Shown here piece by piece: positions 1 to 54,129 of a stretch of DNA of 54,129 nucleotides. Each line of letters starts with the position of its first letter. Position 1 is the first letter of the stretch. Source of the stretch: Candidatus Hydrogenedentota bacterium. Lineage in GTDB: Bacteria; Hydrogenedentota; Hydrogenedentia; Hydrogenedentales; JAEUWI01. The translations under genes were made by a program, and so were the position numbers. Where the stretch lies: positions 1 through 54,129 of the forward strand of contig JAEUWI010000050.1 in NCBI GenBank assembly GCA_016791475.1. The letters are read 5' to 3'. The notes below the pieces were generated by a model, which made no database searches, was not told where the DNA came from, and saw only the letters and a list, made by a program, of their open reading frames with translations.

Positions 1-391
1 TCGATGGGACCTCTTTTGGAAAGAATACTTGGCCCTACAGCACGCCGCTTGAGCGGTAGTATTAAAACTGCACCCTATCTTTTCCCGGTCAACTCACTTC
101 TATGGACCACGGAAAGGCACGGAATTTCACGGAAACGAACTTGTTCCACACCCCGTGGGTCGGTAATTGCTTATCAAAGGCAATCTTAGAGCCATCGTCA
201 TTTGCGCCAATTTGCGTAGATTTTCGGTCTAGAATTCCTGTTTTTGCCATGGTGGTGCGAGGCGACGGCCCGCCAAAGGAAGTTGGATAGAATATGATTG
301 TTTTTTCAGTATTGCGGGAAAAATGAATTCATGCTAGGGTAGCGAAATGAGGCAGTAACGCGGCGGGGTACCGCAATAAGGGAGTGGCAGC
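1..391. other. non-coding leader with two dispersed-repeat fragments
   Basis: No convincing gene is visible. Two pieces recur elsewhere in the window. A CACGGAA-rich stretch at 106-136 matches 10292-10320 closely. A TTTGCG-periodic stretch at 200-226 belongs to the 10-nt array family seen best at 39210-39241. A weak promoter-like pair, TTGCGG at 313 and TAGGGT at 336 with 17-nt spacing, lies before the next gene; this is only a guess. Confidence 0.5.
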
Positions 392-1489
392 ATGGATCGG
401 CGGCTTTTCGTGGCAAGCGTGGTGTTAACGCAAGCCTTCTTGTTTCACATCAATTCACCCGCAAGGGCTGAGCAGCCATCCGCCGAAGAGGCCACGCTGC
501 TCGAATCCATCATCGCGCAACACGAAGCCACGATTCAGAAGATCGAATCGAGTCCGCTTTTTGTGGAGTACTCGTGGCGTACCACCAGGACCGTGGGCCC
601 TGGTCCGGGGCCAAACGGGGAGGATCTGAGCGGTCCTATGGTCACCGAGGGGCACGCCCGATACTGGAAGGATGGGTCCTCATACTGTGAGGATCGCGAC
701 CTGAAAAATACATGGACCGAGACAGGCAAAGTCACTGATGGCGGCAATATATTCTTGCGCAATGAAAGCTACGCGATAGAATACCGCAAGATCAATCCTG
801 TGCTGAACTTCTTTCCCTTCGATGTGCAAGGTAATCCGCCCCAGACCGTCAAAGACCAGAGTGAACTCCACCCGAATCCAGACATCCTTCGCGAGGCCAT
901 TCGATACAGCGGCCGCGAGACACTCCGGGAAGCCTGCGAAAAAGAAAGGGGCAAGTATTCCTGGACGCCGTCCGAGGTCGATGTGGATGGTAAGCGCTAC
1001 TATAAAATAACGGTCGAAAAACCTGGCGCGGATAAAAAGTCGGTGCAGAGAGAGCTTCTGTTCGATCCGCAATGTGGATACCTGATCAAAGAATCCCGCA
1101 CCTACAACAAGGCTGGTGTCCCGTTTTATGTCGTCCAGGCCACCTTCGAAGCGGCCGGAGATGGGCTGTGGTTTCCCAAAACAGTTACCAGAAACATCTC
1201 AGAGGGCCAGCATGTATCCGACTATCAAATAGAGAAAATTTCCCTCGGCGATCCCGAGATTGGGAAAAGCCTCACGCTTGAGGCCCTGGAAATCGACCGT
1301 GCGTCGATACTCATGATCGAACACGCCAAAGGGGGAGCAATGAACAGGAAAGGCTACCTGGACGGCAAGTGGGTTCCCTACGATTCGCTACCGCAGGAAC
1401 GGAAAGACGCCATCGGCGACGCACGCCGCAAGGCGAATGCTCAAAGGGGACATGTGCAACCTGTGACAGGCAAGGCGAGCGAACCATGA
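392..1489 (+). CDS. secreted protein of unknown function, first of two tandem paralogs
   Basis: A 365-aa protein with a signal peptide at residues 1-26 (hydrophobic core, likely cleavage after SPARA). The ATG has a good ribosome site, AAGGGAG at 378-384, 7 nt upstream. The mature part is mixed beta-rich and reads like a LolA/LolB-type fold, with phrases such as YYKITVE followed by LLFDP and FPKTV; that fold is my inference. It aligns end to end with the protein at 2430-3536, sharing blocks such as DLSGPMV, GDPEIGK and TLEAL at roughly half identity by eye. I do not recognise a named family. It is probably periplasmic or surface-associated and part of the envelope cluster that runs to 7895. 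Confidence 0.8.
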   Translation: MDRRLFVASVVLTQAFLFHINSPARAEQPSAEEATLLESIIAQHEATIQKIESSPLFVEYSWRTTRTVGPGPGPNGEDLSGPMVTEGHARYWKDGSSYCEDRDLKNTWTETGKVTDGGNIFLRNESYAIEYRKINPVLNFFPFDVQGNPPQTVKDQSELHPNPDILREAIRYSGRETLREACEKERGKYSWTPSEVDVDGKRYYKITVEKPGADKKSVQRELLFDPQCGYLIKESRTYNKAGVPFYVVQATFEAAGDGLWFPKTVTRNISEGQHVSDYQIEKISLGDPEIGKSLTLEALEIDRASILMIEHAKGGAMNRKGYLDGKWVPYDSLPQERKDAIGDARRKANAQRGHVQPVTGKASEP

Positions 1490-1718
1490 GTATCAAAAAG
1501 TCGGGTCGCCGCCAATGGCGCGCATAACCGAGTGCGAAGAATGATCGAACGCATTTCAAGCGCGGATTCAATGACATCAGTTAAATAACCCCGCGCCGCG
1601 AACTATTCAGTGGGTGTCCCGAATTGAGAATCCGCGATACGCTTTCCGCAGGAATTCGAGCTTTTTCAACATTCATCCCGGCCTTGAGTCCGTGAAGCGC
1701 GCCGCCCAGAAATTTATC

Positions 1719-1747
1719 TTGACAGGTGTACTCGTTTTGTGTAAGGT
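1719..1747 (+). promoter_or_regulatory. candidate sigma70-type promoter
   Basis: TTGACA at 1719-1724 is a perfect -35 hexamer, followed after 17 nt by TAAGGT at 1742-1747, a weak -10. If used, it would give a leader of about 680 nt before the gene at 2430, so it may instead serve something smaller or be fortuitous. Confidence 0.35.
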
Positions 1748-2136
1748 GAATTTAGCGGCACCGTGTCGCGGCAGTAGTAGCAGTAAAATATGAGTGCATT
1801 ACACTAAGGAAGAGGGCTTCTGGAATGTGCCTGTTTTCTCACCGAGTTTCGTTTCTCTGTGGATCCTCCCTTCTGCCCACCCTCTTCCACTCCCCCTATA
1901 GCGTAACAATTATTTCTGCGGTGTTTGCGGGGGTGGGGGCAGTGCGGGCTCAGTTGAATTGCAGGCCCCGCAGGGTATGGAGTCTTCTCTGCGAATGGCC
2001 CCTTCCCCCCGCGTCCCCGATAGCCCGGTCTCCCCGCTCCGCCTGGCCGAAGGCTCGCTGGGGCTGGCCAACCCCCTTTCTTCGACTCCGCCCGTTCCCC
2101 TCCGCCCCGACGCGCAGTCGTTGCCTGTGGAGGATT

Positions 2137-2224
2137 CTGTCATTCCCGCGAAAGTGGGAATCCAGGGACCTGACACAGCGAACTCCGCTATCGCGCTGGA
2201 TCCCCGCCTTCGCGGGGATGACAG
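2137..2224. repeat. inverted-repeat element of the widespread CATTCCCGCGAAAG type
   Basis: Two 29-nt arms, 2137-2165 and 2196-2224, are inverted copies matching at 25 of 29 positions, separated by 30 nt. Each arm is itself a hairpin (ATTCCCGCG/GTGGGAAT and ATCCCCGCC/GCGGGGAT). The motif resembles the core of Neisseria dRS3-like and many proteobacterial intergenic repeats, which give the spurious peptides IPAKAGIQ and PAFAGMT when translated. It is the only copy I see in this window. Confidence 0.75.
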
Positions 2225-2429
2225 TTCTTCAAGCCCACATTCTGGTCACACCCGACCGCCTGGTAATATAAGCACGCCCGGGCCGGGGGGGGACGTAAAT
2301 GCGAACCTCGATATCGAACTCACCGAAGGCGAAGGTCAAGAGCGCCGCGCCAGGCGTCAAAACCGGGTTGTAAAGTTAATGTGTGGGAAATTCAATCCCT
2401 GGCGGTATGACTACAATAGGAGTAGTGGG

Positions 2430-3536
2430 ATGTTGTGGAAAGTATGCACCCTCAGTTTCAGTGCCGGGTTTCTCCTTGTTGCTCCGGTCCATGCTGATCC
2501 CGACTCGGCGATTCAAGCCGATAGCGCGCTCCTAGAGAGTCTCGTCGCTCAAAATGAGGCAACGGTTCGAAAACTCGAGTCAAGCCCGCTCTACGCGGAG
2601 TACACCTGGCGGACCACGAAGACTATGAGCCCCATACCCTCGCCGGATGGGGCCGATCTGAGCGGCCCGATGGTCATTGAAGGGCGCGCCCGCTACTGGC
2701 GCGATGGTGCTTCGTTTTGTGAGGATAAAGATGTAAGGAATACCTGGACGGCCAGTGGCGAAGTTCGGGATGTCAGCAATATCTTCATGATCAATGATCG
2801 CTACGCTGTCAACTATTACAAGGAATTCCATGAACTTCATCTCTACCAATTGGATGACAGGAACAATCTGTACCAGGCGGTCAAGTCCAAGGTAGAGATC
2901 AACCCATACCCAGACATACTTCGATTTGGCACCCGCTACAGTACGCGTCGAACGCTCAAGGAAGCCTACGAGGGGGAACTGGGCGGCGGGCAGGCGGATT
3001 ACCGCTGGACGCCCTCCGAGATTGACCTAGACGGCAAGCCTTACTACAAAATAGTTGTTGAACGGATTGAAGGGGCTAAGATGCTACATCAAAAGGAAAT
3101 ATTGCTCGATCCCCGTAGCGGATTCCTTATTGCCGAATCCAGCACATACAACAAGACTGGCGATCCCTTTTACATTGTCCAGGCGCGCTTCCAGCAACTC
3201 GCAGACGGAATGTGTTTTCCAAAATCGGCCTCCCGGAAACTTACTCAGGACAATGAGATAATGAATATTGAAGTCGAGAAAGTGACGTTGGGGGATCCCG
3301 AGATCGGAAAAATGATCACACTCGAGGCATTGGATATCGACCGAGAATCCACGATCATGTACGAATACTCAAACAGGGGCACGCAGCGGACACTGAAAGG
3401 TTACTGGGGCGATAAGTGGGTTCTATTAGATCTGTTGCCGCCTGAGGTCAGGAAGGCGATCGGTGAAGCACAGCGTAAGGCAAATGTTGCGTCGCAACAT
3501 TTGCAAGGTCTACCAAACAAGGAGAATGAACGATGA
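2430..3536 (+). CDS. secreted protein of unknown function, second tandem paralog
   Basis: A 368-aa protein. The ATG at 2430 is chosen because AGGAG lies about 7 nt upstream and a signal peptide follows directly (residues 1-23, ending PVHA). The frame is open further upstream, but that part is repeat sequence. The mature part matches the gene at 392 throughout (shared LESSPL, DLSGPMV, GDPEIGK, TLEAL), so the pair is a tandem duplication separated by 940 bp of non-coding DNA. Its stop overlaps the start of the Cys-rich gene by 4 nt (ATGA), indicating translational coupling. A LolA-like fold is possible but unproven. Confidence 0.8.
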   Translation: MLWKVCTLSFSAGFLLVAPVHADPDSAIQADSALLESLVAQNEATVRKLESSPLYAEYTWRTTKTMSPIPSPDGADLSGPMVIEGRARYWRDGASFCEDKDVRNTWTASGEVRDVSNIFMINDRYAVNYYKEFHELHLYQLDDRNNLYQAVKSKVEINPYPDILRFGTRYSTRRTLKEAYEGELGGGQADYRWTPSEIDLDGKPYYKIVVERIEGAKMLHQKEILLDPRSGFLIAESSTYNKTGDPFYIVQARFQQLADGMCFPKSASRKLTQDNEIMNIEVEKVTLGDPEIGKMITLEALDIDRESTIMYEYSNRGTQRTLKGYWGDKWVLLDLLPPEVRKAIGEAQRKANVASQHLQGLPNKENER

Positions 3537-3961
3537 AAGCCAATATTCGGAGATGCGTTGCTATAGTGCTGGGTGGAGTTGCGGTTTTGAGCGGGCTAAT
3601 TTTGATCACGATCGAAGTGAGGGCGTCTTGTTATGACGAGTGGAGTTGTTCGATATTTACCACTACCGGGACTTGCGAAGAGAGATGTGCATCTGCTCCT
3701 CTTCTATGCACTTGGAAAACGGAAGGCGTATCGCAACAACCTGTTGTGCACCCCGTTGCCGAGGGCTACGAAGAACCCGTACCATCCGATGAGCCGCCGT
3801 ATATGGGCGTCTGCTATTACCAAATTGGATGCAACCTATCGGAAGAGCCTTGCACTTGGCCTACGGGCGATCCGGCTGAAGAGTTTTTTTGTGAGACAGG
3901 AGATGTGATAGGAAATCATCAAACGGTTACGTTTATGGATTATCTTGAAGAGTGTTCGTGA
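3533..3961 (+). CDS. small cysteine-rich secreted protein
   Basis: A 142-aa product starting inside the stop of the preceding gene (ATGA overlap), so the two are very likely co-translated. Residues 1-32 look like a signal peptide or single membrane anchor (a long hydrophobic run ending VRAS). The remaining ~110 residues hold ten cysteines, an even number suggesting up to five disulfides, in short spacings such as CYDEWSC and CEERC, plus an acidic Pro-rich middle. No known family is recognised. Because it is coupled to the secreted paralog, it is probably exported with it. A hairpin that could end transcription follows at 3999-4032. Confidence 0.7.
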   Translation: MKANIRRCVAIVLGGVAVLSGLILITIEVRASCYDEWSCSIFTTTGTCEERCASAPLLCTWKTEGVSQQPVVHPVAEGYEEPVPSDEPPYMGVCYYQIGCNLSEEPCTWPTGDPAEEFFCETGDVIGNHQTVTFMDYLEECS

Positions 3962-3998
3962 TATGGTCGAATCCAACTCTTACCGTTGAACGGAATTC

Positions 3999-4032
3999 TT
4001 TTGCGGGGGGGGCTGTCAACCTCCCCGCAAAA
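3999..4032 (+). terminator. possible transcription terminator hairpin
   Basis: TTTTGCGGGG at 3999-4008 pairs perfectly with CCCCGCAAAA at 4023-4032 across a 14-nt loop, just after the Cys-rich gene. No long T-tract follows, so it may only attenuate, or mark an RNA end, before the DUF1573 gene. Confidence 0.4.
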
Positions 4033-4167
4033 CACAATTCGTTTGCTAAGGAGTTTGGGGCGTGGCCGGTGGAGATAGCTTCTGCGAGTCCGAGTCGTTC
4101 AGAGGCAGGAAACTCGATCTTTTGAAGCTGACTAAAGTAAGTGCGAACAAGCGAGGAGGGTGGGCAG

Positions 4168-5184
4168 TTGGAAGGGTTGCGTAGACATATGTGGACGTGG
4201 CTTGCGGCGGTGCTACCTGGATTCTTCTTTGTTGCGGCTTGCTCAGGCGGATCGAATGACCGAGCACAAAAGAGTTTATTCGAGTTCGGCAATGTAGTGG
4301 AAGGGGAGCGAATTAGACATATCTTTGAGCTGAAAAATAATACGGACGTGGAACTGGCCATTAACGAAATGGCAGCATCGTGCGGATGCACCGCCGTAAA
4401 ACCATCAAGTCGCACGCTTGCGCCTCACTCAACAATTGAATTCGCGGTGGAGTTGGATACGCGGGGCAAATCGGGAAGGACCTCCGCAAAGGTTCTAGTT
4501 GCCCTATCGGATAATTCCACACGGGAATTCAATCTTTCTGGATACGTGTACAACAAGGTGCTCCCTCCGCTGGACTTCAAATCCGTGACCAATTCGGAGT
4601 CCGTTGTCCGGTCTTTTGATTTAAATTGGCCAGTTAAGTCTGAATTCGCTATTGCGGAAATTATATACGACAGGGAGTTGTTTGATGTCCGTACGGAAGA
4701 TCATTCCAGAGAGAAGACGAGCACCATCAGCGTATCTCTCGTTCCGGGAGTCCCGTACGGCGTTTTCAATTCGGTCGTGGAGATTCGGACGAACAGCCCG
4801 GAGCAGCCAAGCTACACGCTTTCGGTGATGGGTTATGTCGAGCATCCCATCGAGATCATCAGCGACCGATTGGCGGCGGGTATGCTTGATCCGGGAAGGA
4901 CGACAGTGCTTACTGCGGAATTCAAAGCACCGTACGGAGGCGTTCTTACGGTGAAAAATGCCAAGTACGTGACGGGTATATCGGGCGCGTGGAGGTTTCT
5001 GGGAGAGAGGGATGACATTTACTTGCTGGAGTTCGAGCTGATTCCTCCGGAAAGTCCTGAGGAGAAGGTCGCAATAGCGACATTGCAGGTTGAAGCGTCC
5101 GTGGGGGAGTACACGCGTACTTTTGAAATCGAGGGGATGGGTATCGTAACCCGAACGACGCCTGTGGCAGAGAAGACTCCGTAG
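4168..5184 (+). CDS. DUF1573 domain lipoprotein
   Basis: A 338-aa product. The TTG at 4168 is chosen because AGGAGG lies 8 nt upstream and it gives a charged n-region (RR) before the hydrophobic run and the lipobox VAAC. The ATG at 4189 is the alternative and keeps the lipobox but has a poorer ribosome site. After the lipidated Cys comes a DUF1573 domain (F.FGNV..GE, then FELKNNTD, CGCTAVKPS, TLAPHS, the usual Ig-like signature), followed by two further beta-rich segments. DUF1573 proteins are envelope Ig-like proteins of unclear role, common in Bacteroidetes and Planctomycetes. It ends 41 nt before the next gene and is probably in its operon. Confidence 0.85.
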   Translation: MEGLRRHMWTWLAAVLPGFFFVAACSGGSNDRAQKSLFEFGNVVEGERIRHIFELKNNTDVELAINEMAASCGCTAVKPSSRTLAPHSTIEFAVELDTRGKSGRTSAKVLVALSDNSTREFNLSGYVYNKVLPPLDFKSVTNSESVVRSFDLNWPVKSEFAIAEIIYDRELFDVRTEDHSREKTSTISVSLVPGVPYGVFNSVVEIRTNSPEQPSYTLSVMGYVEHPIEIISDRLAAGMLDPGRTTVLTAEFKAPYGGVLTVKNAKYVTGISGAWRFLGERDDIYLLEFELIPPESPEEKVAIATLQVEASVGEYTRTFEIEGMGIVTRTTPVAEKTP

Positions 5185-5225
5185 GGCCGCTTTTTTTGCT
5201 ATACCGAACAGACAAGGAGGGCGTC

Positions 5226-7895
5226 ATGAATCGATGGCTAGTTAGACTGGCGCTGAGTATAACCGTTGTCGCACTAGTCTTCGCTGTGTATGTCTTTACG
5301 CGGCTGGATCGGGATAGTATTCAAATCTCATCCAACGAAAGTGCGCTTTCCTCCGCGCCGCCGCCGGTGGGGCTATCCCCCGCAGTCACTGAACCGGTTC
5401 GAAGTAAACCAGTGAGCGCGTCCCAGTCCGACGTAATTCACCCAGGTGCCATTGGCGGTCGCCTGTTCAACGAGGACGGTTCTCCGGGCACCGGCATTGA
5501 GATCTCGGCACAGCCCCTTCCCATGAATACGTCCGACTTCGGAAACGAAGCCCTCTCCCCGCCCGTGGTCGCCCAGCCGGATGAGCGCGGAGTCTTCCAC
5601 ATCAACAATCTACCTTTCGGCAACTATGCCGTGCAGGCCCAGGCGGAAGGGCGAATCGCCCGAGCCTCCTGCCGACTCAATCGCGAAACACCGGTGGCGG
5701 ATGTCTTGCTGGTCCTTCAGGAATCCGCCGGGATCGCGGGGCGCGTCGTGGACCCTGCGGGTGCGGGTGTGCCCGGCGCGACGATCTACCCCTTGCTCCT
5801 GGATGGCAAGGAGCGACAATCGTCAGCACTGCTGGCGGACGTAACCCTCGCGGATGGCGAGGGAAACTTCGCCCTGCCCTGGCTCGAGGCGGGAGTCTGG
5901 ACCCTGCAGGCGCGCGCACCAGGATTCGCGCCGACCATGTCTATTCCAATTGCTACGGGTACGCTGGATGCGGTAATACAACTGGAGCCCGGCGTGCCCG
6001 TGTCAGGCCGCACGGTGGAGGGGGGGGCGCCTGCGGCGGAGGTGAAGGTGACCCTTGCTACCGTGGGTATCGACGCGCCTGATTTGACGGTGACATCGGA
6101 TGTGCAGGGTTCCTTCATCTTTGACGCCGTAGGGCCGGGCAATTATGAACTCCGTGGGGCAAAGGTGGGCCAGATCGTCAAGAACGCCCCGATCCAGCTT
6201 GCCGTGGCGAATTTGCCCCAGGAGGGCCTCGTGCTCGAATTGGTTCCAGGCGGCGTGGCGCGCGGTCGCGTGACCGACGGGGACACCGGCATCGGAATAT
6301 CAGGCGTCACGGTGAAGGCCTCATTCGAAGGGAACAATCGGCTCAGTCAGGTTTCTCAACCATCGGATTTGGAAGGCCGCTTTGAAGTTACCGGACTCAA
6401 TACCGGTGCCCACGAGTTCTTCGCCTCTGAGGCCCCCGGCTACTCCCGATTCGGTCGGGGCCAGAGCACCGTTAAGGCGACCGTTACCTCGGGCGAAACC
6501 TTGGAGGACATAGCCATCGTGTTGTCGCGGGGCATCGTGGTGACGGGACACGTCGTTGACACCGAAGGCAAACCGGTTGGGGGTGCGTTCGTAAATGGGC
6601 GGGTACAGGGTTGGCAGGATCAGCAGACCACCGGGCAGGACGGGGCTTTTACCCTGAGCCGTCTGAAAGGGGGAGAACTTATCCGCGTGTTGGCCCGCAC
6701 CTCGAGCGCAATCTCGCCCGAATACGTACTCGACATTCCCCCTGCGGGCCTGAAGGATGTAGACCTGGTCCTGGAGCTTGCCACTGACGGACTGATCGCG
6801 GGCGTGGTGGTGGACCGGCGGAGCCAGCCCTTTCACGGTCGTGTTTCCCTCGCCCTGGCGGATGAAGCGGCCCATCGCACCACGAATCGCACGAACACCG
6901 ATGCCGAAGGGCGCTTTCTCTTTGCCAACGTGGCTGCGGGCAGCTACAAAATCGGTGCGAGTCCGGCGGACGGTGTCGGGCGGGAACTGCTTCGTCTTAC
7001 GATGAAACCCGGACAGCAGGTGCGCGATCTACGGTTGGTCTTCGATGAAGAGGCCTCCCTGGAAATCTCGGGCAAGGTATCCGACGAATCGGGCGCGCCC
7101 GTCGCGGCCAACCTGCGCCTGGAACGGCTGGAGGAGAGAAGTCACATCGCCCAGTCCATGGGAACTGCCGTGGTCGATGGCACGTTCAAATTTCAAGGGC
7201 TGTCCGAGGGGATGTTCAGTATCACCGCGTCCGCACCGGACTATTCCAATGCCACGGTCGACGATATCGCCTCGGGGAGCAAGGATGTTTCCATCGTGCT
7301 CTCCAGTCGCTTGAGCATTAGCGGAATCGTGGTTTCCGGCGAAAATGTTCCGATCACCGATTTTGAAGTGGCAGCTATCCCCGCGGGCGCACCCGTCGAA
7401 TCGTCGTACTTCTTCCTCGTACCGTTTAAGCGTGTTTCGGACCCCGAAGGGGCCTACAGCCTCTCTGTGGATGAAGGGCGTTACGACGTGGTCGCGCGGG
7501 CGCCCGGCTTTGCCATGGGCCGGGCCAACGCAGGCCCCGTCACCTCCGAAGGCGTCGGGGGTGTGGACATCGTGCTGTGGGCGCAAGCCTCGGTTCAGGG
7601 GCGTATAGTCGACCAGGCGGGACAACCCGTCGTCGGCGCCGCGATTTTCCTGGGCACGCTTCCGAATGGCGCGGCAAACCTCACGGATTTCGCGGCCGCC
7701 CGATCCGGCCCGGAGGGCCAATTTGAGATCGGTGCGCCCGAGGCCGACCGGGGGCTGCACCTCAGTGCGTTCCACCGCGACGCTGGCGCGGGGGAAGTTG
7801 TCGGAGACAGCAACACGTCGGAGCCGATAGAGATCCAGCTACAGCCTGTCGCGTCCGAAACCGAGACGGAGGCCGCCGAAAGGGAGCCCAACTGA
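5226..7895 (+). CDS. large surface protein of carboxypeptidase-regulatory-like repeats
   Basis: An 889-aa protein. The ATG at 5226 follows AAGGAGG closely. Residues 1-25 form an N-terminal membrane anchor or signal. After a Pro/Ser-rich linker there are about nine tandem beta-sandwich repeats, each opening with a variant of GRVVD..G.PV.GA.V (for example GRVVDPAGAGVPGA and GRIVDQAGQPVVGA). Many are followed by a G.F.L or G.Y.L strand, the pattern of CarboxypepD_reg-like/Cna-B-like domains. No catalytic domain is visible, so it is likely a rod-like adhesive or structural envelope protein. It is the last gene of the cluster starting at 392. The C-terminus is acidic (TETEAAE). Confidence 0.85.
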   Translation: MNRWLVRLALSITVVALVFAVYVFTRLDRDSIQISSNESALSSAPPPVGLSPAVTEPVRSKPVSASQSDVIHPGAIGGRLFNEDGSPGTGIEISAQPLPMNTSDFGNEALSPPVVAQPDERGVFHINNLPFGNYAVQAQAEGRIARASCRLNRETPVADVLLVLQESAGIAGRVVDPAGAGVPGATIYPLLLDGKERQSSALLADVTLADGEGNFALPWLEAGVWTLQARAPGFAPTMSIPIATGTLDAVIQLEPGVPVSGRTVEGGAPAAEVKVTLATVGIDAPDLTVTSDVQGSFIFDAVGPGNYELRGAKVGQIVKNAPIQLAVANLPQEGLVLELVPGGVARGRVTDGDTGIGISGVTVKASFEGNNRLSQVSQPSDLEGRFEVTGLNTGAHEFFASEAPGYSRFGRGQSTVKATVTSGETLEDIAIVLSRGIVVTGHVVDTEGKPVGGAFVNGRVQGWQDQQTTGQDGAFTLSRLKGGELIRVLARTSSAISPEYVLDIPPAGLKDVDLVLELATDGLIAGVVVDRRSQPFHGRVSLALADEAAHRTTNRTNTDAEGRFLFANVAAGSYKIGASPADGVGRELLRLTMKPGQQVRDLRLVFDEEASLEISGKVSDESGAPVAANLRLERLEERSHIAQSMGTAVVDGTFKFQGLSEGMFSITASAPDYSNATVDDIASGSKDVSIVLSSRLSISGIVVSGENVPITDFEVAAIPAGAPVESSYFFLVPFKRVSDPEGAYSLSVDEGRYDVVARAPGFAMGRANAGPVTSEGVGGVDIVLWAQASVQGRIVDQAGQPVVGAAIFLGTLPNGAANLTDFAAARSGPEGQFEIGAPEADRGLHLSAFHRDAGAGEVVGDSNTSEPIEIQLQPVASETETEAAEREPN

Positions 7896-7951
7896 GTGGC
7901 AGCCGCGTGTGAATCGCCACGCGCAGAAAACACCACGCCAGTAATTGAAAC

Positions 7952-9376
7952 TTACTCCACCCGCGGCACCTGCATCCGGCTGCCGCCGCGCTTGCTCAGC
8001 ACCTGATCCGCCCGCATCACTTCCGGGCGCTCTTCGAAGATCGCCTCGAAGCTGGGGAAGCGCTCGACGGCCTGGTTCCGCTCCGCATAGCATTTGATCA
8101 GGTGCATGGTGAAGAGCAGGCGCGCGATCTGGTACTGGGTCATGTCGCCGCAGAGAATGCCGAAGCCGTGGGTGCAGGCATGGGCCAGCACGTCCGCGCA
8201 GGCATCGGGCCGGGCGGAATCCACCACGGACCACGCGAAGAGGTCCAGGCCATCCGCCTCCGCCGGCGTGTCCTGTTGCTGGGATTCAAACACCGAGGTG
8301 AGCCGCTCATAGACCGAAACCACCCGGTCAAACCAGAAGAACAGCGCCCGGTAACCCTCCTCCTGCAAATCCACCACCACGCGCGCATCGTCCACCGAGC
8401 TGAGCGACTGCGTGGCCAGGTAATGCTCCCGGTCCTCGTTCGCATCCGGCACCATCCGCACGCGCAGCTTCTCCTGCGGATCGCCATAGTTGAAGCTCTC
8501 CAGGATCGTCGCCGTGTCCAGCTTGCCCTGGGAGAGGAGGCTGGCGTCCACCAGCATCCGCGACACCAGCTCATGCTGGCTAAGCGCCCGCTCCAGATCC
8601 GTGTCCGGTTCGAAGAGGTCGATGCGCCAGTCAAACCACATGTCGTGAAACAGCGTCGAAAGCTGATCGCCCGCCCGATCCGCCTGGCCGCCCCAGCAGG
8701 CCCGCGTCAGATCGGAAAAGCGCTTCTGAAAGTGCCCCCGCGTCCTGCGAAATACCTTATGCGCCAGAATATAGCGCACCACAAAAATCCGGTCGATCAC
8801 CAGATGCGCGCTCGCGGGCGTGCACTGCGTCCGCGTCACGAATTGCTTTACCCAGAACAGGCGCCACTCCCGCAACTGGCGCGACATGACGCTTCGCGGC
8901 GGACGGCGCAACTCCGTCAGCGAACCCCGGTCCATCGACTCCTTGCGCAGCGCCACCGCCAACTCCTCGCGAAATTCCTGGGGCGTATCGGCGAAGAGGA
9001 GGAGGGTGTCTTCCGTCAGGTCATAGAGGTAGGCGCTGTTCATATCGCTGATGAGCAGATAGCGGATATTCAGCGTGCGGACGCTGTTCACCAGCAGCCG
9101 CGTCATCTTGCAGAAGTCCAGGCCCCGATCGGTCAGGCCCGAAGGCGGCTCCAGCTTGCCGGGGCGCAGGAACAGCGTCGCCAGCGTATCGCCCGACTGA
9201 GCGCGCAGCAGAAAAGGCACCGCGCCCGTCGAAGCCACGCCGTCCCCCGGCGAAAAAGGCAGGGGAAACTCCCACCCCAGAATCGCCAGAAATCGCCGCG
9301 CACAGGCTTGCAGATCCAGGCCCGTCGCCTGCCACGCTTCGCACACGGCTTTCAATTCAAGACCGGTGTCCCTCAT
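7952..9376 (-). CDS. 474-aa protein of unknown function coupled to a winged-helix regulator
   Basis: Translation starts at an ATG overlapping the stop of the upstream winged-helix gene by 4 nt (TCAT on the plus strand at 9373-9376), so the pair is translationally coupled. The protein has no signal peptide and is rich in helices. A central part (ASAHLVIDRIFVVRYILAH, then LFHDMWFDWRIDLFEPD, then LESFNYG) loosely recalls the helical N-terminal region of Eco57I/PglX-like restriction-methylase proteins. No methylase motif (NPPY) or nuclease motif is present, so that likeness is weak. It could be a sensor or effector in an unrecognised two-gene module. The function is not known. Confidence 0.75.
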   Translation of the reverse strand: MRDTGLELKAVCEAWQATGLDLQACARRFLAILGWEFPLPFSPGDGVASTGAVPFLLRAQSGDTLATLFLRPGKLEPPSGLTDRGLDFCKMTRLLVNSVRTLNIRYLLISDMNSAYLYDLTEDTLLLFADTPQEFREELAVALRKESMDRGSLTELRRPPRSVMSRQLREWRLFWVKQFVTRTQCTPASAHLVIDRIFVVRYILAHKVFRRTRGHFQKRFSDLTRACWGGQADRAGDQLSTLFHDMWFDWRIDLFEPDTDLERALSQHELVSRMLVDASLLSQGKLDTATILESFNYGDPQEKLRVRMVPDANEDREHYLATQSLSSVDDARVVVDLQEEGYRALFFWFDRVVSVYERLTSVFESQQQDTPAEADGLDLFAWSVVDSARPDACADVLAHACTHGFGILCGDMTQYQIARLLFTMHLIKCYAERNQAVERFPSFEAIFEERPEVMRADQVLSKRGGSRMQVPRVE

Positions 9377-9975
9377 GGTATGCCATCTCCCTTCAAAACG
9401 CTGTAACCGTTCGCTTCGATTCGCCGCCAGATGACATCGTCACGGCGGCCCAGAAGATCCACCCCTTCCACCAGAAACGGTCGAAGGGTTTCTTTTTTTT
9501 CACCCAACCAGCGCAGAAACGTCTCGCTGTCCACCGCCTCCACCGCATAGGGCGCCGCCTCCACCGAAGGTTGCTGTCCCGACTTCGCCACCACCATCAC
9601 CCGCGACTCCGCCTCATTCAAAAAAGCCAGCCGCACGCCCGGCTCCATCGCCAGGCGACTCCGCAGTACGTCGTAGGCGCTGCTCGCCTTGAGGATAATA
9701 TTGCGCAAATCCGAAAAAAAAGGGAAGTCCGTGTCCACCTGGTGGTAGGTGCGGTTCCCCTCCGCATGGCGAAACAACAGCCCGATGCTCACCAGCCGGT
9801 CCAACTCCCGCTGGACAGCGCGAATCGCCAGGCCGGTGGCCTGTTCCAGTTGCCGCTGATAATATGAGCGGTAGGGGTCCAGCATGAACACGCGCAAGAT
9901 CGACACCCGGGCCGACGACGCAAAGAGCGTCGCCAGGACCTTATTTGTATCCGGATGACTATAGATTGTAGTCAT
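9373..9975 (-). CDS. winged-helix DNA-binding protein with a degenerate nucleotidyltransferase-like tail
   Basis: A 200-aa product from the ATG at 9975; a TTG at 9990 is possible but less likely. Residues ~10-85 form a winged helix-turn-helix: a helix near SARVSILRVF, a recognition segment QLEQATGLAIRAVQRELDRL, and a wing LLFRHAEGNRTYHQVD. The second half (VRLAFLNEAESRVMVVAKSG) has the length and position of the nucleotidyltransferase domain often joined to such wHTH modules, but it lacks the GS...D.D motif, so it is probably inactive. It overlaps the next gene by 4 nt and is probably the regulator of that pair, perhaps autoregulated from the AT-rich upstream region. Confidence 0.75.
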   Translation of the reverse strand: MTTIYSHPDTNKVLATLFASSARVSILRVFMLDPYRSYYQRQLEQATGLAIRAVQRELDRLVSIGLLFRHAEGNRTYHQVDTDFPFFSDLRNIILKASSAYDVLRSRLAMEPGVRLAFLNEAESRVMVVAKSGQQPSVEAAPYAVEAVDSETFLRWLGEKKETLRPFLVEGVDLLGRRDDVIWRRIEANGYSVLKGDGIP

Positions 9976-10040
9976 TAATAGCGCAATCAAGTCAACTAAG
10001 CCATCAAATGTTTCTGTAGCTCCACAAGAGAGTGATTTAA

Positions 10041-10069
10041 AGCATACATTATTTGTTCAAAAAACACAA
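10041..10069 (-). promoter_or_regulatory. candidate promoter of the winged-helix pair
   Basis: On the minus strand, TTGTGT (10064-10069) is followed after 17 nt by TATGCT (10041-10046), in an AT-rich stretch about 65 nt ahead of the ATG at 9975. The spacing is ideal and the hexamers are fair matches to sigma70. The 9976-10140 segment is clearly more AT-rich than its surroundings. Confidence 0.4.
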
Positions 10070-10173
10070 TAGGTTGACGATAAGAATCAAAAAAATATTT
10101 TATTGTATACAGATAGTAGTCAAATGGTGGCGATGGGCGTATTCTGCTCGGTGAGCAGAGGAGGGGGGAGTTG

Positions 10174-10460
10174 GAACCGCAAATTTACGCAGATTTGCGC
10201 AAATGAAAACCGACGTGGGAGCGGAAACCCATGCGCACGCAAAAGAATGTGAAATGATCGGTATGGGGGAGCGGTAATTAAAGGGGTATCGACCACGGAA
10301 GGGCACGGAACTTCACGGAAGGAGCTTATTCGAGTTCAACATTACCAACGCCCCGAACCCTGCAAACAAAAATCGACCTTTTACAGTCTGAATGAAATTT
10401 GCGAAAATTTGCGGTTCAACGCTTTTGGTTGTGTCCCAAGGTTGCCCCCCTTCCGTGGTC
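10174..10460. repeat. gene-less composite of two inverted dispersed repeats
   Basis: An array of 10-nt units reading GAACCGCAAATTTACGC at 10174-10204 has an inverted partner ending GCGGTTC at 10396-10417. Overlapping it, GACCACGGAAGGG at 10291-10303 has an exact inverted copy at 10448-10460. The first family is the one that brackets the GxxExxY gene at 39210-39869; here there is no gene between the arms. The second family recurs at 106-136. The rest of 9976-10540 holds nothing else I can name. Confidence 0.65.
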
Positions 10461-10540
10461 CCAATCTCCCCGTCCCGTGAATGCAATATAATGAATCAGA
10501 ACCTTTGAACCCGTACCCGACCCCATCGGATGCCGCCACT

Positions 10541-11392
10541 ATGAAGTTCCCAATGACCCCCGTGCTCCTTGCCCTCATCCTCACCGGCGCCCTTGGACTC
10601 ACTGGCTGCTCCAGCCCGAAGCCCTGGCCGGAGAGTCCCCTCTACGACGCCCCGGAAAACGATCCCGCCTGGGTGGCGCCCGCCACCGAGCAGGAGGCCA
10701 TGGAGGCGATGGTCGGGCACTATGCCCACTACGACGTGGTGGCCTACGAGGGCGACACGCCCAACGGCCCCCTGTCCACCTTCATCATCTCCTACGGATT
10801 CACCGACCTCGTCATTGAAGACGGGGAGCTCGTCGAATACGATTCCTTCTGCCACGCCGAGCACAAGGCCAATCAGAATTTCACCACCGAATTCCCCGAT
10901 GCGGCCACCCAGGCCATCGTGCCCCGCCGGGCCGTCGTCGAGGTCTATCAGGAAAATGGCGCCTGGAAGCTTCACCGGCCCGCCACGCCCACCCTCATCG
11001 GCATAGACGGCGACCCCGACCTGCCCCTGTCCATGGACCCCGCCGATCCGCTGATCAATGACGCCGACAACGACGGGAAGCCCGGCGTCACGGTTTTCAT
11101 CAAGCTCTTCGGTCTTATCGACGGCGAACTCTACATCGCCCGCCGCGAAATCTTTCAGAACGATCTCACGCTCTATTCCGACGGCACCCTCCAGGGCACC
11201 GTGACGGATGATTCGGAGCAGCTCGTCGTCGGCGCATCACGCCGCATTCTCAACGTCCCCAACAACCCCGATCAGTCGGAAGATCTTGGATTGAGCCCCC
11301 TTATTCTCGTCCCCATTCCGGATGATATCGACACCTGCGAAGAGCTCATGGCCAATCGAGACGCGTACTTCCCCGCCGAGCCGGAATTCTGA
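10541..11392 (+). CDS. lipoprotein of unknown function
   Basis: A 283-aa product. The ATG at 10541 is chosen because it begins a classic lipoprotein signal: a short charged start, a hydrophobic run and the lipobox LTGC near residue 23. The mature protein is acidic and Pro-rich. It has a conserved-looking segment around EQEAMEAMVGHYAHYDVV and a DADNDGKPG stretch that resembles a calcium-binding loop. No family is recognised. It stands alone, with no partner on the same strand nearby. There is no strong ribosome site. Confidence 0.75.
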   Translation: MKFPMTPVLLALILTGALGLTGCSSPKPWPESPLYDAPENDPAWVAPATEQEAMEAMVGHYAHYDVVAYEGDTPNGPLSTFIISYGFTDLVIEDGELVEYDSFCHAEHKANQNFTTEFPDAATQAIVPRRAVVEVYQENGAWKLHRPATPTLIGIDGDPDLPLSMDPADPLINDADNDGKPGVTVFIKLFGLIDGELYIARREIFQNDLTLYSDGTLQGTVTDDSEQLVVGASRRILNVPNNPDQSEDLGLSPLILVPIPDDIDTCEELMANRDAYFPAEPEF

Positions 11393-11499
11393 AAATGCGG
11401 GAGCGCGGGTTTTCTTACCCGCGTATCGTGCGACGAAGCCGCACGAGAAACAAGGACTGGAAAGTCCGTGCTCCCGCAGACTGATGCATTCACCAGCGC

Positions 11500-11982
11500 T
11501 CAGTTCATCCGCCAGATGGTGAAGTTCAGGCAGGCCGCAAAAGAGCTCCACGCCAGGTAAGGCGCCAGCAGCGCGGTCGCCACCTTCGAGTGCCGCCAGA
11601 ACGCCACCATGGTGGCCACCAGCGCGCACCACAGCAGCAGGATCTCGCCAAAAGCGAGGCCTGGATTCCGCGCCCCGAAGAAGATGATCGACCAGACCGC
11701 GTTCAGCGCCAACTGTGCCAGAAACAGCGTCACCGCGCCCCGCGTCTCCGTCCACTTGCCCGACCGCCACACCAGCCAAAGCGCCAGGCCCATCATCGCA
11801 TACAGCGTCGTCCACACCGGCCCAAACACCCAGGGCGGTGGCGTCCATGTGGGTTTCGCAATCTCCGGATACCACGTGCGAACAGAGGTCGCCGTAAAGG
11901 CTCCGCCAATCCCCGCAGCCGAGAAACAAAGCACCTGCGCGAGGATAAATGAGAACGTATTTTTCAGTGCGGTCTTGATCAT
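11500..11982 (-). CDS. tspO: TspO/MBR family membrane protein
   Basis: A 160-aa integral membrane protein with five hydrophobic segments, the size and topology of the TspO/MBR (peripheral benzodiazepine receptor-like) family. The signature W.PPPWVFGPVWT.LY..MG is present around residues 48-67, as are later family features (NAVWSIIFFG..N..LAF, then APYLAWSSFAACLN). TspO binds tetrapyrroles such as protoporphyrin and modulates stress or light-dependent responses in bacteria. The ATG at 11982 is chosen to fit the family length; the frame is open upstream to 12063. No partner gene is evident. Confidence 0.9.
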   Translation of the reverse strand: MIKTALKNTFSFILAQVLCFSAAGIGGAFTATSVRTWYPEIAKPTWTPPPWVFGPVWTTLYAMMGLALWLVWRSGKWTETRGAVTLFLAQLALNAVWSIIFFGARNPGLAFGEILLLWCALVATMVAFWRHSKVATALLAPYLAWSSFAACLNFTIWRMN

Positions 11983-12177
11983 AGTGTGAAGAGTATAGAT
12001 CAACGCCGCGCAAGTTGTGCAATACGCAATATGAACCGAAATCCGCCGCGGTGGATTGACCATTTTCGTTGAGGCAAGAAGTTATTGCGGCTCCAGCACT
12101 GCAATAAGTTTGTAGAATCACCCGGAGCGCATTCACCACACGAATCTGGAGTGCCTGCATTGCACTTGGTCATGCCC

Positions 12178-13036
12178 TGCCTCAACCTGAAAGGTTAAGC
12201 CACTTTCGGTGCACGTTGATGATGGTAATCGCGCAGTGATAATCGGCGAGCGCCTTGCTATACTCACCACGCAAGGAGACCTAGACCGATGGAAAGTTCT
12301 TCTGAAAACGAGGAGCTCAACGAGGTTCCGCATTCGCACTTCCTTCAGCGCGATTCGCCGGTTCAGATTGATCGGCGAAATCTTCCCCACTGGCGCCTCT
12401 CTGGAGTATTCAACTACGTCACCTGGCGCCTTTTTGATTCGTTGCCACAGGAAAAGCTCAACGCATGGCGCACTGAAAAGCATGCGTGGCTTATGCAGCA
12501 CCCGAAACCCTGGAATGCCTCCACTTCCAGCCAATACCGCGATCTGTTTCCAAAGCGACTGGATGGCTGGCTGGATGCGGGCTACGGTGGATGCTATTTG
12601 CGCAGAGCGGAGTGCGCTCAAATCGTCTCGAACGCTTTTCACTTCTTCGATGGCGTTCGCTACGACCTGGCATCTTACGTGGTCATGCCGAACCACGTGC
12701 ATGCGCTATTCCTGCTTCGCGACGGAATGGAACTGGAAAGGGTGACAGGGTCCATCAAGGGATTCACCGCCAGGGAAATCAATAAGGTGCTTGGGCGTAG
12801 CGGCACCCTGTGGCAACACGAAGGATTTGATCATCTCCTGCGTGGCGTACAGCAGCTTGAAGGTTGCCTTACTTACATTCGTAGAAATCCGGAGGATGCC
12901 GGGCTCAAAGCCGGAGAGTTTATCCACTACGAATCTCCCGGCTTCAAGGATTTTGAAAAGTGGCTTTGACCATCGAGTGAGCCTTTTTGCACACTCAATG
13001 TGCACCGAAAGTGGCTTAACCTTTCAGGTTGAGGCA
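12178..13036. mobile_element. RAYT-REP unit with perfect 36-nt terminal inverted repeats
   Basis: The 36 nt at 12178-12213 are the exact reverse complement of 13001-13036, and together they enclose the RAYT gene. Inside each arm, AACCT-gaa-AGGTT can form a 5-bp hairpin, as REP sequences do. Diverged relatives of the arm occur as gene-less inverted pairs at 28515-28672 and 35077-35232. A GTTGAGGCAAGAA fragment also occurs at 12069-12081. Together these look like an autonomous RAYT locus and its non-autonomous offspring. Confidence 0.85.
12289..12969 (+). CDS. REP-associated tyrosine transposase (RAYT, Y1 HUH family)
   Basis: A 226-aa product. The start has AAGGAG 10 nt upstream. Motifs of the Y1_Tnp/IS200-like HUH superfamily are plain: an N-terminal LPHWRLSGVFNYVTWRL strand, the metal-binding HUH motif as MPNHVHAL (H136, H138), and a catalytic Tyr at about Y196 in YIRRNPEDAGL, typical of RAYTs. 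RAYTs are single-copy domesticated transposases that cut and join single-stranded REP hairpins. The gene lies between perfect inverted REPs (12178-12213 and 13001-13036). It appears intact. Confidence 0.92.
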   Translation: MESSSENEELNEVPHSHFLQRDSPVQIDRRNLPHWRLSGVFNYVTWRLFDSLPQEKLNAWRTEKHAWLMQHPKPWNASTSSQYRDLFPKRLDGWLDAGYGGCYLRRAECAQIVSNAFHFFDGVRYDLASYVVMPNHVHALFLLRDGMELERVTGSIKGFTAREINKVLGRSGTLWQHEGFDHLLRGVQQLEGCLTYIRRNPEDAGLKAGEFIHYESPGFKDFEKWL

Positions 13037-13189
13037 AGAATCGCTTCAATCGCCCAAGGCTCGTTGCTCCTTTGTTCGAGTTTCTGCATGCCGAGAAATA
13101 TCAGGGCACCGCGGAACCAGCGTTCGCTGTGATATATGAGTTCCCGATAGGCGACACGAAATTTCCCACACCGACCCCGGTCCCCGTCC

Positions 13190-15895
13190 CTACCCCTTCC
13201 GCAGCGGCACGAGGCGCACGGGGCCCAGCAGCCCCGAGTCCATCAGGGGCCAGCCGCCGGCGTCGAAAGTCTTGTACTGGATGTTCACGAAGTTGATCTC
13301 CTCGAAGATCTTCCAGTTCACCTTCCTGCGGTCCATATCGGCGATGCGGTTGGCGGCGAGATTGCTCACGTCGATTTCCAGGCAGTTCGCCTTCAGTCTC
13401 AGGGGCTGTGTGAAGGTGAGCGTGGCGGGCAGGCTCCAGGCGCAGCCGAGAAACTCCCCGTTCAGCGTGACGCGGGCACTTTCACAAACTTTCCCCAGCT
13501 CCAGGCGCCAGGCCTCCGGCTTCGCGCCGGGAGCGTCGAAATTGATGGTGTAGCGCGCGGCGCCGCCGAATCGCTTTGCCTCCTCGTCGGGTGCGTTGGT
13601 CCACGATTCCAGCGTGACCGTGCGGTAGGTCTCGGGAAGTTCCGGCCCGCCCTTGAAGAAGGTCACATCCCACTCGCCTTCGACCGCAACCGCCTCGCCC
13701 GCGGGCTGCCAATAGGGCCAGGCCGCACCGGCGATCTCGCGTTCGGCGTAGGTCCGCAGGAAGCATGATTCCCCTGGCTCCAGCGCAATGCGCACCGCCG
13801 TGGCGCGGTCGCGGGTCTCCGTCTGCGCAAGTCCCCGGCGTTCATTCAAGGCATCGAGCAACACGACGCTCCTCGCGGGTGTTGCGAGGGTCCAGAAATC
13901 ATCCACCGGCTGCGCGGTCAGGTTGGCGACAAAGTAGAGCCAGCCTTCCGCATGCTTCAGGCGGATCATGGACAGGCCCGAGGTAGCCAATGCTTCCGGC
14001 GCAACGCCCGCGCCCGACAAAACTGTCTCCAGCGCCTGCGCTTCAAAGATCTGGCCCGCGCCCGGTCGGCTATCCCGCACCGCCTTCAGCGCGGCGCGGC
14101 GCGCCTCCAGATTGCCGAAGCCGGGCACGTCCTCGGGCACCTTGCCGAGGAAGGCCACCGTCGCGCCGGCCTCCGCCAGTTTGAATAATTGCCCCAGGGT
14201 CTCGGGCGCCATGCGCGGCGTCTCGGGAATGACCAGCACCGCGTAGGGGTTGCCGCCGAGCAGCACCCGGCCCCGCTCCACCGTCGCGCCCTGCAGGATC
14301 GTGTCGGAAACATAGTCGAAAGAGTGGCCCATCGCCGCGAGGGCCTTCGCGGTATCATAAAAAGGCGTGCCGATGAGCCATTGATCGATGTTGTGCACCG
14401 TGAGCTGCTTCCGCAATCCCTTCGGGTCGTGCCACACATCGTTAATCGGAAAATAAAGCAGTACATCGTTGGCCGGCGTGCATTCCTGCAGCAGCGCCTG
14501 ACACCGGGCGACATAAGCATTCAAGAATTTAAAATCATCCCACCAGGGATTCGACGGCGCAAAGTGGACCGACGCATAAAAGAGCCAGCCGGGCCAGGGC
14601 GCATCCGCCGGAGAGTAAGGCGTGCCGTGGTAGGCGATGTTATTGATACCCGCCGCCAGAAGCTGGTCAATCTCCGGCTTGCACTGGGACAGCGCCACCT
14701 GGAAGTGCTCGCCAAGCCAGGTGCAGGTCTCCGCCGAAATCAGCGGCTTGCCCGTCGTGTGCGCGGCGGAAGACGAGAACTTCAGCATCAACAGGTCGGG
14801 TGGTTCGTTGTCGAAGTTCGGATCCTTGCGCAGCCCCGGAATGGGAAAGCCGGAGGGGCCGAAAATCTCCGTCTCTGGAATGTCCGACGCCGCATAAAGA
14901 TCGAGCAGGTTGCCCGGCGAGCCGTGGGCCTGATTTCGTGAGCGAGAGCCCTGCGCGTGGGTCCACTCGGTCCATTGGGCAATATAATCCTTCAGCAACA
15001 GATCGCCCAGCGTCGTGCGGTAGTCCGCCTTGATCCGCGCCACGCGGTCCTCATCTCCTTCCCCCGCGAGTTCGGGCAGATGGCGCCGCAGATCATAGCC
15101 GTGCTGCTTTTCGAAAGCAGACCAGAAGCCCGGGGTCCAGTCGCCGCCATATTCAAACGAGTCGTGGGAAAAGGCCCGGAGAGGCGCACCCTCGAAATGA
15201 TCCCAGCCCGCGCTGAAATGGGCCAGGTAGCGCTGGAGCGCCTCGCCGGAATAAGAATTCAACACCCGCCCCGCGCCCCCCGGACCCGCCCGCTCCACCA
15301 GGCTTCCGGAGAATCGATAGTAGGCCGCGTAAAACGCAGGCGCGCCTTCCGGCAGCGTTCCGATGAATTTCCCATCCTCCACCTGATCCGTCAGGTCAAG
15401 AACGGCCCCATCCGCGCCATAGGCCATGAAGGCGTGGAGCGTGCCGCCTTCGGGCAGTCCCACGGCGTCGCCGGTTTTTGTGAGTTCCACTTTCGCCACC
15501 GTGAGCTTCGCGTCGGCATCCTCCAGCGTCACCGTGGGCCCGCCGAAGGGCCAGCCCGTGCCCGTGGGCATGTCCACCCCCATGCCGAGCCGCGCGGCCT
15601 CGTTCGTCGTGTGGGCCATCATCGCGAGCCATTCCGGCGAGAGGTGTTGGAGATTGTTATTTTCATTCCCTTTCACGCCATAAATGGGCACGATTTCCAC
15701 GCCACCCAGCCCGGCGGCGGAGAGGGACTCCAGCCACGTCGTGAGGTTCGCCTTGTCCACGGCGCTCCCGAGCCACCAGGCCCGGGTCCACGGCTTCGCC
15801 ATCGTGCCCTGCTTGGGAAAGGTAAAAGGATCCGACTCAGCGGGTGCGGGGAGGCAGGCCCCGACAAGCAACACAGTGGCAAGCAGCAGGCGCAT
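13190..15895 (-). CDS. secreted GH106-like alpha-L-rhamnosidase
   Basis: A 901-aa product from the ATG at 15895, chosen because GAAGGG lies 11 nt upstream; the in-frame ATG at 15904 is only 2 nt from it. The signal peptide ends near APAES. The body matches the Glyco_hydro_106 type: an opening FTFPKQGTMAKPWTRAWWLG, then VDMPTGTGWPFGGP, a central HDSFEYGGDWTPGF segment, SAETCTW near the middle, and C-terminal beta-sandwich domains (YTINFDAPGAKPEAWRLELG, LNGEFLGCAW) that carry sugars in this family. The length agrees with GH106 enzymes, which remove rhamnose from pectin or exopolysaccharide. The catalytic Glu residues were not assigned. The enzyme is probably periplasmic. Confidence 0.85.
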   Translation of the reverse strand: MRLLLATVLLVGACLPAPAESDPFTFPKQGTMAKPWTRAWWLGSAVDKANLTTWLESLSAAGLGGVEIVPIYGVKGNENNNLQHLSPEWLAMMAHTTNEAARLGMGVDMPTGTGWPFGGPTVTLEDADAKLTVAKVELTKTGDAVGLPEGGTLHAFMAYGADGAVLDLTDQVEDGKFIGTLPEGAPAFYAAYYRFSGSLVERAGPGGAGRVLNSYSGEALQRYLAHFSAGWDHFEGAPLRAFSHDSFEYGGDWTPGFWSAFEKQHGYDLRRHLPELAGEGDEDRVARIKADYRTTLGDLLLKDYIAQWTEWTHAQGSRSRNQAHGSPGNLLDLYAASDIPETEIFGPSGFPIPGLRKDPNFDNEPPDLLMLKFSSSAAHTTGKPLISAETCTWLGEHFQVALSQCKPEIDQLLAAGINNIAYHGTPYSPADAPWPGWLFYASVHFAPSNPWWDDFKFLNAYVARCQALLQECTPANDVLLYFPINDVWHDPKGLRKQLTVHNIDQWLIGTPFYDTAKALAAMGHSFDYVSDTILQGATVERGRVLLGGNPYAVLVIPETPRMAPETLGQLFKLAEAGATVAFLGKVPEDVPGFGNLEARRAALKAVRDSRPGAGQIFEAQALETVLSGAGVAPEALATSGLSMIRLKHAEGWLYFVANLTAQPVDDFWTLATPARSVVLLDALNERRGLAQTETRDRATAVRIALEPGESCFLRTYAEREIAGAAWPYWQPAGEAVAVEGEWDVTFFKGGPELPETYRTVTLESWTNAPDEEAKRFGGAARYTINFDAPGAKPEAWRLELGKVCESARVTLNGEFLGCAWSLPATLTFTQPLRLKANCLEIDVSNLAANRIADMDRRKVNWKIFEEINFVNIQYKTFDAGGWPLMDSGLLGPVRLVPLRKG

Positions 15896-16078
15896 GGGTG
15901 TCATAGCCCTTCGGTAAATGGACGGTTTATACAGCGTAATGATCGCCCCACCATCCTATCGCAAATGATTCCACAGGCGGAAGCTAACACAATCCTGCTT
16001 TGACATTTTCCGCCGGATGTGCCACGGTATAGCCGTGTATCGGGAAAGGCGAATCATCGCCCACAGATCGGGAACCCC

Positions 16079-18529
16079 ATGAAATACCTTGCGATTGCCC
16101 TGCTCCTCTTTGCCGTATTTCAATCCGCCCCGGTGCCTGCCGCCGAGCTGCCCGGCCCCACGGAATCCGGCTATCGCCTGCCCAACGGCTGGCAGATCAC
16201 GCCCGTCGGCACCGCCGTGCCCGTAAATGATCTCGTGACCAACCTGCTGCCCTCCCCCGATGGAAAATTCATGCTGGCCCTCAGCAGCGGCTACAATCCC
16301 CACGAGCTGGTGCTCATCAACATCGCAAGTGGCGAGCGCAGCCAGGTCATTGCTCTCCCTACGTCCTTCATGGGCCTCGCCTGGTCGCCCGACGGCACGA
16401 CGCTCTATGTCTCCGGCGGAAACAACAAATCGAAGGAGGGTGTTCGCGCGCCCGTCTATGCCTTTGCCTACGACGGCAATCGATTGTCGGACAAGCCCAT
16501 CCGCGAGCTCGCGGAAAGCGTCGCCCCCGATGACATCTATTGGAGCGGTCTGGCCCACCATCCTTCCCAGCCCCTGCTGTATGCGGCGAATCGCACGGCC
16601 GGCAACATCGTCGTTTTCGATACGGCAAAGGGCGAAATCGTCACCCGCGTTGCTACCGGGGTAAATCCCTATGATCTCGTGCTGTCTCCCGACGGCGCCC
16701 GGCTCTACTGCTCCAACTGGGCCAGCGACAGCGTTTCCGTCATCGACACCGCGAGCGACACCATCGTGGCCACCATCGAGGTGGGGGACAACCCCAATGA
16801 CATGATCCTCGCGAAGGACGGACGCCTCTTCGTCTGCTGTGCTAACGACAATTCCGTGGTGGTCATCGACACCGCCCGGGGACGCGCCGTGGGCACCATC
16901 ATCACCTCCCTTCACGAGCGCGCGCCGGAAGGCTCCACGCCCAATGCTCTCGCCCTCGATCCCGAATCGGAAACGCTCTATGTGGCCAACGCGGACAACA
17001 ACAATGTCTGCGTGGTGGATGTGGAAGACGCCGCGGAAAGTGCCGTCCTCGGCTTTCTGCCCGCAGGCTGGTATCCCTCCGCCCTGGGCATGAGCCCCGA
17101 TGGCGCAACACTTTACATCGGCAATGCCAAGGGCCTCGCCTCCTCGGCCAACATCCGCGGTCCCCACAGCCCCCTGCCCGAGGGCGAAGAGGGGAAGGGC
17201 ACCACCAAGTCCACCGTGAAAGGCTCGGTGAATATTGTCTCCGTGGCCGACTACAAGGCGCGCCTGCGCGAATTGACCAAACAGGCCTATGCAAACTGCC
17301 CCTATAACGACGACTTGCTTGCAAAGGCAAAGCCCCGGGGCGCCGAACCCAGCGTCATTCCCGAGACCGTGGGCGCAGGCTCCGCCATCAAGCACGTGAT
17401 CTACATCATCAAGGAAAACCGCACCTACGACCAGGTCTTCGGCGATCTGCCCCAGGGCAACGGGGACCCGCGCCTCGCCATCTTTGGCCGGGAAATTACG
17501 CCCAATCATCACGCTCTCGCCGAGCAGTTTGTCCTCCTCGACAACCTCTACTGCGATGCCGAAGTGAGTGTGGACGGCCACCAATGGTCCAACGCGGCCT
17601 ATGCCACGGACTTTGCGGAAAAACTGTGGCCCGCGGCCTACAGCGGTCTCGGCGGTGCCCCCATGACCGACGCTTCCATTCCCGCATCGGGCTACATGTG
17701 GGACCTGTGCAAGCGCAAGGGCCTGACCTACCGCAGTTACGGCGAGTTCGCCGAGCGTGTGAGCGAGGGCGAAGCCATGGGTAGCCGCGCCCAGGGACTT
17801 AATGGCCACGTAGCGCCCCACTACCTCAACTGGGGCGCGCGCGACACGGAGAACGCCAAGGAATTCATCAAAGAGTTCGACGTCTATGAGGCCAACTTCG
17901 ACAATCCCGATCCCGAGAAGCGGCTGCCGAACTACATCGTCATGGGCCTGCCCGAAGATCATACCGTGGGCAGCAGCCCCGGCAAGCCCACCATCCAGGC
18001 CGCGGTCGGCAGCAATGACTACGCCCTGGGCCTCATTGTCGAGCGCCTCACCCACAGCAGGTACTGGCCGGAAATGGCCATCTTCGTCATTGAAGACGAC
18101 GCCCAGGACGGCCCCGACCACGTGGACGCGCGCCGCACCATCGGTTTCGCCATCAGCCCCTATATCCGCCGCCAGACCGTGGACAGCACCTTCTATACGA
18201 CCTCATCGCTGCTGCGCACCATGCAGTTGCTCCTCGGCCTGCCGCCCATGAGCCAGTTCGACGCCTCGGCGAATCCCATGTATCGAAGCTTCTCCGACGT
18301 GGCCGATCTCGCGCCCTACACCCACCTCGAACCGACCACCGACATCAACGCGCTCAACGAAAAGACCGCCTGGGGTGCGAAGGAATCCATGGAGATGGAC
18401 TTCTCCGAGTTCGACCGCATGCCCATGGCCCAGTTCAACGAGATCATCTGGAAAAACGCCAAGGGTCCCGACAGCGAGATGCCCCTGCCGGTTCATCGCT
18501 TCGTGGCCGCCAGCCTGGTGGAGGAATAA
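16079..18529 (+). CDS. bifunctional YncE-type beta-propeller / phosphoesterase
   Basis: An 816-aa secreted protein. The ATG at 16079 begins a signal peptide ending APVPAAE. Residues ~40-380 are YVTN/YncE-type beta-propeller repeats (PDGTTLYVSGG, PDGARLYCSNWASDSVSVIDTA, LYVANADNNNVCVVD). Residues ~420-790 are a phosphoesterase-family alkaline phosphatase-like domain: KHVIYIIKENRTYDQVFGD, then DGHQWSNAAY, then a metal-site block IEDDAQDGPDHVD. This fusion is common in Planctomycetes and Acidobacteria, with unknown substrate. Its stop is 15 nt from the convergent stop of the flippase. Confidence 0.9.
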   Translation: MKYLAIALLLFAVFQSAPVPAAELPGPTESGYRLPNGWQITPVGTAVPVNDLVTNLLPSPDGKFMLALSSGYNPHELVLINIASGERSQVIALPTSFMGLAWSPDGTTLYVSGGNNKSKEGVRAPVYAFAYDGNRLSDKPIRELAESVAPDDIYWSGLAHHPSQPLLYAANRTAGNIVVFDTAKGEIVTRVATGVNPYDLVLSPDGARLYCSNWASDSVSVIDTASDTIVATIEVGDNPNDMILAKDGRLFVCCANDNSVVVIDTARGRAVGTIITSLHERAPEGSTPNALALDPESETLYVANADNNNVCVVDVEDAAESAVLGFLPAGWYPSALGMSPDGATLYIGNAKGLASSANIRGPHSPLPEGEEGKGTTKSTVKGSVNIVSVADYKARLRELTKQAYANCPYNDDLLAKAKPRGAEPSVIPETVGAGSAIKHVIYIIKENRTYDQVFGDLPQGNGDPRLAIFGREITPNHHALAEQFVLLDNLYCDAEVSVDGHQWSNAAYATDFAEKLWPAAYSGLGGAPMTDASIPASGYMWDLCKRKGLTYRSYGEFAERVSEGEAMGSRAQGLNGHVAPHYLNWGARDTENAKEFIKEFDVYEANFDNPDPEKRLPNYIVMGLPEDHTVGSSPGKPTIQAAVGSNDYALGLIVERLTHSRYWPEMAIFVIEDDAQDGPDHVDARRTIGFAISPYIRRQTVDSTFYTTSSLLRTMQLLLGLPPMSQFDASANPMYRSFSDVADLAPYTHLEPTTDINALNEKTAWGAKESMEMDFSEFDRMPMAQFNEIIWKNAKGPDSEMPLPVHRFVAASLVEE

Positions 18530-18544
18530 GGGAACGGCGTGTCC

Positions 18545-20170
18545 TCAGTCCGTCTGCGGACCCGCGATGAGATTAAGCAACTTGTCCAGGCGCGCCACGT
18601 TCATCTTGCGGAATTCCACCGCATCCTCGTGGGTGAAGAGGTGCAGATAGCGAAGCGCCAGCAGATAGAGGCCAACAAAGACGACACCGAGGATCACGAT
18701 GGTCGGCAGGCTCGCGTAGGCACCCAGCCAGGGCGCGAAAATGCGATCGAAGCGCGGCGCAAGCAGGGAAAGGCCCCAGGCGCCGCCAAAGAGCACCGCC
18801 GAATGGCGCAGAAAGAAACTCATGGGGAAGTAGATGCCCCCGATGATCCGGCGCGCCACATACAACCGGATGGGAATGGTCAGGGCAAAGGTCAGCACCA
18901 CGGCGGCCGTCGCGCCCAGGATCTGGTACTTCGGGATCAGCACGTAATCCAGCACCAGATTGACCACAATCGTCATATAAAGCAGGGGGGTCATGGCCAG
19001 CACCTTCTCCTTGGCAATGATGGCCATGGACAGGGGGACGGACATGAAACCGAGAAGGTGGATTACAAAGAACCAGCTCGCCACCTGTCCCGCCTGATTG
19101 TTCTCGCTGGGGAAGAAGAGTCCAAAGATCTCCGGCGAGAAAAAGGCGCCAAAGGCCGACATGGGCAGCAGGACCAGGATGAGGACTTTGTAATACGTGC
19201 GGATCAGGCGTCCCAGGCAATCGGGGTCGCGGGCATAGGACTCGGAAACGGCCGAAGTAAAGAGGCCATGCACCGCGAAGGGGAGGAGGGTGAGGAACAT
19301 CTGGGTCTGGCCCACGCCGAGATCATAGATGCCCACCACGGCCGCCGGGGCCGACGCGGAAAGGAAAACCACCTCGGAATAGCGCTGCATGATCAACTGG
19401 CCCGACTGGTTCAGCAGGCTGGCCCATCCCAGCGAGAAAAGCCGGCGTGAGCCGATGGCCTCGTCGTCTTCGCCGTTCCAGTCCAGCTTCCCGAGGTAGC
19501 GAAAGAGCCACCAGGCTCCGTAGACCGAGATGATCGCCAGCGCCACCGTCTGGGCGCTCAGGGCCATGCCCGCGATCCGGTACGCCTCGGGGGAAAGCGC
19601 CACAAGGAGCAGCCCCACCAGCAGGAGTCCCTGCACCGCCGACTGCACCGCCGTCGCCGCCACGCAGTACAGCGAGGTCATGACGACGTCGAGGTAGTTG
19701 CGAAAGGCGCGCGCCGCCACAAACAGGAGTACCGCCCAGAGCAGCGGCGTGGTGCTGCCGGTGAACTCGCCGGAGCCCACACCGAAAAAATAGCGATCCA
19801 GCGCCGGTTTTGCCGCAAAGAGCAGCGCGCCGCAAACCACCAGGGAGGCGGCCTCCCAACCGCAGGTCGTGCGAATCAGGCGGAGGAGGCCGGATTTGTT
19901 CTGCTGTACTTGAAGCTCGGGGATAAATCGCGCGAGGGACGTGCTCAGGCCGAGTCCGCAGAAGACGATAAGCACCTCCGCCAGGGTTCGGCATTTCGTG
20001 AGCACGCCGTACTCGGACTGCCCCAGGTAGTTCCAGGTGATCCAGGAAACCACGGCATAGACAAACAGGAGCACGATCTTGCTGGCGATCGCCCAGGGAA
20101 TCCCACGGAGCACCTCCCGCGACACAATGGCGCTTTCCGCCGCGGGGGTGACTTCTTCATCAATACTCAT
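18545..20170 (-). CDS. polysaccharide/oligosaccharide flippase
   Basis: A 541-aa integral membrane protein with about 12-14 hydrophobic segments. It has the opening typical of Wzx/MATE-like polysaccharide transporters (IPWAIASKIVLLFVYAVVSWITWNYLG, then YGVLTKCRTLAEVL, then GLSTSLARFIPEL). It should move lipid-linked oligosaccharide across the inner membrane for O-antigen, capsule or exopolysaccharide assembly. AGGAAG lies 12 nt before the ATG. It is downstream of the epimerase gene on the same strand (111-nt gap) and may share its transcript. No glycosyltransferase lies nearby, which is unusual for a Wzx. Confidence 0.88.
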   Translation of the reverse strand: MSIDEEVTPAAESAIVSREVLRGIPWAIASKIVLLFVYAVVSWITWNYLGQSEYGVLTKCRTLAEVLIVFCGLGLSTSLARFIPELQVQQNKSGLLRLIRTTCGWEAASLVVCGALLFAAKPALDRYFFGVGSGEFTGSTTPLLWAVLLFVAARAFRNYLDVVMTSLYCVAATAVQSAVQGLLLVGLLLVALSPEAYRIAGMALSAQTVALAIISVYGAWWLFRYLGKLDWNGEDDEAIGSRRLFSLGWASLLNQSGQLIMQRYSEVVFLSASAPAAVVGIYDLGVGQTQMFLTLLPFAVHGLFTSAVSESYARDPDCLGRLIRTYYKVLILVLLPMSAFGAFFSPEIFGLFFPSENNQAGQVASWFFVIHLLGFMSVPLSMAIIAKEKVLAMTPLLYMTIVVNLVLDYVLIPKYQILGATAAVVLTFALTIPIRLYVARRIIGGIYFPMSFFLRHSAVLFGGAWGLSLLAPRFDRIFAPWLGAYASLPTIVILGVVFVGLYLLALRYLHLFTHEDAVEFRKMNVARLDKLLNLIAGPQTD

Positions 20171-20281
20171 GGGCCAGATACACTTCCTGTTATTACTTCA
20201 GGGGAGGCGCTGCCGCCTGCTCGACGGGATTATACGTGCCACGGACCGCCAGAAGCCAACCGGAAGGTGGGATCGGGATAT

Positions 20282-21265
20282 TCAGGCGAGATCGTGACTC
20301 CGGGCCGCACCCAGGCTGGGATCGCGCTCCCGGCGCGATACATCGGGCGATCCACACCGCAGGAGATCCGCCAGTGCCGTGTTCAGATCGGCGAATCTGA
20401 ATGCATAGCCCGATGCCAGAAGCCGTCCCGGCGCCACCCGACGGCTCTTCAGCACCAGTTCGGGCTCGGTGCGGATGAGCAGCGCACCCAGCGCCAGCAG
20501 CCACCTCGGCGTGGGCAGGCCAAAGGGCGCGCCCGCGGCCCGGCGCACAGCCTCCATAAAGGCCCGGTTGCTCAGCGGGTTGGGCGCCGTGACATTAACC
20601 GCGCCGCCCAGCTCCTCATGGGCGATGATGTGTTCCACGATGCCGGCGAAGTCCGCCTCATGGAGCCAGCTTACGTATTGCCGCCCGCTGCCCTGGCATC
20701 CGCCCAGCCCCAGGCGGGCGAGGGTGCGCAGGGGTACCAGCGCTCCGCCGCCGCGTCCCAACACGATGGACGTGCGCAGCGCCACCCGCCGAACCGAGGG
20801 GGGAGTCTGTGCCTCGAAGAAGGTCTTCTCCCATTGCCGGCACACATCCACCGAAAAGCCCTCGCCCACGTCGCCCGTCGCTTCGTCCATCGCGCGATCT
20901 TCCGCGTGGCGATAGATGGTCGCGGAGGCGGCATTGATCCACAGGCGCGGCGGGCGCGCGGATGCCGCAACGGCCTCGCCCAATACTCGGGTGGAGTCGA
21001 GCCGCGACGCGTAAATGGTCCGCCGGTTGGCCGCCGTGTAGCGGCAGTCCACCGAGCGACCGCTGAGGTTGATGAGAACGTCTGCGTCGTCCAGCAAGGC
21101 GGTCCAGGGGCCCAGCGTCTTGCCGTCCCACACCTCCGAAGGGCTCCAGATCTCGCGGGAGGCCCGGCCGCGCGTCAGCACCACCACGCTGTGGCCCTAG
21201 TTGGAAAAGTGCCGATCCAGTACCTGTCCGAGGAAACCGCCACCGCCCGCGATCAGGATGTTCAT
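20282..21265 (-). pseudogene. TIGR01777-type NAD(P) epimerase interrupted by one amber codon
   Basis: Reading from the ATG at 21265 gives MNILIAGGGGFLGQVLDRHF, the Rossmann GxxGxxG start of SDR39U1/TIGR01777 proteins, then an in-frame TAG at codon 23 (21197-21199). The same frame continues without a break for 304 codons: GHSVVVLTRG, INLSGRSVD, SRLDSTRVLGEAV, INAASATIYRH, WEKTFFEAQ, VSWLHEADFAGIV and NVTAPNPLSN, all family hallmarks. A single nonsense change (for example CAG or AAG to TAG) explains everything. A GTG restart at 21187 would lack the nucleotide-binding loop. Promoter, palindrome and ribosome site (AAGGA) are intact, so the change is recent, or an assembly error. Confidence 0.85.
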
Positions 21266-21301
21266 GGCTGCGTGTCCTTTCTGGGGTGAGCTGCCTGTTA
21301 T

Positions 21302-21345
21302 TTTGAACGCGTTCAAAGTTTACCACGGGCCTGCGAAAAGGTCAA
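21302..21345 (-). promoter_or_regulatory. sigma70-like promoter overlapping a 16-nt palindromic operator
   Basis: On the minus strand TTGACC (21340-21345) is followed after exactly 17 nt by TAAACT (21317-21322). Immediately downstream lies TTTGAACGCGTTCAAA (21302-21317), a perfect 16-nt palindrome with a central CG as in LacI/GalR-type operators. It sits about 37 nt ahead of the epimerase ATG, where a bound repressor would block initiation. The regulator is unknown and not in the window as far as I can tell. Confidence 0.6.
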
Positions 21346-21348
21346 GTA

Positions 21349-21394
21349 TCGGACGGATCGGACGGATCAAGCGAGAAAGCTCCGATCCGTCCGA
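21349..21394. repeat. intergenic hairpin of GGACGGATC units
   Basis: A 14-bp perfect stem: 21349-21362 (TCGGACGGATCGGA) and 21381-21394, with an 18-nt loop. The left side contains two tandem GGACGGATC units. It lies between the divergent epimerase and lysozyme-like genes, so it is not an obvious terminator for either. Confidence 0.7.
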
Positions 21395-21492
21395 CGCCCG
21401 ACCACCGTTCGCAGCGGCCACCGCAGACCCAAAAAGTGCAACGCCCGCTCCCTATCTATAGAGGGACTTCCAAATCGCGCAGGAGCAGCAGC

Positions 21493-22428
21493 ATGAAACG
21501 TGAAGATTCAAATCCAGGGTCCACGCCACAGGTGGCCCCCACAGTCGCCTGGGAATTCCGCAGGAAGGACATCTTCGCCCGTATCGACGATGGCCCGGAA
21601 TTCTTCGTTGCCCGGCGCACGACCTACGGTAGCCGCGTGGGTCTGGCCCAGATCGGCCGACTTAGCGGACCGGTCTACGACCCGGCGGCGTACCTGGCCG
21701 AGTTCGGGCCCTGGGCCCAGTTGGTCTATGCCATCGGCGCGTCGGAGAGCGCGAACCGCTTCAACCGCATCAATAGCTATGACCGGGCCGCGTTCACCTT
21801 CGGCTTCTTTCAGCTTGGGGCCCACACCCCCAAGGACAATCTCGTGCTGCTGCTGCGAGAGGCCACGGCGCTACCCGCCTTCCAGCGCCACTTTCCCGAA
21901 CTGCGAATGAAGGATGGACGACTTCACCGCGTTACTGAAGGAAGGGTCACCGATCTTGAAGCTGAGGTTTTCAATGCGCGCCACAACGAAATCCAGCTCG
22001 CCAACCTCATGGGCTACCTCAACCCCGACGAGACGCAACTGGACGAAGCCGAGATCATCCACGCGGCCCGGCTGGTGGATCTCTGCGAGACCTCGCCGGA
22101 ATTCTGCGCGCTCCAGGTGCGCACCGCCATCCAGATCACTTCCCGCAAGTTTCGCGAGCGCTATCAGCGATGGTACGACCTGAACGGCCTGTCCGATTCC
22201 ATTGGCGTGGCCATCGCGGACATCCACCACCAGGGCCGGGCGAAGAAGTCCCAGGTGCGGGCGGCCCTGGCCTCAACCACGCCCCTGGCCAACCTCACCC
22301 AACTCGGGGAGGACACGTATCCCGAGCGATGCCAGTCGCTGCGCAGCATGTTAGCCACGATGGAACAAAGGGGCCAGCTCGGACAGTATAGATATGATAG
22401 CGCCCAGGGGTTGTTCGTCCCGGTGTGA
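21493..22428 (+). CDS. cytoplasmic protein of unknown function, possible lysozyme-like fold
   Basis: A 312-aa product. The ATG at 21493 is chosen because AGGAG lies 7 nt upstream; it has no signal peptide. The block VYAIGASESANRFNRINSYD followed by AFTFGFFQLG looks like the catalytic segment of lysozyme/chitosanase-type glycosidases (a Glu, then an Asp, then a G.FQ motif), but this is only a resemblance. The C-terminal half is helical. A solitary copy of the 10-nt array repeat follows 38 nt after the stop. The function is unproven. Confidence 0.65.
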   Translation: MKREDSNPGSTPQVAPTVAWEFRRKDIFARIDDGPEFFVARRTTYGSRVGLAQIGRLSGPVYDPAAYLAEFGPWAQLVYAIGASESANRFNRINSYDRAAFTFGFFQLGAHTPKDNLVLLLREATALPAFQRHFPELRMKDGRLHRVTEGRVTDLEAEVFNARHNEIQLANLMGYLNPDETQLDEAEIIHAARLVDLCETSPEFCALQVRTAIQITSRKFRERYQRWYDLNGLSDSIGVAIADIHHQGRAKKSQVRAALASTTPLANLTQLGEDTYPERCQSLRSMLATMEQRGQLGQYRYDSAQGLFVPV

Positions 22429-22466
22429 GAATTCGGCAGTGGGGACCGGTTTGCGCCCCGAAGAAG

Positions 22467-22498
22467 AATTTGCGCTAATTTGCGTAAATTTGCGGTTC
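22467..22498 (+). repeat. solitary copy of the 32-nt array of 10-nt units
   Basis: Three in-phase units (AATTTGCGCT, AATTTGCGTA, AATTTGCGGTTC) match the arms at 39210-39241 and 39838-39869. No inverted partner is seen nearby. Confidence 0.75.
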
Positions 22499-22632
22499 AA
22501 CTCTCTTCGTCGCGACCCTATCCCACGCCAGGACGGTCGGGTCGCCCCTGAAGCCGGGAATTGACAAGCCCCTTCGGCGCCATGCATCATTTTCAGGTCA
22601 GCAAGCCGCAGTACCCGGGGATGTGAGAGCAG

Positions 22633-24714
22633 ATGCCACAGGATCGGAAGACCATTGCCGAGGCGCGCGCGCTTCAGGCATGTATCCAGGTGACCACGGA
22701 TCCCGTAGAGCAGAACCGGCTCTGGAATCGGTATTACGCCCTTTCCGACGAAGTATTCCCCGAGGCGGCTGTGCTGCACAAGCGCTACAAGACCCTGGAG
22801 GGGGCCGAACGCAGCCGTTTCAAGACCGAGTATATGGAATTGGTGCGGCGGCTCTGGGCCGCCACCGATCCCCAGGCGGCCTATCCCGTATCGTTCTCCG
22901 AAACGCCCGCTGTCGCGCCCACGCCCCGCTATGCAACGCCAAAGTTGCCACCGCCCTTGCCGCGCCGGCGCCCGACCGTCCTGCCGAAACTTGCGGTGGC
23001 GGCGCTGACCTTGCTCGTCATGGCTTCCGGGGCCTATTCCCTCTGGCAATACGGTCAATCCCAGAAAGCGGCCTCGGTGAAGCCTGTGGCTACCCCGCCC
23101 CAGTCGACCCCTGAACCGGCGGCGAATCCGTCGGAAGTCGCCACGGTTTCACCGCCACCCGCGGGGAACGCTGACGAAAAGAAGGCCGAAGCGGAACTCG
23201 GCCCCGCGCCGGAGTTCAACCCGCCGCTGGAAAAGATTGACGCCGACCTGGCCCGGGACATTCTTCCGGCCTTTGCCCCCGTTCCGGATGAGCTCCGGGG
23301 CAAGGGTGATCGTCTGGTTCATCCCGGCGGCGAGTATTCCGATGTGTACGTGATCGAGAGCAACAGTCTCTTTTATGTGCGCATTCCCGAGCGGGGCGTG
23401 GTGGAGAGCCTGTCGAAGTCAGGCGCGACCGCCACCCTCAGTGCGGATGCGGCCAGTCGCGAGGCCCTGCTGGCCATCTGGAACCAGAATCGCGAAGAGC
23501 TGGACCGGGTGGCTTCGGCGCGCGAGAAAGAAAAGGCCAATCGCCTGGCCTCCTATCGCAAGGCTTTCGACCAGCAGGTGGCGGATCACGACAAGGCGGC
23601 GGCGGAAGCGCGCTGGCGCGATCGGGCGGCCGACTGGCTTGCATTGGGCGCGGAGCAGCGCAATGTGCTTCGGGCCCGGGCCTACAGCAACTGGCAGGCG
23701 ATCCAGCAGGAGGTGGCGTCGATGCAGGAGCTGTACGTCATGATTTCCCGGGCCTACGCGGCCATCGGGATCAATGATGATCGGGCGAACCTGCTCAAAT
23801 CGGTTTACAGCGCCTCCGCGCGCAATCGCGGACCGGACTACGAGGTGGAGGATGCGCTGGTCCAGTACAGTTGGGAGCGCGAAGACTGGATGCGGATGGT
23901 GGTGGAGTGGGAGAAGGAGTATTACCGGCTGAACGAGTATCTGACGAAAAACTATCCCGATATTGAGAAGCGCGTCGACGAAATCAAGCGGCTGGACGAG
24001 AGCCTTCCCGCGGAGGTGCGCGTGGCCGAGGCCACGGTGAATTGGGACGCCGCGCTCGATCCGCCGGCGCCCTCGGAAGAGGCCGGCGGCTTCGGCACGG
24101 GCTTCGTGGTGGCGCGGGGCATCGTCATGACCTGCGCCCACGTCGTGCGCGGTGCCACGAAGGTCACCGTGCTCTCCGGCGGCGGCGCCCGGCACGATGC
24201 GAAGATCAACACGCTGGACATGGGGAACGACTGGGCGCTGCTGGAGGTCAACGGCCTGGAGAGCGAGCCCATCCCCGTTTCGGTGGACAAGCCCAACGTG
24301 GGCGCGACGATTTACTGCATCGGCTATCCTCTGGGCGGCATCAAAGACAGCACGGACCCCATCGTGGGCAGCGGCAACATCGCCGCGCTTCAGCGCCTGG
24401 ATGGCGATCAGCGCTTCATGCAGATTACCGCCCCGGTGAATCCGGGCAATTCCGGCGGCCCCGTGCTGGACCAATACGGTCGCTGGGTGGGCATTGTCTC
24501 CCAGAAATTGAACGACATGGAAACGCTCAAGGCCGCCGAGACCGTGACCCAGGGCGTGAACTTCGCTGTGAAGGCGAGCTTCATCCAGCCCCTGGTCCAG
24601 CCGAAGGGCGGCGTCCAGCTCACGCCCGCACCCGCTTCCACGGGACAGCCCCTGACCCTCGAAGCCATGACCCAGCGCTACGCCCCCTCAATCGTGAAAA
24701 TTATGGTGGAATAG
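22633..24714 (+). CDS. membrane-anchored trypsin-like serine protease (S1C/HtrA-like catalytic domain)
   Basis: A 693-aa protein. Residues ~1-115 are soluble, followed by one transmembrane segment at ~118-138 (LAVAALTLLVMASGAYSLW), a Pro/Ala linker, then a charged helical region ~290-470 with coiled-coil character. The C-terminal ~220 residues are a chymotrypsin-fold protease with the full triad: H503 in CAHVV, D533 in NDWALLEV and S607 in GNSGGPV. No PDZ domain is visible, so it is not a classic DegP. The N-terminal cytosolic part and long helical arm suggest a sensor or scaffold that positions the protease in the periplasm. The substrate is unknown. Confidence 0.88.
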   Translation: MPQDRKTIAEARALQACIQVTTDPVEQNRLWNRYYALSDEVFPEAAVLHKRYKTLEGAERSRFKTEYMELVRRLWAATDPQAAYPVSFSETPAVAPTPRYATPKLPPPLPRRRPTVLPKLAVAALTLLVMASGAYSLWQYGQSQKAASVKPVATPPQSTPEPAANPSEVATVSPPPAGNADEKKAEAELGPAPEFNPPLEKIDADLARDILPAFAPVPDELRGKGDRLVHPGGEYSDVYVIESNSLFYVRIPERGVVESLSKSGATATLSADAASREALLAIWNQNREELDRVASAREKEKANRLASYRKAFDQQVADHDKAAAEARWRDRAADWLALGAEQRNVLRARAYSNWQAIQQEVASMQELYVMISRAYAAIGINDDRANLLKSVYSASARNRGPDYEVEDALVQYSWEREDWMRMVVEWEKEYYRLNEYLTKNYPDIEKRVDEIKRLDESLPAEVRVAEATVNWDAALDPPAPSEEAGGFGTGFVVARGIVMTCAHVVRGATKVTVLSGGGARHDAKINTLDMGNDWALLEVNGLESEPIPVSVDKPNVGATIYCIGYPLGGIKDSTDPIVGSGNIAALQRLDGDQRFMQITAPVNPGNSGGPVLDQYGRWVGIVSQKLNDMETLKAAETVTQGVNFAVKASFIQPLVQPKGGVQLTPAPASTGQPLTLEAMTQRYAPSIVKIMVE

Positions 24715-24735
24715 GGCACTTTGATAGCGCTCAGC

Positions 24736-24790
24736 GACATCAGGGACGGCAGGGACGGCAGATCTCCGGACTACTGCCGTCCCTGATGTC
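24736..24790. terminator. 17-bp hairpin after the protease gene
   Basis: GACATCAGGGACGGCAG (24736-24752) pairs perfectly with 24774-24790 across a 21-nt loop that carries a second GGACGGCAG unit. It begins 22 nt after the stop. No T-tract follows, so it may be a terminator, an RNA-stability hairpin, or one of the periodic intergenic hairpins of this region. Confidence 0.5.
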
Positions 24791-24917
24791 CCTGAAATCA
24801 GACATGGTTCATTCAGGGCAGAGAATCGGTCGAAATCTGGCGCGGCACCCCGGATCCTTGATACGATCAGCCCCTCGCGCTCCCTTACTCCCTCACCGCG
24901 CGCTCAAGGAATCCACC

Positions 24918-25886
24918 GTGAAAAAAAAGCAGATTGTTTTGTTGCTGGGGCTTATTGCCCTTGGCGTTGTTTTCTATACGCAAGGCGCCCTGGCGGGCGG
25001 AGTAGTCTTTGTCCTCTTTATTGCCGGGCTTGGCGTGGTGCAGGTCCGAAAGCTTTTTGCCTCCAGCGCGGGTATTGATGCGTTGAAGGCCCTTTGTCCG
25101 AAGTATGGCTTTGAGACCATGATTGCCCGTTCACGGGAACGCATGCCAGCCGGTGAAAACTTCCACTTTGTCGTGCTGGGCGACACGCGCAAGCGTATGA
25201 AGACGGCCACAAAGATTTTTGGCGGCGCGAAGGACGAAGACCCCGTGGTGATCTTCCACACGGGCGACATCGTGCGCGGCGGCACCGCCTCGGAATACTA
25301 CGAGAGCCTCACACCGCTAATCGATCAGGTGGACCCCATCCCCGTGCTGTCCGTGCCGGGCAACCACGAGCGCGGGGCCTGGCGCGACTACGCCGCCTTC
25401 AAAGCCCTCCACGGCGGCGAAGAGTTCGCGTTTGAACTGGGCAACTGCCTTTTCGTGGGCATCAACAATAGCACCCAGCGCGGTGTGACCGACGCGGGCC
25501 TGGCCTATCTGGAGAAGGCCCTGAGCGGATCGAAGGCGACGCACAAGTACGTCTTCTACCACATTCCGCCTAAGTTCTTCGAAGCAAAATTTGTCACGGA
25601 TCGTCCCCGGCGCGGCTTTAAGGGCAACGAGCGGGAGAGCCACCAGCTCTTCATCAAGCACGGCGTCACGGAAGTATTCATGGCCCACATCCACGGCTAC
25701 GCCACGGAGTTAATCGACGGCGTGCGCTACACCCTCACCGCCGGCGGCGGCGCCAAGCTCAGTCCGCGCATTAAGGAAGAAGGCCGCTTCCACCACTACC
25801 TCGTGCGCCACGTCAACGGCGGCGAGGTACGGCGGGAGTTGATAAAGCTTTCCGGTGACCGCTTCGAGCGTATCGACGAGGGGTGA
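24918..25886 (+). CDS. membrane-anchored metallophosphoesterase (calcineurin-like)
   Basis: A 322-aa product. The GTG at 24918 is chosen because AAGGA lies 7 nt upstream; the next residues (KKKQ) precede a hydrophobic pair of segments (residues ~5-45), so the enzyme is anchored. The phosphodiesterase motifs follow in order: FVVLGDTR, then HTGDIV, then GNHE (within VPGNHERGAW), then FYHIPP, then MAHIHGY. This is the complete metal-binding set of the calcineurin-like family. The substrate cannot be told. It lies between two intergenic hairpins and looks monocistronic. Confidence 0.9.
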   Translation: MKKKQIVLLLGLIALGVVFYTQGALAGGVVFVLFIAGLGVVQVRKLFASSAGIDALKALCPKYGFETMIARSRERMPAGENFHFVVLGDTRKRMKTATKIFGGAKDEDPVVIFHTGDIVRGGTASEYYESLTPLIDQVDPIPVLSVPGNHERGAWRDYAAFKALHGGEEFAFELGNCLFVGINNSTQRGVTDAGLAYLEKALSGSKATHKYVFYHIPPKFFEAKFVTDRPRRGFKGNERESHQLFIKHGVTEVFMAHIHGYATELIDGVRYTLTAGGGAKLSPRIKEEGRFHHYLVRHVNGGEVRRELIKLSGDRFERIDEG

Positions 25887-25903
25887 TGCGCGTTGAGGTT
25901 GTG

Positions 25904-25976
25904 GACAGGTTGGACGGGGTGGACGCGCTCATTGCACTCCGTGTCCATCCAGTTCACTTCGTCCACTCTGTCCAAT
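25904..25976. repeat. imperfect GGAC-rich hairpin between genes
   Basis: GTGGACAGGTTGGACGGGG units on the left are roughly complementary to GTCCA-, CACTTCGTCCACTCTGTCC on the right. The 9-nt-like spacing of GTGGAC resembles the arrays at 47602 and 48341. It is imperfect, so folding is uncertain. Confidence 0.5.
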
Positions 25977-26075
25977 TCAAATTTCGCACGAAAATGATCC
26001 GTACGCCGCATTCGCGATATACTCCCATTACCAGCAACCATCAGGCAGCCTCGGCACCACCAGGAGAATTATACC

Positions 26076-26645
26076 ATGCCCCGTCCGCCCCTTCTTCGTG
26101 TTATCGACTGGGAAGATGTACTGCGCTCCGGCGCGGATTTCGACACGTGGATGAAGGGTGCGGAGTCCCCGGAGAATCGTGACCGGATGGCGGCGGCGCT
26201 GGATGCGATGACGATTGATCCGGACATCGCGGCCGGCCTCAAAGGCCTGAAACGCACGGTGAATGTGGTGGCGATTGCGGAAGACTGGTGCGGCGACGTG
26301 GTACGCCACGTGCCCGCGCTCCAGGCCATGGCGTTGGAGACGAACAAGCTGCGGGTCCGCTTCGTGACGCGGGAACAGTATCTTGACGTGTTCACGCGCT
26401 TCCTCACCAACGGCGGTGAGGCCATTCCCAAGTTCATCTTCATCAGCGACTCCTTCGTGGAATGCGGCAACTGGGGCCCCATGCCCGAGGCCTGCCGCAA
26501 GCTCATCGCACGGGGCAAGGGTTGCGGCGACGTGGGCGCGGCGCGGAAGAAAGTGGCCGCGGCCTATGAGGCCGATCCGGGATTGAAGATCGTAGTGCGC
26601 GAGCTCTTTGAACTGGTGCAGACCGCCAGCGCGGACGCGCCCTGA
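26076..26645 (+). CDS. thioredoxin-like family protein (single-Cys variant)
   Basis: A 189-aa product with AGGAG 9 nt ahead of the ATG. The segment VVAIAEDWCGDVVRHVPAL matches the thioredoxin_9-type fold, whose active site here is WCGD instead of the redox WCxxC. A second cysteine (VECGNWGP) follows the PKFIFI strand with its cis-Pro. With only one Cys in the site, it is unlikely to be a classical disulfide oxidoreductase and may bind or transfer rather than reduce. It has no signal peptide. No partner gene is obvious. Confidence 0.75.
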   Translation: MPRPPLLRVIDWEDVLRSGADFDTWMKGAESPENRDRMAAALDAMTIDPDIAAGLKGLKRTVNVVAIAEDWCGDVVRHVPALQAMALETNKLRVRFVTREQYLDVFTRFLTNGGEAIPKFIFISDSFVECGNWGPMPEACRKLIARGKGCGDVGAARKKVAAAYEADPGLKIVVRELFELVQTASADAP

Positions 26646-26807
26646 TCCGACGGCGAACGACAGGGCAGACTTGGCATAGCGCGGTCCCTGGCCGCAACCA
26701 GGGTCATTGCAGGCGTGGCACGACCGTCGATTTCTTGAATGAACGAGGTTTCTTGGGATCGTGTCGAAGTCTCTGCCAGCGAAAGGCTGATATCGGTTCT
26801 GTCTGTT

Positions 26808-28319
26808 TTACTTCGCGAGCTCTTCCTTCAGCACCTGCTGGTAGCCCGCCAGGTCTTCCAGTCGCAACAGCACCAGCCGGTCGATGCCGAGGGCGCGCAT
26901 GTTTGCCGTGGTGGTGCGGCTGTGGGGTGAGCGAGCGTCCAATCCCTGAAAGGCCAGGGTATGCTTGCCCGCCTTGAGGTTGTGCAGATCCAGGGGCTGC
27001 CACATATAGTCCGCGTTCACGATGGTGAAATCCACGGGCGCGCCGAAGTCCTTGCCGTCGAGCGAGGCCTGGTAGACGCCGCCCATCACCGCTTTGTAGA
27101 CCACGGCGTTGATCTGGTAGCGGCCGTCCTGCGCCACTTCGAAGTCGATCTCCAGTTTTCCGTTGGCCACTGCAGGAATATAGCTGATGCCGTTGCCATT
27201 CGGCACGACGAGCATGGCGGGTGTGGCGCGGTAGGCCAGATCTTTGACGGACAATTCCACATAGGGCGCGATGCGTTTCTCCGCGGGCGGCAGGGATTCA
27301 GCGATTAGCTTCGGCGGATACTGGTACCAGAAGGCCACGGAGCTGACCCAGTCGGGCCGTTCGAAAAACTGGCCCAGGTGGCGGGTCTGGTCCGTGAAAA
27401 CGCTTCCCCGATGCTCGATTTCTACCTTGAGGGATTCCTGGAAGGGAATCGGATCGGGCAGGTGCCACCGGTACGCCGTCACGCGGTCGCCGGGAAACAC
27501 GCCCTCATACAGGCTCACGCCGTGGTAGGGCGTGGAGAACTCCCGGAAGCCCCAGGCGTCGTTGAAATAATCCTCCGTGCCCGTGCCGCGCAACTGGGGC
27601 AATGCCGCGCCATCGATGTAGAAGAAGTCGTCTCCCTCGCCGTACCAGCCGATCTCCACCTGCTGCGCGGAGTGGACCGTGCCCACGTAGTGACCCCGCC
27701 CAGTGGTCTCCAGAATGGTGTAGTTCCCCGGCGCGGCGGGCATCGCCTGCCGGTACTCCGCATGAAAATAGGTCGTGTCCTCCGGCAGGGATTCATGCTT
27801 CTGCCAGTCGAGGTAATAGTAGAAAGAGTCCACCTTCAGCGTGGGGTGGTCGTTGGTGATGGTGACCTTGATGTGCTGGCGGAATGGGATCCGCCAGTAG
27901 CACGCGCGCGAGCGACCATGGGAGGACACCGACGCCACGGCGGAGGTGTAGTCCGCCCCCGCGCCATGGCCCACGCCGAAGAAATCGCCCAGGGGCGCCT
28001 GCACGCTGGGTTGCGCCGCGCCGTCATAGTAGATGCGCAGTACCAGCGAACGCCCGTGAAAGAGATCCTCCGCGCCCACCGTATTCCAGAAATGGGTAAT
28101 GATGCCGGGGCCGTCCTCGTCCATCAGCACCAGCGTCTCCCCCGGGGGAATCGGGCGCGCATCGCCATTCTTCGTCAGGTCCTCATTCGAGCTGCTCGCC
28201 CGCCGCGCTTCAAATTGCTGCTGGCGCGTGAGGGCGTCGAGGAGGGGATCGGCGGCATGCGCGGCGGGTCGGCAAAGAAGGGCAAGTGTTACGGCCGTGG
28301 CCGCCATGAACCATCTCAC
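26808..28319 (-). CDS. secreted GH172/DUF2961 glycosidase
   Basis: A 503-aa product. The GTG at 28319 is chosen because AGGAAG lies 7 nt upstream; it gives a clean signal peptide (WFMAATAVTLALLC... ending AHAAD). An ATG at 28352 is the alternative. The body is the DUF2961 (GH172) jelly-roll: GPGIITHFWNTV, GDFFGVG, the WYGEGDDFFYIDGA segment, and GTGTEDYFNDAWGF, which contains acidic residues conserved in the family. GH172 members cleave or rearrange furanosyl glycans (for example D-arabinan or fructan derivatives). A trailing sandwich domain (GKHTLAFQGLDARS) may bind sugar. Confidence 0.85.
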   Translation of the reverse strand: MRWFMAATAVTLALLCRPAAHAADPLLDALTRQQQFEARRASSSNEDLTKNGDARPIPPGETLVLMDEDGPGIITHFWNTVGAEDLFHGRSLVLRIYYDGAAQPSVQAPLGDFFGVGHGAGADYTSAVASVSSHGRSRACYWRIPFRQHIKVTITNDHPTLKVDSFYYYLDWQKHESLPEDTTYFHAEYRQAMPAAPGNYTILETTGRGHYVGTVHSAQQVEIGWYGEGDDFFYIDGAALPQLRGTGTEDYFNDAWGFREFSTPYHGVSLYEGVFPGDRVTAYRWHLPDPIPFQESLKVEIEHRGSVFTDQTRHLGQFFERPDWVSSVAFWYQYPPKLIAESLPPAEKRIAPYVELSVKDLAYRATPAMLVVPNGNGISYIPAVANGKLEIDFEVAQDGRYQINAVVYKAVMGGVYQASLDGKDFGAPVDFTIVNADYMWQPLDLHNLKAGKHTLAFQGLDARSPHSRTTTANMRALGIDRLVLLRLEDLAGYQQVLKEELAK

Positions 28320-28514
28320 GGGTAGGCTTCCTGTTGGGTGCTGGTTGAACATCTCGATTCATACCATAGCATACACGATGGCGTGGGTCGCAGGGGCGAG
28401 CAGGTGATTCGCTCTTGGACTTTAGTCGCCCGACGGAGACGGGAAGGTGCACATCCGCAATGGCGCCGAGAGTTTTCGGGGCTTGTAAGGGCCCTATAGT
28501 CGCGTACGGCGACC

Positions 28515-28672
28515 GAAGGTGGGTTAAGCTTTCAGGTTGACACAAGATCCACGATGCTATCGGACGGCCCTGCTGAGATTGAAGAATCTATCTTGGGTAA
28601 GCCCCAACTTTCTCGGGCCGTTTTCACGCCAACATGAGCCTTGCGGTCAAGCTGGAAGCTTAACCCACCTTC
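28515..28672. repeat. gene-less inverted REP pair related to the RAYT ends
   Basis: The left arm (28515-28541) and right arm (28646-28672) are inverted 27-nt copies with 2 mismatches. They match the ends of the RAYT unit at about 21 of 27 positions (shared GAA.GTGG.TTAA core). About 100 nt of unrelated sequence lie between the arms. It looks like a non-autonomous REP (BIME-like) derivative. Apart from this and the hairpin at 28769, the gap 28320-28823 holds nothing I can name. Confidence 0.75.
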
Positions 28673-28768
28673 GGTTGCACGTTTATTTCAGACGGTGTGA
28701 ACATGTCTGGGAAGCGTCCGCCCGGTCTTAATAGGATTGCCTTGCGGCGGCGATTCGACAAAGAAATC

Positions 28769-28804
28769 GGAGGCACCCGGCGTCCAGGGACGCCGGGTGC
28801 CTCC
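28769..28804 (-). terminator. terminator hairpin of the PEP-CTERM-like gene
   Basis: A 16-bp perfect stem with a 4-nt loop (GGAGGCACCCGGCGTC, cagg, complement) ends 20 nt beyond the stop. On the minus strand it is followed by a short T-containing stretch (GATTTCTTTG), consistent with a Rho-independent terminator. Confidence 0.7.
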
Positions 28805-28823
28805 GAGGGGAGTGAGTCTTAGA

Positions 28824-29594
28824 TTAGGCTGCGGTGTTCTTGCGGCGACGCAGGATACCCACGAGGCCCATGCCCAGGAAGCCGAGACCGGCGGCGGCGG
28901 GTACGGGGACGACGGCACCGGTGATTTGGACATTCACGTCACTTGATTTGTCCCAACCGCCTCCCGCGGAATTCCAATCGTAGTCCCAAGTGACCGCGCC
29001 ATTGCTGTAGAGGAATCCGCTGAACAAACCATTTGCGCCTTGTTGCGTCGAGCCGCTGAGGGGGGCGTTTGAACTGTGCAAGAACAAGGGTGCGATGAGA
29101 TTACTGCTGGAATCAAGCGCAGCCACCGTGAAGTAGTAGTTGGTGTTGCCGGAAACCGTCAGTCCAAGATTGGTAAAAGTCAACTGGGTAATTGTCAGGA
29201 AACTCCCGCTTGTGCCCTGGTAGTCAAGACCGCCTTGATATTGCACCGTACTTGTGGTCCACGACGTGCTTACGTCGGTAAGCGGCGCGGCAGTACTGGA
29301 GCCGACGTACAATGAGAAATTCGCAGTGGCTTCATCAACGGGATACGTTGTCGAGTTGATATACCATACAGTGAACTCATCAATTGTATAGGCGCTTGTG
29401 CCACTGAGATTGAATGTGTCTCCAACCAGATAAGGATCGACGTCACCCCACGCCACATTGCTTCGATTCGCGCCCGATGCGTTGTTGAGGTTGGCGGTCG
29501 GCAGACCGCGGTCAAAGATGATGGGATCCGCACCGGCAGCCCCTGCCAGTACGACGACCAGGCATGTCATGGTCTTTGCGACTAGGTTCTTCAT
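28824..29594 (-). CDS. secreted protein with PEP-CTERM/VPLPA-CTERM-like sorting signal
   Basis: A 256-aa product. The ATG at 29594 is chosen because GGGAAG lies 11 nt upstream and it starts a signal peptide (MKNLVAKT..., ending AGAAG). The middle is Thr/Ser/Gly-rich, as in exported PEP-CTERM proteins. The extreme C-terminus has the sorting layout: a short Pro-containing motif (VPVPAA), a hydrophobic stretch of about 14 residues and a basic tail (RRRKNTAA). This is the variant seen in VPLPA/PEP-CTERM systems, in which an exosortase-like enzyme moves the protein to the surface. No exosortase gene is in this window. The function is unknown. Confidence 0.8.
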   Translation of the reverse strand: MKNLVAKTMTCLVVVLAGAAGADPIIFDRGLPTANLNNASGANRSNVAWGDVDPYLVGDTFNLSGTSAYTIDEFTVWYINSTTYPVDEATANFSLYVGSSTAAPLTDVSTSWTTSTVQYQGGLDYQGTSGSFLTITQLTFTNLGLTVSGNTNYYFTVAALDSSSNLIAPLFLHSSNAPLSGSTQQGANGLFSGFLYSNGAVTWDYDWNSAGGGWDKSSDVNVQITGAVVPVPAAAGLGFLGMGLVGILRRRKNTAA

Positions 29595-30412
29595 GAGTAA
29601 ATACTTCCCTTGCGTTGTATTTGTCATTCAGTTGGATTGATAGGAACCGGGAGAATAGGGGGACGAATAGCACGTGGGTAATGCTTGGATGACGGTCTCA
29701 TAACCGTTGAGAAAGTTGCCATCGTCCGCTTCCATGAACGGCATACCACGGGCCATAGGTCAGGTACGACTTCCGCTCAACAGCGCCAGCAGTCTCTCCA
29801 GCGGCCTGTTGCCCGCCGCGTTGGAGACTGTCCAGAACCTACCACTGACAGCACGACACGAAGTGGTAAAGCACTATGCGGACATCCGATGCTCTCCGCC
29901 ATATTGCCAAATCCTTTCCCCAAGTCTGGCAAGGTAGTGCGAAGACGGTCCACTCGAAGTAGAGCCAAACGTCGAAAACTCTTGGCCTTCGGCGATAGGG
30001 CCTTTTCATGGGAAAAGAAGAACGACGCGATTGGTTCCCAATATACCGCCCAATCCAGTCCCGATGTTCCCACCTACATCGATTTTCTTCGCACGACTCC
30101 TGAAGCAATGCAAGAATCGCGCCCGAATAGATGCGTTGACCTAAGCACACTAATACAAAACGTTTACGGCCATATGAATCTGCCCGGTATTGCAGGTTTG
30201 ACACAAAAGCGCCACAGAATTTTGTCTTTTTTGACAAATATCTGCCATCCGGTAACTCGTCGATTCGACTTTCGGGGCGCCAGGCTACACACACCCGTGT
30301 GAAACTGGGACCGTACATCGCCGCGGGTGGGGCAGGGAATTCCGTCGTTGGTTTTCTGGTTGTGCTCTCGTATACTCCTCTGAACAATCTCACCTGGAAG
30401 GAGTGCAGCACC
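29595..30412. other. 818-bp gap without supported gene
   Basis: Open frames here (for example 29685-30302, and 29839-30414 on the minus strand) overlap each other, lack a ribosome site and have odd Arg/Pro-rich or low-quality products, so none is called. Promoter-like AT-rich sequence lies at 30190-30245. I see no repeat in it. Confidence 0.5.
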
Positions 30413-33199
30413 ATGTTGAGGAAATCCGCTAAGTTCCTAATCTACACCGTCGCCTTCGTGACCCTTTGTACCGTCGTCCCGGCCGAAACGGTTTTCCCCG
30501 GGGCGCAGTGGGCGCGGAAGAGTCCCGCCGAGGCCGGCATGGAATCGTCGCGGCTGGATGCCATCGCGACGCAGCTCGGTGGACGGGGCTGCGTCATCAA
30601 GGATGGCTACGTCGTGAAAGAATGGGGTGATCAGGCCGAATCGAAGGACTGGCTGTCCTCCGTGAAGCCTGTGATCAGCACGTTGCTCTTTTTCGCGATC
30701 GAGGAGGGCCGGGTGAAGAGCGTGGACCAGCCGATTGCCGAGTTTGGTTGGGAACTGCAACCGCGTCATCAGGGAATCACCTTTCGCCACCTCGGCGCGA
30801 TGAACAGCGGCTACGCGCGACCCGAAGGACCGGGCGAGGCCTGGGCCTACAACGACTTCGCCATTCAGCTCTACCAGAAGACCCTCTTCGACAAGGTCTT
30901 CCAGGCCCATGGAAACGATGTGGCCTCCGCGCCGGAGCGCCTGGGCCCTCTGGGCTTTGAGGATGGTCTCCGCTTTTCCGACAAGCATCGCATGAAGGCG
31001 TCGGTCCGTGATTTTTCACGCATCGTCTGGTTCTGGTGTCAGAAGGGCAACTGGAACGGTGCGCAACTGCTGCCCAGGAAGTATTTTGACGAGTACATGA
31101 AACCCCAGACCGCGAAAGACCTGCCCCAGACGCTGGAGGACGGTAAGGACGATGACTACCTCGCCCTGGGCTCTTTCGGCGGTGGCTCGGACCACTTCAC
31201 CCAGCAGGGGCCGGGCATTTACGGGTTCAACTGGTGGTTCAACGACACGGGTCGCCTCAACCCCGATTCCCTCACCTGGCCCGATGCTCCGGCGGACACG
31301 GTCATGTCCCTGGGTGCCGGGGGCAATTGCAGCGCCTTTATTCCCAGTCTGAACGTGGCCGTGATCGCGGCCCAGGCCGATTGGGGCGCGATCAAGGCGG
31401 GCGACCCGGAGGCGAAGCAGAATCAGGTGTTGAAACTGCTCACGGAAGCCACAACGTCCACCACGGAGATCGCTGCGGCGCCGGAAGAAACGCCCGCAGT
31501 TATTAGTGGCACGCTCCAGAAGTGGCAGCCGGTCACCGTGGACTTTTCGGGACCCCAGGCCAACGCCTCCGACAACGAGCCCAACCCCTTTCTGGACTAT
31601 CGCCTGACCGTCACGTTTACTTCGCCCTCGGGCAAGAAGCTGGATGTTCCGGGCTTCTTCGCGGGCGATGGCGCGGGCGGGCTCTCGGGCAATGTGTGGC
31701 GCGCGATCCTCGCGCCGGACGAGATCGGCGAATGGAAGTTTAAAGCGTCGTTTCGCGAAGGTAAGAATTGTTCCGTGAGTCTCGACAAGGTCACGGGCAA
31801 ATCGACGGGATTCAACGGAGCTTCCGGCAAGCTTGCTGTCGCCGCCGCGCCGGAGGACGCGCCCGACTTTTATCGCTGGGGCCGCCTCGAATATGTGAAG
31901 GCCCACTACCTCAAATTCCGCGATGGTGGCTATTGGCTCAAGGGTGGCACGGACGAGCCGGAAGACCTGCTGGGCTATCTGGGCTTCGCCAACACAGAGC
32001 CGGGCAAGTTTGGCGGCCACACCTTTGCCAATCACGCGCAGGACTGGCGCGAGGGCGATCCCGACTGGGACGGCGGCAAGGGTAAGAACATCATCGGCGC
32101 GTTGAATTACCTGGCCGATCAGAAGGTCAACAGCATCTACTTCATGCCCATGAACATTGGCGGCGACGGCAAAAACGCGCACCCCTATTTAACACCGATT
32201 AACCTCAACGGAAACCCGGAGAACGACAATCTCCACTTTGACCTGACGAAGCTGCACCAGTGGGGCATCATGCTGGGGCACGCCCAGCGGCGCGGGCTCA
32301 TGCTCCATTTCGTGTTGAACGAAGCGGAGGAGCGCAACAAAATCGAGCTCGACGGCGGTCACCTGGGCCTGGAGCGCAAACTTTACTACCGCGAGCTGGT
32401 GGCGCGCTTCGGCCACCACCCCGCGCTGCTGTGGAACCTCTGCGAGGAGTACAACCTGAACTACAACCTCGGGCCCTCCCTGGTCAAGGAATACGCCCGT
32501 TACCTCAAGGCTATCGACCCCTACGACAACCCCATTACCGTGCACCACTCCAGCACGCTGGACAAGACCTGGACTGAGTTCCTCGGCGATGACCATTTCC
32601 CCGTGGGCTCCTTCCAAATCAACGATGTAAGTCTGGTCGAAGTCTGGCGGGAAAAATCCGTCGCGGCGGGCCTGCCTCTCGTCATCGGCATGGACGAGTA
32701 CTTTCCCGATACGACCAGCCCGGAAAACACGCCGCGCCAGCGCCGGGAATACCTCTGGCCCATCTACTTTTCCGGCGGCAACGTGGAGTTTATCCTGTCG
32801 GACCTGCTCAAGACCGACGACTTCCGTAAGTGGGAAGAACTCTGGAAATCCATGGCCATCGCGCGCGCCTTCATGGAGACCCTGCCCTTCTGGGAGATGA
32901 CGCCTTCGGACGGTCTCCTGAGTGGATCCTCCGTCTTCGAGGGCGCCAACAACAAACTGCCCGGACAAGTCTTCGTGAAACCGGGCGAGATCTATGCGGT
33001 CTATTTACCGCTGGCCGAACAAACGGGTACGCTGGACCTCAGCGGCGCGACAGGAGCGTTCACGATGCAGTGGTTCAACCCGCGCACGGGCGAGTACGTC
33101 GGCGAAGCGCGTGAGATTGCGGGCGGCGGCGCTGTGGAATTGGGCCCAGTGCCGAGTGAGCCGGGCGAGGATTGGGTGGCGCTGGTGAAGCGGAAGTAA
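30413..33199 (+). CDS. fusion of a serine hydrolase (beta-lactamase fold) and a DUF5060 glycosidase-like protein
   Basis: A 928-aa secreted protein. The ATG at 30413 has AAGGAG about 9 nt upstream, and the signal peptide ends VVPAE. Residues ~25-360 form a serine hydrolase/class C beta-lactamase-like domain: SSVK matches the S-x-x-K nucleophile motif, and WAYND matches the Y-x-N motif, with a late GAGGN segment. Residues ~385-460 fit DUF5060 (PNPFLDYRLTVTFTSP, GFFAGDGAG). A TIM-barrel-like part (~500-810) contains FRDGGYWLKGG, HFVLNEAEE and WNLCEEYN. A small beta domain ends the chain (FNPRTGEYVGEAR). The one frame is open throughout, so it is a true fusion. The substrate is unknown. Confidence 0.8.
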   Translation: MLRKSAKFLIYTVAFVTLCTVVPAETVFPGAQWARKSPAEAGMESSRLDAIATQLGGRGCVIKDGYVVKEWGDQAESKDWLSSVKPVISTLLFFAIEEGRVKSVDQPIAEFGWELQPRHQGITFRHLGAMNSGYARPEGPGEAWAYNDFAIQLYQKTLFDKVFQAHGNDVASAPERLGPLGFEDGLRFSDKHRMKASVRDFSRIVWFWCQKGNWNGAQLLPRKYFDEYMKPQTAKDLPQTLEDGKDDDYLALGSFGGGSDHFTQQGPGIYGFNWWFNDTGRLNPDSLTWPDAPADTVMSLGAGGNCSAFIPSLNVAVIAAQADWGAIKAGDPEAKQNQVLKLLTEATTSTTEIAAAPEETPAVISGTLQKWQPVTVDFSGPQANASDNEPNPFLDYRLTVTFTSPSGKKLDVPGFFAGDGAGGLSGNVWRAILAPDEIGEWKFKASFREGKNCSVSLDKVTGKSTGFNGASGKLAVAAAPEDAPDFYRWGRLEYVKAHYLKFRDGGYWLKGGTDEPEDLLGYLGFANTEPGKFGGHTFANHAQDWREGDPDWDGGKGKNIIGALNYLADQKVNSIYFMPMNIGGDGKNAHPYLTPINLNGNPENDNLHFDLTKLHQWGIMLGHAQRRGLMLHFVLNEAEERNKIELDGGHLGLERKLYYRELVARFGHHPALLWNLCEEYNLNYNLGPSLVKEYARYLKAIDPYDNPITVHHSSTLDKTWTEFLGDDHFPVGSFQINDVSLVEVWREKSVAAGLPLVIGMDEYFPDTTSPENTPRQRREYLWPIYFSGGNVEFILSDLLKTDDFRKWEELWKSMAIARAFMETLPFWEMTPSDGLLSGSSVFEGANNKLPGQVFVKPGEIYAVYLPLAEQTGTLDLSGATGAFTMQWFNPRTGEYVGEAREIAGGGAVELGPVPSEPGEDWVALVKRK

Positions 33200-33251
33200 C
33201 AGTAACGGGCCAGGAAACAATCGAAGTCAACGCTGGGGCTTACCCCCCCTA

Positions 33252-33318
33252 CCCCCCCGCAAGCGGGGGGGACCTGACTCATGGAGCAGTCTTGTTGGTT
33301 CCCCCCGCTTGCGGGGGG
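33252..33318. repeat. G/C-tract double hairpin after the fusion gene
   Basis: Two short palindromes, CCCCCCCGC-aa-GCGGGGGGG at 33252-33271 and CCCCCCGC-tt-GCGGGGGG at 33301-33318, are inverted copies of each other, flanked by further C and G runs (for example GGGGGGGGGC and AGGGGGGA). They could act as terminators, and the G-runs could form a quadruplex. Confidence 0.7.
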
Positions 33319-33408
33319 GGGCAGGGGGGAGGACCTGTAACGATTTTCATCATCTAGGTTTGAGGGGATGCCTCATGATGGACTGCTCTGAAAACTGGAG
33401 AGAGACTC

Positions 33409-35031
33409 ATGAATGCAAGATTTCAGTATTTGTCGGGTGTGCTTTCGCTCCTGTTCACTGGCGCAGGATCCGTCTTCGCCGATCCAGGCTGTCTTCCGAC
33501 GATTTCAAGCATGAATTTCAACGTTGTCGATGGAGTATCCGCAGAGGCCATCCCAAACGGCCAGTGGCGGCTCTCGGGGACGCTCGACGTCACCTTCAGT
33601 GGCCGAATAGCGCCCCATGAAAACACCTCGGTACAGGTCTTCGGGGCCGGTGTCGAGGCCTTGGAAGGCAGATTCGATTCTGTGAAACTTCCCGAGAATT
33701 GGCTCTGCGATACGGTCTATGACGACGCAGCCCACACCCTCACACTCGGCAACTTTCACCCCGACCGGGCTCCCGCCTTCCCCACGGCGGAGGGCTTCGG
33801 CAAGTATGCCATCGGCGGCCGCGGCGGGCGGGTGATTGAAGTCACCAACCTCAACGACAGCGGGCTGGGCAGCTTTCGTGCGGCCTGCGAGGCGGAGGGA
33901 CCGCGCACGGTCGTGTTTCGCGTGTCGGGCACCATTGCGCTGGAGTCGGAACTGGAAATCGAGCACCCCTACATCACCATCGCGGGCCAGACCGCGCCGG
34001 GCGACGGCATCTGCGTGAAGAACTATCAGGTGAAGGTGGAGGCGGACCATGTGATCATCCGCTACATGCGCTTTCGTCCGGGCGACGAGCGGGGTGTGGA
34101 GCAGGACACATTCAGTGGCGAGGGCGATCACATCGTTATTGATCACTGCTCGGTGAGCTGGGGCGTGGACGAGACCCTGTCCTTCAACAAAGCATCCAAC
34201 CTCAGCGTTCAGTGGTGCCTCGTGAGCGAAAGTCTCTATCGCTCGGTTCATAAGAAGGGCGACCACGGCTACGGCGGACTCTGGGGCGGCCCCGGCGGCT
34301 CCTTTCACCACAATGCGCTTGTACATCACAGCAGCCGCAATCCCCGCGCGTCGGGCAACAAGGAATCGGGGCTGCTGGACTTTCGCAACAACGTGGTTTA
34401 CAACTGGGGTTTTAATAGCGCCTACGGCGGGGAATTGTGGCCGCGCAACTGGGTAAACAACTACTACAAGCCCGGTCCCGCCACGCGCGACAGTGTGAAG
34501 CGGCGGATATTCCTGCAAAAGGCCAAAGAGGGAAAAATGTACCTCGCCGGCACCCACATGGATGGCTATCCCGAGGTGACCGCCGACAACTGGGGCAAGG
34601 GCGTGGACTATGCGGAAGACGGCGAGGCGACAGAGGCAACCTTGCGCGTGGACAGCGAGTTTATCGTCGCGCCGGTCACGACCGATACGGCGGAGGTGGC
34701 TTTCGAGCGCGTGCTGGCCGGCGTGGGTGCGTCGCTCGTGCGCGATTCGGTGGACACCCGGATTATCGAGGAAATACGCACGGGCACCGCGAAGTACGGC
34801 AAAAGCTTCGAGGGCGGCGGCAACGGCATCATCGATTCCCAGAAGGATGTGGGCGGCTGGCCGGAACTGAAATCCGAACCTGCGCCTGAAGATGGCGACC
34901 ACGACGGGATGCCGGATACCTGGGAGAAAGACAAGGGCTTGAATCCGGCGGATGGGGCCGATGGCAACGCCGACCGCGACGGCGACGGCTACACCAATCT
35001 GGAAGAGTATTTGAACTCGTTGGCGCCGTGA
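33409..35031 (+). CDS. secreted pectate lyase-like polysaccharide lyase with C-terminal calcium-binding repeat
   Basis: A 540-aa product with GGAGAG 6 nt before the ATG and a signal peptide ending VFADP. The middle is a parallel beta-helix of the pectate lyase type: FGKYAIGGRGGRVIEVTNLND, RVSGTI, YITIAGQTAPG, HVIIRYMRFRPGD, and DHIVIDHCSVSWGVDETLSF (the calcium-binding signature), then FRNNVVYNWG. The last ~45 residues form a TSP3/dockerin-like calcium loop block (DGDHDGMPDTWEKD, DRDGDGYTNLEEY). It probably cleaves pectin-type uronate polysaccharides outside the cell, in keeping with the GH106 and GH172 genes. Catalytic residues were not assigned. Confidence 0.88.
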   Translation: MNARFQYLSGVLSLLFTGAGSVFADPGCLPTISSMNFNVVDGVSAEAIPNGQWRLSGTLDVTFSGRIAPHENTSVQVFGAGVEALEGRFDSVKLPENWLCDTVYDDAAHTLTLGNFHPDRAPAFPTAEGFGKYAIGGRGGRVIEVTNLNDSGLGSFRAACEAEGPRTVVFRVSGTIALESELEIEHPYITIAGQTAPGDGICVKNYQVKVEADHVIIRYMRFRPGDERGVEQDTFSGEGDHIVIDHCSVSWGVDETLSFNKASNLSVQWCLVSESLYRSVHKKGDHGYGGLWGGPGGSFHHNALVHHSSRNPRASGNKESGLLDFRNNVVYNWGFNSAYGGELWPRNWVNNYYKPGPATRDSVKRRIFLQKAKEGKMYLAGTHMDGYPEVTADNWGKGVDYAEDGEATEATLRVDSEFIVAPVTTDTAEVAFERVLAGVGASLVRDSVDTRIIEEIRTGTAKYGKSFEGGGNGIIDSQKDVGGWPELKSEPAPEDGDHDGMPDTWEKDKGLNPADGADGNADRDGDGYTNLEEYLNSLAP

Positions 35032-35076
35032 GATACCTGGCCTTTAGTCGTACACTCGGACTTTCCGAGATTGACC

Positions 35077-35232
35077 GAAGGTGGGTCAAGCTTCCAGCTT
35101 GACGCACAGCCTGCTTCAATCGCCGACGTGTCCATTGATTCGTTCACGCTCCTGGAGTCTCATATACATACAGCCGTGCCTTTTTGGGCGATACGTGTGC
35201 CTTTCGTCAAGCTGGAAGCTTAACCCACCTTC
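35077..35232. repeat. second gene-less inverted REP pair
   Basis: Arms 35077-35103 and 35206-35232 are inverted 27-nt copies with 1 mismatch; each contains the hairpin AAGCT-tcc-AGCTT. The sequence flanking the left arm (CTTCAATCGCC at ~35114) also occurs just outside the right RAYT end (~13047), so homology extends beyond the arm. The remaining gap 35233-35616 holds only the terminator below. Confidence 0.75.
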
Positions 35233-35562
35233 CGCGCCGCGCGATTTTTTGGAGGGCTTCACAGGATTCCAGTGACCCGGGCTGAGCGACTTGTTGGTTT
35301 GCGCGCGCATCGAGTTTCGAGTCTGAATGGGGCCGTCGAGTTTCCGACGGACTGCGGAGTGAACGCCACCTCGGGCACACGAACCGGCGTTGCCGGATCG
35401 CGTGGCACAACGCAAGGAGGCCAATGGGGTGTGAGATGAACGGCCTTCACCAACGTCTCTTCACCCACAAACTCCGTCGCAAGCTCCTCCGTGTGTGGGT
35501 CTCGGACGCGCCGTGGCGGGTGTCACCCGTGGAAAACCTTACTGCTCCTCCTGAAATGCAGA

Positions 35563-35592
35563 AAGCCCCGCGGGCACTGGCCTGCGGGGCTT
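35563..35592 (-). terminator. terminator of the oligoendopeptidase gene
   Basis: AAGCCCCGCGGGC pairs with GCCTGCGGGGCTT (13 bp, one wobble) across a 4-nt loop, 24 nt beyond the stop of the peptidase on the minus strand. It is followed there by TTTCTGCATTTC, a loosely T-rich tail. Confidence 0.65.
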
Positions 35593-35616
35593 GTTCATTC
35601 AGTGGCCTGTGAAACG

Positions 35617-37422
35617 CTACACCAGCTTCTCCAGCTCATCCACCAGTGTTGCAAAGCGCGCCATGGCGGCATCCACCGGGGCGGGCGTGGTGAGATCCAC
35701 GCCGGCATCCTTCAGCAGATCCAGCGGATATTTCGAACCGCCGCTCTGGAGGAAGCGCAGGTAGCGGTCGCGCTCTTTCTCGCCGCCGTTGGTGACCATT
35801 TCGGACAGCGCGATGGCCGCCGAGAGGCCCGTGGCGTATTTGTAGACGTAGAAGGAATTGTAAAAGTGGGGGATGCGAAGCCCCTCCAGTTCCAGCGCCG
35901 CGTCAATGGTGAAACCGGGGCCGAAGTAGAGATCGAGCAGTCCACGGTACTGGCTGCGGAACGTGTCCAGGGTCAGGGGCTCGCCCGCTTCGGCGATGGC
36001 GTGGATGATGCGCTCGTACTCGGCAAACATCGTCTGGCGGATGATCGTGCCGCGGATCTCTTCGATCTCCTTGTTAATCAGCCGCGCCTTTTCCGCCTTC
36101 GTTTTCGCGAGGCGGGAGAGGTGCTTGCCGAGCAACTGTTCATTGAAGGTGGAGGCCACCTCCGCCACGAAAATCGTGTAGTGGCTGTAGTGGTAAGGCT
36201 GATGCTTCGCGCTGTAGTGGGTGTGCATGGAGTGGCCCGCTTCGTGGGCCAGCGTGTACATGCTGTCGATGACGTCCGGCTTGTAGTTCATCATGATGTA
36301 GGGCGGCGTTCCGTAGGCGCCATAGGAGAAAGCACCGCTCCGCTTGCCCTGGTTTTCGTAGCGGTCCACCCAGCGTCCGTCCAGCAGGCCCTTGCGCATG
36401 AACTCCACATAGCCTTCACCCAGGGGCGCGAGCGCATCGCAGATATGACCCACGGCTTCGCCATAGGGAATCTCCACCTTCGGCGATTTCACGATGGGCA
36501 CATAGGTGTCGTAGGCGCGCAGGTCTTTGATCTTCAGTACGCGCTTACGCAGGTCCATATAGCGATAGACGGTGGGCAGATTCGCATGGACCGTGTCCAG
36601 GAGGCGATCGTAAACCGCAAGGGGCACCTTGTCTGAGAAAAGCTCGGACTCCACGACCGACGGGTAGTTGCGCACCTTGGACTGGTACACGTCCTGCTTC
36701 ACACTCGCGCTCAGGGTCGCGGCCAGGGTGTGGCCGTGGTCTTCATATTCCTTGTAGAACTTGGTGAAGGCTTCCTTGCGCACGGAGCGCTTGGGCGATT
36801 CCAGCAGGCTGCGAAAGGAACCCTGCGTCAACTCCACTTCCACGCCTGATTCATCCAACACCGTGCCGAACTTCATATCCGCGTCATTGAGCTGCTCAAA
36901 GATGTTCGAGGCCGAGCCTGCGACTTCGCCCTGCATCGCCAGGAGCCGCTCTTCCTTTTCAGAGAGGATGTGGGGCCGGTAGCGGGTCAATTTTTCGAGC
37001 TGGAATTTATAGTCCTTCAACAGGGGGCTCTTGATGAACTCGTTCATCTTCGCCTTGGGGATAGCCTGCATCTCCGGCGCGATAAAGCTGGATGCCTCTC
37101 CCGCTTGCGTGGCGAGGTACATGTAGCGCCCCACCATGCCCTGGTAGGCGCTGTTGGCCACATCTTCCGTGCTTTTCAAGAAGGCGTAGACGCCGAGGCG
37201 CTCCGCCAGCTTGCCGAACTCGGCCTCAAACTCGCAGCAGGCCAGGATGTTCTTCGCCGACTTGCCCAGCTTCCCGCGAAAGGTCGCGAAGGTGGGTATC
37301 ATCTTTTCGAGCTTCTTGTAGCTCTTATCCCACGCCGCATCGTTCGGAAAGATCAGGGTCAGGTCCCAGGTGTCTTCCAGTTTCACGTCACTGCGGGGCG
37401 GTATCATTTTCTTTTTAGCCAT
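35617..37422 (-). CDS. pepF: oligoendopeptidase F (M3B zinc peptidase)
   Basis: A 601-aa cytoplasmic enzyme. The ATG at 37422 is chosen because AAGGGA lies upstream and it gives the normal family length. M3B hallmarks are complete: the zinc motif HEAGH at residues 393-397, then FVAEVASTFNE downstream supplying the third ligand Glu. Family segments such as DLTLIFPNDAAWDKSYKKL, EELRG-like helices and SYGAYGTPPYIMMNY are present. PepF cleaves short peptides in peptide recycling. The gene is divergent from hldE, with a 300-bp spacer holding an inverted repeat. Confidence 0.93.
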   Translation of the reverse strand: MAKKKMIPPRSDVKLEDTWDLTLIFPNDAAWDKSYKKLEKMIPTFATFRGKLGKSAKNILACCEFEAEFGKLAERLGVYAFLKSTEDVANSAYQGMVGRYMYLATQAGEASSFIAPEMQAIPKAKMNEFIKSPLLKDYKFQLEKLTRYRPHILSEKEERLLAMQGEVAGSASNIFEQLNDADMKFGTVLDESGVEVELTQGSFRSLLESPKRSVRKEAFTKFYKEYEDHGHTLAATLSASVKQDVYQSKVRNYPSVVESELFSDKVPLAVYDRLLDTVHANLPTVYRYMDLRKRVLKIKDLRAYDTYVPIVKSPKVEIPYGEAVGHICDALAPLGEGYVEFMRKGLLDGRWVDRYENQGKRSGAFSYGAYGTPPYIMMNYKPDVIDSMYTLAHEAGHSMHTHYSAKHQPYHYSHYTIFVAEVASTFNEQLLGKHLSRLAKTKAEKARLINKEIEEIRGTIIRQTMFAEYERIIHAIAEAGEPLTLDTFRSQYRGLLDLYFGPGFTIDAALELEGLRIPHFYNSFYVYKYATGLSAAIALSEMVTNGGEKERDRYLRFLQSGGSKYPLDLLKDAGVDLTTPAPVDAAMARFATLVDELEKLV

Positions 37423-37469
37423 GAGGGGTCCCTTAGGTTGGAGCCGCAATTGGGAAGGGCATAGTATAG

Positions 37470-37654
37470 CAATTGACAGTTGACAATGGACAATTGATAA
37501 CGGGGGGACACCTTCCATTTCCCAATGGCGCCGGTAAGTCCTATTCGACGGATAGGACTGATAGGACGGATCGGGTCAGCCAATTTCGTCGTATCAGACG
37601 AATCCGTCGGATGGCCCACTTCTTTGTTCATTGTCCATTGTTCATTGTCAATTG
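37470..37654. repeat. inverted-repeat element between pepF and hldE
   Basis: The arms 37470-37500 and 37624-37654 are inverted copies of 31 nt with about 6 mismatches, both built of GACAATGGACAAT-like units. Between them lie nested GGATAGGAC and TCAGAC periodic stretches (~37551-37613). It fills most of the divergent spacer (37423-37723). Confidence 0.6.
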
Positions 37655-37723
37655 CCCGACGCTTGCGCTACAATTCCACGCTCTGCCCCTTCCCCACAAA
37701 TCACCACAGGACTTGAATTCAGC

Positions 37724-39196
37724 ATGGAAAACACCGACTACCGGGCGCTGATGGCCCGCTTCGACGATATCAATGTATTGGCCGTGGGCGACATTTACCT
37801 GGACGAAAACGTCTCTGGTCGGGTGGTGGAGGTCAGTCTTGAAGCGCCCATTCCGGTGTTCGAGGTGCTGAAGCGCAAATACAACCCCGGCGCGGCGGGC
37901 AATGCGGCGTGCAACGCCTCCACGTTGGGCGGCAAGGTCACCATGCTGGGCGTCATTGGCGATGACGTGAACGCGGGCATTGTGAAGCGTGAATTTGAAG
38001 TGCGCGGGGTAAACACGGATCACATCGTGGTGGATCCGACCCGCGCCACGAGCACCTACGGCAAGCTCCGCGCCGGCGGCCACAACACGCCGACCCAGGA
38101 AATTCTTCGCACCGATACCCCCAAGCCCACGCTTATCACGGGCGATGTGGAGGCGCAGGTGGTGGCGAAGATCTACGAGCTGGCCCCGAAAATGAACGCC
38201 ATCCTTCTCGGCGATCAAGCCGTTTCCACCATTACCGACAAGGTGCTGGCCGCCATCGTCGAGTGCGCGAAGAAATACAACCTGGTGACCGTGGCCGACT
38301 CCCGCGCCCGGGCCGGGTTCTTTAATGGTATCGATATTGTCGTGCCGAACGACGCGGAGGCCGGGCGCGCGGCGGGCATCGAAGTGACGGACGCCGACAG
38401 CCTCATGAAGGCGGGCAAGTTCCTGCTGAACTCCGCCACAAATGCCTTCGTAACCCGCGGGCCCCACGGCATCGAAATTTTCGCGGCCGACGGCACCGTG
38501 GAGAATGTGGCCATCCGCCCGGTGAAGGCGGTGGACGTGACCGGCGCGGGCGACACCGTGGCCGCCATGGTGGTGCTGGCCCGTGCGGCGGGCGCGAGCC
38601 TGCGCGACGCGGCCTTCCTGGGCAATATCGCGGCGGGCATCGCCGTGGAGCAGGAGGGGGTAGTCACCGTCAGCCGCGCGGAAGTGGACGACGTACTCTA
38701 TGGCCAGCAGGGTCCGGCCAAGCTGAAGACCGTGCAGCAGCTCCGTCCGATCATGGACAAGCTCAAGGCCGAAGGAAAGAAGGTCGTCTGGACCAACGGC
38801 TGCTTTGATATTCTCCACGTGGGCCATATCACCTACCTCATCGCCGCGCGCCGCGAGGGCGACGCTCTTGTCGTTGGACTCAACACCGACAAGTCGGTGC
38901 AGGAAAACAAGGGGCCGGGTCGGCCCGTGGTGAACGAGCGTGATCGCGCGACCGTGCTGTCTGCCCTGGAATGCGTGGACTACATTGTGCTCTTCGACGA
39001 CAAGACGCCCATGCCCCTGCTCGAAGCACTGGAGCCGGATGTTTACGCCAAGGGCGGTGACTACACCATCGATACGATCGTGCAGGAAGAGCGCCGGCTC
39101 GTGGAAGGGTATGGCGGAAGTATCGCGATCATCCCCGGCGTTGAAGGACAGAGCACGACGAGTATAATTGAGCGAATTGCGGAGGAGAATAAGTAG
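37724..39196 (+). CDS. hldE: bifunctional heptose-7-phosphate kinase / heptose-1-phosphate adenylyltransferase
   Basis: A 490-aa product. The ATG at 37724 is chosen to fit the kinase N-terminus; no strong ribosome site is visible. Residues ~1-320 are a ribokinase-type (PfkB) heptose kinase with NPGGA-like segment YNPGAAGNAACN and the catalytic VDVTGAGD (Asp277). Residues ~345-490 are a nucleotidyltransferase with NGCFDILHVGH (residues 358-368) for nucleotide binding. The enzyme makes ADP-activated heptose for LPS inner core, so the cell has Gram-negative LPS. Both halves are intact. Related genes (gmhA, gmhB, hldD) are not in the window. Confidence 0.93.
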   Translation: MENTDYRALMARFDDINVLAVGDIYLDENVSGRVVEVSLEAPIPVFEVLKRKYNPGAAGNAACNASTLGGKVTMLGVIGDDVNAGIVKREFEVRGVNTDHIVVDPTRATSTYGKLRAGGHNTPTQEILRTDTPKPTLITGDVEAQVVAKIYELAPKMNAILLGDQAVSTITDKVLAAIVECAKKYNLVTVADSRARAGFFNGIDIVVPNDAEAGRAAGIEVTDADSLMKAGKFLLNSATNAFVTRGPHGIEIFAADGTVENVAIRPVKAVDVTGAGDTVAAMVVLARAAGASLRDAAFLGNIAAGIAVEQEGVVTVSRAEVDDVLYGQQGPAKLKTVQQLRPIMDKLKAEGKKVVWTNGCFDILHVGHITYLIAARREGDALVVGLNTDKSVQENKGPGRPVVNERDRATVLSALECVDYIVLFDDKTPMPLLEALEPDVYAKGGDYTIDTIVQEERRLVEGYGGSIAIIPGVEGQSTTSIIERIAEENK

Positions 39197-39209
39197 GAAA
39201 AACGGAACT

Positions 39210-39869
39210 GAACCGCAAATTTACGCAAATTTACGCAAATTATTTCTGCGACGTCGAATTATTCGCGTCAGAGCGTGGTCACGATCTAAAGTTGATGCCT
39301 GTAATACATCCTTCCGTTCGACATGAGTGTTTCTGACAGGGCCTGCGCACAGGCGATACGAAACAGACTTGAAGCGAGGGTTTGATATGGGAGAGGAGCG
39401 GAACGGGGCGAACGACTGGGTCGAGAACGACCTCGTTTACCAGATCATTGGTGCTGCCATGGCCGTGAGTACGGGCGTCAAGCATGGCCTGCGAGAAAAA
39501 ACATACGAGCGGGCCCTTATAGTGGAGTTGCAGCACCGGGGATTGAGGTGCGCAACTCAGCAACCTTATCCAGTCTACTACCGGGGTGAAAAGATCGACG
39601 ACTACATTCCAGACCTTGTAGTCGAAGGGCGGGTAATCGTTGAGACTAAGGTCGCCGAGAAGATAATTGACGATCACATAGGGCAGGTTCTCAACTACCT
39701 CAAAATCAGCGGGTTGGAAGTGGGCATAATACTTAATTTTCGCTACGCCAGCCTACAGCACAAGAAGGTAGTCTATCAGCCCAACCGGCAACGTTGACTA
39801 ATGCGAAGTGCAGAGCGCCCGAGTTTCATGCTATTCAAATTTGCGTTAATTTGCGAAAATTTGCGGTTC
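39210..39869. mobile_element. putative element: GxxExxY gene between inverted 32-nt arrays
   Basis: Left arm 39210-39241 (GAACCGC then AAATTTACGC units) and right arm 39838-39869 are inverted copies with 2 mismatches in 32 nt. Each is three in-phase 10-nt units. They enclose only the GxxExxY gene and its 145-nt leader. A gene-less composite pair (10174-10417), a solo copy (22467-22498) and a fragment (200-226) also occur, consistent with a mobile or amplified unit. No transposase is inside. Confidence 0.6.
39387..39797 (+). CDS. GxxExxY family protein
   Basis: A 136-aa product. The ATG at 39387 has GAGGG 7 nt upstream. The family motif G-x-x-E-x-x-Y is exact (G34, E37, Y40 in GLREKTYERAL). 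The rest matches the GxxExxY/PF13366 domain: an N-terminal IIGAAM helix, DDYIPDLVV, then VIVETKVAEKI, which has the D...E-x-K order of PD-(D/E)XK nucleases, and HIGQVLNYL. The function is unknown; a nuclease is suspected. The gene is flanked by near-perfect inverted 32-nt arrays. Confidence 0.9.
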   Translation: MGEERNGANDWVENDLVYQIIGAAMAVSTGVKHGLREKTYERALIVELQHRGLRCATQQPYPVYYRGEKIDDYIPDLVVEGRVIVETKVAEKIIDDHIGQVLNYLKISGLEVGIILNFRYASLQHKKVVYQPNRQR

Positions 39870-40000
39870 CTCCCTCTTTCCCCTTCCCCTCCCCATTGGC
39901 ACGGGCGTCTTTCGCGTGTTAAGCTGTTCTCACCGAAGCAGTTCACCGCGTCCCCATTTGCTATTCCGAATTCACTATTCACCATTCCCCGGAGGGGCTG

Positions 40001-42178
40001 ATGCATCCGCACAACGGCGCCGAGACGACCCAGGGCGATCTTGCTCCGCCGGTGGTGCTGGAGGGCGTGGTGAAGCGCATTGTGTTTGAAAGCCCGGAGT
40101 CGGGCTTTCTGGTGGGGCGACTTGATGTGGCGACCGAACCGGATCCCGTCACGTTTGTGGGGAATCTCCTGGCGGTTTCGGAGGGGGAGACCGTTCGGCT
40201 CACGGGGCGCTGGATCAACGATAAGAAGTTCGGACCCCAGTTAAAAGTCGAGAAGTTCGAGGGCGTCGTGCCCTCCACCATCGATGGCATTGAGAAGTAT
40301 CTCGCCTCGGGCCTGATCGAGGGCATCGGTCCCACCTATGCGAAACGGCTGGTCGCGGCCTTTGGCGTGGAGACCCTGCGCATTATCGACGAAGAGCCCC
40401 ACCGCCTTCAGAAGGTGCCGGGCATCGGGAAGAAGCGGGCCGCGCAGATCCGCGAGGGCTGGGCCTCCCAGCGGGCCGTCCAATCCATCATGATTTTCCT
40501 TCAGGGCCACGGCATCACGCCGTCGCAGGCGGTGAAGATCTATCAGGTCTATGGCGACGGCGCCATGGCCATTCTCCGGAGCAATCCCTACCGCCTCGCG
40601 GAGGACATCTCGGGTATTTCTTTCAAAGGCGCGGACAAGATCGCGGTCTCCCTGGGCATTGCGAAAGATTCCGAGGCGCGGCTGGAAGCGGGCGTGGCCC
40701 ACGTGCTCCAGCAGGCCACGGTCTTTGGACACCTGTATCTGCCCGCCGACCAGCTCGTGGAGGATAGTGTGGCGCTGCTGGATATTGCGCGCGAACCCGT
40801 GGGGGCAGCCTTGGCGCGCGTCGTGGCGTCGGGCAAAATCGTGCGCGATCAGGAGGCCTGCTACACGCCGAAGAATTACGAAGCGGAATCCGGTGCGACG
40901 GAATACCTCAAGCGACTCATCAGCACGCCCTCCGAGAGTATTGAAATCCTGAATATGGACAATGCCCTGAAGTGGGCGCAGAAGAAATTGAAGATCGAAC
41001 TGGCCGAGGAGCAGCAGGAGGCCATCCGCACTGGACTCGCGTCCAAAGTCATGGTGATCACCGGTGGCCCCGGGACCGGCAAGACGACGGTGATCAACAG
41101 TCTGCTGGCGATACTCGATAAGAAGAACGTTTCCTATCAGCTCGCCGCGCCCACGGGCCGCGCGGCCAAGCGCGTGGAAGAGGCAACCGGTCGCGAGGCC
41201 CGCACCATCCACCGCCTGCTGGAATTCAGTCCGAAATTCGGCGGCTTCACGCGCTGCGAGACGGACCCGATCCTCACCGACCTGATTATCATCGACGAAG
41301 CGTCCATGCTGGACATGCAGTTGATGTATTCGCTGGTAAAGGCCATTCCGCCCTTCTCGCGTCTGATTCTCGTGGGCGATATCGACCAGCTCCCCTCCGT
41401 GGGTGCGGGAAACGTGCTGATGGATATCATCGCAAGCCAGGTGGTGCCGGTGGTCACGCTGAAGACCATCTTTCGCCAGGCGGAGCAGAGCGGCATCGTG
41501 GTCAACGCCCACCGGATTAATACGGGCCAGCATCCCCAGTTCAACACGGAGGATTTCTTCATCATCGACCGTCCCCAGCCCGAGCGCGCGCTGGAGACTA
41601 TCGTGGAGATCGTCACCGAGCGCCTGCCGAAGAAGTTCGGGCTCGATCCCATTCGAGATATTCAGGTACTCAGCCCCATGCGGCGCGGCGAGACGGGCAT
41701 GGTCCGGGTGAACGAAGCCCTTCAGGCGGCCTTGAACCCCAACGGCAAGCCCATCGCCAAGCGGGACCTTCGCGATGGCGACAAAGTTATGCAACTGCGG
41801 AACAACTACGAGCTGGACGTGTACAACGGCGACGTAGGGGTGATATCGCGTGTGGATGAGGTGGCACTGGAGGTGGAGGTGGCGTATGACGAGCAGCGCC
41901 GGGTGCTCTATGGCTTCGACGAACTCGACGATCTCGGCCTGGCCTACGCCATGACGGTGCACAAATCGCAGGGCAGCGAATACCCCGCCGTGGTGATTCC
42001 CATGCTCGGCCAGCACTACATGATGCTCCAGCGCAATGTGCTCTACACGGCGATCACGCGGGGGAAGAAGATTGTGGTGATTGTAGGCGAGGAGAAGGCG
42101 ATCGCCATGGCCGTGCGGAACAGCCAGATCACGCGGCGGAACACGCTGCTGGCGGAAAGGTTGAGGAATCGAAGGTAG
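40001..42178 (+). CDS. recD2: RecD2-type ATP-dependent DNA helicase
   Basis: A 725-aa product with GGAGGGG 3-4 nt upstream of the ATG. Domain order matches stand-alone RecD2: an N-terminal OB-like domain, helix-hairpin-helix segments (GIGPTYAKRLVAAFG, VPGIGKKRAAQI), a helical linker, then SF1 helicase with Walker A GGPGTGKT (residues 355-362), Walker B IIIDEAS (Asp432-Glu433), LVGDIDQLPSVGAG, and motif VI-like QGSEYPAVVI...YTAITRGKK. RecD2 unwinds 5'-3' in repair without RecBC. It is intact, with only a small gap from the GxxExxY element. Confidence 0.93.
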   Translation: MHPHNGAETTQGDLAPPVVLEGVVKRIVFESPESGFLVGRLDVATEPDPVTFVGNLLAVSEGETVRLTGRWINDKKFGPQLKVEKFEGVVPSTIDGIEKYLASGLIEGIGPTYAKRLVAAFGVETLRIIDEEPHRLQKVPGIGKKRAAQIREGWASQRAVQSIMIFLQGHGITPSQAVKIYQVYGDGAMAILRSNPYRLAEDISGISFKGADKIAVSLGIAKDSEARLEAGVAHVLQQATVFGHLYLPADQLVEDSVALLDIAREPVGAALARVVASGKIVRDQEACYTPKNYEAESGATEYLKRLISTPSESIEILNMDNALKWAQKKLKIELAEEQQEAIRTGLASKVMVITGGPGTGKTTVINSLLAILDKKNVSYQLAAPTGRAAKRVEEATGREARTIHRLLEFSPKFGGFTRCETDPILTDLIIIDEASMLDMQLMYSLVKAIPPFSRLILVGDIDQLPSVGAGNVLMDIIASQVVPVVTLKTIFRQAEQSGIVVNAHRINTGQHPQFNTEDFFIIDRPQPERALETIVEIVTERLPKKFGLDPIRDIQVLSPMRRGETGMVRVNEALQAALNPNGKPIAKRDLRDGDKVMQLRNNYELDVYNGDVGVISRVDEVALEVEVAYDEQRRVLYGFDELDDLGLAYAMTVHKSQGSEYPAVVIPMLGQHYMMLQRNVLYTAITRGKKIVVIVGEEKAIAMAVRNSQITRRNTLLAERLRNRR

Positions 42179-42300
42179 GGCAGTAGAAATGTCGGCCGCC
42201 GCCGCGCGAGATGGCTGTAGCCTTTGGTGGTGCTGAGGGCTAGTTGTTAAACCGGCGATCACTATATAGAATAGGCCAGATTCAATTGAGGAAGAACGAC

Positions 42301-44196
42301 ATGAATGATTTTGAATGTTTTCGTCAATCTTGGCTCGAAGAAGTGCAAGCGGGCACTCCGTCGACGGTAGAATTAGGGCGACGCTTTGCCCTTAAACTTG
42401 TGACCCAGTGGCTGGACACCTCCGATGTCACCGCCGACTTTACTTATTGCGATGGGTCATCTGATGGCGGGATTGATATAGCCCTTCTTGACACCGGGCC
42501 GGAGGTCGTCTCCGATGATGATGGCGTTTCCGGTCATACATGGTACCTTGTTCAAAGTAAGTACGGCGCTGCGTTTGCCGGTGCCAACACTCTTTTGACT
42601 GAGGGCCAGAAAGTCATCGATACGCTCGACGGGAATCGTCCTAAGCTGAATTCGCTGGCTGAAGGACTACTTGAACGTATAAACAATTTCCGTTTGGGCG
42701 CATCCGTGGCCGACAAGATAGTTCTCGTTTTCGCAACGGAGGTTGGTCTTACGGTTCAAGAGAAGCAAGTGCTCGCTGATATACGTGCTATGGGCGCGGC
42801 ACGGATTGGTGCCTTGTTTGATGTCGAATCTGTTTCAATAGAGACTATTTATGCCAGACTGCAAGAGGCGGAGGCGGCAGTAAACGACAATAGGTTGATT
42901 GTCGAGCTAGATGCTCAGCTTGTACATTCTGGTTCGGATCTGCTTGTTGGGTCAATTGGGCTTGTGAATCTATACCAGTTCCTCAAGCGCTATCGTGACC
43001 AGACGGGTGACTTGGACCGGATTTACGAGAAGAATGTCCGTCGATTTCTCGGCGGGCGCGGCAAGGTCAACAAGGCGATGCAAAGTACTTTGCGCGATGC
43101 GCCGGAGCGGTTCGGCCTATACAATAACGGGATTACGATTGTTGTTCACAGCTTCAGTAAAGAGGATGGCCATGTGGCGCTTGCGGAGCCCTATATCGTA
43201 AACGGTTGTCAGACCACTCGTACGATTTGGGAGGTTTTTCACAATCGGCTAAACTCTGGCGGAACTGGCGTAAACCCTGAGACCGAAGCATGGAAAGAGA
43301 AGGCAGCACATGGCGTGGTTGTGGCCAAGATTGTAAAAGTTGGAGATAGCGGTGAGACGTTACTTCAGGCCATCACCCGCTTCACGAACAGTCAGAATGC
43401 TATTCGCGAAAAAGACTTCCTTGCGCTGACGAACGATTTCAAGACTTGGCAATCGCAAATGGCGTCGCGCTACGATCTTTATCTGGAAATACAGCGTGGT
43501 GGTTGGGATTCTCAGAAAGCGCTTCAGAATACAAACTCATCGACCAAGCAGTTTACGAAGCACGCGAATGCTGCAGACTTGGTGAAATTGTATGGTGCGG
43601 GTTGGCTAGGCGAGGCTGGGATGGCGTTCGGCAAGAATCCACCATTTCTACCCGATGGGTCTGTTTTCAAGAGGATTGTAAACGAAACTGAATCTGATGG
43701 TGGGCCATTTGGGGCGGTGGATCTTTATGCGGCGTACCTATTACAAGAATCTATCGGGGCTATGGGCTTCGGGCGAGGTGCAGTTAAGCAGTCGCGTCGG
43801 CAAACGCGGTTTCTCTTTCTGATGGTAGTGATAGACTTGTTTCGCGATGTGCTATCACGTTCTAACAAGTCGTTGGACCATCGCACAATCTCTTCCGCGT
43901 TGGTGAAGGTAATGGAGGATGGCGATGCTCGAGTTGCCTTGCTTGAAAGGGCTGCCGAGGTTATCGATGGGTACTTTACACAAGGCTCGGATGACAGCGT
44001 TTTTGGCGAGCCAGCCTATTTAAACTCTTTCAACGCCGACCTAAACGCGTTCCTTAAATGGGAGAAGTTAGGCAAATCAGAGAACGATACGCCCCGGTTG
44101 AAGAGTGCTCTAGCGATCAATAAGGCGGTGATGGGAAAGCAGATCAATGGTGTTTCAGAGCGACAGACGATCGAAGCTGCTTTTATGGGGATATAG
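42301..44196 (+). CDS. AIPR family phage-defence protein
   Basis: A 631-aa cytoplasmic protein. The ATG at 42301 has GAGGAA 7 nt upstream. The AIPR (abortive infection phage resistance) domain is clear: NVRRFLGGRGKVNKAMQ, then LYNNGITIVV, then IVNGCQTTRTIWE, and a late KQFTKHANAADLVKLYG. The N-terminal ~95 residues hold D51, DGGID (D55, D59) and QSK (Q85, K87), the pattern of a PD-(D/E)XK nuclease. The base composition and codons are visibly less GC-rich than neighbouring genes, which suggests transfer. It is probably a single-gene defence locus, with no partner here. Confidence 0.88.
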   Translation: MNDFECFRQSWLEEVQAGTPSTVELGRRFALKLVTQWLDTSDVTADFTYCDGSSDGGIDIALLDTGPEVVSDDDGVSGHTWYLVQSKYGAAFAGANTLLTEGQKVIDTLDGNRPKLNSLAEGLLERINNFRLGASVADKIVLVFATEVGLTVQEKQVLADIRAMGAARIGALFDVESVSIETIYARLQEAEAAVNDNRLIVELDAQLVHSGSDLLVGSIGLVNLYQFLKRYRDQTGDLDRIYEKNVRRFLGGRGKVNKAMQSTLRDAPERFGLYNNGITIVVHSFSKEDGHVALAEPYIVNGCQTTRTIWEVFHNRLNSGGTGVNPETEAWKEKAAHGVVVAKIVKVGDSGETLLQAITRFTNSQNAIREKDFLALTNDFKTWQSQMASRYDLYLEIQRGGWDSQKALQNTNSSTKQFTKHANAADLVKLYGAGWLGEAGMAFGKNPPFLPDGSVFKRIVNETESDGGPFGAVDLYAAYLLQESIGAMGFGRGAVKQSRRQTRFLFLMVVIDLFRDVLSRSNKSLDHRTISSALVKVMEDGDARVALLERAAEVIDGYFTQGSDDSVFGEPAYLNSFNADLNAFLKWEKLGKSENDTPRLKSALAINKAVMGKQINGVSERQTIEAAFMGI

Positions 44197-44355
44197 TGGC
44201 TGAATGACCATACGCCCCAATTCAAGAAGTTAGGAACTACCGCGAGTTTTGAAATCCGGTTTATTTTGCGCCACCCCGTCTCGCCAGAGTAGAATCTTCA
44301 ATTGGCGTGCACCTTCGCAGACCTCAAGTAGCAGAGAGCCGGGAAAACGTTACCC

Positions 44356-47300
44356 ATGACCACCTCGAAGTTCCGTTTGACGCCCCTCACGTGCAGTTTT
44401 CTTGCGGGCCTTTCCCTTGCCGTCCCGTCTTTCGCCGACCCGGTGCAGTTTTTTGAGAACGAAGTCCGGCCCATTCTGGCCGAGAACTGCTTTGCCTGTC
44501 ATGGCGCGGAGAAGCAGAAGGGCGACCTTCGCCTGGATTCCGCCGCCGCCATGCTTCAGGGCGCGTCGCGCGGCCCCGTGGTGAAGGCGGGCGATCCGGC
44601 CAGCCTGCTTTTTACGGTGCTCGGCTATACCGGCGACGTCAAGATGCCGCCGGACGGCAAGTTGCCCGACGAGAAGATCGCCGTGCTCCAAAAGTGGGTG
44701 GCTGATGGGGCGGTATGGCCGGACTACGGCGATGCCGCGAAGACAGCGGCCAAGCCCGCCGGAATCGACGTGGAAGCCGGGCGCAAGCATTGGGCCTACC
44801 AACCCATCTCGAAGCCCGCATCGCCCTCGGTGGCCAATGCAACCTGGGCGAAGACGGGGATCGATGATTTCATTCTCCAGCGCATCGAAGGCGCGGGGCT
44901 TCAGCCATCGGCTGCGGCCGATAAGCGTACGCTGATTCGTCGCGCCACGTATGATCTTACCGGCCTTCCGCCCACACCGGAGGAAGTACGCGCTTTTCTG
45001 GACGACGAATCACCCGAGGCCTACGACAGGCTCATCGAGCGCCTCCTCGCTTCGCCTCAATACGGAGAGCGCTGGGGACGGCACTGGCTCGATGTCGTGC
45101 GCTACACGGATTCCTTCGATTCCCGGGCCAGCGCCGCCACGGATCCGGTCGAGGTCTGGCGCTATCGCGACTGGGTGGTGAATTCGGTCAATGCCGATAT
45201 GCCCTACGATCAGTTTCTCCGTTACCAGATCGCCGGGGATCTCATTCCCGGGCCGGACGGCGGATTTAATCGTGATGGTCTCGTGGCCACGGCGATGCTG
45301 GCCATCGGCAACTGGCCCCAGGGCGATGCCGACAAGGAAAAAATGGTCTCGGATATCGTGGACGATCAGATCGATGTGGTCTCCCGCGGATTGCTGGGGA
45401 CCACGCTGGCCTGCGCCCGCTGCCACGACCACAAGTTTGATCCTTTTACGACTCAGGACTATTACGCCCTGGCGGGTATCTTTTACAGCACCAGCATTCT
45501 GCCGGGGCCGGGCGCCAAGACCGAAGGATCGCCGATTCTGCATATCCCGATGGCGTCCAAGGAAGAGATCGCCCAGCGCGCGGCGGACCAGCAGCAGGCC
45601 GAGGCCCTCCGTGCCGAGCGGGCGACGCTGGTGCGCGAGGCCCAGGTGCAATGGGTGAAACAGGAATCGACTCGCGCCGCCGACTACCTCCTCGCCGCGT
45701 CGGGCGCGCCGGGGGTGGACCCCGCCAATTTGAATTCTCAGGTGGTCGAGCGCTGGACACGTTTCCTGAATCAGACGGGTTTCTCGCTGATGAATCGCGT
45801 CACTCCCGGCATCCATGGCAAGGCCGGGCTCCTTGGTCGCGTCGGCATGGAGGACATGCCCGCCGCCGCCGCCAATACCAGCGACGAGGAAATGAAGTAC
45901 CTCTCTATCACGCAGCCGGCGAAGTCGCTCATTGTTCATCCCGCGCCGGTTACGCCGGTTGAAGTGGCGTGGCGCAGTCCCGAGGCCATCAGCGGCACGG
46001 TTACGGCGCGCGTGGCCGATGCCGATGCTTCCTGCGGCGATGGTGTTGCCTGGAAGCTCATCAGCCGCCGGAGCGGTCAGGACACGATCCTGCGCGAGGG
46101 CATGGTGGCAAATGGCGGAACGGCCAATGTGGCGCTGGATGCACCCTATGATTTCAACATCGGCGATTTCCTTATTCTCCGCGTCGAACCGGCCATGGGG
46201 CATGCCTGCGACAGCACGGTGGTGGATTTGACCATCGCCCCCGCCAATGGCCCGGCGTGGAATCTGTCCAGCGAGGTCGTTCCCCAGTTTGCCCTGGGCA
46301 ATCCCTGGCCTGACGGGGCGGGGCGTCCCGATGTATGGTGGCTTGCCGAGACCCGCGCAGGGTTGACACCCGATTCGATCTTGTTCGCCCCGTGGAACAC
46401 GGCGAAGGCCGAAGTCGCGACCGGCGCCCGGCCGGCGGAGGCGCTGCGCGACGCGGCCCGCCTGGTGCAGGCGGCGGCATTGCAACCCGCCGAGGGCGCC
46501 ATGGCGGAGTACCTGGCGAAATTCCTGGGTGAAGCCGGGCCCTTCTGGATCGAGGCGCCTCCCCAACCACAGCATCCCCGACTGGCGGAGATTGACCAGA
46601 CCCTGGGCCCTATCGAAGCGCGCCTGGCAAAGCCCATCGAACTCGCCGTGGGTATTCAGGAGGGCGGCGTGCCCGGCACGCCCTATGAGGGTATCCGCGA
46701 TGTAAAGGTTCACAAGCGCGGCAGCTATGCCAATCTGGGCGACGTCGTACCCCGGCGCATGCCGGTGGTGCTCGCGGGCGAATCCCAGCCGCCCGTGGGC
46801 GCAGGCAGTGGTCGCCTGGAGCTGGCCGACTGGGTGGCCAGCAAGAGCAATCCCCTCGCCGCTCGGGTGATGGCCAATCGCGTCTGGATGCTTCATTTCG
46901 GCCAGGGACTGGTGCGCACGCCGGGCGACTTCGGCAAGCAGGGCCAGCCCCCGACACACCCCGAACTGCTGGACTATCTCGCCAGCGAGTTCATCGAATC
47001 CGGCTGGAGTCTGAAGCACCTTCACCGCGTGATGATGGGATCGGCCACCTATCAGCAGGCCTCAGGCGGCAACGCCCTCTCGGCGACACAAGATCCCGAC
47101 AATCAGTTCCTTGCCCGCATGAACCGGCGCAAGATTGAGGCGGAGGCAGTGCGCGACAGCCTCCTCGCGGCTTCTGGACGTCTGGACCTGACCATGGGCG
47201 GCATGGCGGTTACCGACATTGCCACCCCGCGGCGCACCCTCTATTTGCGGACCGTTCGTTCGAACCTGAATACTTTTACAACCCTCTTCGACGGTGCCGA

Positions 47301-47601
47301 CCCAACGTCGGTCGTGCCCCGTCGCAACGAATCGCTGGTGTCGCCCCAGGCGCTGTTCATGCTCAACAATCCCTTTGTCCTGGGGGAAGCCGAGACCCTG
47401 GCCGCGAAGTACGCGGGGGCGGCGGAGGCCCGCGCCGTCATTGCGGAGTTGTACGAGAAGATATATGGTCGGCCCGTGACGGAGCAGGAACTTGAGGAGG
47501 GGCTGGCATTGCTGAGCGAGTTGGGCTATCCCGAGGGCGGGGCGCTGGCGGCGTATGTGCATGTGTTGTTCAGCAGCAATGAGTTCATGTTTGTGGATTG
47601 A
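44356..47601 (+). CDS. planctomycete-type PSCyt1-DUF1549-DUF1553 protein
   Basis: A 1081-aa secreted protein with a signal peptide ending PSFAD. The start is at the ATG at 44356; a ribosome site is weak. The N-terminal PSCyt1 domain carries a single haem c motif C45-FA-C48-H49 (NCFACHGAEKQKG) and KMPPDGKLPDEK. A DUF1549/PSCyt2 domain follows (DDFILQRIEGAGL, LTGLPPTPEEV, YGERWGRHWLDVVRYTDS, CARCHDHKFDP). A DUF1553/PSD1 domain ends it (RLELADWVASKSNPLAARVMANRVWMLHFG, GDFGKQG). These proteins are usually paired with DUF1501 proteins; here the DUF1501 gene is 2.4 kb downstream. Its precise role is unknown. Confidence 0.93.
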   Translation: MTTSKFRLTPLTCSFLAGLSLAVPSFADPVQFFENEVRPILAENCFACHGAEKQKGDLRLDSAAAMLQGASRGPVVKAGDPASLLFTVLGYTGDVKMPPDGKLPDEKIAVLQKWVADGAVWPDYGDAAKTAAKPAGIDVEAGRKHWAYQPISKPASPSVANATWAKTGIDDFILQRIEGAGLQPSAAADKRTLIRRATYDLTGLPPTPEEVRAFLDDESPEAYDRLIERLLASPQYGERWGRHWLDVVRYTDSFDSRASAATDPVEVWRYRDWVVNSVNADMPYDQFLRYQIAGDLIPGPDGGFNRDGLVATAMLAIGNWPQGDADKEKMVSDIVDDQIDVVSRGLLGTTLACARCHDHKFDPFTTQDYYALAGIFYSTSILPGPGAKTEGSPILHIPMASKEEIAQRAADQQQAEALRAERATLVREAQVQWVKQESTRAADYLLAASGAPGVDPANLNSQVVERWTRFLNQTGFSLMNRVTPGIHGKAGLLGRVGMEDMPAAAANTSDEEMKYLSITQPAKSLIVHPAPVTPVEVAWRSPEAISGTVTARVADADASCGDGVAWKLISRRSGQDTILREGMVANGGTANVALDAPYDFNIGDFLILRVEPAMGHACDSTVVDLTIAPANGPAWNLSSEVVPQFALGNPWPDGAGRPDVWWLAETRAGLTPDSILFAPWNTAKAEVATGARPAEALRDAARLVQAAALQPAEGAMAEYLAKFLGEAGPFWIEAPPQPQHPRLAEIDQTLGPIEARLAKPIELAVGIQEGGVPGTPYEGIRDVKVHKRGSYANLGDVVPRRMPVVLAGESQPPVGAGSGRLELADWVASKSNPLAARVMANRVWMLHFGQGLVRTPGDFGKQGQPPTHPELLDYLASEFIESGWSLKHLHRVMMGSATYQQASGGNALSATQDPDNQFLARMNRRKIEAEAVRDSLLAASGRLDLTMGGMAVTDIATPRRTLYLRTVRSNLNTFTTLFDGADPTSVVPRRNESLVSPQALFMLNNPFVLGEAETLAAKYAGAAEARAVIAELYEKIYGRPVTEQELEEGLALLSELGYPEGGALAAYVHVLFSSNEFMFVD

Positions 47602-47626
47602 GTGGACGTGGTGGCCGTGGTGGACC
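47602..47626 (+). repeat. 9-nt-period GTGGAC array, left of the four-helix gene
   Basis: GTGGACGTG, GTGGCCGTG and GTGGACC follow the PSD1 stop codon directly and share a 9-nt period. The reverse-complemented right-hand array at 48392-48427 reads GTGGACCAA in the same phase, so the two could pair. Confidence 0.55.
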
Positions 47627-47653
47627 GCCGGCGGGATGAGCCAGGTTGGCCGG

Positions 47654-48256
47654 TTATTGATTGTTTCGCCTTCGCTCCGAACGCACGCGGTAAAGTCGCT
47701 CGGTGAAGCCGCCTTGTTCTTCAAAAGCTCGCGCTTGTGCTGCGATCTGGCGATTGAGCAGGCCGCACGCGACATTGATCAAAACCAGCGCGGCGTTGGC
47801 CGAGATTTCCGCGTTGGCCCGCGGGGGCTCCAGCGAAGTATAGAGCGCGGCGTGTTCTTTGCGATGGTCCACGACCCAAAGCGCGACATCATCGGCGGTG
47901 GTGCAGCGTCGCGCGACGAGCTCAGCGCGACGTGGGTCGTCCCCAGGCCAGAGTGCGAGGCTTCGGTGACGCAAAAAGTCCTCGTAGTCTTTCCGCAGCT
48001 CTTCCAGGCTTGACCGCGCCACGTTGGTCAGTTTCAGTTCGGTTTTCTTCGATGTACCGGAGGCCTGACTGCCCTCGACGATGTTTTGGACCCCGCTACG
48101 CGCCGCTTGAACCATCTGATCATGGGTGCGGCTCCGGCGATCAATATAGCGGTCGCAAAACCGCACCGTAACATCGTATGCGAGTTGAGCGACCTGAAAA
48201 CTCTTGAGCTTTCGGTACCCGCCGTGTTTAGGGAGTAGGGGTTCGTGCTCGGACAT
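47654..48256 (-). CDS. four helix bundle protein (23S rRNA IVP-type) with suffix domain
   Basis: A 200-aa product. Residues ~15-110 fit the four-helix-bundle/S23 family (SFQVAQLAYDVTVRFCDRYIDRRSRTHDQMVQAARSGVQNIVEG, then SRSSLEEL-like SSLEELRKDYEDFL). The extra C-terminal ~80 residues match the four-helix-bundle suffix domain (NAEISANAALVLINVACGLLNRQIAAQARAF). Relatives are encoded by intervening sequences in 23S rRNA, bracketed by inverted repeats. This copy is intergenic but likewise bracketed by 9-nt-period arrays. The ribosome site is weak. The function is unknown. Confidence 0.88.
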   Translation of the reverse strand: MSEHEPLLPKHGGYRKLKSFQVAQLAYDVTVRFCDRYIDRRSRTHDQMVQAARSGVQNIVEGSQASGTSKKTELKLTNVARSSLEELRKDYEDFLRHRSLALWPGDDPRRAELVARRCTTADDVALWVVDHRKEHAALYTSLEPPRANAEISANAALVLINVACGLLNRQIAAQARAFEEQGGFTERLYRVRSERRRNNQ

Positions 48257-48340
48257 GGATTGCCCCCGTGTTGGTGGAGTTGACTGGAGATCAGGCTACA
48301 CCCGTCGGAAGAATTTGGCAAGGAATATTTTGGACGAAAT

Positions 48341-48427
48341 GGACAGGGTGGACAGGGTGGACAGGGTGGACAGGGTGGACAGGGTGGACTTGGTCCACTT
48401 GGTCCACTTGGTCCACTTGGTCCACTT
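48341..48427. repeat. tandem 9-nt arrays forming a long hairpin
   Basis: Five GGACAGGGT units (48341-48385), then GGACTT, then four GGTCCACTT units (48392-48427). The GGAC and GTCC parts of the two arrays are complementary, giving a long imperfect stem. The second array is also the inverted counterpart of the 47602-47626 array across the four-helix gene. Confidence 0.8.
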
Positions 48428-48513
48428 GCCGAATGAGCCCGATTTCGCTATAATCCAGACCTACCGTTCGATAGGACGGCAGCCCCGCGTCCACTCCAAC
48501 CCACGAGGCCACC

Positions 48514-49863
48514 ATGAAACGACTCACCCACCGCATCTTTTTCTCCTTCGCCCTGGCCCTCTTTGCGGCCACTGTTCGGGCCACGCCGCTGGACGACTAT
48601 GTCAGCAAGCCCGATCCCGCGTTCAAGTATTCGTTGGATGAGGCGGCGAGCACGTCGAGCGCGATGCACGACGCGAAGGTCTATCATCTGGTTTCTCAGG
48701 AGTGGCTTACGAGTAAGGACGTGGACCGTACGCTTTGGGAACACTGGGTGACGGTGGTGGTTCCGAAAGAGCGCAAGTTCAAGCCGGCCATGGTGGTGAT
48801 CAGCGGCGGCGGCAATGGCGGGGAAGCCCCGAAAGTGAATCCGGCGCTGGTGCAGATCGCGCTGACCACGGGTTCCATCGTGATGGAGGTCAAGCAAATC
48901 CCCAACCAGCCCTTGAACTTTACGGAAGAGACGATGGAGCAATACAAGGATGGCCGCAAGGAAGATGCGCTCATCACCTATGGCTGGGACAAGTTTTTGA
49001 AGGGGGGAAGGGCCGAGTGGCTGGCGCGCCTTCCCATGACCAAGGCGGTGGTGCGCGCGATGGATATGGTTCAGGCCGAGATGCCCGATGTGGAGAAGTT
49101 TTTCGTGCTGGGCGCATCCAAGCGGGGTTGGACCACGTGGACCACGGCGGCGGTGGACAAGCGGGTGATCGGTATTGCGCCGGCGGTGATCGACGTGCTC
49201 AATTTTGTGCCCTCGGTGGAGAACCACTTTAACGCCTACGGATTCTACGCGCCGGCGGTGAGCGAGTATGTGGAGATGGAAATCATGAGCCGGGTGCGCA
49301 CGCCGGAGATGAAGGCGCTGCTGGATATTGTGGAGCCCTACAGCTATCGTGATCGCCTGACCATGCCGAAGTACATCATCAATTCGGCGGGCGATCAGTT
49401 TTTCACGCCGGACTCGTGGAAGTTTTACTTCAATGACCTGGTGGGCGAGAAGCACCTGCGCTACATGCCCAATACGGATCATGGCCTGAGCATTGAGGCC
49501 TATATGAACGCGGCCTCGTTCTACAACGCGCTGCTGGCCGATACGCCCCGCCCGGAATATACGTGGAAGATGGAGGCCGACGGCGCGCTGGAGATGACCT
49601 GCACGACCGCACCGGAGAAGGTGCTGCTGTGGCAGGCCCACAACCCGAAAGCCCGGGACTTCCGCCTGGAAGAAATCGGCAAGGCGTGGACGAGCACGCC
49701 CCTGGAGGGCAAAGACGGCGTGTACCGCGCGCTGCCGGAGATTAAGGACGGCTACACGGCCTTTCTGATTGAAGCCACTTTCAAGAATCCCGGATTTCCC
49801 ATGCCGTTTGTGTTCACCACGGGCGTGAGCATTCTGCCGGACACCTACCCCGGGAAGAAATAG
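48514..49863 (+). CDS. PhoPQ-activated pathogenicity-related (PqaA-like) hydrolase
   Basis: A 449-aa secreted protein with a signal peptide ending ATVRAT. It matches PF10142: LDDYVSKPDPAFKY, HWVTVVVPK, GGGNGG, LPMTKAVVRAMD and LGASKRGWTTW with nucleophile S202 of an alpha/beta-hydrolase, then SAGDQFFTPDS (Asp) and NTDHGL (His), completing a triad. It is a secreted hydrolase whose substrate is not known. It lies between the four-helix element and DUF1501, and may belong with the PSD1/DUF1501 genes only by location. Confidence 0.9.
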   Translation: MKRLTHRIFFSFALALFAATVRATPLDDYVSKPDPAFKYSLDEAASTSSAMHDAKVYHLVSQEWLTSKDVDRTLWEHWVTVVVPKERKFKPAMVVISGGGNGGEAPKVNPALVQIALTTGSIVMEVKQIPNQPLNFTEETMEQYKDGRKEDALITYGWDKFLKGGRAEWLARLPMTKAVVRAMDMVQAEMPDVEKFFVLGASKRGWTTWTTAAVDKRVIGIAPAVIDVLNFVPSVENHFNAYGFYAPAVSEYVEMEIMSRVRTPEMKALLDIVEPYSYRDRLTMPKYIINSAGDQFFTPDSWKFYFNDLVGEKHLRYMPNTDHGLSIEAYMNAASFYNALLADTPRPEYTWKMEADGALEMTCTTAPEKVLLWQAHNPKARDFRLEEIGKAWTSTPLEGKDGVYRALPEIKDGYTAFLIEATFKNPGFPMPFVFTTGVSILPDTYPGKK

Positions 49864-49866
49864 ACT

Positions 49867-49918
49867 GTCAGACCGATTGGACCGATCAGACTGATCTGAT
49901 CGGTCCGATCTGTCTGAT
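49867..49918. repeat. hairpin of GATCGGTC-type units
   Basis: Arms 49867-49889 and 49896-49918 are inverted with 3 mismatches in 23 bp around a 6-nt loop. The sequence is a tandem of TCAGAC/CGATTGG/ACCGATC pieces. It starts 4 nt past the PqaA-like stop, so it could serve as a terminator. Confidence 0.65.
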
Positions 49919-50006
49919 CGGTCTGATGCCCTGCGCGAAAACTGGAAATGATTTTTCACCCGCGCTTCGGTGTACAATAGCGGCGACTACCAAGGAGCCG
50001 CAGACG

Positions 50007-51425
50007 ATGTACCCAGAGAGCCCGAATCGCCTTTCCCGCCGCCAGGTCCTTTCCCGCTTTGCCAGCGGCTTTGGCATGCTGGGCCTGGCCACGATGCTGC
50101 CCAATCAGGCTGGGGCCGGCTCGGCGCTGAATCCCCTGGCGGTGCAGCCCGCCCACATCCCCGCCCGGGCGAAAAACGTCATTTTCCTGTTCATGTCCGG
50201 TGGGCCGTCCCACGTGGACCTTTTCGATCCCAAGCCCCGGTTGCTGGAGGAGATGGGAAAGCCCCTGCCCTTCGAGAAGCCCAAGCTGGAGCGGACGAAG
50301 ACCGGCAATCTGCTGGGCTCGCCGTGGACCTTCAAGCGCCACGGTCAGAGCGGCATGGAATTCAGCGAACTCCTGCCCAATCTGGCCACGTGCGCCGACG
50401 ATATGTGCGTCATTCGCTCCATGGTGGCGGACAATATCAACCATAACGGCGCCTGCCTTCAGATGAACACGGGCGAGCAGACCTTCAGCCGTCCCAGTCT
50501 GGGATCGTGGCTTCTGTACGGCCTGGGCAGCGAAAACCAGAACCTGCCGGGCTTTGTGGTACTCAGTCCCGCGCAGCCGGCCCAGGGCGCGCCCCTGTGG
50601 GGTTCCAGCTTCCTGCCCGCCGCCTACCAGGGTACGCTGGTGGCCGATATGGATAACCCCATCGCCAATCTGGCCAACCAGCGCTTCGACGGCGGCGTCC
50701 AGCGGAAGCAACTCGACATGCTGGCAAAATTGAATACCCAGCATCAGGCCCAGCGCGAAGAGGACAGCCGGTTGAGCGCGCGTATCGCCTCCTTCGAGTT
50801 GGCGTATCGCATGCAGACGGAGGCCCCGGAGGCTTTTGACATCAAAGGTGAAACCGAGGCCACCCGGCGCCTGTACGGCATGGACGAGCCCGTGACCGAG
50901 ATTTTTGGCAAGCAGTGCCTGCTCGCCCGACGCCTGGTGGAGCGGGGGGTGCGCTGTGTACAGGTCTATCACACCCAGACGGCCAAGCGATCCAGTTGCC
51001 AGCTTTGGGACCAGCACGGCGGACTCAAGGAAGAGCTTCCCGCCAACTGCGCCGCCACGGACAAGCCCATGGCGGGGCTGCTGAAGGATTTGAAGTCGCG
51101 GGGCCTGCTGGATGAGACCCTGGTGCTCTGGGGCGGCGAGTTTGGTCGTACGCCGACGGCCGAGGGCACCAATGGCCGCGAGCACCATCCCTTCGGCTTT
51201 ACCATGTGGATGGCTGGCGGGGGCATTCGGGGCGGTCTGACCCACGGCGCGACCGATGAGTACGGCTGGCACGCGGTCGAGGACCGGGTCCATGTCCACG
51301 ATCTGCACGCGACGATCCTGCATCAGATGGGCATACACCATGAGCAACTCACCTACCGCTATTCGGGCCGGGACTACCGTTTGACGGACGTACACGGTAA
51401 CGTAGTTAAGTCCATACTCGTCTGA
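50007..51425 (+). CDS. DUF1501 family Tat-exported protein
   Basis: A 472-aa product. The ATG at 50007 has AAGGAG about 9 nt upstream. The start is a twin-arginine signal (SRRQVL at residues 10-15, then a hydrophobic run to about residue 40). The body is DUF1501 (sulfatase-like alkaline phosphatase superfamily): KNVIFLFMSGGPSHVDLFDPKP, HGQSGMEFSELLPNLA, then LLKDLKSRGLLDETLVLWGGEFGRTP and GREHHPFGFTMWMAGGG. These proteins usually accompany PSD1/PSCyt genes in Planctomycetes and allies; here PSD1 is 2.4 kb upstream on the same strand. The function is unproven. Confidence 0.93.
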   Translation: MYPESPNRLSRRQVLSRFASGFGMLGLATMLPNQAGAGSALNPLAVQPAHIPARAKNVIFLFMSGGPSHVDLFDPKPRLLEEMGKPLPFEKPKLERTKTGNLLGSPWTFKRHGQSGMEFSELLPNLATCADDMCVIRSMVADNINHNGACLQMNTGEQTFSRPSLGSWLLYGLGSENQNLPGFVVLSPAQPAQGAPLWGSSFLPAAYQGTLVADMDNPIANLANQRFDGGVQRKQLDMLAKLNTQHQAQREEDSRLSARIASFELAYRMQTEAPEAFDIKGETEATRRLYGMDEPVTEIFGKQCLLARRLVERGVRCVQVYHTQTAKRSSCQLWDQHGGLKEELPANCAATDKPMAGLLKDLKSRGLLDETLVLWGGEFGRTPTAEGTNGREHHPFGFTMWMAGGGIRGGLTHGATDEYGWHAVEDRVHVHDLHATILHQMGIHHEQLTYRYSGRDYRLTDVHGNVVKSILV

Positions 51426-52014
51426 GTTTTGTTCATTTGGGGCGCGCCTCCTGTGCCTGGGACCGCAGGGGGCGTATGGGGGCGGGAGTTTTTCTTGATT
51501 TGGGGCGCAAGTGTATCGTTTTCTGGTACACCCATCCGCCATTCGCTTTCATCTGGGATGTCCGCGTGCATCGCCGGGAGGGCGCTTCCGGGCCCAGTGC
51601 CTTTGTGAGAATCTCATGCGAAATACATGTGAGGTTCTCGCAATGCCTTTAAATGGGCCGAAATACCTGTTGACTTTTACGGGTATTCGTGCAATTATAG
51701 TTCCGAGGCTGTTAAGAATTTGTTGTTACAGCCGCCAATTCGCATTCTGGAGAGAGCGCGGTCCAGGTACGTAGCGGGTCCGCGTGGTACAGTGCGTCTG
51801 TGCCACTCCAATGCTGAGGAGCTGCGGGAGAAATGCCTATGGATTGATTGCAGTACGAAAGACGGTCTATGGCGCCGCACGCTGGCGAGATTCCTCATTA
51901 AATCCAACATCATATACGCTGCGTCTCGTCTCCCCGCGCGGGCTTGCCATCCATTCCATTCCACCATTCAGTGTTATTGAACTTATTTTAGACGAACAAC
52001 AAGGATTCAGGGCT
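51426..52014. other. 589-bp gap with one hairpin
   Basis: No supported gene. A hairpin at 51607-51639 (GAGAA-t-CTCA with TGAG-g-TTCTC, a 13-nt loop) is visible. A TTGACT at 51670 with TTATAG at 51695 is too widely spaced (19 nt) to be convincing as a promoter. The ribosome site of the next gene (AAGGA) is at the end of this stretch. Confidence 0.5.
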
Positions 52015-53109
52015 ATGAAATCTATTGGCCAAAATAAGAAGCGTTCGGGCTTCACGCTCATCGAGCTGCTGGTGGTTATCGCCATCATCGGTATCCTTGC
52101 CGCGATTCTGCTTCCGGCGCTGGCGCGCGCCCGCGAAGCGGCCCGCCGCGCTAGCTGCCAGAACAACCTCAAGCAGTGGGGTCTGGTGTGCAAAATGTTT
52201 GCAAACGAGTCAAAAGGTGAGCGCTGGCCGTATTCCGGCATCGACGTTGGTGGTAATGTAAGTGAAGCCAGTATCGGTCTAAAGCGCATGAACCAGTACA
52301 TAGGGTGGTGGCAAGTTTATCCTGAGTATCTTACGGACATGAGTCTCCTTTGCCCGTCGGCTGGGCGCTACACCCTGTTTCAGCAGACCGACTTGGCCGA
52401 CGCGAACAACGTGATGACCGCTTGCGATGATAGTTTCGTTACCAAAGGTGGTGGCGTCGACAGTGAAAGCCCCTGCTTTGGTATCACCTCCCCTGTGGCG
52501 GACGGTCGCAACTACGACCAGTGCGATGTGACCCCGGATCTGTGTGCTGTACAGCCCCACGTTGACAGGGCTATAACCGGCGGTGCTTACACCGATGTGC
52601 GCGCTTACCGGTACTACAACTATCTGATTCCCCCGTCGGTTATGAACGGATCGCTGGATGACTTTTACGCGGTAGCCAGTACGTTCCGGACTGGTGTGAT
52701 CGCGGCGAATCACATGAATGGGTTGAATGTCGGTGCGGAAACAGCGACACTTTGGAAGAATAAGGCTGGCGGTCAAACCTTTACTCTTCCTTCTGGCAAG
52801 ACTTACACACAACTCTTGGTGCGCGAAGGTATTGAGAGGTTTCTGATCACCGACATTAACAATTCGGGTGCTTCGGCCGGTGCACAGTCGAGCACCGTTG
52901 TTATGCTCGACGAGTCTCGCGCCTACTCTGGAGTGAGCGGTGGCGGGCTTGACAGTTCGAATCGTTTCAACCACGTTCCGGGCGGAATGAATATTCTGTT
53001 CATGGATGGGCACGTAGAGTTTGGCAAATTGCGGACGAGCGGCTTGTGGCCGGTGAATGAGTTCGCGTTCCGGATCCCCACATGGGGCAGTGGTTTGGAC
53101 TTCCCTTGA
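52015..53109 (+). CDS. DUF1559 prepilin-type protein
   Basis: A 364-aa product. The ATG at 52015 has AAGGA 9 nt upstream; further upstream in-frame codons are ignored. Residues ~11-36 are a type IV prepilin-like signal: G-FTLIE with Glu at +5 and a long hydrophobic helix ([19 protein letters not shown]), cut by a PilD-type peptidase. The rest is DUF1559, ending with [11 protein letters not shown], its usual C-terminal H-x-G-type motif. This domain is very common in Planctomycetes, Lentisphaerae and Hydrogenedentes, probably as pseudopilin-like surface protein. A terminator-like hairpin follows. Confidence 0.92.
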
Positions 53110-53184
53110 GCCGCTATCGGTTGAGGTCACCGCACGGGTGTCCTTGGAAATCGGGTGACTTGAATATCAAATTATGAACCACCG

Positions 53185-53213
53185 GGGTGCCGGAGCTTGA
53201 GGCTCCGGCACCC
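53185..53213 (+). terminator. hairpin after the DUF1559 gene
   Basis: A 12-bp perfect stem (GGGTGCCGGAGC and its complement) with a 5-nt loop, 75 nt after the stop. There is no T-tract, but no other terminator is evident. The remainder of 53110-53428 has nothing I can name. Confidence 0.55.
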
Positions 53214-53428
53214 TGATGATCAGATTGGAATTCGTAGTACGGTGTGAGCACAGGTACTCCCACACGAGGTCAGTAAGTTGGCTGACGAGGTCTTTGGTGC
53301 GAGAGTGCTTCTAGGTTCCAAGTGGCCACGCTAGAGCATTACGCGAACTTTCCGAGTAAGAAGCCCGAAGTCAGCCGGGCTTGTACTCGGCTTTCGCGGT
53401 CGAAGGTATTTTGTGGAGATTTTTTGAG

Positions 53429-53854
53429 ATGTTGTTTCTGTTTGGTTCGCGCGGGGTAGGGAGGTTTGTGCTTGTAGCGTTGACGCTATATTTGGCAAGT
53501 TCGTGTTCAAGCTCGGTGGACAGTGTTGACCCACCTGTTGATGAGTCCACACTCCTTCCGGAGCAATTGGTCTTTCGCTACATTATCCAGGGGGAAGACT
53601 CGAAGCTCGATTCGTTGCTCAAATCTAGTCCAGAATTAGTGAGTATACGCGAAGACAATACCAACTACAATACCCCCTTACATGTTGCAGCAATTATCGG
53701 TGACTGGAGTGTGGTAAAGGTCTTGATCGAGAATGGCGCTGATCCATACTTGGAAAACATTAACGGTGAAATACCGGCGGAATCTGCCTTGCAGTCATCC
53801 GGAGATTTGGAGTTGAGTCGCTATCTACGAGCGCTCCCATCCCCTTCCCAGTAG
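53429..53854 (+). CDS. ankyrin-repeat lipoprotein
   Basis: A 141-aa product. The ATG at 53429 has GGAG about 10 nt upstream. The signal peptide ends in a lipobox-like LASSC. The mature part carries an ankyrin repeat with TPLHVAAIIGDWSVVKVLIENGADP, a textbook ankyrin consensus, flanked by partial repeats (residues ~45-135). It is probably a periplasmic or outer-membrane-anchored binding protein. Its role cannot be told. AT content is higher than in the surrounding genes. Confidence 0.8.
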   Translation: MLFLFGSRGVGRFVLVALTLYLASSCSSSVDSVDPPVDESTLLPEQLVFRYIIQGEDSKLDSLLKSSPELVSIREDNTNYNTPLHVAAIIGDWSVVKVLIENGADPYLENINGEIPAESALQSSGDLELSRYLRALPSPSQ

Positions 53855-54017
53855 AGTTACTGAGACGGTGCTGAGGCCTGTAGAGTTTTTTTCAGGGGTG
53901 GTGTTAAATGGTTTCTGCAAGTATTGTCCACTTGGGCAGGAGTTGACATTTTTTGTTTTTGTTTGCGGCAGGCTCCCAATGCGGCAGAGTTTTCTGTACT
54001 AGTGTGGTGTGTTTATT

Positions 54018-54129
54018 TTACTCCCTGCCGTCCAGATCAAGATACCGCTTGCTCTCGCACAGCCAGGTCTCCTGACGCTCCATCAAGTGCGCGCCTATCA
54101 GACGGTCGCAGGACGCTTCGTTGGGAAAG
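54018..54129 (-). CDS. C-terminal end of an IS256/mutator-type transposase (cut by window edge)
   Basis: The minus strand reads FPNEASCDRLIGAHLMERQ, then TWLCESKRYLDLDGRE and a stop, closely matching the extreme C-terminus of IS256-family transposases (VFPN..A..RL..A.LM). Only ~37 codons are inside the window. The rest of the insertion sequence lies beyond position 54129, and no terminal inverted repeat could be identified in the 53855-54017 stretch, which otherwise holds nothing I can name. Confidence 0.8.
   Translation of the reverse strand, partial: FPNEASCDRLIGAHLMERQETWLCESKRYLDLDGRE

Follow-up and report, generated by a model that had tools for sequence, protein, structure and literature searches.

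The question at stake here is how a RAYT picks its own REPs among the several families that a single genome may hold. The closest described system is that of Escherichia coli, whose TnpAREP (PDB 4er8; RAYT group 2/subclass 2.2) goes with REPs tagged GTAG. Contacts to this tag were reported for beta-1 and around beta-4, and the stem of the E. coli REP is long, with a required bulge; three enzymes were tested in that work (PMC8266576). H101 has been named in a discussion of residues meeting GTAG and is stated to be sometimes Arg, a remark that the available text of this source links to no tag (PMC6006769). The same source describes TnpAREP subclass 2.7, which is found in Cyanobacteria and a few other phyla and is characterized by a length of about 213 residues, NHVH, WQ and YI..NP motifs, and GT[AG]G REPs only (PMC6006769). 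In Pseudomonas fluorescens SBW25, the REPINs are pairs of inverted REPs whose spacers are less conserved (PMC3116915). In another instance, the GTAG repeats of Opitutus terrae and other organisms include GTGG-tagged hairpins arranged as head-to-head dimers and heterodimers with variable spacers (PMC3733652).

The window analyzed here, a stretch of 54,129 nucleotides, corresponds to contig C50 of a Hydrogenedentota genome of 7.7 Mb (G000, the own genome in what follows). It very probably carries a RAYT with its own REP/REPIN family, in which a paired stem would be needed, the tag would be read directly, and enzyme and repeats diverge together. With E. coli TnpAREP the window RAYT shares the HUH-Y1 core, the WQ and YI..NP motifs, and a tagged hairpin; it keeps the residues aligned to Q95, H101, and R104, and both enzymes combine a His with a GT tag. 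Unlike the E. coli enzyme, it has more than 100 residues before the HUH motif, and its REP stem comprises 8 bp and is free of bulges. By description, it also resembles subclass 2.7 in length, motifs, and REP tag, whereas the loci considered here include GG[AG][GT] tags as well. The REPINs resemble those of SBW25 but differ in that their arms are often unlike while the local hairpin is kept. Tags, dimers, heterodimers, and variable spacers are as in the GTAG repeats, although the accessible part of that account ties no enzyme residue to the tag (PMC3733652).

As a whole, the system is an ordinary RAYT/REP member from a little-studied phylum, and the observation made in an earlier note on this DNA, that the REP hairpin changes by compensation, holds and is stronger than was stated. 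What appears out of the ordinary, judging from sequence comparison, is a hairpin that is strand-specific and paired locally, in which the identity of the pairs is largely free, together with a match between one enzyme residue and one tag base. Natural variation thereby separates the parts: a tag matched to the enzyme, stem pairs that may vary provided that pairing is preserved, and a single strand that would fold.

The RAYT Gene and Protein

A Y1 HUH core, i.e., the HUH motif and one catalytic Tyr, is present in the window RAYT, whose N135, H136, H138, and Y196 are shared by all 12 RAYTs of an alignment. The protein matches Pfam Y1_Tnp at 28.8 bits (cut-off 23), and its profile matches PDB 4er8 with an E-value of 1.2e-6. 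An AlphaFold2 model (pLDDT 82.4) found the same TnpAREP entry as its top PDB match (E 9.5e-6) and as its sole match with E <0.001, at Z 13.5 and rmsd 3.6 over 140 residues. Matches of the model with lower Z in VIA-align comprised tRNA-His guanylyltransferases and viral Rep domains and would reflect the common fold only. Against NCBIfam NF047646 (REP_Tyr_transpos) the protein scored 56.7 bits (E 2.4e-15), under the curated 80-bit cut-off; by this measure it falls outside that equivalog set, though it is related to it.

The gene is single-copy in its own genome, where the next closest gene is 59% identical, and it has not been multiplied in the fashion of an insertion sequence. An IS200/IS605 identity of the element was rejected on account of its one copy and the absence of near-identical whole copies in the genome. 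As in RAYT/TnpAREP systems, inverted tagged REPs flank the gene and recur elsewhere in the genome. The protein alone, used as a query of the genome contigs, returned no relative; an alignment used as the query did yield one. The own genome holds 14 Y1 transposase genes (L031–L044), most with their own distinct flanking inverted repeats and some with two hairpins per arm. Three plasmid records carry distant relatives.

REPs and REPINs of the Window

Each REP consists of a GTGG tag followed by an 8-bp stem with a 3-nt loop (Table 1), which corrects the shorter stem drawn in the earlier note. That note had described 12178–12213 and 13001–13036 as exact inverses, as indeed they are, and the match extends to 42 nt at 98%. 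The two inner REPs that flank the RAYT are identical and inverted, with their tags toward the gene, and the left one forms a REPIN outward with a decayed REP. The full REPIN-RAYT-REPIN layout is frequent in related RAYTs. Two further REPINs lie in the window outside the RAYT locus. Both are extragenic, one between the open reading frames 26808–28352 and 28824–29627 and the other between 33409–35031 and 35491 or 35617.

The stem change proposed earlier, from CTTAACCT/AGGTTGAG in the RAYT arms to GTTAAGCT/AGCTTGAC, is found at 28646 and 35206, and the intermediate left arm GTTAAGCT/AGGTTGAC, which the note had placed at 28515, contains a G.G mismatch. Two details required amendment. The left arm at 35081 also has a T-to-C change at pair 3. 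The single changed stem pair is real as well, but the closing pair has been swapped in the same copies, from C-G to G-C.

Table 1. Positions in the window of the RAYT gene, its tag-linked codon, and the REPs.
Feature	Position	Strand	Details
Decayed outer REP of left REPIN	12051..12073	+	GTGG ATTGACCA TTT TCGTTGAG
Inner left REP	12181..12203	-	GTGG CTTAACCT TTC AGGTTGAG
RAYT, Y1 HUH transposase	12289..12969	+	226 aa; H136, H138, Y196; tag-linked residue H182
His182 codon, residue tracking tag base 2	12832..12834	+	Numbered from 12289
Inner right REP	13011..13033	+	Same sequence as inner left REP
REP, REPIN left arm, intermediate	28519..28541	+	GTTAAGCT/AGGTTGAC; G.G mismatch at pair 6
REP, REPIN right arm	28646..28668	-	GTTAAGCT/AGCTTGAC
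REP, REPIN left arm	35081..35103	+	GTCAAGCT/AGCTTGAC; pair 3 = C-G
REP, REPIN right arm	35206..35228	-	GTTAAGCT/AGCTTGAC

Pairing and Covariation of the Stem

The own genome was searched with a pattern in which the tag and some bases were fixed and complementarity was left free. The pattern matched exactly 69 times and, read backwards, not at all; thus, the REP family is not a product of chance. Among these 69 REPs, all stem pairs but one (551 of 552) are intact, the exception being the window copy with the G.G mismatch. Pair 1 is G-C in 50 and C-G in 19, pair 5 is G-C in 53 and A-T in 16, and pair 6 is G-C in 48 and C-G in 20, whereas all four Watson-Crick forms occur at pair 8.

The earlier note had proposed that copies be collected and their pairs tested for covariation, an absence of compensatory pairs in many copies being the result that would speak against it. 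Among 45 distinct REPs from four genomes, two-sided changes were found at six of the eight pairs; compensatory change is therefore general, and the single pair noticed before is one case of it. Pairing amounted to 96.4%, a figure slightly favored here, as in the set of 60 REPINs below, by a partner-arm score that gave credit for pairing at five of the eight positions (pairing at pair 2 did not count in that search). Covariation reached 0.536 versus 0.190 in shuffled sets, with 67 two-sided cells observed against 24.5 in shuffles, and none of 500 shuffles attained the observed pairing or covariation score; controls slid out of register gave covariation of at most 0.079. The note had further taken the hairpin to be what the enzyme recognizes. 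Compensation is real, general, and strand-specific, and it means that pairing is kept; it does not imply that the enzyme reads the identities of the covarying pairs. On the sequence comparisons, the best enzyme-to-DNA link found is the tag, through residue 182 and base 2, and not the covarying pairs. Part of the covariation could also have spread via conversion between REPs instead of repeated double mutation.

Strand Asymmetry and the Pair-3 Wobble

The GTGG strand folds with 8 bp and the complementary strand with 5 bp, as a T.G on one strand is an A.C on the other. Tagged inverted hairpins were recognized at 62 of 128 RAYT loci, compared with 2 when the sequences were reversed. The other 66 loci showed no tagged inverted hairpin, and the tag rule described below was tested only where REPs are recognizable. 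On the tag strand, one-sided states at pairs 2–8 were G.T in 70 cells versus A.C in 7 (26 versus 6 loci). At the closing pair A.C was commoner (19 versus 5 G.T cells), an excess that was set aside because the edge of the stem is uncertain there. The asymmetry marks the GTGG strand as the one that would be folded. The two arms of a REPIN show the same asymmetry although they lie on opposite strands; a single transcript therefore cannot account for it, whereas single-stranded DNA can. That the compensatory change is strand-specific is what would be predicted for a substrate of single-stranded DNA. On a putative strand-specific cutting of the single-stranded REP by the RAYT, the asymmetry bears only indirectly.

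When pair 3 was left free in the search, its T.G was retained in 144 of 152 GTGG-family matches, and a Watson-Crick pair was present in three. GG-tagged families do not retain the wobble, and a universal T.G was rejected, as C-G occupies pair 3 in 20 of 47 GG-family matches of G002. The 3′-side guanine of this pair was not relied on as the equivalent of E. coli G32; it is present at only 37 of 62 loci, and the correspondence assumes that GTAG occupies positions 1–4, as deduced from pairs summing to 39.

REPIN Arms and the Structure That Is Kept

The own genome contains 32 REPINs, i.e., inverted REPs with tags outside and a short spacer, mostly of 132–150 nt per REPIN; across four genomes there are 60. 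At 83 pair positions the arms of a REPIN differ, and at 70 of these both arms are still locally paired; where the difference is two-sided, pairing is kept in 50 of 50 cases. If each combination of arm types is counted once (29 with unlike arms), the figure is 42 of 54. Because the arms are often unlike while each stays paired, the local hairpin appears to be the conserved unit. REPIN spacers, which have been described as highly diverse (PMC8049555), resemble each other only where copies share a contig, two weak pairs excepted; REPINs as wholes have thus dispersed either long ago or seldom.

By analogy with E. coli TnpAREP, the window RAYT would bind the REP as folded single-stranded DNA, on its GTGG strand, and cut nearby. 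It would need the paired 8-bp stem but tolerate most pair identities, so that pairs could change by compensation, as the retained pairing and the covariation show. The tag would be read directly, with residue 182, in the strand equivalent to beta-4, setting base 2: His182 goes with T and Arg or Thr182 with G, an observed association from which we infer a direct contact. REPINs would likewise be mobilized by the RAYT.

Several other explanations of the hairpins can be weighed against this mechanism. A long hairpin between both REPs of a REPIN could be the selected structure, yet the arms are unlike in 46 of 60 REPINs, and arm-to-arm differences affect 133 of 960 cells as opposed to 13 of 960 that are locally unpaired. 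For example, REPINs of G003 mostly join a GTTAGCCT or GTTAGGCG arm to a GATAGGCT or GATAGCCG arm, so that in 12 of 14 the arms differ at pair 2, and mostly at pair 6 too, with each arm intact; selection on the long hairpin is very improbable. The hairpins might instead be kept as RNA structures, such as terminators or mRNA ends, the RAYT association being historical. The stems could fold as RNA too, with G.U tolerated, RNA-level roles of REPs have been published (PMC3733652), and two genomes retain REPs without a cognate RAYT (see below). However, any transcript would have A.C in one arm of a REPIN, RAYTs and REPs diverge together, and no Rfam family exceeded its gathering threshold in the window, which leaves an RNA origin of the conservation most improbable. 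Correction by template switching within a quasipalindrome could restore stems with no selection for recognition, and one mutation would then yield a two-sided change. Single intermediates do exist (the copy at 28519; C.C in 3 of 26 G001 elements), and pair 3 is often C-G in GG-tagged families. Such correction should nevertheless convert the T.G of pair 3 to a Watson-Crick pair in the GTGG family as well, where it is almost always retained, and the preponderance of G.T over A.C would not follow from it; we regard it as improbable.

Co-Divergence of RAYTs and REPs and a Residue-to-Tag Rule

RAYTs and REPs diverge together. At 60 loci, with cognate pairs assigned by proximity, RAYT and REP distances are correlated (Mantel r 0.381, p 0.0002), and this holds for the stem and for the tag. 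L098 and L099, which have hairpins but are short or distant matches to the query, were excluded from the Mantel and rule sets; L098 has a GGGG tag and a Lys at the place of residue 182. Among all alignment columns, column 182 is, by mutual information, the one most informative about tag base 2: His goes with GT[AG]G and Arg or Thr with GG[AG][GT], as obeyed at 59 of the 60 discovery loci (of 32 GT-tagged loci, 31 have His; all 28 GG-tagged ones have Arg or Thr). The rule was first spotted by eye, at the residue after a conserved Asp, in an alignment of 20 proteins, most of which are within the 60. Of 31 new loci held out, 12 had recognizable tagged hairpins, and 11 of the 12 obey the rule; this set is not wholly independent, as L288 is 83% identical to L228, and L290, from the same contig as L228, was not used. 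A survey open to any tag found families at 101 of 159 loci, though it was often shifted by one base or placed on the wrong strand. Restricted to G-initial consensus tags at identity ≥0.85, it gave His-GT 14, His-GG 0, Arg/Thr-GG 26, and Arg/Thr-GT 1, in a set that overlaps the others and is not independent of them. Beside these RAYTs, GG-tagged and GT[AG]G REPs are about equally common (29 versus 33 loci). A further tag, GGAA, outside the pattern used, was seen beside Arg-type or Thr-type RAYTs (L124 and others).

Residue 182 aligns with E. coli H101, and the E. coli segment WQPRFWEHAIR has a His there, which, together with the GTAG tag of that organism, agrees with the rule. In the model, the residue is predicted to lie within strand 180–183, in line with GTAG contacts around beta-4. 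Columns 36 and 189 likewise track the tag, and residue 36 is placed by the model just before strand 41–48. The exceptions to the rule are the sisters L271 and L312, with Arg182 and GTAG; since both carry Arg36, as do many GT loci, residue 36 may be a second tag determinant.

It is likely that residue 182 (E. coli 101) reads tag base 2 and that RAYTs have repeatedly switched between His/GT and Arg-or-Thr/GG, taking their REPs along. The match could also stem from shared ancestry without contact, as related RAYTs have both residue and tag in common and two other columns track the tag too. On a FastTree phylogeny of 72 RAYTs, built without column 182 and with a topology free of support tests, 7 tag-base-2 changes and 7 residue changes nevertheless amount to just 8 jointly; the mean for shuffled tags was 24.1. 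One switch falls inside the window's own clade, where C50, C9, and G002:C606 are His/GT and their sisters C89, G003:C279, G002:C452, and G005:C59 are Arg or Thr/GG. Tag base 3, with 11 changes on the same tree, has no column comparable to 182 for base 2, and shared ancestry alone is thus rather unlikely. No published account of the rule was found in a literature search that included the available text of PMC6006769. If direct reading by residue 182 is true, the sequence of a RAYT would allow its tag to be predicted, also for genomes that have seen no experiment.

Distribution Across Genomes

Matches to the REP family occur in 6 of 40 genomes, of which two, with a single match each, are not of the genus; the family is otherwise absent from the 36 other genomes and, by these searches, still appears confined to the genus. 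G001 and G003 hold 29 and 21 REPs of the window family, respectively, whereas the RAYT homologues of these two genomes have different REPs beside them, or none. The earlier note had named REPs common in genomes lacking this RAYT as an argument against it, and this is in part the situation, given G001 and G003, with the family otherwise kept to one genus. REPs without a cognate RAYT have been published as a possible outcome of RAYT loss (PMC3686654). Broken stems number 5 of 29 in G001, 1 of 67 in G000, and 0 of 21 in G003; a link from loss of the cognate RAYT to broken stems was rejected, as G003 is also without a cognate yet has none broken.

Unlike the REPINs of G000, the REPs of G001 are single and lie inside a repeated element of ~175 nt with a conserved inner sequence (L140–L165). 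In a tree of 26 of the 29 copies (the remaining three could not be aligned), which has no support values, pair 6 would have changed five times; three of the 26 elements are those with C.C. G002 has several broken or incomplete RAYT copies (L113, L117, and L119).

Other Repeats in the Window

A second dispersed repeat, whose AATTTGCG units have GCGGTTC at their end, occurs in either orientation at 199–239, 10173–10204, 10386–10426, 22464–22507, 39209–39244, and 39830–39878. A similar string, TTCGCG, ends several of the G001 elements. A GC-rich long inverted repeat with 39-nt arms and 22 nt between them lies at 33236–33335, and the 9-nt repeat TGGACAGGG occurs in tandem at 48322–48402.

Follow-up and report, generated by a model that had tools for sequence, protein, structure and literature searches.

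A compact, apparently mobile DNA element in which a GxxExxY nuclease gene lies between inverted arrays of short repeats

A 660-bp unit of Candidatus Hydrogenedentota bacterium DNA, which holds a single GxxExxY gene between two inverted arrays of a short repeat, is probably (at a probability of about 0.6) a compact mobile element whose own nuclease is specific for the cores in its ends. The unit occupies positions 39210 to 39869 of the window, by which we mean the whole stretch of contig JAEUWI010000050.1 that was analyzed (54,129 nt). No function has been assigned to the widespread GxxExxY genes. The best reading of the analysis is a mobile element that would work in the manner of REPIN-RAYT, with a nuclease reading its own end arrays, and it looks like an undescribed kind of mobile DNA that is apparently widespread across many phyla. 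The initial annotation had suggested an uncharacterized element that the array delimits or spreads with, in which GxxExxY would be either actor or cargo; this suggestion is supported below and extends to many phyla. In a library of 5.39 million open-access papers two name GxxExxY, neither in connection with repeats, and none of six representative array sequences is reported there as a bacterial repeat. Most subscription journals lie outside this literature search, so an earlier description is possible.

The window element and its repeat unit

The element and the related arrays of the window are as follows.

39210..39241, + strand: left arm, GAAC followed by 3 CGCAAAT cores every 10 nt (39214, 39224, 39234)
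39387..39797, + strand: GxxExxY gene, PD-(D/E)XK nuclease of 136 aa with D76 and E86-x-K88
39838..39869, + strand: right arm, 3 ATTTGCG cores (39839, 39849, 39859), the inverse of the left cores, followed by GTTC
10174..10417, no strand assigned: gene-less pair of the window-element array type (3 left cores, 2 right cores) that encloses a CACGGAA-type array at 10293
22467..22498, + strand: solo right-hand array, AATTTGCG three times, then GTTC; no partner array was detected nearby in the window
199..227, + strand: degenerate array of the right-hand type, differing from the three-unit pattern by 3 mismatches

The two 32-nt arms are 94% complementary, lie 596 nt apart and contain three 10-nt units each, as had been claimed from the letters alone. 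The ORF between them (ATG at 39387, stop codon ending at 39797) was confirmed as a GxxExxY gene by its matches to TIGR04256 (E 7.8e-37; 126.2 bits, curated cut-off 35) and PF13366 PDDEXK_3 (E 1.3e-33; 116.2 bits, cut-off 22). The window contains 16 matches to the two-unit pattern versus 0.45 expected, and the 7.7-Mb genome contains 38 three-unit arrays versus 0 for the reversed-pattern control, which also gave 0 in all genomes tested. It had been proposed further that the units are in phase with one helical turn. The spacing is indeed 10 nt here, but this is not general, and the occurrence of clades with spacings of 8 and 9 nt led us to reject the helical-phase reading. Among the other arrays noted at the outset, the gene-less pair and the single array are both real; an array is also present near position 200, but in degenerate form.

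Several further repeats were observed in the window, where an Rfam search gave no match. Left-type CACGGAA arrays occur at 107, near the degenerate array, and at 10293 within the gene-less pair. A RAYT-like Y1 transposase gene (12289-12969) has its own long inverted flanks (score 39), which are unlike the short-unit arrays. Two 7-nt arrays of the four-helix type (CAATTGA and TTGTCCA-like; 37470-37497 and 37624-37654) enclose no gene, and a 9-nt array lies at 37547. At 49870-49927, 9-nt units of the TCTGATCGG type form a tight inverted pair.

Across the family the cores are 7 nt long, fit CRCNRAK or ACAGGAT (family consensus approximately CRCNRAK), mostly number 3 per arm and are spaced by 8, 9, or 10 nt, and the outer ends approximate AACC...GGTT. 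The median element length is 552 bp, and the median distance is 51 nt from the left arm to the assigned start codon and 24 nt from the stop codon to the right arm. Between the two arms of the same element the cores mismatch at 4.6% and the spacers at 36.5% (p 5e-71); the contrast is biased by the core-finding pattern, which fixes some positions, but mismatch is still only 16.5% at the core position left free. G-U pairs of the sense RNA are not in excess among the arm mismatches (88 vs. 103, p 0.31). Taken together, the conserved cores, the free spacers and the lack of G-U bias point to recognition of each core by its sequence, most simply as duplex DNA, rather than to selection for a stem.

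Distribution of the arrays and their association with the protein

The window genome contains 6 GxxExxY genes and each of them lies between inverted arrays, with units that differ among the genes: an 8-nt unit (CTTTGCGC), two 9-nt units (CTTCGTGNN and CTCCGTGNN), and three 10-nt units (AATTTGCGNN, ATCTGTGNNN, and ATTCGTGTNN). The exact window unit is found at 1 of the 6 genes and inverted arrays of other units at the remaining 5. AATTTGCG is one of many units, and the pattern is far more general than first noted.

We then take the phylum as a whole, in which 58 of 68 genomes searched carry a GxxExxY gene. For the flank test one arm was sought within 450 nt on each side, and an inverted-repeat score of at least 14 was counted. 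Inverted arrays flank 91 of 106 GxxExxY loci (86%), which are the best-scoring family matches and not a random sample, versus 0 of 22 PIN-domain control loci and 24 of 400 swapped flanks (6%); the other 15 GxxExxY genes have no detectable arm pair. Only 2 of 176 window pseudo-genes have qualifying arms, and these are the window element and the RAYT region. Among named loci from many phyla inverted arrays were found at 53 of 76, the flanked ones mainly in Planctomycetota, Pseudomonadota, Chloroflexota, Bacteroidota, Acidobacteriota, and Thermodesulfobacteriota. The association is weaker in Verrucomicrobiota (3 of 9 loci), and none of 3 loci in Ignavibacteriota is flanked at the score threshold. 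Homologs lacking the array had been named as grounds for rejecting the idea. This ground would apply only if the array meant the literal, lineage-specific AATTTGCG; as to the architecture, most homologs in the two surveys above are flanked.

In Bacteroides fragilis Q1F2 perfect 33-nt arms sit tightly around the gene, between radA and the gene of an FAD-dependent protein. At this one site B. fragilis (L286) and B. finegoldii (L396) carry different unit types, and their proteins are about half identical by eye. Two named Hydrogenedentota records (L217 and L243) have arms that match those of loci in genomes G051 and G008, which makes Hydrogenedentota the probable phylum of the searched genomes. 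Further flanked copies are present in plasmid records, for which no close relatives without the flanked copies were found. One tblastn query detected no GxxExxY in phages, and PADLOC gave no match. Two variants of the ends were also seen. Some GxxExxY genes (L005, L435) have a whole short inverted pair on either side instead of one arm, resembling a composite element. At L390, L391 and L395 the ends are two-tier, with an outer CGCAAAT x3 and, after about 28 nt, an inner CGCGAAT x3, and such ends recur at several sites in the genome.

The unit follows the protein. A tree of 77 proteins needs 25 changes for the core (57.9 after shuffling, minimum 52), 8 for its second base/type (27.2 after shuffling), 3 for its last base (27.4) and 67 for the host genome (66.8); therefore the unit tracks the clade of the protein rather than the host. 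In the set from many phyla the core requires 16 changes versus 26.3 (minimum 21), and phylum also carries some signal there (25 vs. 31.6, minimum 26). These comparisons support co-evolution of unit and protein. Of the two roles left open at the outset, cargo or actor, the co-segregation favors an actor, or at least a specific partner, over chance cargo.

Array counts follow the same line. Genomes with the matching protein clade are rich in ATTCGTG arrays (68 genomes, Mann-Whitney p 1.2e-5), and at least 10 of these arrays occur in 5 of 6 genomes with the matching clade vs. 4 of 62 others; the p values for genome-wide array counts against the matching clade (1.2e-5 and 5e-6) are indicative only because the genomes are related. 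Exceptions exist in both directions: G025 and G036 have 89 and 54 ATTCGTG arrays and no detected member of the matching clade, and G061 has a clade member and no ATTCGTG arrays. ATTYGCG-type arrays number 66 in the window genome (G000) and 75 in G035 of the same genus, versus 2 and 1 in the same-genus G036 and G037. At the rfaE site, which is also that of the window element, G035 has an element whose protein is 65% identical to the window protein, with 3 CGCGAAT cores in its left arm and ATTAGCG, ATTCGTG, and ATTCGCG in its right arm (the window element has CGCAAAT throughout), and G036 and G037 have this site without an element. Either the cores of a single element have changed in concert between G000 and G035, or one element has replaced another at this site.

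Gene-less pairs, sister sites and the nuclease

The handful of gene-less copies in the initial annotation has to be corrected upward, since inverted pairs of the GxxExxY-element types without a gene number tens per genome, with precise ends and unrelated flanks. G025 contains 12 hairpins of about 75 nt with exact shared ends (approximately TTGAA-CCACGAAT...ATTCGTGG-TTCAA) in unrelated flanks. The gene-less pairs of the window genome have ends of about 38 nt in common and differing interiors, in which other array types are often nested. One clear decayed piece of GxxExxY (L375 in G013, 72% over 43 aa) and one weak one were found in gene-less pairs; the other sampled pairs contain no GxxExxY remnants. 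Target duplication was not found at any of 29 elements (no word of length at least 4 above shuffled flanks).

The initial annotation had asked whether sister strains lack the element, and 2 of 3 traced sites (L005 and L003) are empty with the neighboring genes kept, a comparison at gene level between sister species whose neighboring proteins are 72-83% identical. The L005 site spans about 1 kb in the window genome, and its two bordering genes lie about 80 nt apart in G037 and 43 nt apart in G036; G037 also has no element at the L003 site. The third site (L006, between oleA-like and oleB-like genes) has no element in G034, and in G035 and G037 arms of that type are kept but surround other content. 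This content is a 206-aa ORF without a Pfam match in G037 (L430) and a Mutator-family transposase in G035 (L431), and neither genome has a GxxExxY remnant there. The insertion sites in sister genomes (L415, L416, L409) contain no array. These sites support mobility of the element.

The suggestion of a PD-(D/E)XK-like motif holds for both fold and residues. The AlphaFold2 model is a confident PD-(D/E)XK fold (pLDDT 90.4); the nearest fold is the Cas4 protein SSO0001 (4ic1, Z 9.8), and SwaI and the Hjc Holliday-junction resolvase follow at Z 7-8 (5tgq 7.8, 1gef 7.3), the lower values reflecting a common fold only, which alone shows no function. A profile search of PDB sequences gave weak matches only, the second being T7 endonuclease I (1m0d, E 1.5). 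Among 107 proteins the catalytic D is present in 107, E or D at the ExK position in 105, and K in 106. In the 5 close pairs with estimable dS, dN/dS is 0.06-0.15, and therefore the enzyme is under purifying selection.

Proposed mechanism, alternatives and related systems

We infer that GxxExxY binds the cores, cuts, and by cutting moves the element. GxxExxY protomers would attach to the double-stranded cores at either end, draw the two ends together and cleave where the arrays stop, after which the element would be copied or moved to a new intergenic site without duplication of the target. Gene-less pairs with matching cores would be mobilized in trans by the same protein. We know of no precedent for a lone PD-(D/E)XK enzyme as a transposase.

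The main rival is an unseen mobilizer. The pairs would then be MITE-like and moved by a Y1/RAYT enzyme, another transposase or host repair, and GxxExxY would be a specific, maintained passenger that might, for instance, resolve the inverted ends or serve as a nuclease in addiction or defence. We regard this as rather unlikely. It would account for arms that surround unrelated content, for the many arrays of G025 and G036 where the matching gene was not detected, for the similar ends of the unrelated four-helix family, and for the absence of target duplication, which is also a feature of Y1-type movement. Core sequence and spacing, however, keep closely to the GxxExxY tree, a match that a passenger does not require, the RAYT of the window itself has different, palindromic flanks, and a non-exhaustive search found no other gene consistently sharing the arrays. 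A selfish, homing-like nuclease that cuts cognate arrays, so that the element is copied in by repair and the dispersed pairs are targets or relics, is less probable again. The PD-(D/E)XK fold is close to site-specific and junction nucleases, targets are not duplicated, and B. fragilis and B. finegoldii have elements of different type at the same site; but the arrays are ends on both sides of the gene, whereas an insertion would split a homing site, the sister insertion sites (see above) are array-free, and the G025 pairs have precise, transposon-like borders.

Two other readings fare worse. An RNA-level element, with arms that base-pair once transcribed and undergo RNase III processing like the intervening sequences of 23S rRNA, is very improbable: inverted ends around a small gene do recall the Coxiella IVS (PMC4990558) and the G025 pairs fold into strong hairpins, but the spacers are far more divergent between arms than the cores, sense and antisense wobble do not differ in the expected way, and Rfam found nothing in the window. 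Arrays that are operators or common intergenic repeats, with genes adjacent by coincidence, are the least credible of all. Gene-less arrays do exist in tens per genome; this reading is largely contradicted by the PIN-domain and swapped-flank controls, the empty reversed-pattern control, the co-segregation of core and protein tree, and the sister-genome sites without the element.

Among known systems REPIN-RAYT, the REP doublets and REP-associated tyrosine transposases (PMC3116915; PMC2817692), is the closest comparison, and RAYT is thought to act on REPINs (PMC3116915). As there, repeats of its own type flank the GxxExxY gene, inverted pairs without a gene occur in their tens elsewhere in the genome, several types per genome are each tied to one enzyme clade in the tree test, and no target duplication was found. 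In contrast, GxxExxY matches only PDDEXK_3 and GxxExxY profiles and is a PD-(D/E)XK enzyme instead of a Y1/HUH tyrosine transposase, its ends are short direct-repeat arrays instead of single imperfect palindromes, and its gene sits between two inverted ends. MITEs of DDE transposons are likewise short, non-autonomous inverted-repeat elements scattered between genes, but the 29 GxxExxY elements lack target-site duplication and the cognate GxxExxY element has no DDE transposase gene. The Coxiella IVS has a 28-bp terminal stem and the S23p gene (PMC4990558); such 23S rRNA insertions with an S23p/four-helix ORF share the small gene between inverted ends, whereas GxxExxY elements lie between protein genes and their core/spacer pattern does not suggest RNA-stem selection. 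Cas4, Hjc and type II restriction enzymes share the PD-(D/E)XK fold with conserved D and ExK and differ in genetic setting. Heptanucleotide repeats, such as the STRR of cyanobacteria and TAACTGA of Beggiatoaceae (PMC4679880), are also short-unit direct arrays between genes, patchy across phyla, but no link to a gene family or to inverted pairs is described there.

A broader claim, which is plausible and held more tentatively than the main one, is that these elements form a new class of transposable element across many phyla, with a stand-alone PD-(D/E)XK transposase and specificity in the end arrays, and that the TIGR02436 family shares the end architecture with 7-nt units. If true, many short intergenic tandem repeats of environmental genomes would be footprints of these two classes. 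From the main finding, the GxxExxY family gains a testable role in recognition of its own arrays and in mobility, a common class of intergenic repeats is offered an origin, and related nucleases with arrays differing by single core bases or 1-nt spacing provide a natural series for protein-DNA specificity. The 7-nt arrays of the four-helix family may bear on the heptanucleotide repeats.

Canonical four-helix (TIGR02436) genes (L037-L039, L076-L100), an unrelated family with similar end architecture, lie between inverted arrays of almost always 7-nt units at 19 of 22 loci in the same flank test. The longer four-helix proteins with a 'suffix' domain are mostly unflanked (1 of 16 flanked), and therefore the 7-nt association concerns the canonical family. 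The window contains such a 'suffix' gene with neighboring repeats (47654-48256 and 48340-48428), namely 9-nt tandem arrays (TGGACAGGG and ACTTGGTCC) 5' of its start and a short GTGGACGTG array beyond its stop codon.
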